Below, piece after piece: positions 1 through 45,045 of a stretch of DNA of 45,045 nt. The notes under the pieces are model-generated. The model was not told the DNA's origin. It searched no databases and was given only the letters and a program-made list of their open reading frames with translations. Every line of letters starts with the position of its first letter. Positions within the stretch are counted from its first letter, which is position 1. The DNA is from Thauera phenolivorans (lineage in GTDB: Bacteria > Pseudomonadota > Gammaproteobacteria > Burkholderiales > Rhodocyclaceae). The position numbers were made by a program, and so were the translations under genes. Location: contig NZ_MBFM01000003.1 in NCBI RefSeq assembly GCF_001696715.1, positions 110,856 to 155,900 on the forward strand, in the 5' to 3' direction.

Positions 1-401
1 TCATGATGGCCCTCGGCCGCCCATCCCCCGCCGAACATCGCCGGCATCTGTGCCGCCAGCGGCAGCGTGAGCAGCGCTGCAATCCAGAAATGACGCAGTT
101 CCCGCCGCCACTCCTGCGCATGCCTGGCGCGCGCCTCCTCGCGGGCGCGCGCAGAGGCTTCGATGGCGCGGAAGCCCGCACGCTCGACTGCCGCGGCGGC
201 GGCATCAACGCTCAGCGCCCCGGGTGCGAAACGCAGGGTGGCGCGCTCGGTGGCAAGGTTGACGCTGGCCTCGACGCCCGGCAAGCGGTTGAGCACCTTC
301 TCGAGCCGGGTCGAGCAGGCGGCGCAGGTCATTCCCTCGATCGCGAGTTCCAGCGTGTCGAGCTCATCCTGCCGCCGGCCTTCCGAATCCTTTTTCTGCA
401 T
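1..401 (-). CDS. copA: Copper-type heavy-metal P1B ATPase, N-terminal part (cut by window edge)
   Basis: Only the first ~133 residues are in the window; the gene runs off the left edge. It starts at the ATG complementary to 399-401. After a charged leader there is a heavy-metal-associated domain (about residues 17-80) with the metal-binding motif GMTCAAC, then a linker and the first hydrophobic segment (about residues 107-122). This is the usual start of a Cu(I)/Ag(I)-exporting ATPase of the inner membrane. The divergent MerR-type gene and the operator between them support metal-inducible efflux. The CPC/CPx transmembrane motif that would fix the metal lies outside the window, so CcoI/FixI (copper supply to cbb3 oxidase) or another soft-metal exporter remains possible, given the cco genes nearby. 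Confidence 0.85.
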   Translation of the reverse strand, partial: MQKKDSEGRRQDELDTLELAIEGMTCAACSTRLEKVLNRLPGVEASVNLATERATLRFAPGALSVDAAAAAVERAGFRAIEASARAREEARARHAQEWRRELRHFWIAALLTLPLAAQMPAMFGGGWAAEGHH

Positions 402-435
402 GGTCGCCCCCTTGCGGGATTCCTGAGTGAAGCGC

Positions 436-467
436 AGTGTAAACCCCGTACTCAAGTACGGAGTCAA
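436..467 (-). promoter_or_regulatory. MerR-type promoter/operator for the P-type ATPase gene
   Basis: Read on the minus strand, a -35 TTGACT (467-462) and a -10 TACACT (441-436) are separated by 20 bp. That is longer than the normal 17 bp and typical of promoters untwisted by MerR proteins. Inside the spacer is a perfect inverted repeat CCGTACT-N2-AGTACGG (446-461), very close to the classical mer operator. Transcription would begin near 429, about 28 nt before the ATPase ATG. The same DNA abuts the ribosome-binding site (GGAG, 460-463) of the divergent regulator gene, so the regulator probably also controls its own expression. Confidence 0.8.
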
Positions 468-470
468 CCC

Positions 471-881
471 ATGGACAAAGAAAAGACGGGCGAATTCACG
501 ATCGGCGCGCTGGCGCGCCGAGCGGGGGTCGGCGTGGAAACGGTACGTTACTACCAGCGTCGCGGGCTGCTCGCCGAGCCGCAGCAGACGCGCGGCGCCT
601 ATCGGGTGTATGGCGAGGCCGAGCTCGCCCGCCTGCGCGCAATCCGCCGCGCCCAGCAACTCGGCTTTTCGCTGGAGGAGATCGACGGCCTGCTCGCGCT
701 CAACGCGGACCGCGACCGCGAGCACGCGCGCGAGGCGGCGCAGGCCAAGATCGCGCTGATCGATTCACGCATCCGCCAGTTGGAGGAGATGCGCGACGCG
801 CTCGCCGAGCTGGTGGATTGCTGCCGCCACACCAGCGCGCCCTCGCCGTGCCCGATCCTGCGGGCGCTTTCGAACGACTAG
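471..881 (+). CDS. MerR-family metal-responsive transcriptional regulator
   Basis: A 136-residue MerR regulator. Residues ~10-78 form the winged-helix DNA-binding domain, with the family signature VETVRYYQRRGLL and the GAYRVY wing. A long dimerisation helix follows, then a C-terminal metal loop with Cys-Cys, nine-residue spacing to Cys-Pro, and a short tail. The Cys-N9-Cys spacing resembles MerR/ZntR/PbrR rather than CueR (eight). However, the third cysteine of the Hg/Zn/Pb sensors, at the start of the dimerisation helix, is replaced by Arg. It sits back to back with the ATPase, 69 bp away, and is the obvious controller of that promoter. The start has GGAG seven bases upstream. The inducing metal cannot be told from sequence; Cu/Ag is suggested by the neighbour only. 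Confidence 0.85.
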   Translation: MDKEKTGEFTIGALARRAGVGVETVRYYQRRGLLAEPQQTRGAYRVYGEAELARLRAIRRAQQLGFSLEEIDGLLALNADRDREHAREAAQAKIALIDSRIRQLEEMRDALAELVDCCRHTSAPSPCPILRALSND

Positions 882-903
882 CGCGTCGGGGTGCGCGCGG
901 CGC

Positions 904-1617
904 TCAGGTCACGCACAGCACGCCGTTCCACAGCTGTCCGCCGAGAGTCGGCGCGTGGTACAGGCCGAACACGCCGAACCCGAGCACCAGCAGGCCGGAC
1001 GCGAAGCGCACCTTGCTGTTGCGGGTAAGGTCGCGGAAGCGCTTGAAGACCATGCCCGCGAGCATCAGGTTGGGCAGGGTGCCGAGACCGAACGCAAGCA
1101 TGAGGCCCGCACCGCGCGTGGCGGAACCGGTCACCAGCGCCGTCGCCAGCACCGAATACACCAGCCCGCAGGGCAGGAAGCCCCACAACAGGCCGAGCGG
1201 CAGTGCCTGCTTCACCGATCGCGCGGGCAGGAAGCGACGCGTCGCCGGCTGGATCCTGCGCCATAGATGATGACCTGCGCGCTCGATCGGAGCGAGCAGC
1301 CGGGTGAAGCCGGTGAGGTAGAGACCGAGCGCGACCAGCATCAGGTTCGCGAGGACGTACAGGGTCATCTGCACCGGCAGCATGCCGTCGTAGAGCATGC
1401 CGACCGAGCCGAGCGCGCCCAGCAGGCCGCCGAGCGCGGTGTAGGTGGTGATGCGACCGAGGTTGTACGAGAGATGGATCGGCCACTGGCGCCGGCTGGC
1501 GTCCGCAGGATGAATCTGCACGCTGAGCGCGCCGACGATACCGCCGCACATCGACACGCAGTGGGTGCCGCCGAGCAAACCGATCAGGAAGACGGCGAGA
1601 TAGCCCGTTTCGAACAT
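904..1617 (-). CDS. SafE/DsbD_2-type polytopic membrane protein (COG2836-like)
   Basis: A 237-residue protein with about six hydrophobic segments. The first transmembrane helix carries the motif HCVSMCGG (residues 19-26), diagnostic of the TauE/SafE-annotated, DsbD_2 (CcdA-like) family. Members are repeatedly found beside hemN, fnr and the cco genes and are presumed to act in metal or thiol handling during cytochrome oxidase maturation; the exact substrate is not established. The name 'sulfite exporter' is inherited and probably misleading here. The gene lies 79 bp downstream of hemN on the same strand and may be cotranscribed with it. Confidence 0.8.
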   Translation of the reverse strand: MFETGYLAVFLIGLLGGTHCVSMCGGIVGALSVQIHPADASRRQWPIHLSYNLGRITTYTALGGLLGALGSVGMLYDGMLPVQMTLYVLANLMLVALGLYLTGFTRLLAPIERAGHHLWRRIQPATRRFLPARSVKQALPLGLLWGFLPCGLVYSVLATALVTGSATRGAGLMLAFGLGTLPNLMLAGMVFKRFRDLTRNSKVRFASGLLVLGFGVFGLYHAPTLGGQLWNGVLCVT

Positions 1618-1696
1618 CGTGATTCCATGGGCGTGGGGCCGATTGAGAAGAGACTCATTCTACGCTGCACCGCAAGAGGGCGCAGCCCGGGTCCGC

Positions 1697-3088
1697 TCAG
1701 ATCACCCGGGAGTAGCGTGCGCGCTCACGATCGGACCGCAGGTAGCGATCGAACACCATCGCGATCCCGCGCACCAGCAGGCGCCCGGCCGGCTGCACGC
1801 TGATCCAGTCGCCGTCGACCTTCACCAGCCCGGCGGCCTCCATCTCCTTCAGGTCGGCGAGCTCGGCGGCGAAATATTCGCGGAAGTCGATCAGGTGGGC
1901 GATCTCGAAGGACTGCATCGACAGCTCGAAATGGCACATCAGCGCCTGGATGACCGCGCGGCGCAGCAGGTCGTCGGGCGTGAGTTCGATGCCGCGCAGC
2001 ACCGGCAGCTCATCGCGGTCGAGGGCGTCGTAGTACTCGTCGAGCGTCTTCACGTTCTGCGAGTAGATCGGTCCGATCTTCGCGATCGCGGAGACGCCGA
2101 ACGACAGCATGTCGCACTCCGCATGCGTGGAATAGCCCTGGAAGTTGCGGTGCAACCGGCCCTGACGCTGGGCGATCGTGAGCTCGTCGTCGGGCTTCGC
2201 GAAGTGGTCCATGCCGATATAGACGTAGCCGGCCTCGGTGAGGCGACGAATGCCGAGCTGCAACAGCTGCAGCTTGGTGTCGGCGCTCGGCATGTCGTTG
2301 ACCGAGATCCGGCGCTGCGGCTTGAACAGCCCGGGCAGGTGGGCATAGCTGTAGAGCGAGATGCGGTCGGGCGAGATCTCGAGCACCTGCTCCAGGGTAC
2401 GGTTGAAGCTGATCACGTTCTGCCGCGGCAGGCCGTAGATCAGGTCGAGGCTGACGGACTTGAAGCCGTTGGCGCGCGCCGCGTCGATGACGAGCTTGGT
2501 CTCGTCGTAACTCTGGATGCGGTTCACCGCCTGCTGCACGTCCTCGGCGAAATCCTGCACGCCGACGCTCATGCGGTTGAAGCCGAGCTGGGCGAGCAGC
2601 TCGACCGTGTCGAAATCGACCTTGCGCGGGTCGACCTCGATCGAATACTCGCCGTTGGGCACCAGCGTGAAGTGCTCGCGCACCGAATCCATCAGCTCGC
2701 GCATCTCGTCGTGCGACAGGAAGGTGGGCGTGCCGCCCCCGAGGTGTAGCTGGGTCGCCTGCCGACTGCCCTCCAGGCAGGCCGCCTGCATCGCGATCTC
2801 TTTCGCCAGATATTTCAGGTACTTGGCAGAGCGCCCGTGGTCCTTGGTGATGATCTTGTTGCAGGCGCAGTAGTAGCAGATCGTGTTACAGAAGGGGATG
2901 TGGAAGTATAATGAAAGCGGTTTGCTCACGCCTCCAACGGATCGGTTGGCCAGCCAGTGCTTCAACGCATCCGCGTTGAAGGCCTCGACGAAACGGTCTG
3001 CCGTCGGATACGACGTATAGCGCGGCCCGTTGATGTCGAAGCGGCGGATGAGTTGCGGGTCGAAAATGAGATCGGTCTGGCTGGTCAT
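1697..3088 (-). CDS. hemN: Oxygen-independent coproporphyrinogen III oxidase (radical SAM)
   Basis: Converts coproporphyrinogen III to protoporphyrinogen IX without oxygen, in the cytoplasm, as a step of anaerobic haem synthesis. The 463-residue product matches the usual ~457. It has the N-terminal GPRYTSYPTA signature, the radical-SAM cluster motif CxxxCxxC plus the extra Cys typical of HemN (C67, C71, C74, C76), the LGGGTPT glycine motif and a C-terminal HemN domain. The chosen ATG (3086-3088) gives the standard N-terminus; an upstream in-frame ATG would add ten unconserved residues. A Fnr box at 3143-3156 is centred about 41.5 bp before a predicted start near 3108, with CATTGT exactly at -12 to -7. 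That is a class II Fnr-activated arrangement. Confidence 0.97.
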   Translation of the reverse strand: MTSQTDLIFDPQLIRRFDINGPRYTSYPTADRFVEAFNADALKHWLANRSVGGVSKPLSLYFHIPFCNTICYYCACNKIITKDHGRSAKYLKYLAKEIAMQAACLEGSRQATQLHLGGGTPTFLSHDEMRELMDSVREHFTLVPNGEYSIEVDPRKVDFDTVELLAQLGFNRMSVGVQDFAEDVQQAVNRIQSYDETKLVIDAARANGFKSVSLDLIYGLPRQNVISFNRTLEQVLEISPDRISLYSYAHLPGLFKPQRRISVNDMPSADTKLQLLQLGIRRLTEAGYVYIGMDHFAKPDDELTIAQRQGRLHRNFQGYSTHAECDMLSFGVSAIAKIGPIYSQNVKTLDEYYDALDRDELPVLRGIELTPDDLLRRAVIQALMCHFELSMQSFEIAHLIDFREYFAAELADLKEMEAAGLVKVDGDWISVQPAGRLLVRGIAMVFDRYLRSDRERARYSRVI

Positions 3089-3142
3089 GGTCGTGGTGCG
3101 GTTACGTGAGCCGAACAATGGCAGATCGACTTATTGATGTGG

Positions 3143-3156
3143 TTGACGTGGATCAA
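3143..3156. promoter_or_regulatory. Fnr-type box between hemN and fnr
   Basis: TTGAC-GTGG-ATCAA differs by one base from the Fnr/Anr consensus TTGAT-N4-ATCAA. Its centre (3149.5) is placed for class II activation of hemN on the minus strand. It also lies 60 bp before the fnr start, where Fnr could regulate its own gene. Because the box overlaps any start codon proposed upstream of 3156, it argues for the later fnr start. Confidence 0.8.
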
Positions 3157-3216
3157 CGGCGCGCCCCGGCGGCCCGGATCGTCATGAACGGACAAGGGAG
3201 CGAGAGCGACGTGCAA

Positions 3217-3957
3217 ATGAAGGTGACAGTGCCCGTCACTGTGAACGGCCTGAAGTCGGCTTGTTCGCAGTGTAACCTGCTGGAGCTGTGCCTGCCGTTC
3301 GGGATGTCCGAGCATGAGTTGAACCGCCTGGACGACCTCGTCGGCGCGCGCCGCAAGATCAAGCGCCAGCAGAACCTCTACCGTGCCGGCGATCCCTTCG
3401 AGGCGATCTACGCCATTCGCGCCGGCTCGTTCAAGACCGACGTGCTGCTCGAGGACGGCCGCGAGCAGGTCACCGGCTTCCAGATGACCGGCGAGATTCT
3501 CGGCCTGGACGGCATCAGCGCCGAGAGCCATTCCTGCAATGCGGTCGCGCTCGAGGACAGCGAAGTGTGCGTGATCGGCTACGCGCGACTCGAGGAACTG
3601 TCACGAGAGGTCGAGGGACTCCAGCACCAGTTCCACAAGGTCATGAGTCGCGAGATCGTGCGCGACCATGGCGTGATGATGTTGCTGGGCTCGATGCGCG
3701 CAGAGGAGCGGCTTGCCGCCTTCCTGCTCAACCTCTCGCAGCGCTTCACCGCGCGCGGCTTCTCCGCCGCCGAGTTCAATCTACGGATGACGCGCGAGGA
3801 GATCGGCTCCTATCTCGGCCTGAAACTCGAGACGGTGTCGCGCGCCTTCTCCCGCTTCCAGGAGGAAGGCATCGTCGCCGTGCAGCAGAAGCACATCCGG
3901 ATCCTCGACCCGGGACGCCTGAAGAAGATCCTCCAGCACCAGGCAGGCGGGCGCTGA
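3217..3957 (+). CDS. fnr: Fnr/Anr-type oxygen-sensing transcriptional regulator
   Basis: A global regulator of the shift to low oxygen; a [4Fe-4S] cluster holds the active dimer. From this start the product is 246 residues (E. coli Fnr has 250). The cluster cysteines appear as C16-x2-C19-x5-C25, with a further Cys in the SHSCNA segment of the cyclic-nucleotide-like domain. The C-terminal helix-turn-helix reads LGLKLETVSRAF, with the E-xx-SR pattern that recognises TTGAT half-sites. The start is uncertain: ATG 3217 and GTG 3211 (AAGGGAG ten bases upstream) are better than ATG 3184, whose following codons look non-coding. The gene is divergent from hemN and convergent with the SirB2 gene. Confidence 0.93.
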   Translation: MKVTVPVTVNGLKSACSQCNLLELCLPFGMSEHELNRLDDLVGARRKIKRQQNLYRAGDPFEAIYAIRAGSFKTDVLLEDGREQVTGFQMTGEILGLDGISAESHSCNAVALEDSEVCVIGYARLEELSREVEGLQHQFHKVMSREIVRDHGVMMLLGSMRAEERLAAFLLNLSQRFTARGFSAAEFNLRMTREEIGSYLGLKLETVSRAFSRFQEEGIVAVQQKHIRILDPGRLKKILQHQAGGR

Positions 3958-3972
3958 GCCGGCGGCAGCCGC

Positions 3973-4359
3973 TCAGACAATGCTGAGGAAGCCGGCGACA
4001 TCCTTCGTCAGCGCGACCGACACGATCCACGCATAGGTGAGGACGGCCGCCCCGAAGGCTGCAAGGCGCACCGCGAGGGTGCGCCCCCGCTTCAACGCGA
4101 CGGTGCCTAGCAGGATGTAGGCGAGCAGGCCGAGCACCTTCGCCGTGACCCAGCCGGCCTCGAACGGATACTGTCCGATCATCACCGCCAGCGCGATCGC
4201 ACTGCCCAGCAGGAAAGTGTCGACGAGGTGCGGCAGCACGCGGGTGAGGCGGTGCCGCAGCAGCGCGCTGCCGCTCAGCATCCAGAAGCCGCGCAGCAGG
4301 AAGCCGGCTGCGCTGAGAACGACGCAGGTGACGTGGAGGTGCTTGATCGCTAGGTACAT
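3973..4359 (-). CDS. SirB2-family small membrane protein
   Basis: A 128-residue protein with four predicted transmembrane helices. It begins MYLAIKHLHV, carries WMLSGSALL between the first two helices and HLVDTFLLGSAIAL in the middle, the normal pattern of the SirB family. The family was named for a Salmonella invasion-regulation locus, but no biochemical role is established. Here it is wedged between two Crp/Fnr regulators, ending 15 bp from the fnr stop on the opposite strand. The ATG at 4357-4359 gives the family N-terminus. Confidence 0.8.
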   Translation of the reverse strand: MYLAIKHLHVTCVVLSAAGFLLRGFWMLSGSALLRHRLTRVLPHLVDTFLLGSAIALAVMIGQYPFEAGWVTAKVLGLLAYILLGTVALKRGRTLAVRLAAFGAAVLTYAWIVSVALTKDVAGFLSIV

Positions 4360-4416
4360 GGAACGAATCGTCCGTCCGCGGCGCACCGCCGAAGCGGTCG
4401 ATGCGCCGCAGCGCGC

Positions 4417-4435
4417 TAGAATTGATGTCAGTCAA
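4417..4435 (+). promoter_or_regulatory. -10 element overlapped by a Fnr-type box before the Dnr-like gene
   Basis: TAGAAT (4417-4422, five of six bases of the -10 consensus) runs directly into TTGAT-GTCA-GTCAA (4422-4435), a Fnr/Dnr-type box. A start near 4429 would lie inside the box. In this position a bound regulator should block rather than activate transcription. The -35 region is poor. Confidence 0.6.
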
Positions 4436-4457
4436 GAAACACAGGAGTGAATCCCCG

Positions 4458-5138
4458 ATGCCAGCGCACAACGCCGATATCCCCTCCCTGGTGCGGAGGA
4501 TACCGCTTTTCGGCGAACTCACCGACAGTGACATCGAGCGCGTCACCCGCTACGCGCGCGAGCGCGTGCTGGCACGCGGCGAGGTCCTGTTTCAGCGCGG
4601 CGACCACCCGCACGGGTTCTATTTCGTCATCAGCGGCCAGATCAAGCTCGCCTTCTCCTCACCCCAGGGCACGGAGAAGGTGGTGGAGATCATCGGCCCG
4701 ATGCAGAGCTTCGGCGAGGCGGTGCTGTTCCTCGAGCACCCCTACCCGGTGTTTGCGGAAGCGCTTGCCGAAACCCGTCTCCTGCATATCGGCCAGGCGG
4801 TCGTCACCGAACTGATCGAGCAGGATCCGAGTTTCTCCAAGAAGCTGCTGGCCGGCATGGCGATCCGCCTGCACGGCCTGATCCAGGATGTCGAGACCTA
4901 CTCGCTGCGTTCGAGCACCCAGCGGGTGATCGGCTACCTGCTGCAGCAGGCGGAGGGCGACGCCCCCTGCGATATCGCGCTGCCGACGAGCAAGCAGGTG
5001 ATCGCCTCCCGCCTTAATCTCTCGCCCGAGACGCTCTCCCGCATCTTTCACGACCTTTCCGAGAGCGGCCTCATCACGGTGCACGGCAAGCGCATCACCC
5101 TGCACGACCCGCTTCGCCTGTCGCGTCACCAGGGCTGA
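4458..5138 (+). CDS. Dnr-like Crp/Fnr-family regulator without cluster cysteines
   Basis: A 226-residue Crp/Fnr protein. Residues ~10-125 form the cyclic-nucleotide-like sensor domain (GFYFVISGQIKLAF, GEAVLF), followed by a dimerisation helix and a C-terminal helix-turn-helix with LNLSPETLSRIF. There is no N-terminal Cys cluster, so it is not an oxygen sensor of the Fnr kind. Length and sequence resemble Dnr, the haem-dependent nitric-oxide sensor of denitrifiers; that assignment is an inference. The recognition helix keeps E-xx-SR, so it should bind the same TTGA-type boxes as Fnr. The start has AGGAG (4443-4447) ten bases before the ATG. Confidence 0.85.
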   Translation: MPAHNADIPSLVRRIPLFGELTDSDIERVTRYARERVLARGEVLFQRGDHPHGFYFVISGQIKLAFSSPQGTEKVVEIIGPMQSFGEAVLFLEHPYPVFAEALAETRLLHIGQAVVTELIEQDPSFSKKLLAGMAIRLHGLIQDVETYSLRSSTQRVIGYLLQQAEGDAPCDIALPTSKQVIASRLNLSPETLSRIFHDLSESGLITVHGKRITLHDPLRLSRHQG

Positions 5139-5153
5139 ATCCGCCCGCTTCGG

Positions 5154-6563
5154 TCAGGGCAGCCGCCACGGCTGGCCGGCGGCGGCCACTTTCACCGAAC
5201 GCCAGCCGAGGCGCTCGCTCACCGTTTTCGCGAAGCTCGCCGCGGTTTCCGCCTCACCATGCATCACGAAGGTGTGCTGCGGCGGGGGCTGGATGTGACG
5301 CATCCATTCGATGAGCGCGGCCTGGTCGGCGTGGGCCGACAGCCCGCCGATCGTATGGATCGAGGCCCTCACCGGCAGCCGCGTGCCGAACAGGGTGACG
5401 TGCCGCGCCCCGTCGACCAGTCGCCGTCCGAGGGTGCCCGCTGCCTGGAAGCCGACGATCACGATCGCATTCTGCGGGCGGTCGATGTTATGCCGCAGGT
5501 GATGCTTGATGCGACCCGCGTCACACATGCCGCTCGCGGAGATGATCACCAGGCCTTCGCTCTGTTCGTTGAGGGCCATCGACTCCTCGACGTCGGCCAC
5601 CAGCCTGAGCTTGAAGCGGTCCGTGCCCGCCATGAACCAGCGGTAGAGTTCACGCGTCTCGTCGTCCCACAGCCGCTCGAAGCGGGCAGTCAGCTCGGTC
5701 ACCGCCGCCGCCATCGGCGAATCGACCACCACCTCAAGGCGTTCGACCCGCCCGTCACGCACCAGCTCGGCGAGCAGGAAAAGCATTTCCTGCGTTCGAC
5801 CGACCGCAAACGCGGGAATGATCACGTTGCCGCGACGGCGAAACAGGGTGTCGTTGAGGATGGCGACCAGCTCGTCGCAGGTCTCGTCGATCGGACGGTG
5901 AAGCCGGTTGCCATAGGTCGATTCGATGCACAGGACGTCCGCGCGCTCGACCCGCACCGGGTCACACAACACCGGGCGCATCGGCTGTCCGAGATCGCCC
6001 GAGAACACGAGTCGGTGCTCGGCGCCGCCGGCATCGAGGTCGATCTCGATGATCGCCGAGCCCAGGATGTGCCCCGCATCGCGGAAGCGGCAGCGGATCC
6101 CCGCCCCCGGATGCACCGTCTCGTCATACGCGACCGGACGCAAGCTGCCGAGGCTGGCGCGCGCCTGCTCGACCGTATAGAGCGGCACCGCACTCCAGCC
6201 GCGCCGGCTGCGACGCGCGCGCTCCTGCCGGTTCGCCCACTCCGCCTCCTTCTCCTGAATGAAACCCGAATCGAGCAACATCACGCCCAAGAGTTCGACC
6301 GTCGCTTCAGTGGCATAGATCGGGCCACGATAGCCAAGGGCGACGAGTCGCGGAATCAGGCCGGAGTGGTCGAGGTGGGCATGGGTGAGGAGAACGAAGT
6401 CGATCTCGCGGAGGTCGAAATCGAATGCGCGGAAATTCTTCGCGTCGGCCTCGCGCCCACCCTGGAACATGCCGCAATCGACCAGGAAGCTGCCATGATC
6501 GTGATCGACGCGGGTGCACGATCCGGTGACCTCGCCCGCCGCGCCGAGGAATGTGAGTTGCAT
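5154..6563 (-). CDS. Beta-CASP metallo-beta-lactamase-fold hydrolase (RNA-specificity type)
   Basis: A 469-residue protein with a metallo-beta-lactamase fold. The zinc motif HAHLDH is at residues 61-66, further metal ligands lie in SGDLGQP, and the beta-CASP insert and C-terminal GGLSAHADQ segment (around residue 410) define the RMMBL class. Relatives include archaeal/eukaryotic CPSF-like nucleases and bacterial RNases, so an RNA substrate is expected but unproven. It is divergent from uspA across a 123-bp gap containing a Fnr box, suggesting it belongs to the low-oxygen response. It ends 15 bp from the convergent Dnr-like gene. Confidence 0.88.
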   Translation of the reverse strand: MQLTFLGAAGEVTGSCTRVDHDHGSFLVDCGMFQGGREADAKNFRAFDFDLREIDFVLLTHAHLDHSGLIPRLVALGYRGPIYATEATVELLGVMLLDSGFIQEKEAEWANRQERARRSRRGWSAVPLYTVEQARASLGSLRPVAYDETVHPGAGIRCRFRDAGHILGSAIIEIDLDAGGAEHRLVFSGDLGQPMRPVLCDPVRVERADVLCIESTYGNRLHRPIDETCDELVAILNDTLFRRRGNVIIPAFAVGRTQEMLFLLAELVRDGRVERLEVVVDSPMAAAVTELTARFERLWDDETRELYRWFMAGTDRFKLRLVADVEESMALNEQSEGLVIISASGMCDAGRIKHHLRHNIDRPQNAIVIVGFQAAGTLGRRLVDGARHVTLFGTRLPVRASIHTIGGLSAHADQAALIEWMRHIQPPPQHTFVMHGEAETAASFAKTVSERLGWRSVKVAAAGQPWRLP

Positions 6564-6608
6564 GGCACATCCTTCGCGATGGTAATGTTCCCCTTATCCT
6601 CCCAATGC

Positions 6609-6652
6609 TTGACTGCGGTCAAGCCCGAAGCGGCGCCGGTCGTCGCTATAAT
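6609..6652 (+). promoter_or_regulatory. Fnr-type box plus perfect -10 for uspA
   Basis: The box TTGAC-TGCG-GTCAA (6609-6622) is followed by TATAAT at 6647-6652. A start near 6659 puts the box centre about 43 bp upstream, close to the class II position. A 28-nt leader then reaches the uspA ATG. The same box lies 46 bp from the start of the divergent beta-CASP gene and may serve both directions; the minus-strand -10 there is weak. Confidence 0.78.
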
Positions 6653-6686
6653 GAATCACGAACCCATCGCGCATCGGAGACAAGCC

Positions 6687-7130
6687 ATGTTCAAGCACTT
6701 CCTCGTTCCCACCGACGGCTCCGACCTTTCCGAAGGAACGGTCGCCAGGGCCGTCTCGCTCGCCAAGGAAACCGGGGCCCGCATCACCTTCTTCTATGCC
6801 CAGCCCGACTTCCCGATGCCGATCTATGGCGAGGGCGCGCTGATCGACCCGACCACCCCGGAACAGTTCGCCAAGTCGGCGGCGGCGGAATCCGACCGCA
6901 TTCTCGCCAAGGCCAAGGAGATGGCCAATGCCGAAGGGGTGAATGCAGACACCGATAGCGTGGTCAGCGAGGTCCCCTACGAGGCGATCATCGATGCCGC
7001 CGACCGCCATGGCTGCGACCTCATCTTCATGGCCTCGCATGGCCGGCGCGGTATCGCCGGGCTGCTGCTGGGCAGCGAGACGCAGAAGGTGCTCACCCAC
7101 AGCAAGACGCCGGTACTGGTCTATCGTTGA
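6687..7130 (+). CDS. uspA: Universal stress protein, UspA family
   Basis: A single-domain Usp of 147 residues, cytoplasmic. It begins MFKHFLVPTDGSDLSE, the usual first strand and loop. Near the C-terminus it has SHG-N9-GS, the nucleotide-binding loop of the ATP-binding Usp class, with Ala in place of the first Gly of G-x2-G-x9-G(S/T). Such proteins are commonly induced under anaerobiosis and growth arrest, matching the Fnr box and strong -10 upstream. GGAG lies about eight bases before the ATG, and a strong hairpin follows the gene. Confidence 0.93.
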   Translation: MFKHFLVPTDGSDLSEGTVARAVSLAKETGARITFFYAQPDFPMPIYGEGALIDPTTPEQFAKSAAAESDRILAKAKEMANAEGVNADTDSVVSEVPYEAIIDAADRHGCDLIFMASHGRRGIAGLLLGSETQKVLTHSKTPVLVYR

Positions 7131-7152
7131 AGCGCGAGCGCACCCTGAACGC

Positions 7153-7183
7153 GACGACGGCCCGGAAGGGGCCGTCGTCCTTT
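7153..7183. terminator. Intrinsic terminator between uspA and the cco cluster tail
   Basis: A perfect 11-bp stem (7153-7163 with 7169-7179) and a five-base loop, followed by CTTT on the plus strand. It lies between convergent uspA and the last cco-cluster gene, so it can end both transcripts. Confidence 0.75.
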
Positions 7184-7192
7184 ACGGCGGAC

Positions 7193-7429
7193 TCAAGTTC
7201 GCCGGTTGATCTCCTTCGCCGGTCGCTGGAGGAAGATCGTGCTGAGGCTGGACGCTGCGCAAACCAGCCAGAAGCCGAGGAAGCCGATCGAATAGGTCGC
7301 GATCCGGCTGTAATCCACCGGCTCGCCGAACAGGTAGAGCTCCTGCGGATCGATCACGGTGAAGAACACGGCTTCCGCTACCGCTGCGATCAGAAAGGAA
7401 GGCCAGAGCACCTGTATCCATTTCAGCAT
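7193..7429 (-). CDS. Small two-helix membrane protein at the end of the ccoGH operon
   Basis: 78 residues with two hydrophobic segments (about 9-27 and 44-62) separated by a short loop. Its ATG is preceded by a strong AAGGAG. It lies 37 bp after ccoH on the same strand and ends just before a terminator, so it is the last gene of that transcript. I do not recognise a named family. Position suggests a role in cbb3 oxidase assembly or membrane physiology at low oxygen; that is inference only. Confidence 0.7.
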   Translation of the reverse strand: MLKWIQVLWPSFLIAAVAEAVFFTVIDPQELYLFGEPVDYSRIATYSIGFLGFWLVCAASSLSTIFLQRPAKEINRRT

Positions 7430-7466
7430 TGCGTCACTCCTTTCGCCTGATCCGGGCTGATGTCGA

Positions 7467-7979
7467 TCACGAGCCGGAATAATCGATGCGGATGTCCGAC
7501 TCCGTCGGGAGATAGGCCGCGCCGTTCATGCGCCAGCTCCGCGACTCGTCTTCCAGCTGGAACAACCAGCGCCCGGTCGACAATGGCGCCAGCCGCGCTT
7601 CGAAAACGCCGTCCCCGCCGGTCATGCGCACGACCTGATCGAAGCCATCGCGGGTCGGGTGGACCACCGTCAGCACCACGCCTTCGGGCAAGGACGCCCG
7701 GTCGGCTGCAGAAAGGTCGATCCGCACCGACTCGCTGCGGACCTGCAGGCGTGCAATGAGGCCGAGCTCGCGGGCATGCTCCGCACGTCCGAGCGTCTGC
7801 ACGATCGCCCTGCCCTCCTTCTGGTAGTCGTCGACGACCATCCCGTCGAAGGTCCGCACGGCGATCACCAGGGTGATGGTGCCCGCCACCACGGCGATCG
7901 CCGGAAAGAGCATCAGGAACCACGGCCAGCCGTGCTTGTACCAGGGTTTCGTATCTCGGTCGGTCAAGGTCGTACTCAT
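7467..7979 (-). CDS. ccoH: FixH/CcoH-family cbb3 oxidase assembly protein
   Basis: A 170-residue membrane protein with a single N-terminal transmembrane helix (about residues 18-40, WPWFLMLFPAIAVVAG) and a periplasmic beta-rich domain ending in a GGDGVFEARL...GRW pattern, as in FixH. CcoH helps assemble the CcoN and CcoP subunits. Its ATG follows the ccoG stop after a single base, so translation is probably coupled. An in-frame start further upstream would lie inside ccoG and is less likely. Confidence 0.85.
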   Translation of the reverse strand: MSTTLTDRDTKPWYKHGWPWFLMLFPAIAVVAGTITLVIAVRTFDGMVVDDYQKEGRAIVQTLGRAEHARELGLIARLQVRSESVRIDLSAADRASLPEGVVLTVVHPTRDGFDQVVRMTGGDGVFEARLAPLSTGRWLFQLEDESRSWRMNGAAYLPTESDIRIDYSGS

Positions 7980-7980
7980 G

Positions 7981-9405
7981 TCAGCGCGGGAAAAGGAAAG
8001 TGGTTTCTTCGCGCAGCGACAACGAGGGATCGTCGTCGGCACGCACTTCGAACTCGATGGGGTTCGCGCCCGGCTTGCCCGAATCGTAGGGGACGAGGAC
8101 TCGCAAGGTCACCGACTGCGTCGCTGCCGGGCCGATCTCGATCAGGTTCTCACCGTCGACCGTGACGCCGGGCAGGCCGGATACCGAGAAGTGGAAGCTG
8201 CGCGCCTGCTCGCTCATGTTCATTACCTGCAGGCTGTAGACGTTCTCGATCATCCCTCCCTCGACCTCGCGCGCGAGCGCGGCGCGGTCGCGGATCACGT
8301 CCACACGGAGCGGCTCGCGGGTGGCGAGTCCCCAGACGAAGCCGGCGCATAGCAACGCGAGGATCGTGCCATAGATCAGCGTGCGCGGGCGCAGCACGTG
8401 GACGAGGATGTCCTTGGCGCCCCAGTGCTTCTTGATCGCATTCTCGGTCGAGTAGCGGATCAGGCCGCGCGGGTAGTTCATCCTGTCCATCACCTGGTCG
8501 CAGGCATCGATACAGGCGGCACAGCCGATGCACTCGTACTGCAGCCCGTCGCGGATGTCGATCCCGGTCGGGCAGACCTGAACGCAGATGCCACAGTCGA
8601 TGCAATCGCCCTTGTTGACCGAGCGGGGATCGATCCCCTTCTTGCGCGCCCCGCGCGGTTCTCCGCGGCCCTCGTCATAGGTAATGACCAAGGTGTCGGG
8701 ATCGAACATCACGCCCTGGAAGCGCGCGTACGGGCACATGTACTTGCACACCTGCTCGCGCATCACACCGGCGAACAGATAGGTGAATCCGCCGTAGAAC
8801 AGGATCCAGAACAGTTCCCACGGACCGAAACTGAGCGTCCTTGCCGCCTGCAGCAGTTCCTCAAGCGGGGAAAAGTAGGCCACGAAGGTGAAGCCGGTCC
8901 ACAGTGCCACCAAACCCCAGGCGAGAAACTTGAGGCCGCGCCGCGCCGCCTTCTCGCCACTCATCGGCGCCTGGTCAAGCTTCTGGCGCCTGACGTGGTC
9001 GCCCTCGATCTTGCGCTCTATCCACATGAAGATCTCGGTATAGACCGTCTGCGGACAGGCGTAGCCGCACCAGAGGCGACCAGCGATGGCGGTGAAGAAG
9101 AACAGCGCGTAGGCCGAGATGATCAGCAGCAGCGCCAGGAAGATGACGTCCTGCGGCCAGAACACCCAACCGAAGATGTAGAACTTGCGCTCGACGAGAT
9201 GCAGGAGAACGGCCTGACGGTCGTTCCACTGCAGCCAGGGAAGCCCATAGAAGATGAGCTGGGTGATCCACACCAGCGCCCAGCGCCAGTTGTCGAAGAT
9301 GCCGCTGACCGCGCGTACATAGAGCTTGCGACGGGATGCGTAGAGGGTGTCCTGAGCCGACGCGTCGGCGTCCGCGCCTTGCGGCTTCGGGGATGTGTTG
9401 CTCAT
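7981..9405 (-). CDS. ccoG: CcoG/RdxA: iron-sulfur membrane protein for cbb3 oxidase maturation
   Basis: A 474-residue inner-membrane protein proposed to reduce copper for the CuB site of cbb3 oxidase. It has about five transmembrane helices, NosR/NapH-type CxxxCP motifs in CGYACP (113-118) and CKYMCP (220-225), and two ferredoxin-type [4Fe-4S] motifs with Cys 268, 271, 274, 278 and Cys 292, 295, 298, 302. A C-terminal periplasmic Ig-like domain (about 370-474) follows the last helix. This is the complete FixG architecture. It is the first gene of ccoG-ccoH-small membrane protein, separated from ccoP by a hairpin. Confidence 0.95.
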   Translation of the reverse strand: MSNTSPKPQGADADASAQDTLYASRRKLYVRAVSGIFDNWRWALVWITQLIFYGLPWLQWNDRQAVLLHLVERKFYIFGWVFWPQDVIFLALLLIISAYALFFFTAIAGRLWCGYACPQTVYTEIFMWIERKIEGDHVRRQKLDQAPMSGEKAARRGLKFLAWGLVALWTGFTFVAYFSPLEELLQAARTLSFGPWELFWILFYGGFTYLFAGVMREQVCKYMCPYARFQGVMFDPDTLVITYDEGRGEPRGARKKGIDPRSVNKGDCIDCGICVQVCPTGIDIRDGLQYECIGCAACIDACDQVMDRMNYPRGLIRYSTENAIKKHWGAKDILVHVLRPRTLIYGTILALLCAGFVWGLATREPLRVDVIRDRAALAREVEGGMIENVYSLQVMNMSEQARSFHFSVSGLPGVTVDGENLIEIGPAATQSVTLRVLVPYDSGKPGANPIEFEVRADDDPSLSLREETTFLFPR

Positions 9406-9448
9406 GTCAACTATGCCTGTCCATTCTTGTTGCCACCTTCAAATGGAA

Positions 9449-9475
9449 GCCCGGGAGGCCCCCCTCCTCCCGGGC
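9449..9475 (-). terminator. GC-rich hairpin between ccoP and ccoG
   Basis: A perfect 10-bp stem (9449-9458 with 9466-9475) with a seven-base loop; the tail on the minus strand is TTCCATTTG, so the T-run is weak. It probably attenuates rather than fully stops transcription, lowering ccoGH relative to ccoNOQP, and may protect the 3' end of the structural-gene mRNA. Confidence 0.6.
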
Positions 9476-9505
9476 ATGATACTGCGGTCCGACTTTGCGT
9501 CTTGC

Positions 9506-10396
9506 TTACTTCTTCGGCAGGCTCAGGACGTAAGCTGCAAGCAGATGAACCTTGTCCTCGCCGAGGAAGTCACCGAAGGCCGGCATCTGGTTGGTGCGAC
9601 CGTGGGTCACGGTCTCGATGATCGTCGCCTCGCTCGAGCCGTACAGCCAGCTCTTGTTGGTCAGGTTGGGGGCTCCCATCATCGGGTTGCCGGTGCCGTC
9701 GGCGCCGTGGCAGGCCACGCATTGCTGGGCGAACAGCTCCGCACCACGCTGCGCGCGCAGCGAATCATGGGCGAGACCCGTCAGCGATCGAACATAGCTG
9801 GCGACGTCCTTCACGCCCTCCGCGCCGAGCGCCTGGCCGAACGGGGTCATTACCCCCATGCGGCCTTCCATGATCGTGGTCTTGACCACTTCGGGCTCGC
9901 CGCCCCACTGCCATTCGTCGTCGGTCAGGTTGGGAAAGCCTTTCGCGCCCTGCGCAGCGGAGCCGTGGCATTGCGCGCAATAGGTCAGGAACAGCCGCTG
10001 ACCCATAGCGTTGGCCTCCGGATCGGCAGCCACGGCCATCAGGTCCATATCGCGGTACTTGGCGAAGATCGGACCGTACTTCTCGTCGGCCGTCTGCATC
10101 TCCGCCTCGTACTGGGCGATCTGGCCCCGATGCTGGTTACGGTCGCCGAAGCCGGGATAGATCACGAGGTAGGCCACGGAGAACACGATGGTGCCCCAGA
10201 AGAGGTACAGCCACCAGCGCGGGAGCGGGTTGTTGTATTCAGCGAGCGTTTCGTCCCACACGTGCCCGTGCAGTTCGGCCGGCCCCTTGGTGCGCTTGGT
10301 CATGTTCGAGGCAAGCACATAGACGCAGAACAGGATGGACAGTACCACCAGGACCATCACATACATGTTCCAGAAACCGCTGATAAAGTCAGCCAT
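9506..10396 (-). CDS. ccoP: cbb3-type cytochrome c oxidase, dihaem subunit III
   Basis: The 296-residue membrane-anchored dihaem cytochrome c that passes electrons from soluble cytochrome c to CcoO/CcoN. There are two N-terminal transmembrane helices (about 8-30 and 60-82). The periplasmic part carries two haem-attachment sites, CAQCH (140-144) and CVACH (226-230). The product is near the usual CcoP length of ~300. The gene follows ccoQ after 12 bp with AAGGAAG as ribosome-binding site. Confidence 0.97.
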   Translation of the reverse strand: MADFISGFWNMYVMVLVVLSILFCVYVLASNMTKRTKGPAELHGHVWDETLAEYNNPLPRWWLYLFWGTIVFSVAYLVIYPGFGDRNQHRGQIAQYEAEMQTADEKYGPIFAKYRDMDLMAVAADPEANAMGQRLFLTYCAQCHGSAAQGAKGFPNLTDDEWQWGGEPEVVKTTIMEGRMGVMTPFGQALGAEGVKDVASYVRSLTGLAHDSLRAQRGAELFAQQCVACHGADGTGNPMMGAPNLTNKSWLYGSSEATIIETVTHGRTNQMPAFGDFLGEDKVHLLAAYVLSLPKK

Positions 10397-10408
10397 TTGT
10401 CTTCCTTC

Positions 10409-10576
10409 TCATTCGCGCCGGCCGCTGGCGGCCGGCAGGTCGTCGTCGGTCAGGGGCAGGCGCGCCGCTTCGTCGAAGCCGGCCTTCGCGTGCTTGCTGT
10501 AGGCCCAGAGGCAGATCCCGAGAAAGCATGCGAACGCCACCACGGTGACGATGACCCTCATGTCGTTGATATCCAC
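10409..10576 (-). CDS. ccoQ: cbb3 oxidase small subunit CcoQ (GTG start)
   Basis: A 55-residue protein beginning at GTG (complement of 10574-10576), with GGAGG a few bases upstream. It reads MDINDMRVIVTVVAFACFLG onward: a single transmembrane helix, then the typical WAYSKHAKAGFDEAARLPL segment seen in CcoQ proteins. CcoQ stabilises the cbb3 complex. It fits exactly between ccoO and ccoP. It is easily missed because of its length and non-ATG start. Confidence 0.93.
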   Translation of the reverse strand: MDINDMRVIVTVVAFACFLGICLWAYSKHAKAGFDEAARLPLTDDDLPAASGRRE

Positions 10577-10589
10577 GGCGCGCTCCTCC

Positions 10590-11222
10590 CTACCTTACGT
10601 TCTGCAGTGCGAGGCCCAGCCCCTGGAGATAGGCGACCACGGCGTCGAGTTCGGTCATGCCCTCGAGCTCGGCCGGTGCCGCGGCAATCTCCTCGTCGCT
10701 GTACTTGTGCTGCCCGACCTTGTTCAGCGCGCGCATCTTGGCCTGGATGTCATCGTTGAGCGGACGATCGAGCCAGGGGAAGGCGGGCATGTTCGACTCG
10801 GGCACGACGTCGCGCGGGTTGATCAGGTGGACCCGCTGCCACTCGTCCGAGTAGCGGCCGCCGACACGCGCCAGATCCGGGCCGGTGCGCTTCGAACCCC
10901 ACAGGAAGGGGTGGTCGTAGATCGACTCGCCGGCGACCGAGTAGTGGCCGTAGCGCTCGGTCTCCGCGCGGAACGGACGGATCATCTGCGAGTGGCAGTT
11001 GCTGCAGCCCTCGCGGATGTAGATGTCGCGACCAGCCAGGCGCAGCGGGCTGTACGGCTTGACCTGAAGCTCGTTCCCCTTCTGGTCGATCGCCTTCATG
11101 GTGGAGTGCTGGAAGAACAGCGGCACGATTTCCACCAGACCGCCCACGCTGACCGTCATCAGCGTGAGCACGATCAGCAGAAATACGTTGCGCTCGATTT
11201 TTTCGTGCTTGGATTGAGCCAT
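10590..11222 (-). CDS. ccoO: cbb3-type cytochrome c oxidase, monohaem subunit II
   Basis: A 210-residue membrane-anchored cytochrome c. One N-terminal helix (about 13-35) is followed by a periplasmic domain with the haem site CSNCH (73-77), the conserved [18 protein letters not shown] stretch and the distal methionine region [11 protein letters not shown]. It passes electrons from CcoP to CcoN. It lies 18 bp after ccoN, within the ccoNOQP operon. Confidence 0.97.
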
Positions 11223-11240
11223 TTTCTCGAATCTCTCCGC

Positions 11241-12671
11241 TTAGGCGTGGGCAGCCGCAGGTGCGAGCACCGGCGCGTCATAGGCCTTCTGGCCGGCGAT
11301 CGTCTTCACCATGTTGTAGAACATGAGAAGCATGCCGGTGAGGAACAGGATGCCGCCGACCAGACGGATGGTCCAGAACGGGTAGCTGGCCTTCACGCTC
11401 TCGACGAAGGAGTAGGTCAGCGTGCCATCGGCGTTGGTCGCGCGCCACATCAGGCCCTGCATCACGCCGGCGATCCACATCGAGGCGATGTAGAGCACGA
11501 CGCCGATCGTCGCGATCCAGAAGTGCGCGTTGACCAGCTTGATGCTGTACATCTCCGTCCTGCCGTAGAGCCGCGGAATCATGAAGTACACCGAGCCGAT
11601 CGAGATCATCGCCACCCAGCCGAGCGCGCCGGAATGGACGTGGCCGACGGTCCAGTCGGTGTAGTGCGACAGCGCATTCACGGTCTTCACCGCCATCATC
11701 GGCCCTTCGAAGGTCGACATGCCGTAGAAGGACAGCGCGGTGATGAGGAACTTCAGGATCGGATCGGTACGCAGCTTATGCCAGGCGCCCGACAGCGTCA
11801 TGATGCCGTTGATCATGCCGCCCCAGGAGGGCGCGAGCAGAATCAGCGAGAAGATCATGCCGACCGACTGGGTCCAGTCGGGAAGCGCGGTGTAGTGCAG
11901 GTGGTGCGGACCCGCCCACATGTAGGTGAAGATCAGGGCCCAGAAGTGGACCACCGACAGGCGATACGAGTACACCGGGCGCTCGGCCTGCTTCGGCACG
12001 AAGTAGTACATCATTCCGAGGAAGCCCGCGGTCAGGAAGAAGCCGACCGCATTGTGGCCGTACCACCACTGGACCATCGCGTCCTGCACGCCCGCATAGG
12101 CAGAGTAAGACTTCATGCCGGTCCAGGAAACCGGGATCGCGGCGCTATTGACGATGTGCAGCAGCGCGACCGTGATGATGAAGGCACCGAAGAACCAGTT
12201 CGCGACATAGATGTGCGACACCTTGCGCTTCGCGATGGTGCCGAAGAACACGATCGCGTAGGACACCCACACGATCGCGATCAGGATGTCGATCGGCCAC
12301 TCGAGCTCGGCGTATTCCTTCGAGGAGGTGTAGCCGAGCGGCAGGGTGATGGCCGCCAGCACGATCACCAGTTGCCAGCCCCAGAAGGTGAAGGCGGCAA
12401 GGCCGGGCGCGAACAGCCGCGTGTGGCAGGTGCGCTGGACGACGTAGTAGGACGTCGCGAAAAGTGCACAGCCACCGAACGCGAAGATCACCGCGTTGGT
12501 GTGCAGCGGACGGATCCTGCCGAAATGCAGGAATTCGTGCACGTTCAGTTCGGGCCATACGAGCTGTGCCGCGGCGATGACGCCGACCAGCATGCCCACG
12601 ATACCCCATACCACCGTCATGATGGAGAACTGGCGCACGACTTTATAGTTATAAGTCGCTTGCGATTGCAT
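11241..12671 (-). CDS. ccoN: cbb3-type cytochrome c oxidase, catalytic subunit I
   Basis: A 476-residue, 12-helix haem-copper oxidase subunit that reduces oxygen to water with high affinity. Visible markers include [15 protein letters not shown], the [14 protein letters not shown] helix with metal-binding His and the cross-linked-Tyr region typical of C-type oxidases, and [13 protein letters not shown] carrying CuB histidines. The ATG at 12669-12671 has AAGGGG eight bases upstream; a GTG nine bases earlier is less favoured. It leads ccoNOQP, with a Fnr box about 115 bp upstream. Confidence 0.97.
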
Positions 12672-12931
12672 GTAAGTCACCCCTTAGTTTGAAAAACCCA
12701 TCGTGTCGCACTCCCAGGGGCACCGAAGATTCCCGGGATCGTCAGCGCGGCAAGATTACCTGTCGAGCATCTGGCCAATTTGACTTGAGTCAACATTGTA
12801 TTGCAGCGTGTCACCACGCGGAAGCCGACATGCCCCGGTTCGGGGCAGGATCCCGCCCTGAATTGCATCTCCGCAACAGTCGGACGAGCGGTCACGGCTG
12901 CGGGCGCCAGTAGAGGCCGCAGCGTGGACGC
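12672..12931. other. ccoN upstream regulatory region, no gene
   Basis: This ~260-bp stretch between ccoN and the tRNA-Pro terminator has no supported reading frame. It holds the Fnr box at 12780-12793 and a possible minus-strand -10 (near 12752-12757), leaving a ~75-nt leader before ccoN. The part from about 12800 to 12930 shows nothing I can name. Confidence 0.6.
12780..12793 (-). promoter_or_regulatory. Fnr-type box upstream of ccoN
   Basis: TTGAC-TTGA-GTCAA is a symmetric Fnr/Anr-like box. Class II spacing predicts a start near 12745 on the minus strand; the bases at -12 to -7 (AATCTT) match the -10 consensus at three positions. Fnr control of ccoNOQP is well known in proteobacteria. Confidence 0.75.
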
Positions 12932-12962
12932 AAGAAAGCCGCCCATTACGGACGGCTTTCTT
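12932..12962 (-). terminator. Terminator after tRNA-Pro
   Basis: A perfect 10-bp stem (12932-12941 with 12953-12962), 11-base loop, and TTTCTT at the end of the minus-strand arm. It sits nine bases after the tRNA 3' end. Confidence 0.75.
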
Positions 12963-12970
12963 GAATTCAT

Positions 12971-13047
12971 TGGTCGGGGAAAGAGGATTCGAACCTCCGG
13001 CCCCTGCGTCCCGAACGCAGTGCTCTACCAGGCTGAGCTATTCCCCG
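12971..13047 (-). tRNA. tRNA-Pro, anticodon CGG
   Basis: A 77-nt cloverleaf on the minus strand with encoded CCA. The acceptor stem pairs CGGGGAA with TTCCCCG. The D arm contains GCTCAGCCTGGTAGAGC, the anticodon stem CTGCG/CGCAG encloses TTCGGGA (anticodon CGG, reading CCG), and the T arm has GGTTCGAATCC. CCG is a frequent proline codon in this GC-rich genome. Confidence 0.97.
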
Positions 13048-13075
13048 ACACTACCCGCTTTCTCGAGAAAAAACC

Positions 13076-14059
13076 TTAATGATTTCTCTCAACTGCAAAG
13101 TCCGACAATTGTAGCAGCGCATTCTTGAAAATGGAAGCGGGAAGTGAAGAAATCGCTTCGATCGCCTTGTCCGCTTCGGCTCGCGCATGGGTGCGCGTCA
13201 CCTCGAGCGCACCGGTCGCGCGGATCGCCCCGAGCACCGCGGCGAAATCGTCCCGCCCGCCTTCCTCGATCGCCCGCCGCACCAGGGCGGCCTGCTCGGC
13301 GGTACCGTGTTTCATCACATGGATCAGAGGCAAAGTGGGCTTGCCCTCGGCGAGGTCGTCGCCCAGATGCTTGCCTGTCTCGGCCTCGTCGGCCGAGTAG
13401 TCGAGCACGTCGTCGACCAGCTGAAAGGCAGTCCCCAGGTGGGTTCCGAAGGCGCCGAGCCGGTCTTCGACGTCGCGATCGACCCCGGCGACGATCCCGC
13501 CGACCCGCGCTGCGGCCTCGAACAATTTCGCCGTCTTGTAGCGGATCACGCGGAGGTAATCCTCCACGTCGACATCGGCATCGTGGCAGTTCAGGAGCTG
13601 CAGGACCTCGCCCTCGGCAATCACATTGGTCGCCTCGGACAGAACCTCCATCACCCGCATGTTCCCGGTCTCGACCATCATCTGGAAGGTTCGCGAGTAA
13701 AGGAAGTCGCCCACCAACACCGAGGCCGCATTGCCGAACAGCGCGTTCGCGGTTTCCCTGCCGCGACGCAGCTCGGATTCGTCCACGACATCGTCGTGAA
13801 GCAGCGTCGCCGTGTGAATGAATTCCACCACCGCCGCGAGTTCGTGGTGCTGCGTGCCGTGGTAGCCGGTCGCGCCGGCAGCAAACAGCACGAGCGCCGG
13901 CCGCAGGCGCTTGCCGCCGCTGTGGATGATGTATTCCGCCACCTGACGGATCAGGACCACGTCGGAGTGCAGACGGTCGCGGATCACCGCATCGACCGCC
14001 TGCATGTCGGCGGCGATCGGCGCAAAAAGCTGCTTGACGGACAAGACGGTGGCGCTCAT
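13076..14059 (-). CDS. ispB: Long-chain trans-polyprenyl diphosphate synthase (octaprenyl type)
   Basis: Makes the isoprenoid side chain of ubiquinone from farnesyl diphosphate and isopentenyl diphosphate. The 327-residue product has the first Asp-rich motif DDVVD (89-93), the GGKRLRPAL substrate motif near residue 48, and the second Asp-rich motif DDVLD (217-221). Small residues just before the first motif are compatible with a long product. Placement upstream of tRNA-Pro and far from rplU-rpmA differs from E. coli, where ispB is divergent from rplU. The chain length made is not provable from sequence. Confidence 0.93.
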   Translation of the reverse strand: MSATVLSVKQLFAPIAADMQAVDAVIRDRLHSDVVLIRQVAEYIIHSGGKRLRPALVLFAAGATGYHGTQHHELAAVVEFIHTATLLHDDVVDESELRRGRETANALFGNAASVLVGDFLYSRTFQMMVETGNMRVMEVLSEATNVIAEGEVLQLLNCHDADVDVEDYLRVIRYKTAKLFEAAARVGGIVAGVDRDVEDRLGAFGTHLGTAFQLVDDVLDYSADEAETGKHLGDDLAEGKPTLPLIHVMKHGTAEQAALVRRAIEEGGRDDFAAVLGAIRATGALEVTRTHARAEADKAIEAISSLPASIFKNALLQLSDFAVERNH

Positions 14060-14123
14060 TGGAAAAGCGGCGATGTTAGGCGGCGGCGGCGAGCGCCGTC
14101 AACCGCGGTGGGCGCGGGCGTGA

Positions 14124-15398
14124 TCAACGACCCGACGCCCGCTCGACCGCCTTGTCCAGCGCTTCCTTGGCGGCCTTGGTGTCTGCCCACACACCGGACA
14201 GTTCCTCGTCGATGATGCGGCGCACTTTCTCGCGCTCGACCACGGGCTGGGCGGCGGAGGTCCCGGTGACCGGCTTGTTCGTCAGTTGCCCCACCGCCAC
14301 GCGTACGTTCTCGAGGTCCTCGCCGAGCAGCTCGCTCGCAGAGGCGAACAGACCGGCACGGTTGAGCGGCAGGTAGCCGGTCTCGCGCTGCCAGGCGACC
14401 TGATTCTCGGGCTGCAGCCAGAAGCCGACGAAACGTGCCACTGCCTTGTACTCCGCTGCCTTCTTGCCGGCCGAGACCCACAGCGCCGGACCGTCGGCGA
14501 GGGTGTTCTGGGGTGCGCCGGGGAAATCCTCGTGATAAGGAAGCCGCACCACGCCGACATCGACGGCCCCCTTGCGGCGGAACTCCGGCCAGCTCGCGGA
14601 GGGGGCGGCGAGCACCGCGCACTCGCCGGCAGCGAAGCGCTCCTCGGCCTCGGCCTCCCGCTCGAACATGTGCAGGTAGCGCGCTCGCGACCAGCTCGCC
14701 ATCATCGCCACGTGCTTGACCTGGAACATCCCGTTGAAGGACGGCGCGTCGGCCTTGCCGCGCTTCACCGCAACCGGCTGGTTGTGCCAGGCGCTGAGAT
14801 TCTCGACCATCACCCGGCCCGGCTGGGCCACGGTATAGGGGCAGGCGTGCCCGGTGTCGGCGAGGCGGCCGAGCACGTCCTGCAATCCGAACCAGGTCGC
14901 GACCGCCGCCGCGTCCGGATTGACCCCGGCCCGGCGCAGGGCATCGCGGTTCAGGTACAGCACCGGGGTGGATAGCCCGACTGGCAATGCGAGCAGGCGG
15001 CCCTTCGCATCCACCGGCGTGCGCGTCATCATCGCTGGCGGACGCAAGGTCTGCAGCGGCACGCCACCTTCCTTCATCACCGCGTGAAGGGGCTTGAAGC
15101 GGGGCTTGCCGACGAGAAAGGCCTCTTCCTCGTCGCCCTCGAGGATCAGCAGGTGCGGAACCGACGGCGCGCGCCAGTCCAGTTCCGACAGCACAACCCG
15201 CACCTTGCCACCCTGTGCGTTGAAGCGGTCCACCAAGTCGGTCAATGCCGCGGCCTTGGACGCCGGAAGGCGGTGATACAGACCGATTTCCTGCACCGTC
15301 GCCTGCTTGCTCGCCGCCGCCGCGAGCGGCAACGAAAACGCGAGTCCCAAGCCGATCCCGAGGCTCGCCGCAAGACTCTTGAAACGCTTTTGATTCAT
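14124..15398 (-). CDS. Orphan UgpB-like ABC transporter solute-binding protein
   Basis: A 424-residue periplasmic binding protein of the type 1 extracellular family. It has a signal peptide of about 28 residues (KR-rich start, hydrophobic core, AAAA cleavage region). The body keeps the usual pattern of this class: LPVGLSTPVLYLNRDALRRAG, a hinge, FAAGECAVLAAPSASW, and a C-terminal segment with FVGFWLQPENQVAW. UgpB relatives bind glycerol-3-phosphate or sugars. No permease or ATPase gene is nearby, so the partner must be elsewhere or the protein has another role. The start is the ATG at 15396-15398; the longer in-frame extension has no signal character. Confidence 0.82.
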   Translation of the reverse strand: MNQKRFKSLAASLGIGLGLAFSLPLAAAASKQATVQEIGLYHRLPASKAAALTDLVDRFNAQGGKVRVVLSELDWRAPSVPHLLILEGDEEEAFLVGKPRFKPLHAVMKEGGVPLQTLRPPAMMTRTPVDAKGRLLALPVGLSTPVLYLNRDALRRAGVNPDAAAVATWFGLQDVLGRLADTGHACPYTVAQPGRVMVENLSAWHNQPVAVKRGKADAPSFNGMFQVKHVAMMASWSRARYLHMFEREAEAEERFAAGECAVLAAPSASWPEFRRKGAVDVGVVRLPYHEDFPGAPQNTLADGPALWVSAGKKAAEYKAVARFVGFWLQPENQVAWQRETGYLPLNRAGLFASASELLGEDLENVRVAVGQLTNKPVTGTSAAQPVVEREKVRRIIDEELSGVWADTKAAKEALDKAVERASGR

Positions 15399-15513
15399 GG
15401 ATTTATTTGCACCAATCTGAAGTGCCGCGACAACGGCGAGGCGGCGCGCGATTATAGTCCCGCCGCCCTCGGCAGATGGAAAGGAATTGACGCCGACAGC
15501 GCGCTCTCCCGCT

Positions 15514-16563
15514 TCAGGGCGCCGGATTCGTGAAGCGCAGGTGGACTTCGTCGATCGCCTGGAGCAGCTCCGCGTCCGGTACGCAGTCCCAGGCGGCCAG
15601 ATTCTGTTCGAGCTGAGCGAGCGATGTCGCGCCGATGATCGTGCTGAGGGCAAAGCTGCGGGAATAGACGAAGCCCAGCGCGAGTTCGGTCGGCGTCATG
15701 CCCCGGCTGCGCGCCAGCGCCTGATAGGCCTCGCTGGCCGGCACGACGCCCGGCTTGGCGTAGCGTTGTCCGAAATTCTCGAAAAGCGTGATGCGTCCCG
15801 AGGCCGCTGGGTCGGCGAGGTACTTGCCGCTGAGATGCCCGAAGGCGAGCGGCGAGTAGGCCAGCAGGCCCACCCGCTCGCGGTGGCAGACTTCCTGCAA
15901 GCCATACTCGAACACCCGGTTGATCAGGCTGTACGCATTTTGCGTGCTCACCACGCGCGGCAGGCCGTGCGCCTCGGCCAGGCGGACGAACTCCATCACG
16001 CCCCACGGATGCTCGTTGGAGAGTCCGATGCGACGGACCTTCCCTTCCTCCACCAGTTCGGCGAGCGCCTCGAGCTGCGCGCGAATGGGCGTGGATTCGC
16101 GCTCCCGCGAGGGATCGTACTGCCACTGGCCGAACATCGGCTGGTTGCGGGCCGGCCAGTGCAGCTGATAGAGGTCGATGTACTCGGTGCGCAGCCGGCG
16201 CAGGCTGCCCTCGACCGCCGCACGGATATTCGCGCGATCGAGCGCGGGTGGGCCGCCGCGGATCCAGTCCAGGTTGCGCGACGGGCCGGCCACCTTAGTC
16301 GCCAGGATCACCTTGTCGCGCGGCTGGCGCGCGAGCCAGCTGCCGACGAAGCGCTCGGTCGCGCCGCTCGTCTCCGCGCGCGCCGGCACCGGATACATTT
16401 CCGCGGTGTCGAAAAAATTGACACCCCGCTCGAAGGCATGATCGAGCTGGGCATGCGCTTCTGCCTCGGTGTTCTGCTGCCCGAAGGTCATCGTCCCCAG
16501 GCAGATCGCCGAGACCTCGGGGCCGCCCTCGCCGAGCTGCCGGTATTCCATCGCACGCTTCAT
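15514..16563 (-). CDS. tas: Tas-like NADP(H)-dependent aldo-keto reductase
   Basis: A 349-residue AKR barrel protein closely resembling E. coli Tas throughout: LGTMTFGQQNTEAEAHAQLD, FFDTAEMYPVP with the catalytic Asp/Tyr, the Lys of ILATKVAGPSRN, YIDLYQLHWP with the active-site His, and the NADP-binding C-terminal IIGATSLAQLEQNL. It reduces small aldehydes or ketones; the physiological substrate is unknown. AGGAG lies just before the ATG at 16563. It is divergent from rlmM. Confidence 0.92.
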   Translation of the reverse strand: MKRAMEYRQLGEGGPEVSAICLGTMTFGQQNTEAEAHAQLDHAFERGVNFFDTAEMYPVPARAETSGATERFVGSWLARQPRDKVILATKVAGPSRNLDWIRGGPPALDRANIRAAVEGSLRRLRTEYIDLYQLHWPARNQPMFGQWQYDPSRERESTPIRAQLEALAELVEEGKVRRIGLSNEHPWGVMEFVRLAEAHGLPRVVSTQNAYSLINRVFEYGLQEVCHRERVGLLAYSPLAFGHLSGKYLADPAASGRITLFENFGQRYAKPGVVPASEAYQALARSRGMTPTELALGFVYSRSFALSTIIGATSLAQLEQNLAAWDCVPDAELLQAIDEVHLRFTNPAP

Positions 16564-16687
16564 CTTCGCTCCTCTCCTTTACCGGTGGCGCTGGCGCTGC
16601 GCACGAACGTCCTCGCCTGGGCCGCCACCTCGGCTTATCATCGCGGGTTACGTCCGATGATACTTCAACGCGAGAACGCCCCATCCG

Positions 16688-17785
16688 ATGACTCAATCCG
16701 CACCCGCCGCCTCGCTCGCCGTTTCCGGCCTGATCGCCTATTGCCGTGCCGGCTTCGAGAAGGAACTCGCCGCCGAGCTCGACGACATCGCCGCCGAGGC
16801 CGGCATGATCGGCTTTGTTCGCGCCGACCCGGACTCGGGCTTGGTGGTCTACGCGTGTTTCGAACCGGTGCCGCTGCGCGAGATTCCGGAAGAGACCCTC
16901 GACTGGCGCCGCCCGGTGTTCGCCCGCCAGCTGCTGCCCTGGTTCGCACGGGTGGACGATCTGCCGGAACGCGACCGTGCGACGCCGATCGTCGCCGCGG
17001 TCAAGGCAAGCGGCCAGCGCTTCTCGGGGGTCCTGCTCGAGACGCCGGACACCGACGAGGCCAAGCAGCGCTCGGGCTTCTGCCGGCGCTTCACCGAACC
17101 GCTGAGCCGCGAGCTGGAGAAGGCAGGGACCCTGCGCACCAGCCGCACCGGACTGCCGGTGCTGCACGTGCTGTTCAGCGACGCGCAGACCGCCTGGCTC
17201 GCCGCCGCCCTGCCCGGCATGGTCGCGCCCTGGCCGATGGGGATTCCGCGCCTGCGCATGCCCACCAACGCCCCCAGCCGCTCGACCCTCAAGCTCGCCG
17301 AAGCCTTCATCACGCTCATGACCGACGAGGAGCGCGAACAGCAGCTGCGTGCCGGACAGCGCGCGGTCGATCTCGGCGCCGCGCCGGGTGGCTGGACCTG
17401 GCAGCTGGTCGGGCGCGGACTGCGCGTGACCGCGATCGACAACGGCCCGCTCCGCGACAACGTCATGGCGACCGAGATGGTCGAGCACGTCCGCGCCGAC
17501 GGCTTCACCTGGCGGCCGGCGCGACCGGTCGACTGGATGGTGTGCGACATGGTCGAGCAGCCCTCCCGGATCGCCTCGCTGATGGCCGAATGGATCGCCA
17601 CCGGACGCTGCCGACACGCGGTATTCAACCTGAAACTGCCGATGAAGCGCCGGCTCGATGCGGTCGAGCAGTGCCGCGAGCTGATCCGCAAGCGCCTCAA
17701 CAGCGTCGGCCCTTACGAGTTGCGCATCAAGCACCTGTACCACGACCGCGAGGAGGTCACCGCCTATCTCAGCCTGAAGCGCTGA
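16688..17785 (+). CDS. rlmM: 23S rRNA 2'-O-ribose methyltransferase RlmM
   Basis: Methylates C2498 of 23S rRNA before ribosome assembly, using S-adenosylmethionine. The 365-residue product matches the family (E. coli 366). An N-terminal THUMP-containing half is followed by a Rossmann methyltransferase with the SAM motif DLGAAPGGWTW near residue 225, VDWMVCDMVEQP as motif IV, and FNLKLPMKRR carrying a catalytic Lys. It reads alone between tas (divergent) and rhlE (same strand, 113 bp on). Confidence 0.96.
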   Translation: MTQSAPAASLAVSGLIAYCRAGFEKELAAELDDIAAEAGMIGFVRADPDSGLVVYACFEPVPLREIPEETLDWRRPVFARQLLPWFARVDDLPERDRATPIVAAVKASGQRFSGVLLETPDTDEAKQRSGFCRRFTEPLSRELEKAGTLRTSRTGLPVLHVLFSDAQTAWLAAALPGMVAPWPMGIPRLRMPTNAPSRSTLKLAEAFITLMTDEEREQQLRAGQRAVDLGAAPGGWTWQLVGRGLRVTAIDNGPLRDNVMATEMVEHVRADGFTWRPARPVDWMVCDMVEQPSRIASLMAEWIATGRCRHAVFNLKLPMKRRLDAVEQCRELIRKRLNSVGPYELRIKHLYHDREEVTAYLSLKR

Positions 17786-17833
17786 GGCCGGCGCACCGAA
17801 ACCCCTGTAATGAATCGGTTTTCCGCAGGGGTG

Positions 17834-17839
17834 TATAAT
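17834..17839 (+). promoter_or_regulatory. Probable -10 element for rhlE
   Basis: A perfect TATAAT 60 bp before the rhlE ATG; no convincing -35 at 16-18 bp upstream. The preceding CCCCTG...CAGGGG pairing (about 17802-17831) may be the end of the rlmM transcript. Confidence 0.55.
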
Positions 17840-17898
17840 CCGCCTTTTCAATTTTTCCGCGGCCGCCTCGCGCGTCACGCGGAACCAGAAAGGCCCCC

Positions 17899-19404
17899 AT
17901 GAGCTTTGCCGACCTCGGCCTCATTCCCGAACTGCAGAAAGCTGTCGCCGATGCCGGCTACAGCGAACCGACACCGATCCAGCGCCAGGCGATCCCGATC
18001 ATCATCGCCGGCCATGACGTCCTGGGCGGCGCCCAGACCGGCACCGGCAAGACCGCCGGCTTCACCCTGCCGCTGCTGCATCGCATCGCGCGCCACGCCA
18101 GCGCCAGCACCTCGCCGGCCCGCCACCAGACCCGCGCGCTGATCCTCGCCCCGACCCGCGAGCTGGCGATGCAGGTCTACGAGTCGGTCAAGACCTACAG
18201 CAAGCACCTGCCGCTGCGCGCGATCTGCCTCTACGGCGGGGTCGATATCCGCCCCCAGCAGGCGGAGATGCGGCGCGGCATCGAGGTCGTGATCGCGACC
18301 CCCGGCCGCCTCCTCGACCACGTCGAGCAGAAGTCGATCAACCTCGGTCAGGTCGAAGTGCTGGTGCTGGACGAGGCCGACCGCATGCTCGACATGGGCT
18401 TCATCCCCGACATCAAGCGCATTCTCGCGCTGCTGCCGGCGAACCGGCAGAGCCTGCTGTTCTCGGCGACCTTTTCGGAAGAGATCAAGAAGCTCGCCGA
18501 CCAGATGCTGAAGAACCCGCAGCTGATCGAGGTGGCGCGCCGCAACATGGTGTCGGAGACGATCACGCACGTGGTGCATCCGGTGTCGGCGGGCATGAAG
18601 CGCAACCTGCTCGCGCACCTGCTGCGCCACAAGCCCGACACCCAGGCCCTGGTCTTCGTCGATACCAAGCTGGTCTGCAGCCGGCTGGCGCACTTCCTGG
18701 AGCGCAGCGGCATCTCCGCCGACGCGATCCACGGCGACAAGAGCCAGCAGCAGCGCACCGAGACGCTGGAGGCGTTCAAGACTGGCAGGTTGCGCGTGCT
18801 GGTCGCCACCGACGTCGCCGCGCGCGGCCTCGACATCGACGACCTGCCCTACGTCATCAACTTCGAGCTGCCGCACACCGCCGAGGACTACGTGCACCGG
18901 ATCGGTCGCACCGGCCGCGCCGGCAACCTGGGCAATGCGGTGTCGCTGGTGTGCGCGGAGGAGAAGCACTGGCTGAGCGAGATCCAGAAGCTGATCAAGC
19001 TCGAGATTCCGCACGAGGTGGTGCCCGGCTTCGACCCCGACCCTGACTTCTTCGAAGCCGGCAGCCGTGGCGGCCGGAGCCGCCGCCAGGGCTCGGAGGG
19101 CGGCAGCCGTCGCGACGCTCCCGCCGCGGTGCCCGCATCCACCGCCGTCGCGCGCCCCGCACCGGCAGCCAAGCCGGCAGTGGAGCGCGCCGCCGCTCCC
19201 CGGCGTCGCGGCGGCAAATCCAGCATCGCCGCCGACGGCTTCGACTTCAGCAAGCCGTATCAGCCGAGCGCCGAGGCCGTCGCGCGCAGCGCCGACGAGC
19301 CGAGCGCGCGCGCCGGTGGAAAGCCGCCGCACTCGCGCCGGCATCAGCGCCCGCTCGCGGTCCTGCTCGGTGGCCTCGGCCGCCGGCCCGACGCGCAGCA
19401 ATAA
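17899..19404 (+). CDS. rhlE: DEAD-box ATP-dependent RNA helicase, RhlE type
   Basis: A 501-residue helicase. Motifs in order: Q motif (PTPIQRQAIP), I (AQTGTGKT), Ia (PTRELA), Ib (TPGRLL), II (DEAD within VLDEADRMLDMGF), III (SAT), IV-V (VFVDTK, ATDVAARGLDI) and VI (HRIGRTGRAG). The C-terminal ~130 residues are low-complexity, rich in Ala, Arg, Gly, Ser and Pro, ending in an ARG-rich tail, as usual for RhlE and likely an RNA-binding extension. RhlE unwinds short RNA duplexes during ribosome maturation and cold adaptation. Confidence 0.93.
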   Translation: MSFADLGLIPELQKAVADAGYSEPTPIQRQAIPIIIAGHDVLGGAQTGTGKTAGFTLPLLHRIARHASASTSPARHQTRALILAPTRELAMQVYESVKTYSKHLPLRAICLYGGVDIRPQQAEMRRGIEVVIATPGRLLDHVEQKSINLGQVEVLVLDEADRMLDMGFIPDIKRILALLPANRQSLLFSATFSEEIKKLADQMLKNPQLIEVARRNMVSETITHVVHPVSAGMKRNLLAHLLRHKPDTQALVFVDTKLVCSRLAHFLERSGISADAIHGDKSQQQRTETLEAFKTGRLRVLVATDVAARGLDIDDLPYVINFELPHTAEDYVHRIGRTGRAGNLGNAVSLVCAEEKHWLSEIQKLIKLEIPHEVVPGFDPDPDFFEAGSRGGRSRRQGSEGGSRRDAPAAVPASTAVARPAPAAKPAVERAAAPRRRGGKSSIAADGFDFSKPYQPSAEAVARSADEPSARAGGKPPHSRRHQRPLAVLLGGLGRRPDAQQ

Positions 19405-19464
19405 GCGGCACAGAGCCACTGGGCCCGCCTCCCTGCCGTGCGCGGCAGGGTGAGCCGCCAAAGG

Positions 19465-19512
19465 AAAGGGCGGCAGTCCGGGAAACACATTCCCGCACTG
19501 CCGCCCTTTTTC
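19465..19512. terminator. Bidirectional terminator between rhlE and pntB
   Basis: A 13-bp outer stem (19465-19477 with 19497-19509) extended inward by four GC pairs after one mismatch, ending in TTTTT on the plus strand and AAAGG/CCTTT on the other. It separates convergent rhlE and pntB. Confidence 0.85.
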
Positions 19513-19555
19513 GCGACCCGCCGCCCGCTTTCGCGAACGGCGGTCCGAAGTGCGA

Positions 19556-20935
19556 TCAGCCTTCGAGCGCCTTGACGTTCTGGATGACCTCGCCGACGAC
19601 CTGCTGCGCGCTGCCGTACAGCATGCGGCAGTTGTCCTTGTAGAACAGCGCATTCTCGATGCCCGAGTAGCCCGCGCCCTTGCCGCGCTTGACCACGATC
19701 ACGTTCTGCGCCATGTCCGCGTTGAGGATCGGCATGCCGTAGATCGGGCTCGACTTGTCGGTGCGCGCCACCGGGTTGACCACGTCGTTGGCCCCGATCA
19801 CCAGCGCCACGTCGGCCTGCGCGAAGTCGGCGTTGATCTCCTCGAGGTCGAAGATCTTGTCGTAGGGCACGCCCGCCTCGGCCAGCAGCACGTTCATGTG
19901 GCCCGGCATGCGGCCCGCCACCGGGTGGATGGCGAACACCACCTCGACGCCGGCCTCCTCGAGCAGCTGCGCCATCTCCCACACCTTGTGCTGCGCACCG
20001 GCCACCGCCATGCCGTAGCCCGGCACGATGATGACCTTCTGGCCGTAGCGCATCAGCGAGGCGGCATCCATCGCCGAGAGCTCGCGCATCGTGCCCTCGA
20101 CCGCCTCGCCGCCTTCGGCCGCCGCACCGGTGATCGGCGCGAAGATGATGTTCTTGATCGGGCGATTCATCGCCTTGGCCATCAGCTGCGTGAGCAGCAT
20201 GCCCGAGGCGCCCACCACGATGCCGGCCACGATCAGCGCCGGGTTGCCGATGACGAAGCCCTTGAAGCCCACCGCCAGGCCGGTGAAGGCGTTCAGCAGC
20301 GAGATCACCACCGGCATGTCGGCGCCCCCGATCGGCAGCACCAGCACCACGCCCAGCGCCAGCGCCAGCACGAAGAACAGGAAGATCTCGAAGCCGCTCG
20401 GCGCGGCCGAGTAGCCCACGGTGAGGCCGATGCCGAAGGTCGCCAGCGCGAGGAAGAAGTTCACGTTGTTCTGCGCCGGCAGCCGGATCGCCTTGTTCAG
20501 CAGGCCCTGCAGCTTGGCGAACGCCACGCACGAGCCCGAGAACGCCACCGAGCCGATGATCGCGCCCAGCACCAGCAGGGTGGAGGTCACCGCATCGTGC
20601 TCGGCCCCGCGCACCAGCTCGACCGCGGCAATGCCGGCGGCCGCGCCGCCGCCCATGCCGTTGTAGATCGCGACCATCTGCGGCATGTCGGTCATCTTGA
20701 CCACCTTGCCGCTCCACCACGCGGCGCCGCCGCCCAGCACGATCGCCGCCACCATCAGGCCGACGTTGTTCAGCCCCGGGATGAAGAAGGTCACCACCGT
20801 CGCGGCCACCATCGCGAAACCCGCCCATACGATGCCGCGCCGTGCGGTCACCGGCGAGGCCATCGCCTTCAGGCCGAGGATGAACACGACCGTGACGACG
20901 AAGTAGGCCATGCTCACAAACCAGTTCGACGTCAT
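19556..20935 (-). CDS. pntB: NAD(P) transhydrogenase, beta subunit
   Basis: The 459-residue membrane and NADP(H)-binding subunit of the proton-translocating transhydrogenase, which makes NADPH from NADH using the proton gradient. The N-terminal half has eight to nine helices. The C-terminal domain III has VPGYGMAVAGAQHKV and NPVARTDKSSPIYGMPIL, the NADP-binding segments of all PntB proteins. Its ATG overlaps the stop of pntAB by four bases (ATGA). Confidence 0.97.
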   Translation of the reverse strand: MTSNWFVSMAYFVVTVVFILGLKAMASPVTARRGIVWAGFAMVAATVVTFFIPGLNNVGLMVAAIVLGGGAAWWSGKVVKMTDMPQMVAIYNGMGGGAAAGIAAVELVRGAEHDAVTSTLLVLGAIIGSVAFSGSCVAFAKLQGLLNKAIRLPAQNNVNFFLALATFGIGLTVGYSAAPSGFEIFLFFVLALALGVVLVLPIGGADMPVVISLLNAFTGLAVGFKGFVIGNPALIVAGIVVGASGMLLTQLMAKAMNRPIKNIIFAPITGAAAEGGEAVEGTMRELSAMDAASLMRYGQKVIIVPGYGMAVAGAQHKVWEMAQLLEEAGVEVVFAIHPVAGRMPGHMNVLLAEAGVPYDKIFDLEEINADFAQADVALVIGANDVVNPVARTDKSSPIYGMPILNADMAQNVIVVKRGKGAGYSGIENALFYKDNCRMLYGSAQQVVGEVIQNVKALEG

Positions 20936-21240
20936 TGCGCGCCCCCTTCTTTCTTCACATTACCCGTCTTGAACATGCCCAGCATGCGCTCGGTCACCAC
21001 GTAGCCGCCGGCGGCGTTGGCCGCGCCCAGCAGGACCGCGAAGAAGCCGATCACCAGTTGCAGCGGTTCGTCCGGATCGGCGTGGCCGAGCGCGACCATC
21101 GCGCCGATCAGCACCACGCCGTGGATGAAGTTCGAACCCGACATCAGCGGCGTGTGCAGGATCACCGGCACGCGCGAGATCACCTCGTATCCGGTGAATG
21201 CGGCCAGCATGAAAATGTACAGTGCGGTAAAGCCTTCCAT
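20932..21240 (-). CDS. pntAB: NAD(P) transhydrogenase, small membrane alpha-2 subunit
   Basis: 102 residues with three hydrophobic segments, corresponding to the membrane part that is fused to the NAD-binding domain in E. coli PntA but separate in Rhodospirillum-type three-gene systems. TGYEVISRVP...LHTPLMSGSN is the family signature. It sits between pntAA and pntB with a 14-bp gap and a 4-bp overlap, so the three are one operon. Confidence 0.93.
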   Translation of the reverse strand: MEGFTALYIFMLAAFTGYEVISRVPVILHTPLMSGSNFIHGVVLIGAMVALGHADPDEPLQLVIGFFAVLLGAANAAGGYVVTERMLGMFKTGNVKKEGGAQ

Positions 21241-21254
21241 GGCTCGATCCTCCC

Positions 21255-22379
21255 TTACAGGCCCAGCACCTGCTTCACGCCCGCGTGGCGAACTTCGCCC
21301 GCATGCGTGAGACAGGTCCCGGCCAGCACCTCGTCTTCCCAGTCGAGCGCGAGCGCGCCGTCCTGGATGAAGGGCGAGATGAAGTTGAACAGGTTCTTGG
21401 CGATCATCTCCGAGGCATGCACCGGCATGCGGCTGGCGATGTGGGTGGGGCCGATCACCAGCACGTCGCCGACCCGCGTCTTCTCGCCGGCCACCGTGCC
21501 CTCGACGTTGCCGCCGGTCTCGGCGGCCATGTCGACCACCACCGCGCCCGGCTTCATGCGCGCGATCATGTCGGCGGTGATGATCTTCGGCGCCTGCTTG
21601 CCCGGAATCGCCGCGGTGGTGATGAGCGCGTCGCACTGCGCCACCGCCTTCGCCAGGCGCTCGGCCTGCTTGCCCTTCTCTTCCTCGGTGAGTTCGCGCG
21701 CATAGCCGCCGGTGCCCGCCGCCGACACCCCGGTGTCGACGAATTTGGCACCGAGCGACTCGATCTGCTCGCGCGTCTCCGGGCGCACGTCGTAGGCCTC
21801 GACCATCGCGCCGATCCGGCGCGCGGTGGCGATCGCCTGCAGGCCGGCCACGCCGGCGCCGATCACCAGCACCTTGGCCGGGCGGATGGTGCCCGCCGCG
21901 TAGGTCAGCATCGGGAAGAACTTCGGCGAGTGGTCGGCGGCGATCAGCGCGCACTCGTAACCCGCCACCGCGCCCTGCGAGGACAGCACGTCCATGCTCT
22001 GCGCGCGCGAGATGCGCGGCAGCAGCTCCATCGCGAAGGCGGTGATCTGCTTGTCCGCGAGCCGCTTCGCGCGCTCGGCGTCGCTCCACGGCTGCAGCAG
22101 CCCGATCAGCACCGCGCCCGGCTTCATCGCACCGATCAGCTCGGCCGACGGTGCCTGCACGCACAGCAGCACGTCCGCCTGCGCCGCCACCTCGGCGGCG
22201 CTGTCGACCAGCGTCACCTCGGCGAAATCCTCGTCGCGGAAGTGCGCCGGCGCGCCCGCTCCTTTCTGCATCAGCACCCGGGCCCCCAGGCCCAGGTATC
22301 TCTTGACGACATCCGGCACGACGGACAAGCGCCGTTCGCCCGGAAGCATCTCCGCAAGCACTCCGAGGGTCAGAGGCAT
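21255..22379 (-). CDS. pntAA: NAD(P) transhydrogenase, NAD-binding alpha-1 subunit
   Basis: The 374-residue soluble NAD(H)-binding domain I. It has an alanine-dehydrogenase-like fold with VLVIGAGVAGLQAIATA as the nucleotide-binding loop, EAYDVRPETREQIESLGAKF after it, and the mobile-loop region near GTGGYARELTEEEK. The start MPLTLGVLAEMLPGERR gives the family N-terminus; a longer in-frame reading has no support. Together with pntAB and pntB it forms the complete enzyme. Confidence 0.95.
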   Translation of the reverse strand: MPLTLGVLAEMLPGERRLSVVPDVVKRYLGLGARVLMQKGAGAPAHFRDEDFAEVTLVDSAAEVAAQADVLLCVQAPSAELIGAMKPGAVLIGLLQPWSDAERAKRLADKQITAFAMELLPRISRAQSMDVLSSQGAVAGYECALIAADHSPKFFPMLTYAAGTIRPAKVLVIGAGVAGLQAIATARRIGAMVEAYDVRPETREQIESLGAKFVDTGVSAAGTGGYARELTEEEKGKQAERLAKAVAQCDALITTAAIPGKQAPKIITADMIARMKPGAVVVDMAAETGGNVEGTVAGEKTRVGDVLVIGPTHIASRMPVHASEMIAKNLFNFISPFIQDGALALDWEDEVLAGTCLTHAGEVRHAGVKQVLGL

Positions 22380-22583
22380 GAGGGCAATCCTCCCAAATGA
22401 TTCACTGCAAAATGCACCATGAAGATGATCGAATCGAAGACGTTGCGGTTCGCACGCTTCTGGTTTTGTCTTCTCCCTGCCCGCACCGGTCCGGTGAGCG
22501 AGCCTCACCGGACGATATTAACGGCATTCGCCCCTCGGGCGAAATGCAAACGTCCGGATATTCTCGCGGGATTTCCCGGATTG

Positions 22584-23366
22584 TCAGCGCAGGCCCGGCA
22601 CGAAATGCGGTGCAGCCGGCATCCGCTCGACCAGTTTCACGATGGCCACCGAGATGTTGTCGCCGAGGCCGCTGGCGCGCGTGCGCCCGAGCTCGATGAG
22701 TCGCGCGGCGGCCGCCCTCGGCGGCAGCGACTGCACGAGCGCCGCCACTTCGTGTTCCGGAATGCAGGACCACAGGCCATCGGTGCACAGCACGAAGACA
22801 TCGCCTCCGGGCAGCGGCCCCGCCTCGCCATGAACGATCTCCGGATCGAGATCGCCGCCGAGGCATGACAGAAGCACATTGCGGCGCGGATGGCGAACCG
22901 CCGCCTCGCCATCGATGCGCCCGCTGCGCTCGAGCGCGCCGACCAGCGAATGATCCTCGGTGCGATGCAGCACGCGCCCCCCGCGCACGTGGTAGAGGCG
23001 GGAGTCGCCGCAGTGCGCCCAGCTCGCATGGTCGCGCTGCAGCAGGAAGAGCACCGCGGTGCTGTGCGGATCCTGCTCCGAGGTGAAGCGCGTCAGCCGC
23101 ATCACCCTGTGCGCCTCGTCGAGCACGCCACCGAGGAGCTCCCGCGGGCTCTCGGCGTTCGGCATGTAGGCCTCGAAGTTCTGGCGCGCGCGAATTACCA
23201 CCTGGTCGGCCGCCATCGCGCCGCCCGCATGCCCGCCCATGCCGTCAGCGAGAACCGCGAGCAGCAGCCCCGAACGCGTCGGATGGCGAAACATTGCGAC
23301 GCGGTCCTGCTGCTCGGGACGATCGCCCCGATGGGTGGCGACACAGGTTTCGGCGATGAGAGGCAT
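22584..23366 (-). CDS. PP2C-family serine/threonine phosphatase
   Basis: A 260-residue metal-dependent phosphatase, cytoplasmic. Motifs: ATHRGDRPEQQD at the N-terminus (the usual R-x-x-NED is here Q-Q-D, with the metal-binding Asp kept), LADGMGGHAGG, GDSRLYHVRGG, CTDGLW and GLGDNIS with the last metal-binding Asp. Such phosphatases often pair with Hanks-type kinases or type VI secretion genes, but no kinase gene is adjacent, so its target is unknown. The ATG at 23364-23366 starts at the conserved domain. A 12-bp palindrome lies 16 bp upstream. Confidence 0.88.
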   Translation of the reverse strand: MPLIAETCVATHRGDRPEQQDRVAMFRHPTRSGLLLAVLADGMGGHAGGAMAADQVVIRARQNFEAYMPNAESPRELLGGVLDEAHRVMRLTRFTSEQDPHSTAVLFLLQRDHASWAHCGDSRLYHVRGGRVLHRTEDHSLVGALERSGRIDGEAAVRHPRRNVLLSCLGGDLDPEIVHGEAGPLPGGDVFVLCTDGLWSCIPEHEVAALVQSLPPRAAAARLIELGRTRASGLGDNISVAIVKLVERMPAAPHFVPGLR

Positions 23367-23381
23367 CTGGGGTGCGGCCCT

Positions 23382-23393
23382 GTCATTAATGAC
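23382..23393. promoter_or_regulatory. 12-bp palindrome before the PP2C gene
   Basis: GTCATTAATGAC is a perfect palindrome between the PP2C start and an AT-rich TAATAT on the minus strand (about 23398-23403) that could be its -10. An operator is plausible; the binding protein is unknown. Confidence 0.4.
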
Positions 23394-23563
23394 GCAGCAT
23401 ATTAGCAACGCGGCCGTGCGACCGGCCGAAGACCGTGCGCGACTCGCATGCGACCGTGACAAATGAAACACTCGCGACCCGGGAGGCGCCGCCGGGCAGG
23501 CGGCGGACGATGCCGTCGACCGCTATTTGCTACCATTCGGCTCCACACCTGCGCGACTCGCTC

Positions 23564-25291
23564 ATGCGTCAAGCCACCCTGGAACGCTTGTTCCCCTTCC
23601 TCGCCTGGCGCCGCCAGTGGACCGCGGCCAGCCTGCGCGACGACGCCACCGCCGGGCTCACGGTGGCGCTGGTGATGATTCCGCAGGCACTCGCCTACGC
23701 CAAGCTCGCCGGCCTGCCGCCGCACATCGGGCTCTATTGTGCCCTGCTGCCGACCGTGGTGGCAGCGCTGTTCGGCTCCTGCGGCCAGCTATCCACCGGC
23801 CCGGTGGCCCTCACCAGTCTGCTCACCGGCGCCAGCATCATCGGCCTCGCCGCGCCCGGCTCACCCCATCTGCTCGAACTCGCGATCGGCCTCGCGCTGC
23901 TCTCGGGCCTGATCCAGTTCGCGCTCGGCGCGCTCAAGCTGGGCTGGCTGCTCAACCTGCTGTCGGTGCCGGTACTGAGCGGTTTCGTCAATGCGTCCGC
24001 GCTGATCATCTGCCTCACCCAGGTCCCGCCGCTGTTCGGCCTCGACCTCCAGCATTCGGGCCAGCTGGTGATCGACTTCCTGCGCCTGCTCAGCGGCGGC
24101 GAGCTCCTGCATCCGCCCTCGGTCGCCTTCGGCCTCGGCAGCCTCGGCCTGCTCCTCGCGCTCAAGCACCACCTGCCCCGGCTGCCGGGCGTGCCCCTGG
24201 TGGTCGCCGGTGCGACCGCCCTGTCGGCGGCGACGGGCTTCGAGCGCAGCGGCGGCGCCGTGGTCGGCGCGATCCCGCTCGGCCTGCCGGATTTCGCCTT
24301 CCCCGCGCTGTCGCTCGGCGAACTCATCGCTCTGCTGCCCGCCGCCTTCGTGATCGCCCTGGTGAGCTTCATGGAGGCGGCCTCGAGCGCCAAGCTGATC
24401 TCCGGCCGCACCCGGCAGGCCTGGCGCCAGAACCAGGAACTGATCGGCCAGGGCCTGGCGAAGATCGCGGCCTCCTTCGCCGGCGGCATGCCGGTCAGCG
24501 CCTCCTTCTCGCGCTCCGCACTGAACTACACGCTGGAGGCGCGCAGCGGGATGTCCTCGCTGGTCACCGCGGCGCTCGTGCTCGTCACCGTGCTCTACCT
24601 GACGCCGCTGGTGTGGCACCTGCCCAAGCCGGTGCTCGCCGCCGTGATCCTGCAGGCGGTGGTCGGCCTCATCGACCTCAAGGCGCTCGGCCGCGCCTGG
24701 CGCGCCAGCCGCGACGACGGCCTCGGCGCGGTGGTGACCTTCGCCGCCACACTGGCCTTCGCACCCGCGATCCAGAACGGCATCTTCACCGGGCTCATGC
24801 TGTCGCTCGGCCTGATGGTGTATCGCGGCATGTATCCACGCGTCGCCCTGCTCGGCCTGCATCCGGACGGCACCTACCGCGACCTCGAGCGCTTCGGCCT
24901 CGCCCATCCCCACCCCGGCCTGGTGGTGCTGCGCTTCGACAGTCCGCTGAGCTTCGTCACCGCCGCCACGTTCGACGAGGCCATGCTGCGCGCCGCACGT
25001 GCTCAGCCCGACGTCAAGGTCGTGCTGGTGTCGGCGGCGGGGATCAACGAGGTCGATGCGACCGGACTGCACACCCTGGCCGGCCTGATCGAGCGCTTCC
25101 GCGCCCAAGGCCAGGCGATCGCCTTCTGCGGCCTGAAGAAGCAGGCGATCGACGCGATGCAGCGCGCCGGGCTGTGGGCCCGCATTGCCGAGCACGGCGG
25201 CTACCGCACCGAGCACCAGGCGATCGAGGCGCTGCTGGCGACGCTGTCGAAACCGAAGGCCGACGGGCCCCAGGCGCCTGATTCGCCTTGA
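23564..25291 (+). CDS. SulP-family anion transporter with STAS domain
   Basis: A 575-residue inner-membrane transporter of the SLC26/SulP family (sulfate, bicarbonate or other anions). Ten or more helices include the SulP signature LVMIPQALAYAKLAGLPPH near the N-terminus and FAGGMPVSASFSRSALNY in the middle. Residues ~440-560 form a cytoplasmic STAS domain with the EVDATGLHTLAGL phosphoacceptor-type segment. Substrate is not predictable. I use the ATG at 23564, which places the LERLFPFLAW pre-helix directly at the start; the ATG at 23510 is an alternative. Confidence 0.9.
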   Translation: MRQATLERLFPFLAWRRQWTAASLRDDATAGLTVALVMIPQALAYAKLAGLPPHIGLYCALLPTVVAALFGSCGQLSTGPVALTSLLTGASIIGLAAPGSPHLLELAIGLALLSGLIQFALGALKLGWLLNLLSVPVLSGFVNASALIICLTQVPPLFGLDLQHSGQLVIDFLRLLSGGELLHPPSVAFGLGSLGLLLALKHHLPRLPGVPLVVAGATALSAATGFERSGGAVVGAIPLGLPDFAFPALSLGELIALLPAAFVIALVSFMEAASSAKLISGRTRQAWRQNQELIGQGLAKIAASFAGGMPVSASFSRSALNYTLEARSGMSSLVTAALVLVTVLYLTPLVWHLPKPVLAAVILQAVVGLIDLKALGRAWRASRDDGLGAVVTFAATLAFAPAIQNGIFTGLMLSLGLMVYRGMYPRVALLGLHPDGTYRDLERFGLAHPHPGLVVLRFDSPLSFVTAATFDEAMLRAARAQPDVKVVLVSAAGINEVDATGLHTLAGLIERFRAQGQAIAFCGLKKQAIDAMQRAGLWARIAEHGGYRTEHQAIEALLATLSKPKADGPQAPDSP

Positions 25292-25316
25292 CTTTGCCGC
25301 ACGTTCGTCGTAAGGT
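25288..25316 (+). promoter_or_regulatory. Probable rplU-rpmA promoter overlapping the SulP stop codon
   Basis: TTGACT (25288-25293) and TAAGGT (25311-25316) with a 17-bp spacer. The -35 contains the TGA of the preceding gene. A start near 25323 would leave a ~32-nt leader before rplU. Confidence 0.55.
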
Positions 25317-25354
25317 GCGCGATTCTTTCCAAACCCATCAACTGGAGCAACACC

Positions 25355-25666
25355 ATGTACGCGGTGATAAAAACCGGTGGCAAGCAGTATCGCGTTGCCG
25401 CTGGCGAAAAGATCAAGGTAGAACAGATACCGGCCGACGTGGGTTCCGAAATCACGCTTGACCAGGTCTTCATGGTCGGCGAAGGCGAGTCGGTGAAGAT
25501 CGGCTCGCCCGTGGTTGCCGGAGCTTCTGTCACGGCGACCGTGGTTTCCCACGGCCGTCACGACAAGGTCAAGATTTTCAAGATGCGCCGCCGCAAGCAC
25601 TACCAGAAGCACCAGGGGCATCGTCAGAACTACACCGAGCTTCGCATCGAAGCGATCTCGGCCTAA
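25355..25666 (+). CDS. rplU: 50S ribosomal protein L21
   Basis: 103 residues, the standard length. Starts [14 protein letters not shown] and keeps [19 protein letters not shown], the basic RNA-binding stretch of L21. L21 binds 23S rRNA with L20. First gene of the conserved rplU-rpmA-obg order; SD-like TGGAGC lies before the ATG. Confidence 0.98.
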
Positions 25667-25686
25667 GGCGCAGGAGGTAATCCGAC

Positions 25687-25950
25687 ATGGCACACAAAAA
25701 AGCTGGCGGTAGTTCGCGTAACGGCCGCGACTCGGAATCGAAACGCCTCGGCGTGAAGCGCTACGGTGGCCAGTTCGTGCTCGCCGGCAACATCATCGTT
25801 CGCCAGCGCGGCACCGAATACCACCCGGGCGACAACGTCGGCATCGGTAAGGACCACACCCTGTTCGCGCTGACCAACGGCACCGTGCAGTTCGCGGTCA
25901 AGGGCCCGTTCAAGCGCCGTACCGTCACCATCGTTCCCGAAGCGGCCTGA
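25687..25950 (+). CDS. rpmA: 50S ribosomal protein L27
   Basis: 87 residues. Begins [20 protein letters not shown], the flexible N-terminus that reaches the peptidyl-transferase centre, followed by [26 protein letters not shown] precedes the ATG. It is cotranscribed with rplU and followed by a terminator. Confidence 0.98.
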
Positions 25951-25994
25951 TCGTCGCTTCCGGCACGTGACACGGCTGCTTCGGCAGTTGTACG

Positions 25995-27279
<1,285 letters not shown>

Positions 27280-27313
27280 GCGCCGCGCCCTGCCGCCCAC
27301 CGCCCCAGCCATC

Positions 27314-28429
27314 ATGAGAAATCGCATCAAGAACGCGCGTCGCCTCGTCGTCAAGGTGGGCAGCGCGCTGGTCACCAACAACGGCGCCGGTCTCGACAAG
27401 GCGGCGCTCGCCGACTGGGCGCGCCAGATCGCCGCGTTGCGCGCCGAAGGCCGCGAGATCCTGCTCGTCTCCTCGGGCTCGATCGCGGCCGGCATCCAGC
27501 GCCTGGGCTGGAAGAAGCGTCCGCACGAGATCCACAGGCTGCAGGCCGCCGCGGCGGTGGGCCAGATGGGCCTGGTCGAGGCCTACGAGAAGGCCTTCGC
27601 CGCCGAGGGTCTGCAGACGGCGCAGATCCTGCTGACCCACGAAGACCTCAGCGACCGCACCCGCTACCTCAACGGCCGCTCGACGCTGCATACCCTCCTC
27701 GAACTCGGCGTGGTGCCGATCATCAACGAGAACGACACCGTGGTCACCGACGAGATCAAGTTCGGCGACAACGACACCCTCGGCGCGCTGGTCGCGAACC
27801 TGGTCGAGGCCGAGGCCCTGATCATCCTCACCGACCAGCAGGGCCTGTACACTTCCGACCCGCGCAGCAACCCCGACGCCACCCTGATCTCCGAGGGCCG
27901 CGCCGAGGACCGCCGCTATGAGGCGATGGCGGGCGGCGCCGGCAGCGGCATCAGCAAGGGCGGCATGATCACCAAGATCCGCGCCGCCCAGCGCGCGGCG
28001 CGCAGCGGCGCCCACACCTGCATCGCCAGCGGCCGCGAGCCCGACCCCCTGCTGCGACTGGCCGCCGGCGAACCCCTCGGCACCCTGCTCTACGCCACCA
28101 GCACCCCGCTGCAGGCGCGCAAGCAGTGGATCGCCGACCACCTGCAGCTCGCCGGCGATCTCGTCATCGACGACGGCGCGGTCGAGGCCCTGCGCCACGG
28201 CCGCAGCCTGCTGCCGGTGGGCGTGATCGAGGTGCGCGGCGACTTCAAGCGCGGTGCGGCGGTGGCCTGCCGCAGCGTCAGCGGCGAAGAGGTCGCGCGC
28301 GGGCTGGTCAACTACAGCGCGGCCGAGTGCCGCCGCATCGCGCGCCGGCCGACGGCGGAGATCGAGAAGCTGCTGGGGTATGTGGATGCGCCGGAGGTGG
28401 TGCATCGGGACAATATGGTGAAGTGTTAG
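27314..28429 (+). CDS. proB: Glutamate 5-kinase with PUA domain
   Basis: The first, feedback-regulated step of proline synthesis: phosphorylates L-glutamate. The 371-residue product has an N-terminal amino-acid kinase domain ([52 protein letters not shown]-like [11 protein letters not shown]) and a C-terminal PUA domain (about 280-360). It follows obgE by 34 bp and is probably cotranscribed. No proA is adjacent. Confidence 0.97.
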
Positions 28430-28463
28430 ACGCTTCGGCGCGGATTCACAAGGGCACCAGCGC

Positions 28464-28496
28464 AAAAAAATGCCTGCGACAATGTCGCAGGCATTT
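28464..28496 (-). terminator. Terminator of the PEP-CTERM gene
   Basis: A 13-bp stem (28468-28480 with 28484-28496) with a three-base loop and a run of seven T on the minus strand. It ends the PEP-CTERM transcript; on the plus strand (proB side) the T-run is short. Confidence 0.88.
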
Positions 28497-28516
28497 CGCT
28501 GAGGAACCTAGCGCGT

Positions 28517-29347
28517 TCAGGCGCTCTTGCGGCGACGTGAGAGACCCAGACCCAGCAGGCCGAGTCCAGCCAGCGCGATGGTACCCGGCTCGGGGACCTC
28601 GCTGAAGCGATACTGACCGTTGTTGCTGAGGATGAAGTCTCCCGGCGGGGTGTTGGTACCCGCCGCGACACCACCAAACTCCTGCGTGTACAGTTCGCCC
28701 ATGATTTCAGTTATGACGTTAGGCGACGGATTAGCAACTTGCGAAGCGTTGGTGGTGACGAAGCCGAACAGTAGCTCCGATCCCACCATGGTCGACAGGT
28801 CGATACCGTCCTCATTGAAGAAATACCCCGCGGCAAGGTTCGTCGCCTTGAAGGTCAGCGAAATTTCACCGTTCGGGAGACCGGCGGATCCGATCTGCCC
28901 GGTACCTTCCGTCAGCAGGAAATCGGCGATCAGCGTGCCGTCGTCGGCGCCGAAGATGCCGGTGGTCGAACCGAAATTGGCAGTGGTGTCCGAGTACATC
29001 TGGAAGGAGCCCGCATTGAACGCGAGTGACCCACCCAGCTGACCCGAGCCGGTTCCCGAGAAGATCGCGGTGATCTGCGCCTCGCTCGGCATCACGTTCG
29101 TGCCGTCAGCGGTAGGAACAACGTATGCGCCAGCGTTCTCGAAGGTGAAGTTCGTGGCATCAGAGAAGGTGTTCTCGACGTAGCTGGCCCCGACCATGTC
29201 CAAAAACTCACTTACGAGAATAGTGCCACCCGCAGCAGCACCATTGGTGTCAAAGGTCCAGTTGCTGAGGAAGGCTGCGTTGGCGGCACCCGAGGCGAAG
29301 GCCGCACCAACCGCACCGGCGAGAACGAGTTTCTTCAAGACTTTCAT
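28517..29347 (-). CDS. PEP-CTERM exported protein, PepA-like (floc/matrix)
   Basis: A 276-residue secreted protein. The signal peptide covers residues 1-24 (MKVLKKL start, ANA cleavage site). The body is Gly/Ala/Thr/Asn-rich and beta-prone without cysteines. The last 26 residues are a classical PEP-CTERM sorting tag: VPEPGT, a hydrophobic helix, then SRRRKSA. Exosortase would cleave it at the outer layer of the cell. The mature part (FLSNWTFDTNG, GASYVENTF) resembles the flocculation-associated PepA proteins of Zoogloea-like sludge bacteria as I recall them; that finer call is moderate. It is transcribed alone from a sigma-54 promoter, and its lower GC sets it apart from neighbouring genes. 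Confidence 0.9.
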   Translation of the reverse strand: MKVLKKLVLAGAVGAAFASGAANAAFLSNWTFDTNGAAAGGTILVSEFLDMVGASYVENTFSDATNFTFENAGAYVVPTADGTNVMPSEAQITAIFSGTGSGQLGGSLAFNAGSFQMYSDTTANFGSTTGIFGADDGTLIADFLLTEGTGQIGSAGLPNGEISLTFKATNLAAGYFFNEDGIDLSTMVGSELLFGFVTTNASQVANPSPNVITEIMGELYTQEFGGVAAGTNTPPGDFILSNNGQYRFSEVPEPGTIALAGLGLLGLGLSRRRKSA

Positions 29348-29650
29348 GGCGATCTCCGAATAGTCCAGGGTTTTGTTTCAACGAGGGGAACCCCCCTTCA
29401 AACTCTTCTGCTCCTTGCTCCCCCACCACAGCGAACCACACGAGGCCGGGATCACAAGACAGCTTGCTTCAGACTGCTGCAAGCCATACTAAGCAAGTCG
29501 GATGCCATAAAACTCAAAATCACCTCACTACATTGTTTATATTGTATTTTTTTGGTTAATCGGTGGCGTACGACCGCTGAATTTTTGTCATCATGTAAGA
29601 AATACCGACACATTGAGAATCCATGCTTCCGTGTCGGGCAGCACAGGGCA
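29348..29650. other. AT-rich intergenic region between PEP-CTERM gene and FAD oxidoreductase
   Basis: About 300 bp without a convincing gene, clearly richer in A+T than its surroundings, especially 29510-29560. It contains the minus-strand sigma-54 promoter and an inverted repeat CTTGCTT...AAGCAAG (29463-29469, 29491-29497) that includes the -12 element. The AT-rich part upstream of the promoter would suit DNA bending or enhancer binding. The plus-strand promoter for the oxidoreductase is not evident. Confidence 0.6.
29492..29507 (-). promoter_or_regulatory. Sigma-54 (RpoN) promoter of the PEP-CTERM gene
   Basis: On the minus strand TGGCATC-CGAC-TTGCT matches the -24/-12 consensus TGGCACG-N4-TTGCW with the exact GG-N10-GC spacing. 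Transcription would start near 29481, giving a ~134-nt leader. PEP-CTERM systems commonly carry the PrsK/PrsR pair, whose response regulator belongs to the sigma-54 activator class, so RpoN dependence is expected. Confidence 0.85.
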
Positions 29651-31291
29651 ATGCCGAGGCCGCTTTTCGAACGCCTCGCCCCGCCGCTAAGCTATCCACC
29701 GCTATTGGTGGTGCCGAGATCCGAGGAGAACACCTTGCAGCAAGGAACAAACGTCACAGGTCGTGCAAATGCGGTGGTCGAGCGCGTGGCCGTCACCTCC
29801 AGGGAGGATGTCCTCGGACTGGTCGAGCGCGCACGCCAGAAGAACACGCCCTTGTATCCTGTCTCCACCGGCTTGAACTGGGGTTATGGCTCCTGGTCCC
29901 CCGTCGTACCGGGATGCACCTTGCTGGATATGAGCGGCATGAACCGCATCCTCAATGCAGACGACATCTCAGTTGACAACCCGGTGGCCATCGTCGAGCC
30001 CGGCGTGACGCAGGGCCAGCTTTCCGACTTCCTTCAGGAGCACTGCCCCGCCCTGACCTTCAACGTCACCGGCGCCGGTCGTGACACCAGCATCATCGGC
30101 AACGCCCTCGACCGCGGCGTCGGCTACTTCGGGCCGCGCAAGGACGACCTCTTCGGCCTGGAGGTCGTCACCGGCACCGGCGAGATCGTGCGCACCGGCT
30201 TCAGGCGCCTGGGGGACGAGTCCCCGCTCGCCCACAGCCACCCCTTCGGCCTCGGCCCGATGCTCGACGGTCTCTTCTTCCAGAGCAACTTCGGCATCGT
30301 CACCAGCGCCTGCTTCCGCCTGCGCCCGCGCCGCCCGCGCGAGGTCGCGGTGTCGCTGGCGCTGCGTCGCGACGAGGATTTGCCGGCCTTCATCGACGCA
30401 CTGGCACGCCTCAAGCGCGAGGGCCTGCTGACCTCGGTAACGCACATCGGCAACCGTGCCCGCACGGTATCCACGCTGAGCTACGGCGTCACCCGCTACC
30501 TCGAGGACGAGTGCGGCTTCGACCCCACTGCCGCAGCCGCCGAGGCGGACCGGGCGATGAAGGTGGTCGCCCCGCACGAATGGACCAGCCTGGCCTCGGT
30601 TTCCGGGAATCCGGGACAGGTCAGGGCGGCGATTCGCGAAATCCGCCAGCGGACCCGCAGGATCGCCCGCCTCATGGTCATCACCGAGCGCCTGCTCGAC
30701 GTCGGCTACGCCGTGACCCACCGCCTTCGCTCGATTCCCTTCATGCGCGCCAACGCTGCCGCAATCGCGGCCACGCGACCGCTGCATCGCCTGGCGCTCG
30801 GCGTGCCGACCGACATTCCCATCCAGAACCTGCTGTGGAAATTCGGCCACCCGAACGACCGCGCAGTGGAGCTCGACGCCTCGCGTTGCGGACTGCTGTT
30901 CATCAGCCCCGCCCTGCCCCTCGACGGCCGACTCGCCTGCGAGGTGGTCAACGGCCTGCAGGAGGTTGCAGCGCGTCACGGCCACATCCTCTACATGACG
31001 CTCAACATCGAAACCGAAACTTCTCTGGTCGCGGTGATCAACCTGCTGTTCGACCGTAGCGTGCCCGAGGAGATCGAACGCGCACACCGCTGTGCCGACG
31101 ATCTTCTCGATTACATGCGCGGGCGGGGACTCGAGCCCTACCGCGCGCGGGCCGACATGATGGAGAAGATCGTGGCGGCCGACCCGGAGTACTGGCGCCT
31201 GATCCACAAGCTGAAAACCGTCTTCGACCCTGACAATGTCATCGCGCCGGGGCGCTACGGCCTTGCATCCGGCATGGATAAGGAGCGATGA
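29651..31291 (+). CDS. VAO/PCMH-type FAD-dependent oxidoreductase
   Basis: A 546-residue flavoprotein. The PCMH-type FAD domain occupies about residues 30-230, with YPVSTGLNWGYGS, IVEPGVTQGQL and GNALDRGVGYFGPRKDD. The C-terminal substrate/cap domain ends with FDPDNVIAPGRYG, the closing motif seen in p-cresol methylhydroxylase and vanillyl-alcohol oxidase relatives. Substrate is unknown. No signal peptide is seen. It lies 158 bp upstream of the exosortase-associated acyltransferase on the same strand and next to the PEP-CTERM gene. The start at ATG 29651 is a choice; an in-frame ATG at 29552 would add 33 residues of unlike character. Confidence 0.8.
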   Translation: MPRPLFERLAPPLSYPPLLVVPRSEENTLQQGTNVTGRANAVVERVAVTSREDVLGLVERARQKNTPLYPVSTGLNWGYGSWSPVVPGCTLLDMSGMNRILNADDISVDNPVAIVEPGVTQGQLSDFLQEHCPALTFNVTGAGRDTSIIGNALDRGVGYFGPRKDDLFGLEVVTGTGEIVRTGFRRLGDESPLAHSHPFGLGPMLDGLFFQSNFGIVTSACFRLRPRRPREVAVSLALRRDEDLPAFIDALARLKREGLLTSVTHIGNRARTVSTLSYGVTRYLEDECGFDPTAAAAEADRAMKVVAPHEWTSLASVSGNPGQVRAAIREIRQRTRRIARLMVITERLLDVGYAVTHRLRSIPFMRANAAAIAATRPLHRLALGVPTDIPIQNLLWKFGHPNDRAVELDASRCGLLFISPALPLDGRLACEVVNGLQEVAARHGHILYMTLNIETETSLVAVINLLFDRSVPEEIERAHRCADDLLDYMRGRGLEPYRARADMMEKIVAADPEYWRLIHKLKTVFDPDNVIAPGRYGLASGMDKER

Positions 31292-31449
31292 TCTTGTAAC
31301 CGCGCGTTTCACGCACCCGGTCCTGCAGTTGCGCCGAGATACGACGGCCTGGACGCACCGAAGGCGCCAAGTGACCTCCCGCGATTACCTTCGCCCGTTG
31401 CGCTGACTTGCCCCCCTTTTTCCTTCGCGATAGACGTACCCCTCCGCCC

Positions 31450-32226
31450 ATGTCAGAACACTCAACAGCCCGGACCATGCAGACCTCCGCACGTCGCGAC
31501 CTCAGCCAGGGCTTCAACAACTATTTCCGCATCGATCGGGTTGTGGAAGGCCCCTTGCTCGACGAAGTGTTCCATGTGCGTCACGAGGTCTATTGCGAGG
31601 ATCTCGGCTTCGAACCCGAGCGACCGGATCGCCGCGAGGTGGATCCCTACGACGCCCACAGCGTGCATTGCCTGTTGCGTACGGCCGCCGCCCCGCATAC
31701 ACGGGTTGGCTGTACCCGGATCGTGCTGACGGATCCCGCCGACCCATACGCGCCCCTGCCTTTCGAGCGCTCCTGCGCCGCGACGCTCGACCGTTCGATC
31801 GTCGACCCGGCAAGGCTGCCGCGCGGAAGCATCGCCGAGATCTCCCGCCTCGCCGTCCGCGCCCAATACCGCCGCCGCAAGGGCGAAGAACACACCGCCG
31901 TCGCGATTCAGGAACAGGACTTCACCGCCTTCGGCGCGCAACAGCGTTTCCCCTTCATCCCCACCAGCCTGCTGCTGGGCGCGGTCGCACTCGCCGAGCA
32001 CAACGATGTCGAAACCATATTCGTCCTGACCGAGCCGAGGCTCGCGGCGCACTTCTCACACCTTGGCGTGGAGGTCCGGCAGATCGGCGCCGCGATCTCT
32101 CATCGGGGCACCCGCGTGCCCTCGGTGATGCATATCGAAGAGATCATCCGCAACATGCGCAGCCTGATCAGGCCCCTCTGGGAGATCGTCCGCCAGCAGA
32201 TCCGGGAGGGCTCCGGTCCGGTCTGA
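31450..32226 (+). CDS. PEP-CTERM/exosortase-associated acyltransferase with LuxI-like core
   Basis: A 258-residue GNAT-fold protein that fits the putative acyltransferase family found only with PEP-CTERM/exosortase systems. Its core follows the pattern of N-acyl-homoserine-lactone synthases: VRHEVY (R44), the acidic trio E63-x-D65-x2-D68 in REVDPYD, VGCTRIV (R90), PFE (F105) and EISRLAV (E130, R133). Those are the positions essential for LuxI-type acyl transfer from acyl carrier protein. The chemistry is therefore probably acylation of a small polar molecule or matrix component. The ATG at 31450 is preferred; the Met at residue 10 is an alternative. Confidence 0.85.
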   Translation: MSEHSTARTMQTSARRDLSQGFNNYFRIDRVVEGPLLDEVFHVRHEVYCEDLGFEPERPDRREVDPYDAHSVHCLLRTAAAPHTRVGCTRIVLTDPADPYAPLPFERSCAATLDRSIVDPARLPRGSIAEISRLAVRAQYRRRKGEEHTAVAIQEQDFTAFGAQQRFPFIPTSLLLGAVALAEHNDVETIFVLTEPRLAAHFSHLGVEVRQIGAAISHRGTRVPSVMHIEEIIRNMRSLIRPLWEIVRQQIREGSGPV

Positions 32227-32282
32227 TCGGTCGAGATCGCCTCCCACGCCTCATCTCCCAGCCCCCAGACCCTTTGGAAAGC

Positions 32283-32310
32283 AAAAAGGCCCGCGACCGC
32301 GGGCCTTCTT
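32283..32310 (-). terminator. Terminator of prpE
   Basis: A 10-bp GC-rich stem (32286-32295 with 32298-32307), nearly loop-free as written, followed on the minus strand by TTTTT. It separates prpE from the convergent acyltransferase gene. Confidence 0.8.
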
Positions 32311-32330
32311 CACCTTACGCGAGGGCTGGC

Positions 32331-34223
32331 TCAGCTCTTCAACACGTTCCTGATCTGCTCCAGCGTGCTGGCGTCGTCGATGGTGGCGACGTCGCCCGCG
32401 TCGCGTCCTTCGGCCATGGCCTGGATCGAGCGGCGAAGCATCTTGCCGGAGCGGGTCTTGGGCAGGGCGGTGACGAAATGCACCCGGCTCGGGCGGGCGA
32501 TGGCGCCGAGCTGGTCGTCGACCGTCTTCATGACCTCCTTCTCGAGCGCGGCGCGCTTCTCGGCGGTGTCGGTGCGGCTGGCGTCCTTCACCACGGCGAA
32601 GGCCATCGGCATCTGGCCCTTGAGCTCGTCCTGCACGCCGACCACCGCGACTTCGGCGATCGCCGGATGTGCCTGCACCGCCTCCTCGATCTCGCGCGTG
32701 CCGAGCCGGTGGCCGGCGACGTTGATGACGTCGTCCATGCGGCCGAGGATGGTGTGGTAGCCCTCCTCGTCCTTGATGCCCCAGTCGGAGGACGAATACA
32801 CCACCGGGTTGGTGAACAGGCTGAAGTAGGTGGATACGAAGCGCTCGTCCTGGCCCCAGACGGTGCTCAGGCAGCCCGGCGGCAGCGGCGGCACGACGCC
32901 GACGATGCCCTTCTCGTTGGGACCGCATTCGCTGCCGTCCTCGCGGAAGATGCGCAGGTCGTAGCCATACACCGGGAAGCTCGGCGAGCCGTACTTGACC
33001 GGGGTGTCCTCGACGCCGCGCACCGCGGCCATCATCGGCCAGCCGGTCTCGGTCTGCCAGTAGTTGTCGATCACCGGCACCTTGAGCGCACTCATGATCC
33101 ACTCGTGTGTCGGCTGGTCGAGCGGCTCGCCGGCGAGGAAGAGGTGGCGCAGCGACGACAGGTCGTACTTGCTGAGGTAGGCGGGGTCCTGCTTCTTCAG
33201 CACGCGGGCGGCGGTCGGCGCGGAGAACATCACGCTGACCTTGTACTTCTCGACGATCTGCCACCAGATGCCCGCGTCGGGGCGCAGCGGCGTGCCTTCG
33301 TACATGATCGTGGCCATGCCGCCAATCAGCGGGCCGTAGATGATGTAGCTGTGGCCGACCACCCAGCCGATGTCGGAGGTGCAGAAGAAGGTCTCGCCCG
33401 GCTTGCCCATGAAGATGAGCGGGATCGACGAGGCGAGTGCGACACAGTAGCCGCCGACATCGCGCTGCACGCCCTTCGGCTTGCCGGTGGTGCCCGAGGT
33501 GTAGAGGATGTAGCTCGGCTCGGAGGACTCCAGCCAGGTGACCGGGACGCGCGCGTCGATGTGCTTCTCGCGCAGCGTGGCATAGTCGAGGTCACGGCCC
33601 TCGACGCGGGGGAAATCCTTGTCCAGGCCGCGATCGACGATGAGGACGCGCGCGGGTGGGAATTCGGCCAGCTTGCAGGCCTCGTCCACCAGGTGCTTGT
33701 ACGGCACCGGCTTGCCATTGCGCATGCCCGCATCGGCGCACACCATCAGCACCGGCTTGGCGTCGTCGATGCGGGTCGCCAGCGAGTGCGCGGCGAAGCC
33801 GCCGAACACCACCGAGTGGATCGCACCGATGCGGGCGCAGGCGAGCATCGCGAAGCAGGCCTCGGGAATCATCGGCATGTAGATCAGGACGCGGTCGCCC
33901 TTCTTGACGCCGAACTCCTGGTAGATCGCCGCCATGCGCTCGACCTCGCGCTGAAGCTCCGCGAAGGTGTAGATCCGCTCCTCGTCGGTCTCGGTCGACA
34001 GGTAGATCAGCGCGCGATCGTCCGGGCGCTCGGCGGCGTGGCGATCGACCGCGTTGTAGCAGAGGTTGGTCTCGCCGCCCTTGAACCACTTGACGAAGGG
34101 AGGGTGCGAGAAATCGCAGATCTGCTCCGGCTGCTTGTTCCAGTGCACCAGCTGCGCCTGCTCGGCCCAGAAGGCGTCGCGATCCTCGATCGAGCGACGG
34201 TGGAATTCCTTGTACGTGGTCAT
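32331..34223 (-). CDS. prpE: Propionyl-CoA synthetase
   Basis: A 630-residue acyl-adenylate ligase that activates propionate to propionyl-CoA. YTSGTTGKPKGVQRDVGGY is the AMP-binding loop in the exact form that distinguishes PrpE from acetyl-CoA synthetase. SDIGWVVGHSYI, NYWQTETGWP and DWGIKDEEGYH follow, and the C-terminal LPKTRSGKMLRR holds the catalytic lysine that is commonly controlled by acetylation. The start MTTYKEFHRRS matches the family. It is the third gene of acuI - response regulator - prpE on the minus strand. Confidence 0.95.
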   Translation of the reverse strand: MTTYKEFHRRSIEDRDAFWAEQAQLVHWNKQPEQICDFSHPPFVKWFKGGETNLCYNAVDRHAAERPDDRALIYLSTETDEERIYTFAELQREVERMAAIYQEFGVKKGDRVLIYMPMIPEACFAMLACARIGAIHSVVFGGFAAHSLATRIDDAKPVLMVCADAGMRNGKPVPYKHLVDEACKLAEFPPARVLIVDRGLDKDFPRVEGRDLDYATLREKHIDARVPVTWLESSEPSYILYTSGTTGKPKGVQRDVGGYCVALASSIPLIFMGKPGETFFCTSDIGWVVGHSYIIYGPLIGGMATIMYEGTPLRPDAGIWWQIVEKYKVSVMFSAPTAARVLKKQDPAYLSKYDLSSLRHLFLAGEPLDQPTHEWIMSALKVPVIDNYWQTETGWPMMAAVRGVEDTPVKYGSPSFPVYGYDLRIFREDGSECGPNEKGIVGVVPPLPPGCLSTVWGQDERFVSTYFSLFTNPVVYSSSDWGIKDEEGYHTILGRMDDVINVAGHRLGTREIEEAVQAHPAIAEVAVVGVQDELKGQMPMAFAVVKDASRTDTAEKRAALEKEVMKTVDDQLGAIARPSRVHFVTALPKTRSGKMLRRSIQAMAEGRDAGDVATIDDASTLEQIRNVLKS

Positions 34224-34298
34224 AGCCCTCCTCTCCCTTTCAGATTCCCTCAATCCACGATGAAGGCGACAGCGCGGGGCGTCCCCGCCCGGTCGCCG

Positions 34299-35480
34299 CT
34301 ATGGCATCGGGTGCACGGCTCCGCCGTTCACCCCGGCGACTCCCGCCTCCTTGTCGATCTGTTTGAGTCTGCTCAACGGGATGTCGCAGCCAAGCCGCGA
34401 TTCTATCAAGTCGAGCAGCGGCGCGAGGGCCGCGATCACCGCCGGCAGCCGCGCGGCGACCGCCTCCGTGTCGCCACGTTGCAACTGCCTGAGCACCGCG
34501 TCGATGCTGGTGAGCTCACGCCTCGCGCTCGCCAGCGAAACCTCGCTGACCTCGCCCCGATCGGCGAACACCCGGTTTCCGCCCGCCGCCCGGCCGTTCT
34601 CGGCGCGCCCCACCGCGACGCCGATCAGCTCGCTGACCGAGGCGAGGCCATCCACCGCGGAATTGGCGACACCGATGGTGACGGTGATGCCGATCCGCTC
34701 GCCGCGATAGCTCAGCACCAGCTTCTCCAGGGCCTGCTGCAGGCGCAGGGCGAAGGCACAGCTCGCCGCGAGTTCGCTGCCGTGGGCGAGCAGGACGAAC
34801 TGCGCCGGCGACAGCTGGGCCACCGAATCCTCGCTCCGCACCCGGGAGGCGAGAATCTCGGAGAGCTTGCGTCCCACCAGTCCGGCGACCTGCGCCCCGT
34901 GCCGCTCCACGAGTTCGCGAAAGCGATCGATCTCGACCACGAGCACCGACAGGTTCGCCCCATGGCGGCGGGCGTAGGCGAGGTCCTGCTCGGCGCGCCA
35001 CTTGAGGTAGGACTCGTTCACCAGGCCGCTCACCGGATCGATCGCGCTCTGGCGGGCGAGCGCGGCGCGGCTGGCCTCGAGCTCGCGCTCGGTCTGCGCC
35101 AGGCGCAGCAGCGACTCGAGCGCCGACAGCAGCTCGGCGCTGCCCGAGCCCTTGGTGATGAAGCCGTTGGCGCCGAGCGCGGCCGCACGCTCGCGCGCGG
35201 AATCGTCTTCCTCACCGGAAATGATCAGCACCGGCAGGCTGCTGATCCGCGCCACCCGCGCGCTGCGGATGCGCTCGAGCAGGCCGTAGCCGTCGAGCCT
35301 CGGCATGCCGATGTCGGTGAGCACGAGCTGCACCGCCGGGTCGACCAGCAGCGCCTCCCACGCCGCCTCACCGTCGCCCTCCTCCCTCACCTCGAAGCGG
35401 CCGCGGATGTGCTTGATGATCGACGAGCGCACCATGCGCGAGTCGTCGACCACGAGGATCCGCGGCAGCGCCTCAGTCAT
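34299..35480 (-). CDS. Response regulator with degenerate (non-catalytic) GGDEF domain
   Basis: A 393-residue protein. The N-terminal receiver (1-125) is intact: D12/D13, phosphoacceptor D56 in LVLTDIGMP, S89, and K110 in GFITKG. A coiled-coil linker leads into a GGDEF-fold domain (about 145-300) that begins DPVSGLVNESYL and has VVEIDRFRE. However, the signature loop reads LSPAQF (223-228) where active diguanylate cyclases have GGDEF. It therefore cannot make c-di-GMP and may act as a binding or partner domain. A further helical region (about 310-393) follows. Its ATG overlaps the acuI stop by eight bases, so translation is coupled. Confidence 0.88.
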   Translation of the reverse strand: MTEALPRILVVDDSRMVRSSIIKHIRGRFEVREEGDGEAAWEALLVDPAVQLVLTDIGMPRLDGYGLLERIRSARVARISSLPVLIISGEEDDSARERAAALGANGFITKGSGSAELLSALESLLRLAQTERELEASRAALARQSAIDPVSGLVNESYLKWRAEQDLAYARRHGANLSVLVVEIDRFRELVERHGAQVAGLVGRKLSEILASRVRSEDSVAQLSPAQFVLLAHGSELAASCAFALRLQQALEKLVLSYRGERIGITVTIGVANSAVDGLASVSELIGVAVGRAENGRAAGGNRVFADRGEVSEVSLASARRELTSIDAVLRQLQRGDTEAVAARLPAVIAALAPLLDLIESRLGCDIPLSRLKQIDKEAGVAGVNGGAVHPMP

Positions 35481-36468
35481 GGATCCGCACCACCGTGCGG
35501 CCCTTCGCCTTGCCGGCGATGAAGGCGTCGAACGCGGCGGGCAGCTCGTCGAAGGCGATGGTGCGGGTGACTTCGGCCAGGTGGCGCGGCTTGAGGTCGG
35601 TGGCGAGCCGGTCCCACACGCGCTGCCGGGTGGGAAAGCCCATGTAGCCCGAATCGACGCCGAGCAGGCTGACGCCGCGCAGGATGAAGGGGAACACCGT
35701 GGTGTTGATGTTGAAGCTGGCGGCATTGCCGATGCTCGCCACCGTGCCCGCCTGCTTCATCGTCGCCAGCACCCAGTGCAGGATCTGACCGCCGACGTTG
35801 TCGACCGCGCCCGCCCACTGCGCCGCTTCGAGCGGGCGCACCTTGTCGAAATCGATCGAGGCGCGCAGCTTGATCTCGGCCGCGCCGAGCATCTTCAGGT
35901 AGTCGCTCTCGGCCTCCTTGCCGGTCAGCGCGACCACGTGGTAGCCGAGGCGCGCGAGCATGTCGATTGCCAGGCCGCCGACGCCGCCGGTGGCGCCGGT
36001 GACGATCACCGGACCGTTGGCGGGCGCGAGGCCGTTGTCCTCCATCCGTACGATGCCGAGCGCCGCGGTGAAGCCGGCGGTGCCGAGCGCCATCGCCTCG
36101 AAGAGGTCGAGCCCCGCGGGCAGCGGCACCACCCAGCCTGCCGGCACGCGAGCGTACTCCGCATAGCCGCCGTGGTGGGCGACGCCGATGTCGAAGCTGG
36201 TGACGATGACCTTGTCGCCCGGCTTGAAGCGCGGATCTGCGCTCTCCACCACCTCGCCCGACAGGTCGATGCCGCCCACGCAGGGGAAGCGCCGGATGAT
36301 CTTGCCCGCGCCGGTGGCGGCGAGCGCATCCTTGTAGTTGATGCTCGAGTAATGGACCCGGATCAGCACCTCGCCGGCGTCGAGCTCCGCGGACGTCATC
36401 GTCGTCATGGCGCTGACGACCTTGCGGTCGTCGCCCTGGTTGATCACGAAGGCCTTGAACGGGTTCAT
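35473..36468 (-). CDS. acuI: NADPH-dependent acrylyl-CoA reductase, AcuI/YhdH family
   Basis: A 331-residue medium-chain reductase without the structural-zinc lobe. The N-terminal GroES-like part has HYSSINYKDALA and GGIDLSGEVV; the Rossmann part has VTGATGGVGGLA for NADPH. It reduces acryloyl-CoA to propionyl-CoA, detoxifying a reactive intermediate. That links it to prpE two genes downstream, since both feed propionyl-CoA. It starts MNPFKAFVINQGDD, as in the family. Confidence 0.93.
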   Translation of the reverse strand: MNPFKAFVINQGDDRKVVSAMTTMTSAELDAGEVLIRVHYSSINYKDALAATGAGKIIRRFPCVGGIDLSGEVVESADPRFKPGDKVIVTSFDIGVAHHGGYAEYARVPAGWVVPLPAGLDLFEAMALGTAGFTAALGIVRMEDNGLAPANGPVIVTGATGGVGGLAIDMLARLGYHVVALTGKEAESDYLKMLGAAEIKLRASIDFDKVRPLEAAQWAGAVDNVGGQILHWVLATMKQAGTVASIGNAASFNINTTVFPFILRGVSLLGVDSGYMGFPTRQRVWDRLATDLKPRHLAEVTRTIAFDELPAAFDAFIAGKAKGRTVVRIHD

Positions 36469-36558
36469 GCGGTCTGTCTCCCTGGATTTCGCACCGCCAC
36501 GACGCGACCTCCGCGCCGGGCCTGCCTCGACGAAAGTATAGCGAAGCCCGCCCCGCCC

Positions 36559-36690
36559 TCAGCCACAGAAGACCAGGTTGGTGAAATCGATCAGCATCGA
36601 GGGGTGCTGGTAGGCGAGGAAGGCGAGCGCGAGCACCGTGCCCGCGAGGGCCGCGGCGGCGAGGATCAGCAGGACACGGAGCAGCTTCAT
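36559..36690 (-). CDS. Tiny single-pass membrane protein
   Basis: 43 residues: a basic start (MKLLR), one strong hydrophobic helix (about 6-27), and a short tail ending LIDFTNLVFCG. No good ribosome-binding site is visible, which lowers confidence. The hydrophobic-plus-conserved-looking tail pattern is typical of real small membrane proteins. No function can be assigned. Confidence 0.45.
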   Translation of the reverse strand: MKLLRVLLILAAAALAGTVLALAFLAYQHPSMLIDFTNLVFCG

Positions 36691-36846
36691 GAGCCGCTCG
36701 CGCTGCCGGGGGTGCTGACGGGATGGAGGGTCATGGCGATCAATTCGGGCAAGCCTGTGCGCAAGCTCACGCTGCCGCGGCGGCAGCGCTGTGGGGAGCC
36801 GATGCCGCAAGTATAAGATGCGCGGATCGCACCCGGAGTCCGCTTC

Positions 36847-37422
36847 ATGAGCATCAGCGCAGCCGTCCTGCTCGCCCTCGTCCTCCTCGTCCTGCTCTAC
36901 GGCGTCGTGATCTACAACGCGCTGGTGCGCCTGCGCCATGCGGTCGACCGCGCGTGGGCGAACATCGACGTGCTGCTCAAGCAGCGACACGACGAGCTGC
37001 CCAAGCTGGTCGAGGTGTGCCGCCAGTACGCCCAGTTCGAGCAGGCCACCCTCGCGCGCGTGACCGAGGCCCGCGCCAGCGTCGCGAAGGCCCGCGCGGC
37101 CCACGACGTCGCCGCGCTCGGGGCCGCCGAAGGCGCGCTGCGCAGCGGTCTCGGGCAGATCTTCGCGGTCGTCGAGGCCTACCCCGAGCTGCGCGCCAAC
37201 GAGCACTTCATGCAGTTGCAGAGCCGCATCACCGCACTCGAGAATGCGATCGCCGACCGCCGCGAGTGGCTCAACGAGGCCGTGAATGTGCATAACGTGC
37301 GGATCGAGCAGTTCCCCGACCTCGTCGTCGCCCGGCTGCTCGGCTACACGCGCCAGCCCCTGCTGCAGTTCGCCAGCGCCGAAAAGGCCGACGTGGACCT
37401 GAGGGCGCTGTTCGGCGGCTGA
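36847..37422 (+). CDS. lemA: LemA-family membrane protein
   Basis: A 191-residue protein with an N-terminal transmembrane helix (about 5-22) followed by a long helical bundle. The LemA signature is clear: YNALVRLRHAVDRAWANIDVLLKQRHDELPKLVE, then AEGAL...FAVVEAYPELRANEHFMQL and NEAVNVHNVRIEQFPDLVVA. The role of bacterial LemA is poorly understood; it is often paired with TPM or GIDE-domain membrane proteins, as here. GGAG lies just upstream of the ATG. Confidence 0.93.
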   Translation: MSISAAVLLALVLLVLLYGVVIYNALVRLRHAVDRAWANIDVLLKQRHDELPKLVEVCRQYAQFEQATLARVTEARASVAKARAAHDVAALGAAEGALRSGLGQIFAVVEAYPELRANEHFMQLQSRITALENAIADRREWLNEAVNVHNVRIEQFPDLVVARLLGYTRQPLLQFASAEKADVDLRALFGG

Positions 37423-37444
37423 ACCCCGCACCCGCCCCGCCCCG

Positions 37445-38350
37445 ATGCTCGTCCGCCTGCGACGCGACCGGCTCGTTGCGCTGCTGCCGCTCGCGCAGCT
37501 CGGCCTGCTCGCCTTTGCGCTACGCGCCGACATCACGCTCGGCACTCTCGTCGCGCTCGGGGCGCTGCTCGCGAGCGGCCTCCTCGGCTGGTTCCACGCG
37601 CTCGGTCACGCGCGCCTGATCGCGGACACGCCGACCGCCCGCATTGCCTCCGCGCCCCAGGGCTACGGCGAACTGCGCGGCCGCGGCCGCCCGCTCGACG
37701 GCACGCCGCTGCTGTCGCCGGTCAATGGCTTGCCGGTGCTCTGGTACCGGCTGGTGACCGAATGCCGCGGCGCCGACGGCAAGTGGCGGCGCGAGCGCAG
37801 CCACGAGAGCGACGCCTCCTTCCTGCTCGAGGACGGCAGCGGCGTGTGCGCGGTCGATCCCGACGGCGCGGAGATGCTGGTACGCCGGCGCGATGTCTTC
37901 CGTCGCGGCGAGCTGCGCCAGACCCAGTGGTCGCTGATCCGCGGCGATGCGATCTACGTGCTCGGCGAATTCCACACCTTGGGCAGCGTCACGCCCGGAC
38001 TCGACCGCGCGACGCGCATGCGGGCGCTGCTGGCGGAATGGAAGGCCGACCGCGCCGGCCTGCTCGCCCGCTTCGATGTCGACGGCAACGGCGAGATCGA
38101 CCTGCGCGAATGGGAGCTCGCGCGCGCCGAGGCGAAGCGCCAGGCGGGCCGCGAGCAGGCCGAGGCCCTGCAGGCGCTCGAGGCGCACGTGGTGCGTCGG
38201 CCCGCCGATCGCCGCCGGCTCTTCCTGATCTCCGACCTCGATCCGGCCCGCATCGCCCGCCGCTATCGGCTATGGGCGGGGTTCCAGGCGGCGGTCGTCG
38301 TCACCGCTGCTGCCGCGGCGGCCTGGCTGCACCGCGTCGGCGCCTTCTAG
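37445..38350 (+). CDS. GIDE-domain membrane protein carrying an EF-hand
   Basis: A 301-residue protein. Two N-terminal helices (about 10-27 and 31-50) precede a GIDE-like domain (about 65-175; GYGELRGRG, LPVLWYRLVTE, VCAVDPDGAEML), related to the BAM/GIDE module of mitochondrial MUL1-type E3 ligases but without a RING finger. Next comes a canonical EF-hand loop, D211-x-D213-x-N215-G-E217-I-D219-x2-E222, inside a charged helix, and a final helix (about 277-295). It starts 22 bp after lemA and is cotranscribed. The annotation 'E3 ligase' sometimes given to this family should not be taken literally. Confidence 0.8.
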   Translation: MLVRLRRDRLVALLPLAQLGLLAFALRADITLGTLVALGALLASGLLGWFHALGHARLIADTPTARIASAPQGYGELRGRGRPLDGTPLLSPVNGLPVLWYRLVTECRGADGKWRRERSHESDASFLLEDGSGVCAVDPDGAEMLVRRRDVFRRGELRQTQWSLIRGDAIYVLGEFHTLGSVTPGLDRATRMRALLAEWKADRAGLLARFDVDGNGEIDLREWELARAEAKRQAGREQAEALQALEAHVVRRPADRRRLFLISDLDPARIARRYRLWAGFQAAVVVTAAAAAAWLHRVGAF

Positions 38351-40263
38351 CCCGCGTCGGCGCGCGTCTCGAGCACCTCCCAGCGCGCCAGCGCCGCCTC
38401 GATCTCGCCTTCAACCGCCTCCAGGCGCGCCTTCACCTGCGGCACGTCCTGCGGCGCCTGCTGATAGAGGGCAGGGTCGCCGAGGCGTGCCTGCAGTGTC
38501 GCCTGCTCCTCTTCGAGCGCGGCGATGCGCTCGGGCAGCGCCTCGAGCTCGCGCTTCTCGTTGAAGGACAGCTTGTTGCTGCGCGCGGGTGTGGCCTTCG
38601 CCGCCGCGGCGGCCGCCGGCTGGGCGCGGCGGGCCGCCTCGCGCGCGAGCTCGCGCTCGGCGGTTCGCTCGGCCTGCACCCGCTGCCACTCCTGATAGCC
38701 GCCCGCATATTCGCCCCAGCGGCCGTCGCCTTCGGCGGCGATCACCTGGGTGACGACGTTGTCGAGGAAGGCGCGGTCGTGGCTGACCAGGAACAGCGTG
38801 CCGTCGTAGCCGGCGAGCAGCTCCTCGAGCAGATCGAGGGTCTCGATGTCGAGGTCGTTGGTGGGCTCGTCGAGCACCAGCACGTTGGCGGGGCGGGCGA
38901 ACAGCCGCGCCAGCAGCAAGCGGTTGCGCTCGCCGCCGGAGAGCGACTTCACCGGCGAGCGCGCCCGCTGCGGGGCGAACAGGAAGTCGCCGAGGTAGCC
39001 GATCACGTGCTTGCGCTCACCGGCGATCTCGACGTATTCCGAACCCGGGCTGATCACCTCGGTGAGCGGCAGCTCGGGGTCGAGCTGGGCGCGCATCTGG
39101 TCGAAATAGGCCACCGTCTGCCGCGTGCCGCGCCGCACCGTGCCCTCGTCGGCTGCGATCTCGCCGAGGATCAGCTTCAGCAGCGTGGTCTTGCCCGCGC
39201 CGTTGGGGCCGATGAAGCCGATGCGGTCGCCACGCAGGATGCGGGTGGAGAAGTCGCGCACGACGACGCGGTCGCCGTAGCGCTTGGTCACGTGCTGGAG
39301 CTCGGCGACCATCTGCCCGCCCTGGTCGCCGCGGTCCACCGCGAGGCTGACGTTACCGAGTCGGTCGCGCCGTGCCGCACGCTCGCGGCGCAGGGCCTCG
39401 AGTCGGCGCACCCGACCCTCGTTGCGCGTGCGTCGCGCCTCGACGCCCTTGCGGATCCACACTTCCTCCTGCGCCAGCAGCTTGTCGAAGCGCGCGGCGA
39501 ACTTCGCCTCGGCCTCGAGCTCCTCGGCCTTGCGCCGCAGGTAGTCGGCGAAGCGGCCAGGATAGCTGGCGAGCTGGCCGCGGTCGAGCTCGATGATGCG
39601 GGTGGCGACGTTGTCGAGGAAGACGCGATCGTGGGTGATGACGATGACCGCGCCGCGGAAATCACGGATCAGCCCCTCGAGCCAGACGATGCCGTCGAGG
39701 TCGAGATGATTGGTCGGCTCGTCGAGCAGCAGCAGGTCGGGCTCGGCGACCAGCGCGCGCGCGAGCGCGACGCGCTTGATTCCACCCCCCGAAAGGCTGG
39801 ACACTCTCGCGTCGCTCGGGAGCGCGAGCTTTTCGAGCATCTGCTCCACGCGCTGGTTCAGCCGCCAGGCGTCGGCCGCCTCGACCGCGTGCTGCAGGGT
39901 GTCGAGGCGCGCCATCGCTTCCGGCCCGGCATGCTCGGACACCGCGACCATTGCCGCGTGGTAATCGACCAGCAGGCGCGCCGCGTCGCCCAGGCCATCG
40001 GCCACGGTCGAGAACACATCGCCGTCGAGCTCGAAATCGGGTTCCTGCGGCACATAGGCGGTGACCAGCCCGGTCTCGCGCCAGACGCGGCCGTCGTCCA
40101 GGCTCGCCTGCCCGGCGATTGCACGCAGCAGGCTGGATTTGCCCGAACCGTTGCGCCCGATGAGGGCGACGCGTTCGCCGGCGTCGAGCTGGAACGAGGC
40201 GTGGTCGAGCAGGTCGACATGGCCGAACGCGAGACAGGCATTTTCTACGGAGAGCAGCGGCAT
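38347..40263 (-). CDS. uup: ABC-F ATPase Uup
   Basis: A 638-residue soluble protein with two ABC domains, no membrane part. Walker A motifs are GRNGSGKS (36-43) and GPNGAGKT (about 350); signatures LSGGGIKR and LSGGERNR; Walker B LLLLDEPTNHLD and VLVLDEPTNDLD. The C-terminal ~80 residues form an Ala/Glu-rich coiled coil, as in Uup. ABC-F proteins act on the ribosome; Uup also limits transposon precise excision in E. coli. The stop codon shares CTAG with the convergent GIDE-protein stop. Confidence 0.93.
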   Translation of the reverse strand: MPLLSVENACLAFGHVDLLDHASFQLDAGERVALIGRNGSGKSSLLRAIAGQASLDDGRVWRETGLVTAYVPQEPDFELDGDVFSTVADGLGDAARLLVDYHAAMVAVSEHAGPEAMARLDTLQHAVEAADAWRLNQRVEQMLEKLALPSDARVSSLSGGGIKRVALARALVAEPDLLLLDEPTNHLDLDGIVWLEGLIRDFRGAVIVITHDRVFLDNVATRIIELDRGQLASYPGRFADYLRRKAEELEAEAKFAARFDKLLAQEEVWIRKGVEARRTRNEGRVRRLEALRRERAARRDRLGNVSLAVDRGDQGGQMVAELQHVTKRYGDRVVVRDFSTRILRGDRIGFIGPNGAGKTTLLKLILGEIAADEGTVRRGTRQTVAYFDQMRAQLDPELPLTEVISPGSEYVEIAGERKHVIGYLGDFLFAPQRARSPVKSLSGGERNRLLLARLFARPANVLVLDEPTNDLDIETLDLLEELLAGYDGTLFLVSHDRAFLDNVVTQVIAAEGDGRWGEYAGGYQEWQRVQAERTAERELAREAARRAQPAAAAAAKATPARSNKLSFNEKRELEALPERIAALEEEQATLQARLGDPALYQQAPQDVPQVKARLEAVEGEIEAALARWEVLETRADAG

Positions 40264-40367
40264 GAGCGAATGCCGGCACACGGCCGGCCCTTGCAAGGGA
40301 ACCTTGCATTTTAGCCGAGCCGGCCTTCCCGCGGGCCGGCGCGGATATTGCACTGCATCATTTGCCG

Positions 40368-40373
40368 TACAAT
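40368..40373 (+). promoter_or_regulatory. Possible -10 for the Gcr-family gene, leaderless position
   Basis: TACAAT (five of six -10 bases) ends seven bases before the ATG at 40381, so the mRNA would begin at or next to the start codon. No Shine-Dalgarno is visible. The -35 region is weak. Confidence 0.45.
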
Positions 40374-40380
40374 TCACGCC

Positions 40381-42582
40381 ATGAAAAAGATCGCCCGCAC
40401 GCTCGACGAGTTTCTTCCACGCATCGCAGACGCCGATATCGACCCCGCCCTGAAGTGGGCGGCGATCGTCGACCACCTGCGGCCGCGACGGGCGACGGAC
40501 GTCGCCTGCGCCGCGGCGCGCCTGCGCGAGCTCACCGAGCATCTCGGACGCCACCCGGAGCTGCGCGAGCGCATGCAGACGTCGCTCGCGCGCCTGTTCC
40601 GCGAGCGCGCCCAGGTGTCGTTGTATGCCTCCTCCGGGCTGCTGCCGTCGACCGGCTTTTTCTCCGAGATGGGGCGGCGAATCTCCAACCGCTTGTTGCC
40701 CGAGGTGATCGACACCGATTACCTGAAGGACATGTTGTCGGCGATCTTTCCGCGCCGCGACGACGAAGTCTGGGTCACGGGCATCGACGACGAGGTGTGG
40801 CTGGCCTTCCTCGGCGTGCTGCTCGCCGAGCAGCAGCCGATGGACGAGACCGACGCCAGCGATCTGCCCCACGGCGTCACCGAGATCCTCGAGAGCCTGC
40901 GCGTGCTGTCCTACCACATCGCGGCGATCGGCCTCGATCCCGAGCTGGTGCGGATCGACCCCAACCTCGAAGAGCACGAGTCGCCCTTCCTCGCCCAGAA
41001 CGCGGAGCTGCTGACCTACATCGGCCACTACACCAGCTGGTGGAGCACGCCCGGCGCGCTCATCGAGGACGAACGCCACCTGACGGTGATGCTCGACCAG
41101 TGCTCCGAGGTCCTGAACCGGGTCCGCCGGCGCTCGATGAAGCTCGGCACCAGCCTCACGCTCACCTTCAAGCTCGAGCGCCTGCAACAGCACCTGGCGC
41201 GCATGATCAAGCTCCTCGCCCTCCTCAACGGACTACGCCGGCGACGCGTACTGATCGACATCGCGCCCGGCCTGGTAAGCCTGTTCAAGGAGCTGGTGCG
41301 CGCCGAGTGCCGCAAGAACAACCTGTCCGACTATCTCGGCAAGAACGTCGAGCTGCTCTCGCTGCGCATGACCGAGAGCGCGAGCAAGACCGGCGAGCAC
41401 TACATCACCAGCACGCGCAGCGAGTATTTCATGATGTTCGCGTCGGCGGCGCTGGGTGGCGCGATCATCGCGCTAATGTCGGCGCTGAAGATCCTGATCG
41501 GCAACCAGGGCTTCGCTCCGCTCAACGAGACCCTCGCGATCTGCCTCAACTACGGGCTCGGCTTCGTACTGATCCACATCCTCGGCGGCACGGTGGCGAC
41601 CAAGCAGCCGGCGATGACCGCGAACGCAATCGCGGCCTCGATCGGCGAGGCGAGCGGCAAGACGCGCGACCTCGACTCGCTCGCCGACATCGTGGTGCGC
41701 ACGGTGCGCAGCCAGATCGCGGCGATCCTCGGCAACATCGGCCTGGCGATCCCGGTCGCGATCCTGGTCGGGCTGGCGATCCACGAGGCGACCGGCGCCC
41801 ACTTCGTGCCGCCCTACAAGGCCCAGGAACTGCTCGGTGAGATCCACCCGCTCAGCGCCGCGCCGGTGTATGCGGCGATCGCCGGCGTATGCCTGTTCCT
41901 GTCGGGCCTGATCGCCGGCTACTACGACAACCTGTCGGCCTACAAGCGCATCCCCGAGCGCCTGCTGCAGCTCCAGTGGCCGCGCCGCCTGCTCGGCGAG
42001 CGGCGCATGCGCGCGGTGGCGGCCTACGTCGAGAACAACCTTGGCGCGCTCGCGGGGAACTTCTTCTTCGGCTTCCTGCTCGGCGGCACGACCGCGCTCG
42101 GCGTGCTGTTCGGCCTGCCGCTGGACATCCGCCACATCGCATTCTCCTCAGCCTACTTCGGCTACGCCAACACCGCGCTCGACTTCGGACTGCCGTGGGA
42201 GTACGCCCTTCTCACCTTCGGCGGCGTGATCCTGATCGGCATCGTCAACCTGACGATCAGCTTCTCGCTGACGCTCACGATGGCGATGCGCGCCCGCCGC
42301 ATCAGCTTCGCCCAGAGCCGGACGCTGTTCCGCATCCTGGGCATGCGCCTGCTGACGCGCCCGCTCGAGTTCCTGATGCCGCCGCTGCTCGGCTCGCGCG
42401 CACCGGCGCCGGCACCAACGAAGGAAGCCAACGGCAAGGGCGCCACCCAGACCGCGCCGGCAAGCAAGCCGGAGCGCACCGACGCGAGGCCGGCCGCGGA
42501 GCAGAAGGCGGCCAGCGCGGCGACGGAAAAGCAGGTCCCCGGCGGGAATGGCGAACGCAAACCCCGCCCCGGCGGGCAATGA
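40381..42582 (+). CDS. gcr: Gcr-family ('site-specific recombinase') multi-pass membrane protein
   Basis: A 733-residue protein that databases tend to label as the Gcr site-specific recombinase family. The first ~340 residues are soluble and helical (LRELTEHLGRHPELRER, YASSGLLPSTGFFSEMGRRI). The C-terminal half has about eight hydrophobic segments (about 350-640), including LNYGLGFVLIHILGGTVATKQP and NNLGALAGNFFFGFLLGG. A ~70-residue Ala/Lys/Pro-rich tail ends the protein. No tyrosine- or serine-recombinase motif is present, so it is best regarded as a membrane protein of unknown function; the recombinase label is probably wrong. Confidence 0.85.
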   Translation: MKKIARTLDEFLPRIADADIDPALKWAAIVDHLRPRRATDVACAAARLRELTEHLGRHPELRERMQTSLARLFRERAQVSLYASSGLLPSTGFFSEMGRRISNRLLPEVIDTDYLKDMLSAIFPRRDDEVWVTGIDDEVWLAFLGVLLAEQQPMDETDASDLPHGVTEILESLRVLSYHIAAIGLDPELVRIDPNLEEHESPFLAQNAELLTYIGHYTSWWSTPGALIEDERHLTVMLDQCSEVLNRVRRRSMKLGTSLTLTFKLERLQQHLARMIKLLALLNGLRRRRVLIDIAPGLVSLFKELVRAECRKNNLSDYLGKNVELLSLRMTESASKTGEHYITSTRSEYFMMFASAALGGAIIALMSALKILIGNQGFAPLNETLAICLNYGLGFVLIHILGGTVATKQPAMTANAIAASIGEASGKTRDLDSLADIVVRTVRSQIAAILGNIGLAIPVAILVGLAIHEATGAHFVPPYKAQELLGEIHPLSAAPVYAAIAGVCLFLSGLIAGYYDNLSAYKRIPERLLQLQWPRRLLGERRMRAVAAYVENNLGALAGNFFFGFLLGGTTALGVLFGLPLDIRHIAFSSAYFGYANTALDFGLPWEYALLTFGGVILIGIVNLTISFSLTLTMAMRARRISFAQSRTLFRILGMRLLTRPLEFLMPPLLGSRAPAPAPTKEANGKGATQTAPASKPERTDARPAAEQKAASAATEKQVPGGNGERKPRPGGQ

Positions 42583-42652
42583 GCACGGACGCGGCAAGGC
42601 GCGCGAAGGCACTTGGTCGGCGACGGCCCTCCGGGCTAGAATGTCGCCCTCG

Positions 42653-42727
42653 CTCGCCATGGTTCAATGGATAGAACAAGCGCCTCCTAAGCGCTAGATC
42701 TGGGTTCGATTCCCGGTGGCGAGGCCA
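42653..42727 (+). tRNA. tRNA-Arg, anticodon CCT
   Basis: A 75-nt cloverleaf with encoded CCA. Acceptor CTCGCCA pairs with TGGCGAG; the D arm has GTTCAATGGATAGAAC; anticodon stem AGCGC/GCGCT encloses CTCCTAA (anticodon CCT, reading AGG); the T arm has GGGTTCGATTCCC. It lies 70 bp after the Gcr-family gene. Confidence 0.96.
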
Positions 42728-42731
42728 GACC

Positions 42732-42760
42732 GACGGCCTGCACACGTGCAGGCCGTCATC
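42732..42760. terminator. Terminator after tRNA-Arg
   Basis: A 12-bp perfect inverted repeat (42732-42743 with 42746-42757) followed by ATCCTTT. It is placed to end tRNA-Arg on the plus strand and the protease gene on the minus strand. Confidence 0.75.
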
Positions 42761-42772
42761 CTTTCCGCCGTC

Positions 42773-43594
42773 TCAGCGCACGGTGGCGAGCAGCGCGCGC
42801 AGATGCTCCACCGGAATCGCGTAGCTGATGCCCGACGGGTCGCTCAGCACATTCTCCTTGGTCGATTTGACGAACACCATGTTCATCACGCCGATCACCT
42901 CGCCGGAGGCCGGATCGAACAGGGGACTGCCGCTGTTGCCGGGATAGGCAGTGGCGTCGAGCTGATACACCCGAAACGCCTCGCCGGACAGCCGACGCAC
43001 CAGGGCGGGATTGAGATCGCGGGCGCTGCCCTGCGGGATGCCGATCGGCGTGATCGCGGACACGATGCCGCGATGCGTCACCGGGGTGAGCCCAATGACG
43101 TTCCCGATCGGGAAGCCGGTGAACGCCACCTCCTGGCCCTCGCGCACGCCGTTCGGCCGTCCCAGCCGCAACGCCGCCAGTGGAGGACCGCCCTGCAGCC
43201 TGAGCACCGCCAGGTCCCGGCCGCGATCGGTGGCGACGGTCGACGCCGGTCGCACCGTCCCGCTGTGCGCATTTCCCGGCACCACCACCACCAGCTGCTC
43301 CATTCCTCCGGCATCGAGCTTGTCCGGGACGACGTGGGCATTGGTGGCAACCTCCATGCCGCTGCCGACGACGAAGCCGGTGCCACGGAAGCGGAAGGCC
43401 GGGCTGCGGGTGCGCTGATAGGTCCCGACCGCCACCACGGACGGCTTGACCTTGAGCAGGGTGTCGCTCAGTTGAGCCCGCGTGGGGGACGGCAGGACCG
43501 CGAGGCAGATGCCCGCCAGCAACGCCGCCAGCAGCCCGCGGCGCGAAGACTTCGTTTCACATTGGCGCACGCCCTCGCCGACGATCCATCTCAC
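42773..43594 (-). CDS. Exported trypsin-like serine protease (S1 fold, no PDZ domain)
   Basis: 273 residues. The N-terminus has a Tat-like signal, SRRGLLA followed by a hydrophobic stretch and a cleavage region near residue 40. The catalytic triad is visible: H87 (TNAHVV), D127 (RGRDLAVL) and S221 (YPGNSGSPL). It is a short HtrA/DegP-like protease without a PDZ domain. Translation starts at GTG (43592-43594), overlapping the stop of the lytic transglycosylase as GTGA, so the two are coupled and probably work in the same compartment. Substrate is unknown. Confidence 0.87.
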   Translation of the reverse strand: MRWIVGEGVRQCETKSSRRGLLAALLAGICLAVLPSPTRAQLSDTLLKVKPSVVAVGTYQRTRSPAFRFRGTGFVVGSGMEVATNAHVVPDKLDAGGMEQLVVVVPGNAHSGTVRPASTVATDRGRDLAVLRLQGGPPLAALRLGRPNGVREGQEVAFTGFPIGNVIGLTPVTHRGIVSAITPIGIPQGSARDLNPALVRRLSGEAFRVYQLDATAYPGNSGSPLFDPASGEVIGVMNMVFVKSTKENVLSDPSGISYAIPVEHLRALLATVR

Positions 43595-44526
43595 GACCCC
43601 ATTTCCTCTTCGCTGATCGCACGCAGTTTTCGCAGGGCCGGGCTGGGCGCAGTGACCCGGTGATCGAAGGGATGAAGCGCATCGCCGACGAAGCCCACGA
43701 TGCGCTCGACGTAGGCGCGGGTCTCACGGTAGGGAGGGACGCCGCCGTGGCGATTGACCGCGCCTTCGCCGGCGTTGTAGGCCGCCGCGGCAAGCCGGAT
43801 GTCGCCTTCGAAATAGGCGAGCAGCCAGCGCAGATAGGCCAGGCCGCCACGGATGTTCTGCTCCGGGTCGTAGGGCTTGGTGACGTTGAAACGCTCGGCG
43901 GTCGCGGGAATCAGCTGCATGACCCCCATCGCGCTCTTGGGCGAGAGCGCCTGCGGATTGAGGTTGGACTCTGTGAGCGCGATCGCGAGCGCGAACTCGG
44001 GCTGGATGCCGTACTTGGGCGCAAGCTGCACGAGCAAACGGGCGACCTCGCGCCGGGAAGGCGACATCGAACCGATGAGCTTTTCCGGCGAAAGCGTGCC
44101 CGGGGTGCGGCCGGGAACGGGGTGCATGCAGTCGGGCAAGGCACCGGTATAGGGGCCGGTGAAGCGCGTCATGCGGGCCGCCTGGGGATGGCCGAGGAAG
44201 GCCGCCATCGCGAACAGTGTGCCTGCGTAGGCGTCGTTGCGGTCCATGCCGCGCCCGTTGGCGTACATCCAGCCGAGCGAATACATCGCTTCCGGATGGC
44301 CGTGGCGGGCGGATTCGCAGTAGATCGTTGCCGCACGCGCCATGTCCTGCGGCACGCCTTCCCCGTGTTCGAGAGCGAGCGCCTGTCGCAACAGCGCCTC
44401 GCCCTGCCCGCCGGTTGCTTCCGCCTTCCTGAGCGGCTCCGCCTGCGCCGGCGCTGCAACGAACAACGCCAGAGCAAAGCCGCCGAGAAAACTCCCGAAG
44501 CCCTTCACCACCCGGTCTCGCACCAT
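43591..44526 (-). CDS. Sel1-repeat plus SLT-domain lytic transglycosylase
   Basis: A 311-residue exported protein. The signal peptide covers residues 1-29 (cleavage AQA). Sel1-like repeats (about 42-115; ALEHGEGVPQD, YSLGWMYANGRGM) mediate protein contacts. A C-terminal transglycosylase domain follows (about 160-290) with catalytic E186 in ALTESNLNP, SAMGVMQLIPATA and AAYNAGEGAV. It cleaves peptidoglycan with anhydro-muramic product formation in the periplasm. The same domain pair is seen in pilus- or secretion-linked transglycosylases. Start is the ATG at 44524-44526. Confidence 0.9.
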   Translation of the reverse strand: MVRDRVVKGFGSFLGGFALALFVAAPAQAEPLRKAEATGGQGEALLRQALALEHGEGVPQDMARAATIYCESARHGHPEAMYSLGWMYANGRGMDRNDAYAGTLFAMAAFLGHPQAARMTRFTGPYTGALPDCMHPVPGRTPGTLSPEKLIGSMSPSRREVARLLVQLAPKYGIQPEFALAIALTESNLNPQALSPKSAMGVMQLIPATAERFNVTKPYDPEQNIRGGLAYLRWLLAYFEGDIRLAAAAYNAGEGAVNRHGGVPPYRETRAYVERIVGFVGDALHPFDHRVTAPSPALRKLRAISEEEMGS

Positions 44527-44572
44527 CCTCGCCTCCCTTGCGACATGCGCACCCGGCCGGCTCGGACGTGCT

Positions 44573-45045
44573 TCACAGGCGCCAGACCGAGGCCCCTCCC
44601 GCCGCGAGTGCCTTCTTATCATGGCACGACTTTACATCTGCGAACACACCGCCGGGCTCGAGCCTGGCAAGCAGCTGCTGCGGCGGCATGTCGAGATAGG
44701 CCTGGTGACCCACCGCGGCGACGATCGCGGCGGCCACGGGCAACTCGTCCCAGTCGCGCAACTGCACGCCGTATTCGTGCATCGCCTCGTCCGCAGCGGC
44801 GACCGGATCGTGAACGTGGACCCGGCAGCCGTAGCTCTCGAGTTCGCGGATGACATCCACGACCTTGCTGTTGCGCAAGTCGGGACAGTTCTCCTTGAAG
44901 GTGAGGCCGAGCACGATCACGTCGGCACCCTTGATGCTCGAACCGGCGGCGATCATCTGCTTCACGGTCTGCTCGGCGATGTACTTGCCCATGCTGTCGT
45001 TGATGCGTCGCCCGGCCAGGATGACCTGCGGCTGGTAACCGATCA
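44573..45045 (-). CDS. Nucleotide-sugar dehydrogenase, C-terminal part (cut by window edge)
   Basis: About 156 C-terminal residues of a UDP-sugar 6-dehydrogenase; the 5' part lies beyond 45045. VILAGRRINDSMGKYIAEQ, VLGLTFKENCPDLRNSKVVDV and VHVHDPVAAADEAMHEYG are the UDP-binding C-terminal domain in the form seen in the TviB/WbpA (UDP-N-acetyl-hexosamine dehydrogenase) branch rather than plain Ugd. It supplies uronic acids for surface polysaccharide, suggesting that an exopolysaccharide or O-antigen cluster continues past the edge. The catalytic Cys is not in the window. Confidence 0.88.
   Translation of the reverse strand, partial: IGYQPQVILAGRRINDSMGKYIAEQTVKQMIAAGSSIKGADVIVLGLTFKENCPDLRNSKVVDVIRELESYGCRVHVHDPVAAADEAMHEYGVQLRDWDELPVAAAIVAAVGHQAYLDMPPQQLLARLEPGGVFADVKSCHDKKALAAGGASVWRL

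Follow-up and report, generated by a model that had tools for sequence, protein, structure and literature searches.

The title of a 2011 paper by Craig, Cherry and Brady (J Bacteriol 193:5707), cited in PMC4897644, PMC7293339 and PMC5539150, connects N-acyl amino acid synthases (NAS) with the PEP-CTERM/exosortase system. For the exosortase-associated family TIGR03694, PMC9762135 describes an annotated member from Neisseria whose expression in E. coli led to N-acyl ornithines and lysines. PMC4897644 presents Nas354, a FeeM-like enzyme, as a maker of N-acyl tyrosine whose phenotypes are abolished by replacement of Glu103. Tailoring of such products by oxidation has also been described: in the N-acyl dehydrotyrosine pathways (thalassotalic acids, kyonggic acids and stieleriacines; NasY, a nitroreductase and ThiF), a nitroreductase is proposed as the desaturase in PMC12479983.

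The locus considered here lies in a 45,045-nucleotide stretch of Thauera phenolivorans DNA (hereafter the window) and comprises the following genes:

28517..29347, minus strand: PepA-type PEP-CTERM protein gene (NF033554, 126.6 bits, cut-off 80; PF07589, 32.2 bits, cut-off 20.7)
29651..31291, plus strand: PCMH/VAO-type 4-phenol oxidoreductase, probable tailoring enzyme (based on FAD_binding_4, the match to 1dii, linkage and active-site columns)
31450..32226, plus strand: TIGR03694 acyltransferase, probable NAS (based on family score, homologue alignment, profile and fold)

The flavoenzyme gene is located upstream of the NAS gene and is co-directional with it; its start is uncertain, the frame being open from 29552, and the PepA-type gene adjoins it in divergent orientation. 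A propionate--CoA ligase gene (32331-34253, minus strand) is convergent with the NAS gene, and two genes downstream of the NAS is that of a response regulator carrying a GGDEF (diguanylate cyclase) domain (34299-35726, minus strand), a possible link to matrix control. The window gene resembles the exosortase-associated NAS (TIGR03694) in family, fold and its exosortase-bearing genome, where one exosortase (246.6 bits) was detected on another contig (C9), but differs in being paired with a PCMH-type flavoenzyme. Similarly, it shares with the N-acyl dehydrotyrosine pathways the combination of a NAS with an oxidizing tailoring enzyme, except that the candidate here is the PCMH-type flavoenzyme and not the nitroreductase proposed in PMC12479983. 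The original prediction held that a quorum-type product tied to exosortase sorting would be new. Given the 2011 title, this novelty does not hold, and much of what was proposed, a synthase of acylated small molecules connected with exosortase, has already been published. The neighboring flavoenzyme, which that prediction did not mention, is the more informative feature. We found no description of a NAS paired with a PCMH/VAO-type enzyme in the article text of open-license PMC papers, and among the matches listed there was no paper that brought N-acyl tyrosine or exosortase together with PCMH/VAO. A review passage on N-acyl amino acids concerns a berberine-bridge-type oxidase of fungi. As far as the open-license PMC literature was searched, therefore, the pair of NAS and 4-phenol oxidoreductase is undescribed, and it recurs in several bacterial phyla.

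The acyltransferase ORF extends from the ATG at 31450 to the stop at 32226 on the plus strand (258 aa), and its true start may be at 31477, because most of the aligned homologues begin ~9 residues later. Its identification as an exosortase-associated acyltransferase was borne out by TIGR03694 (NCBIfam), with 250.6 bits against a cut-off of 111.95. The FeeM-type NAS family PF21926 scored 26.8 bits, 0.2 below its cut-off of 27, and Autoind_synth (PF00765) scored 13.7 bits, below its cut-off of 24. Direct counting placed R44, E63, D65, D68, R90, F105, E130 and R133 where the original prediction had them, and all of these except F105 were invariant in 30/30 homologues, a set picked by a motif script from 31 loci (none from L032 and L039, two from L038). 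F105 was kept in 29/30 TIGR03694 homologues, the exception being L029 with Leu. The likeness to LuxI proved to be above chance, as both the 30-homologue profile and AlphaFold2/Foldseek matched AHL synthases. Against solved structures, the profile found five distinct AHL synthase sequences (E 1.5e-6 to 1.8e-5) and LasI (0.005). With the AlphaFold2 model (mean pLDDT 85.7), the top Foldseek matches were RpaI (7.7e-9), LasI (1.1e-8) and TofI, and the best FeeM chain appeared at rank 15 (3.1e-6). The claim of a full LuxI catalytic set stood only in part: the eight named residues are there, but the Trp of BjaI/RpaI is F54 in our alignment. Besides, LuxI Phe28 would presumably correspond to Y48, so that an invariant LuxI set which we take to include Phe28 and Trp34 is not matched here at Y48 and F54. 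The LuxI-type AHL synthases (LasI, EsaI, RpaI, BjaI, TofI) are thus like the window enzyme in fold and most active-site residues, and unlike it in that the window gene falls under the Autoind_synth cut-off, has Phe for Trp, and belongs to a genome in which no LuxR ligand domain was found at E <= 0.01. The FeeM-type NAS (PF21926; PDB 2g0b; Nas354) share its fold, the aligned position of the catalytic Glu and, in relatives, the same flavoenzyme partner, but the FeeM-type group had no counterpart of D65/D68 in the profile comparison, and the window gene is just under the PF21926 threshold. Taken together with what is in print on its relatives, the acyltransferase is most likely a member of the known exosortase-linked NAS family and would acylate a free amino acid.

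The pairing occurs twice in this genome. The second TIGR03694 gene (C8:585732-586418) lies 1.4 kb from a homologue of the window flavoenzyme (34% identity), and a PEP-CTERM gene of the THxN family separates the two; an IS66-type transposase fragment (L006:10242-10829) adjoins this second locus. A weak third match to TIGR03694, on contig C1, belongs to an OlsB-like protein, which scored 164 bits against an OlsB model with a cut-off of 350. Among 150 relatives, there were 10 flavoenzyme matches of >160 bits, in nine genomes, and 8 of the 10 had a TIGR03694 gene at a distance of no more than 4 kb. The remaining two were in G046, where no TIGR03694 match exceeded the cut-off, and G071, where the TIGR03694 gene was on another contig. 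None of 14 weaker VAO-family matches in these relatives had a TIGR03694 gene so near, and of the 51 relatives in which TIGR03694 occurs, most had no flavoenzyme of this type nearby.

For a wider scan, named genomes were searched with a nine-member flavoenzyme alignment (A2), and the best 80 of 582 confirmed loci were analyzed. TIGR03694- or FeeM-type NAS were present in the flanks of 43 of these 80 loci, as called at E < 1e-15 for both types with an HMM of A1 (TIGR03694-type) and a second HMM built up iteratively from two ORFs in these loci that Pfam had confirmed as FeeM-type (FeeM-type). Pfam placed the FeeM-type members of L048, L052 and L124 over the cut-off and that of L063 (21 bits) under it (27). 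Thirteen further loci of the best 80 of 582 had a third GNAT-like family, at <=250 bp in 12 of them and 1.3 kb in L104, so that a NAS or NAS-like gene was found near the flavoenzyme in 56/80; because L124 and L126 are identical DNA, this corresponds to 55 of 79 distinct loci. The filing of that DNA under two different organisms is a binning error. In L048, L082, L142 and L143, both TIGR03694 and FeeM-type NAS were near one flavoenzyme gene. Two independent single ORFs were fusions of NAS and flavoenzyme, L124:8981-11416 (FeeM 120 bits, FAD_binding_4 83 bits) and L063:9188-11536 (FAD_binding_4 101 bits, with its FeeM match of 21 bits below cut-off). Clustering of the neighbors showed that those recurring beside the flavoenzyme were mainly exosortase/exopolysaccharide-type genes, a PEP-CTERM protein and NAS. 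By comparison, none of the three NAS/NAS-like families was found in 12 control regions holding 14 VAO-family ORFs (0/12), which were drawn from relatives of this genome only and included three shorter ones, L154 (15.5 kb), L155 (4.1 kb) and L156 (3.2 kb). One control flavoenzyme, L152 (= L135), grouped within the NAS-linked clade, where it forms a long branch. In the flavoenzyme tree, built by a quick method from 97/99 rows (L126 and L144 left out) and with several long branches flagged, nine VAO-family rows were set apart with support 100, and a 15-row group (support 100) around the window flavoenzyme had both TIGR03694- and FeeM-type partners.

No NAS or NAS-like gene was seen in 24 of the best 80 of 582 loci, some of which were at contig edges. 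We followed 20 genomes without NAS near the flavoenzyme, representing 18 of these 24 loci (all except L053, L061, L068, L106, L115 and L125) plus G046 and G071. PF21926 was over cut-off elsewhere in 13 of them, four of which also had TIGR03694, and in the other seven neither family was over cut-off anywhere. Rhodocyclus purpureus (L049), which has the closest orthologue among the loci compared, was one of the seven; an ORF with a PEP-CTERM-like tail adjoins its flavoenzyme gene. The third GNAT-like family was found in acidobacterial loci (L076, L079, L083, L087, L088, L090, L093, L098, L104, L109, L111, L117 and L121) and has motifs around 'DGRH' and 'EVGGWA'. These proteins may represent an additional family of NAS, a role that is less secure than any other part of the argument, because the family's profile match to A1 was weak (E 1.7e-4, probability 50), and a Pfam scan of six members gave none over any cut-off.

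The flavoenzyme often co-occurred with exosortase. An exosortase match was found in 43 of 50 flavoenzyme genomes (42 over cut-off), hand-picked for diversity from the best 80 of 582 loci and including many draft or metagenome bins. Among the 150 relatives, exosortase was present in 9/9 genomes with strong flavoenzyme matches versus 83/150 overall, and in 48/51 with TIGR03694 versus 35/99 without, comparisons for which Fisher values ignore kinship among genomes. Also, PEP-CTERM-like tails were detected by regular expression in 47/99 loci (10 of the 99 being outgroup pieces of 2.4-2.6 kb) versus 0/12 control regions.

The window flavoenzyme matched FAD_binding_4 with 75 bits and p-cresol methylhydroxylase (1dii) with E 1.9e-47. 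We aligned its clade to 1dii (87 rows) and found the phenolate-binding residues widely kept, with Y95 in 77 rows, Y473 in 86, R474 in 87 and R512 in 84; the phenolate-binding Tyr, Tyr and Arg are all present in the window enzyme. PCMH H436 and D440 are not kept in the clade and the chemistry may therefore differ. Tyr follows R512 in 87/87 rows. At the column that we take to be that of the FAD-linking His of VAO, there was no His among the residues tallied for 86/87 clade rows. Covalent attachment of FAD is through His in VAO and EUGO and through Tyr in PCMH, the latter being non-homologous. A member with non-covalent FAD is known among 4-phenol oxidoreductases according to PMC7617285, which also describes the chemistry of the group, in which a hydride leaves the side-chain carbon and a p-quinone methide results. 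The VAO equivalents of the phenolate-binding residues, Tyr108, Tyr503 and Arg504, are proposed in PMC5646868 to deprotonate the substrate. Alike in fold family and phenolate-binding Tyr/Tyr/Arg, the known 4-phenol oxidoreductases (p-cresol methylhydroxylase, vanillyl-alcohol oxidase and eugenol oxidase) are nevertheless distinct from this separate NAS-tied clade, which is without PCMH H436/D440 and has Tyr after R512. Judged by these aligned columns, the evidence points to a para-substituted phenol as the probable substrate, with altered chemistry.

N-acyl tyrosine would be the simplest para-substituted phenol that a NAS could supply, and we consider it reasonably probable that tyrosine is acylated by the NAS and oxidized on its side chain by the flavoenzyme; tyrosine as the substrate, the sequence of the two reactions and the nature and function of the product are what we infer. 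The NAS, an acyl-thioester-dependent enzyme with the LuxI/FeeM-like GNAT fold, would first attach a long-chain acyl group to the alpha-amino nitrogen of an amino acid, for which tyrosine is the likeliest candidate. The upstream 4-phenol oxidoreductase would then bind the p-hydroxyphenyl group of this product as the phenolate. Abstraction of a hydride at the benzylic carbon would follow, and the resulting p-quinone methide would yield a dehydro- or beta-hydroxy-tyrosine lipid, an amphiphile that may serve the surface or matrix of exosortase-bearing cells. The presence of a PCMH-type homologue next to both TIGR03694 genes of the genome supports this pathway, as do the recurrent linkage and the two fusions, the exchange of NAS families beside related flavoenzymes, the kept phenolate-binding residues and the co-occurrence with exosortase. 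Counting against it are the seven flavoenzyme genomes with neither NAS family over cut-off, R. purpureus among them, the lack of PCMH H436 and D440, and the nitroreductase of the known NAS-linked desaturation. If correct, the pairing would place a tailoring enzyme of the 4-phenol oxidoreductase family in the exosortase-linked route to N-acyl amino acids, would predict a chemical class, oxidized N-acyl tyrosines, for several phyla, and would add the flavoenzyme clade as a gene family that tracks exosortase. The products of these synthases, and the reason for their association with PEP-CTERM proteins, could be addressed in E. coli using either the two genes or a single fused one. A bolder extension, which we regard as a long shot, is that exosortase has a dedicated lipid branch in which NAS and 4-phenol oxidoreductase make an oxidized N-acyl tyrosine lipid acting in sorting itself. 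If so, this lipid would be, for example, the attachment lipid of PEP-CTERM proteins or a signal licensing export of matrix and PEP-CTERM proteins, and the three NAS/NAS-like families beside the flavoenzyme would be interchangeable suppliers of it.

The two enzymes might instead have separate substrates, the NAS acylating an amino acid other than tyrosine (e.g. ornithine, lysine or phenylalanine) and the flavoenzyme acting on a separate phenol, and be neighbors through a shared exosortase/exopolysaccharide program. Exosortase and exopolysaccharide genes are indeed recurrent neighbors, and the flavoenzyme is not near most TIGR03694 genes of relatives. Pseudoduganella umbonata CECT 7753 (L089), presumably the same species as Massilia umbonata, carries the pair of NAS and flavoenzyme. 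PMC12479983 reports only saturated kyonggic acids from M. umbonata, so either the flavoenzyme was inactive under the culture conditions used, or it gives something other than the 2,3-dehydro compound, or it has another substrate. Also, since the Neisseria enzyme used ornithine and lysine, according to PMC9762135, tyrosine is not given by membership in TIGR03694. However, one substrate shared by NAS and flavoenzyme is suggested by the two fusions and by the partner exchange between NAS families, and we consider separate substrates unlikely.

Two further alternatives concern the acyltransferase itself. That it modifies proteins, for example PEP-CTERM proteins, instead of small molecules might be supposed from the PEP-CTERM genes adjoining both of its copies in the genome and from the PEP-CTERM-like tails found by regular expression in 47/99 loci, but its acyltransferase family matches included no protein-acyltransferase family, and free amino acids are acylated by the TIGR03694 enzyme of PMC9762135 and by FeeM-like Nas354 of PMC4897644; we regard it as highly unlikely. 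A true AHL-type quorum-signal synthase tied to exosortase sorting is more improbable still. The nearest solved structures by profile and fold are AHL synthases and the residue set is conserved; nevertheless, the Autoind_synth score is beneath cut-off, the Trp of AHL synthases is replaced, and a phenol-oxidizing partner is not needed for an AHL. A LuxR-type partner was looked for, and the autoinducer-binding domain PF03472 had no match at E <= 0.01 in the genome; the search of the genome for the LuxI domain likewise gave no match above cut-off. Besides, the OlsB-like acyltransferase of the same genome keeps 6/8 residues (R44, D65, D68, R90, E130 and R133), and the residue set is therefore not diagnostic of quorum-signal synthases. 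On the basis of the LuxI/LuxR domain searches and the OlsB comparison, a quorum-signal synthase was rejected. The acylated small molecule of the original prediction agrees with the LuxI-like GNAT fold, TIGR03694 and the family products in print, but the quorum-type product suggested with it found no support.

Some other genes deserve mention. The OlsB-like ornithine acyltransferase at L007:6580-7338, elsewhere in the genome, is a useful control for the 'LuxI' residue set. FtsX/LolCE-like ABC permease genes, candidate exporters, were placed by clustering close to the flavoenzyme in seven loci (e.g. L138:7904-9163), and one such gene (L006:14476-14904) is beside the second NAS of this genome.
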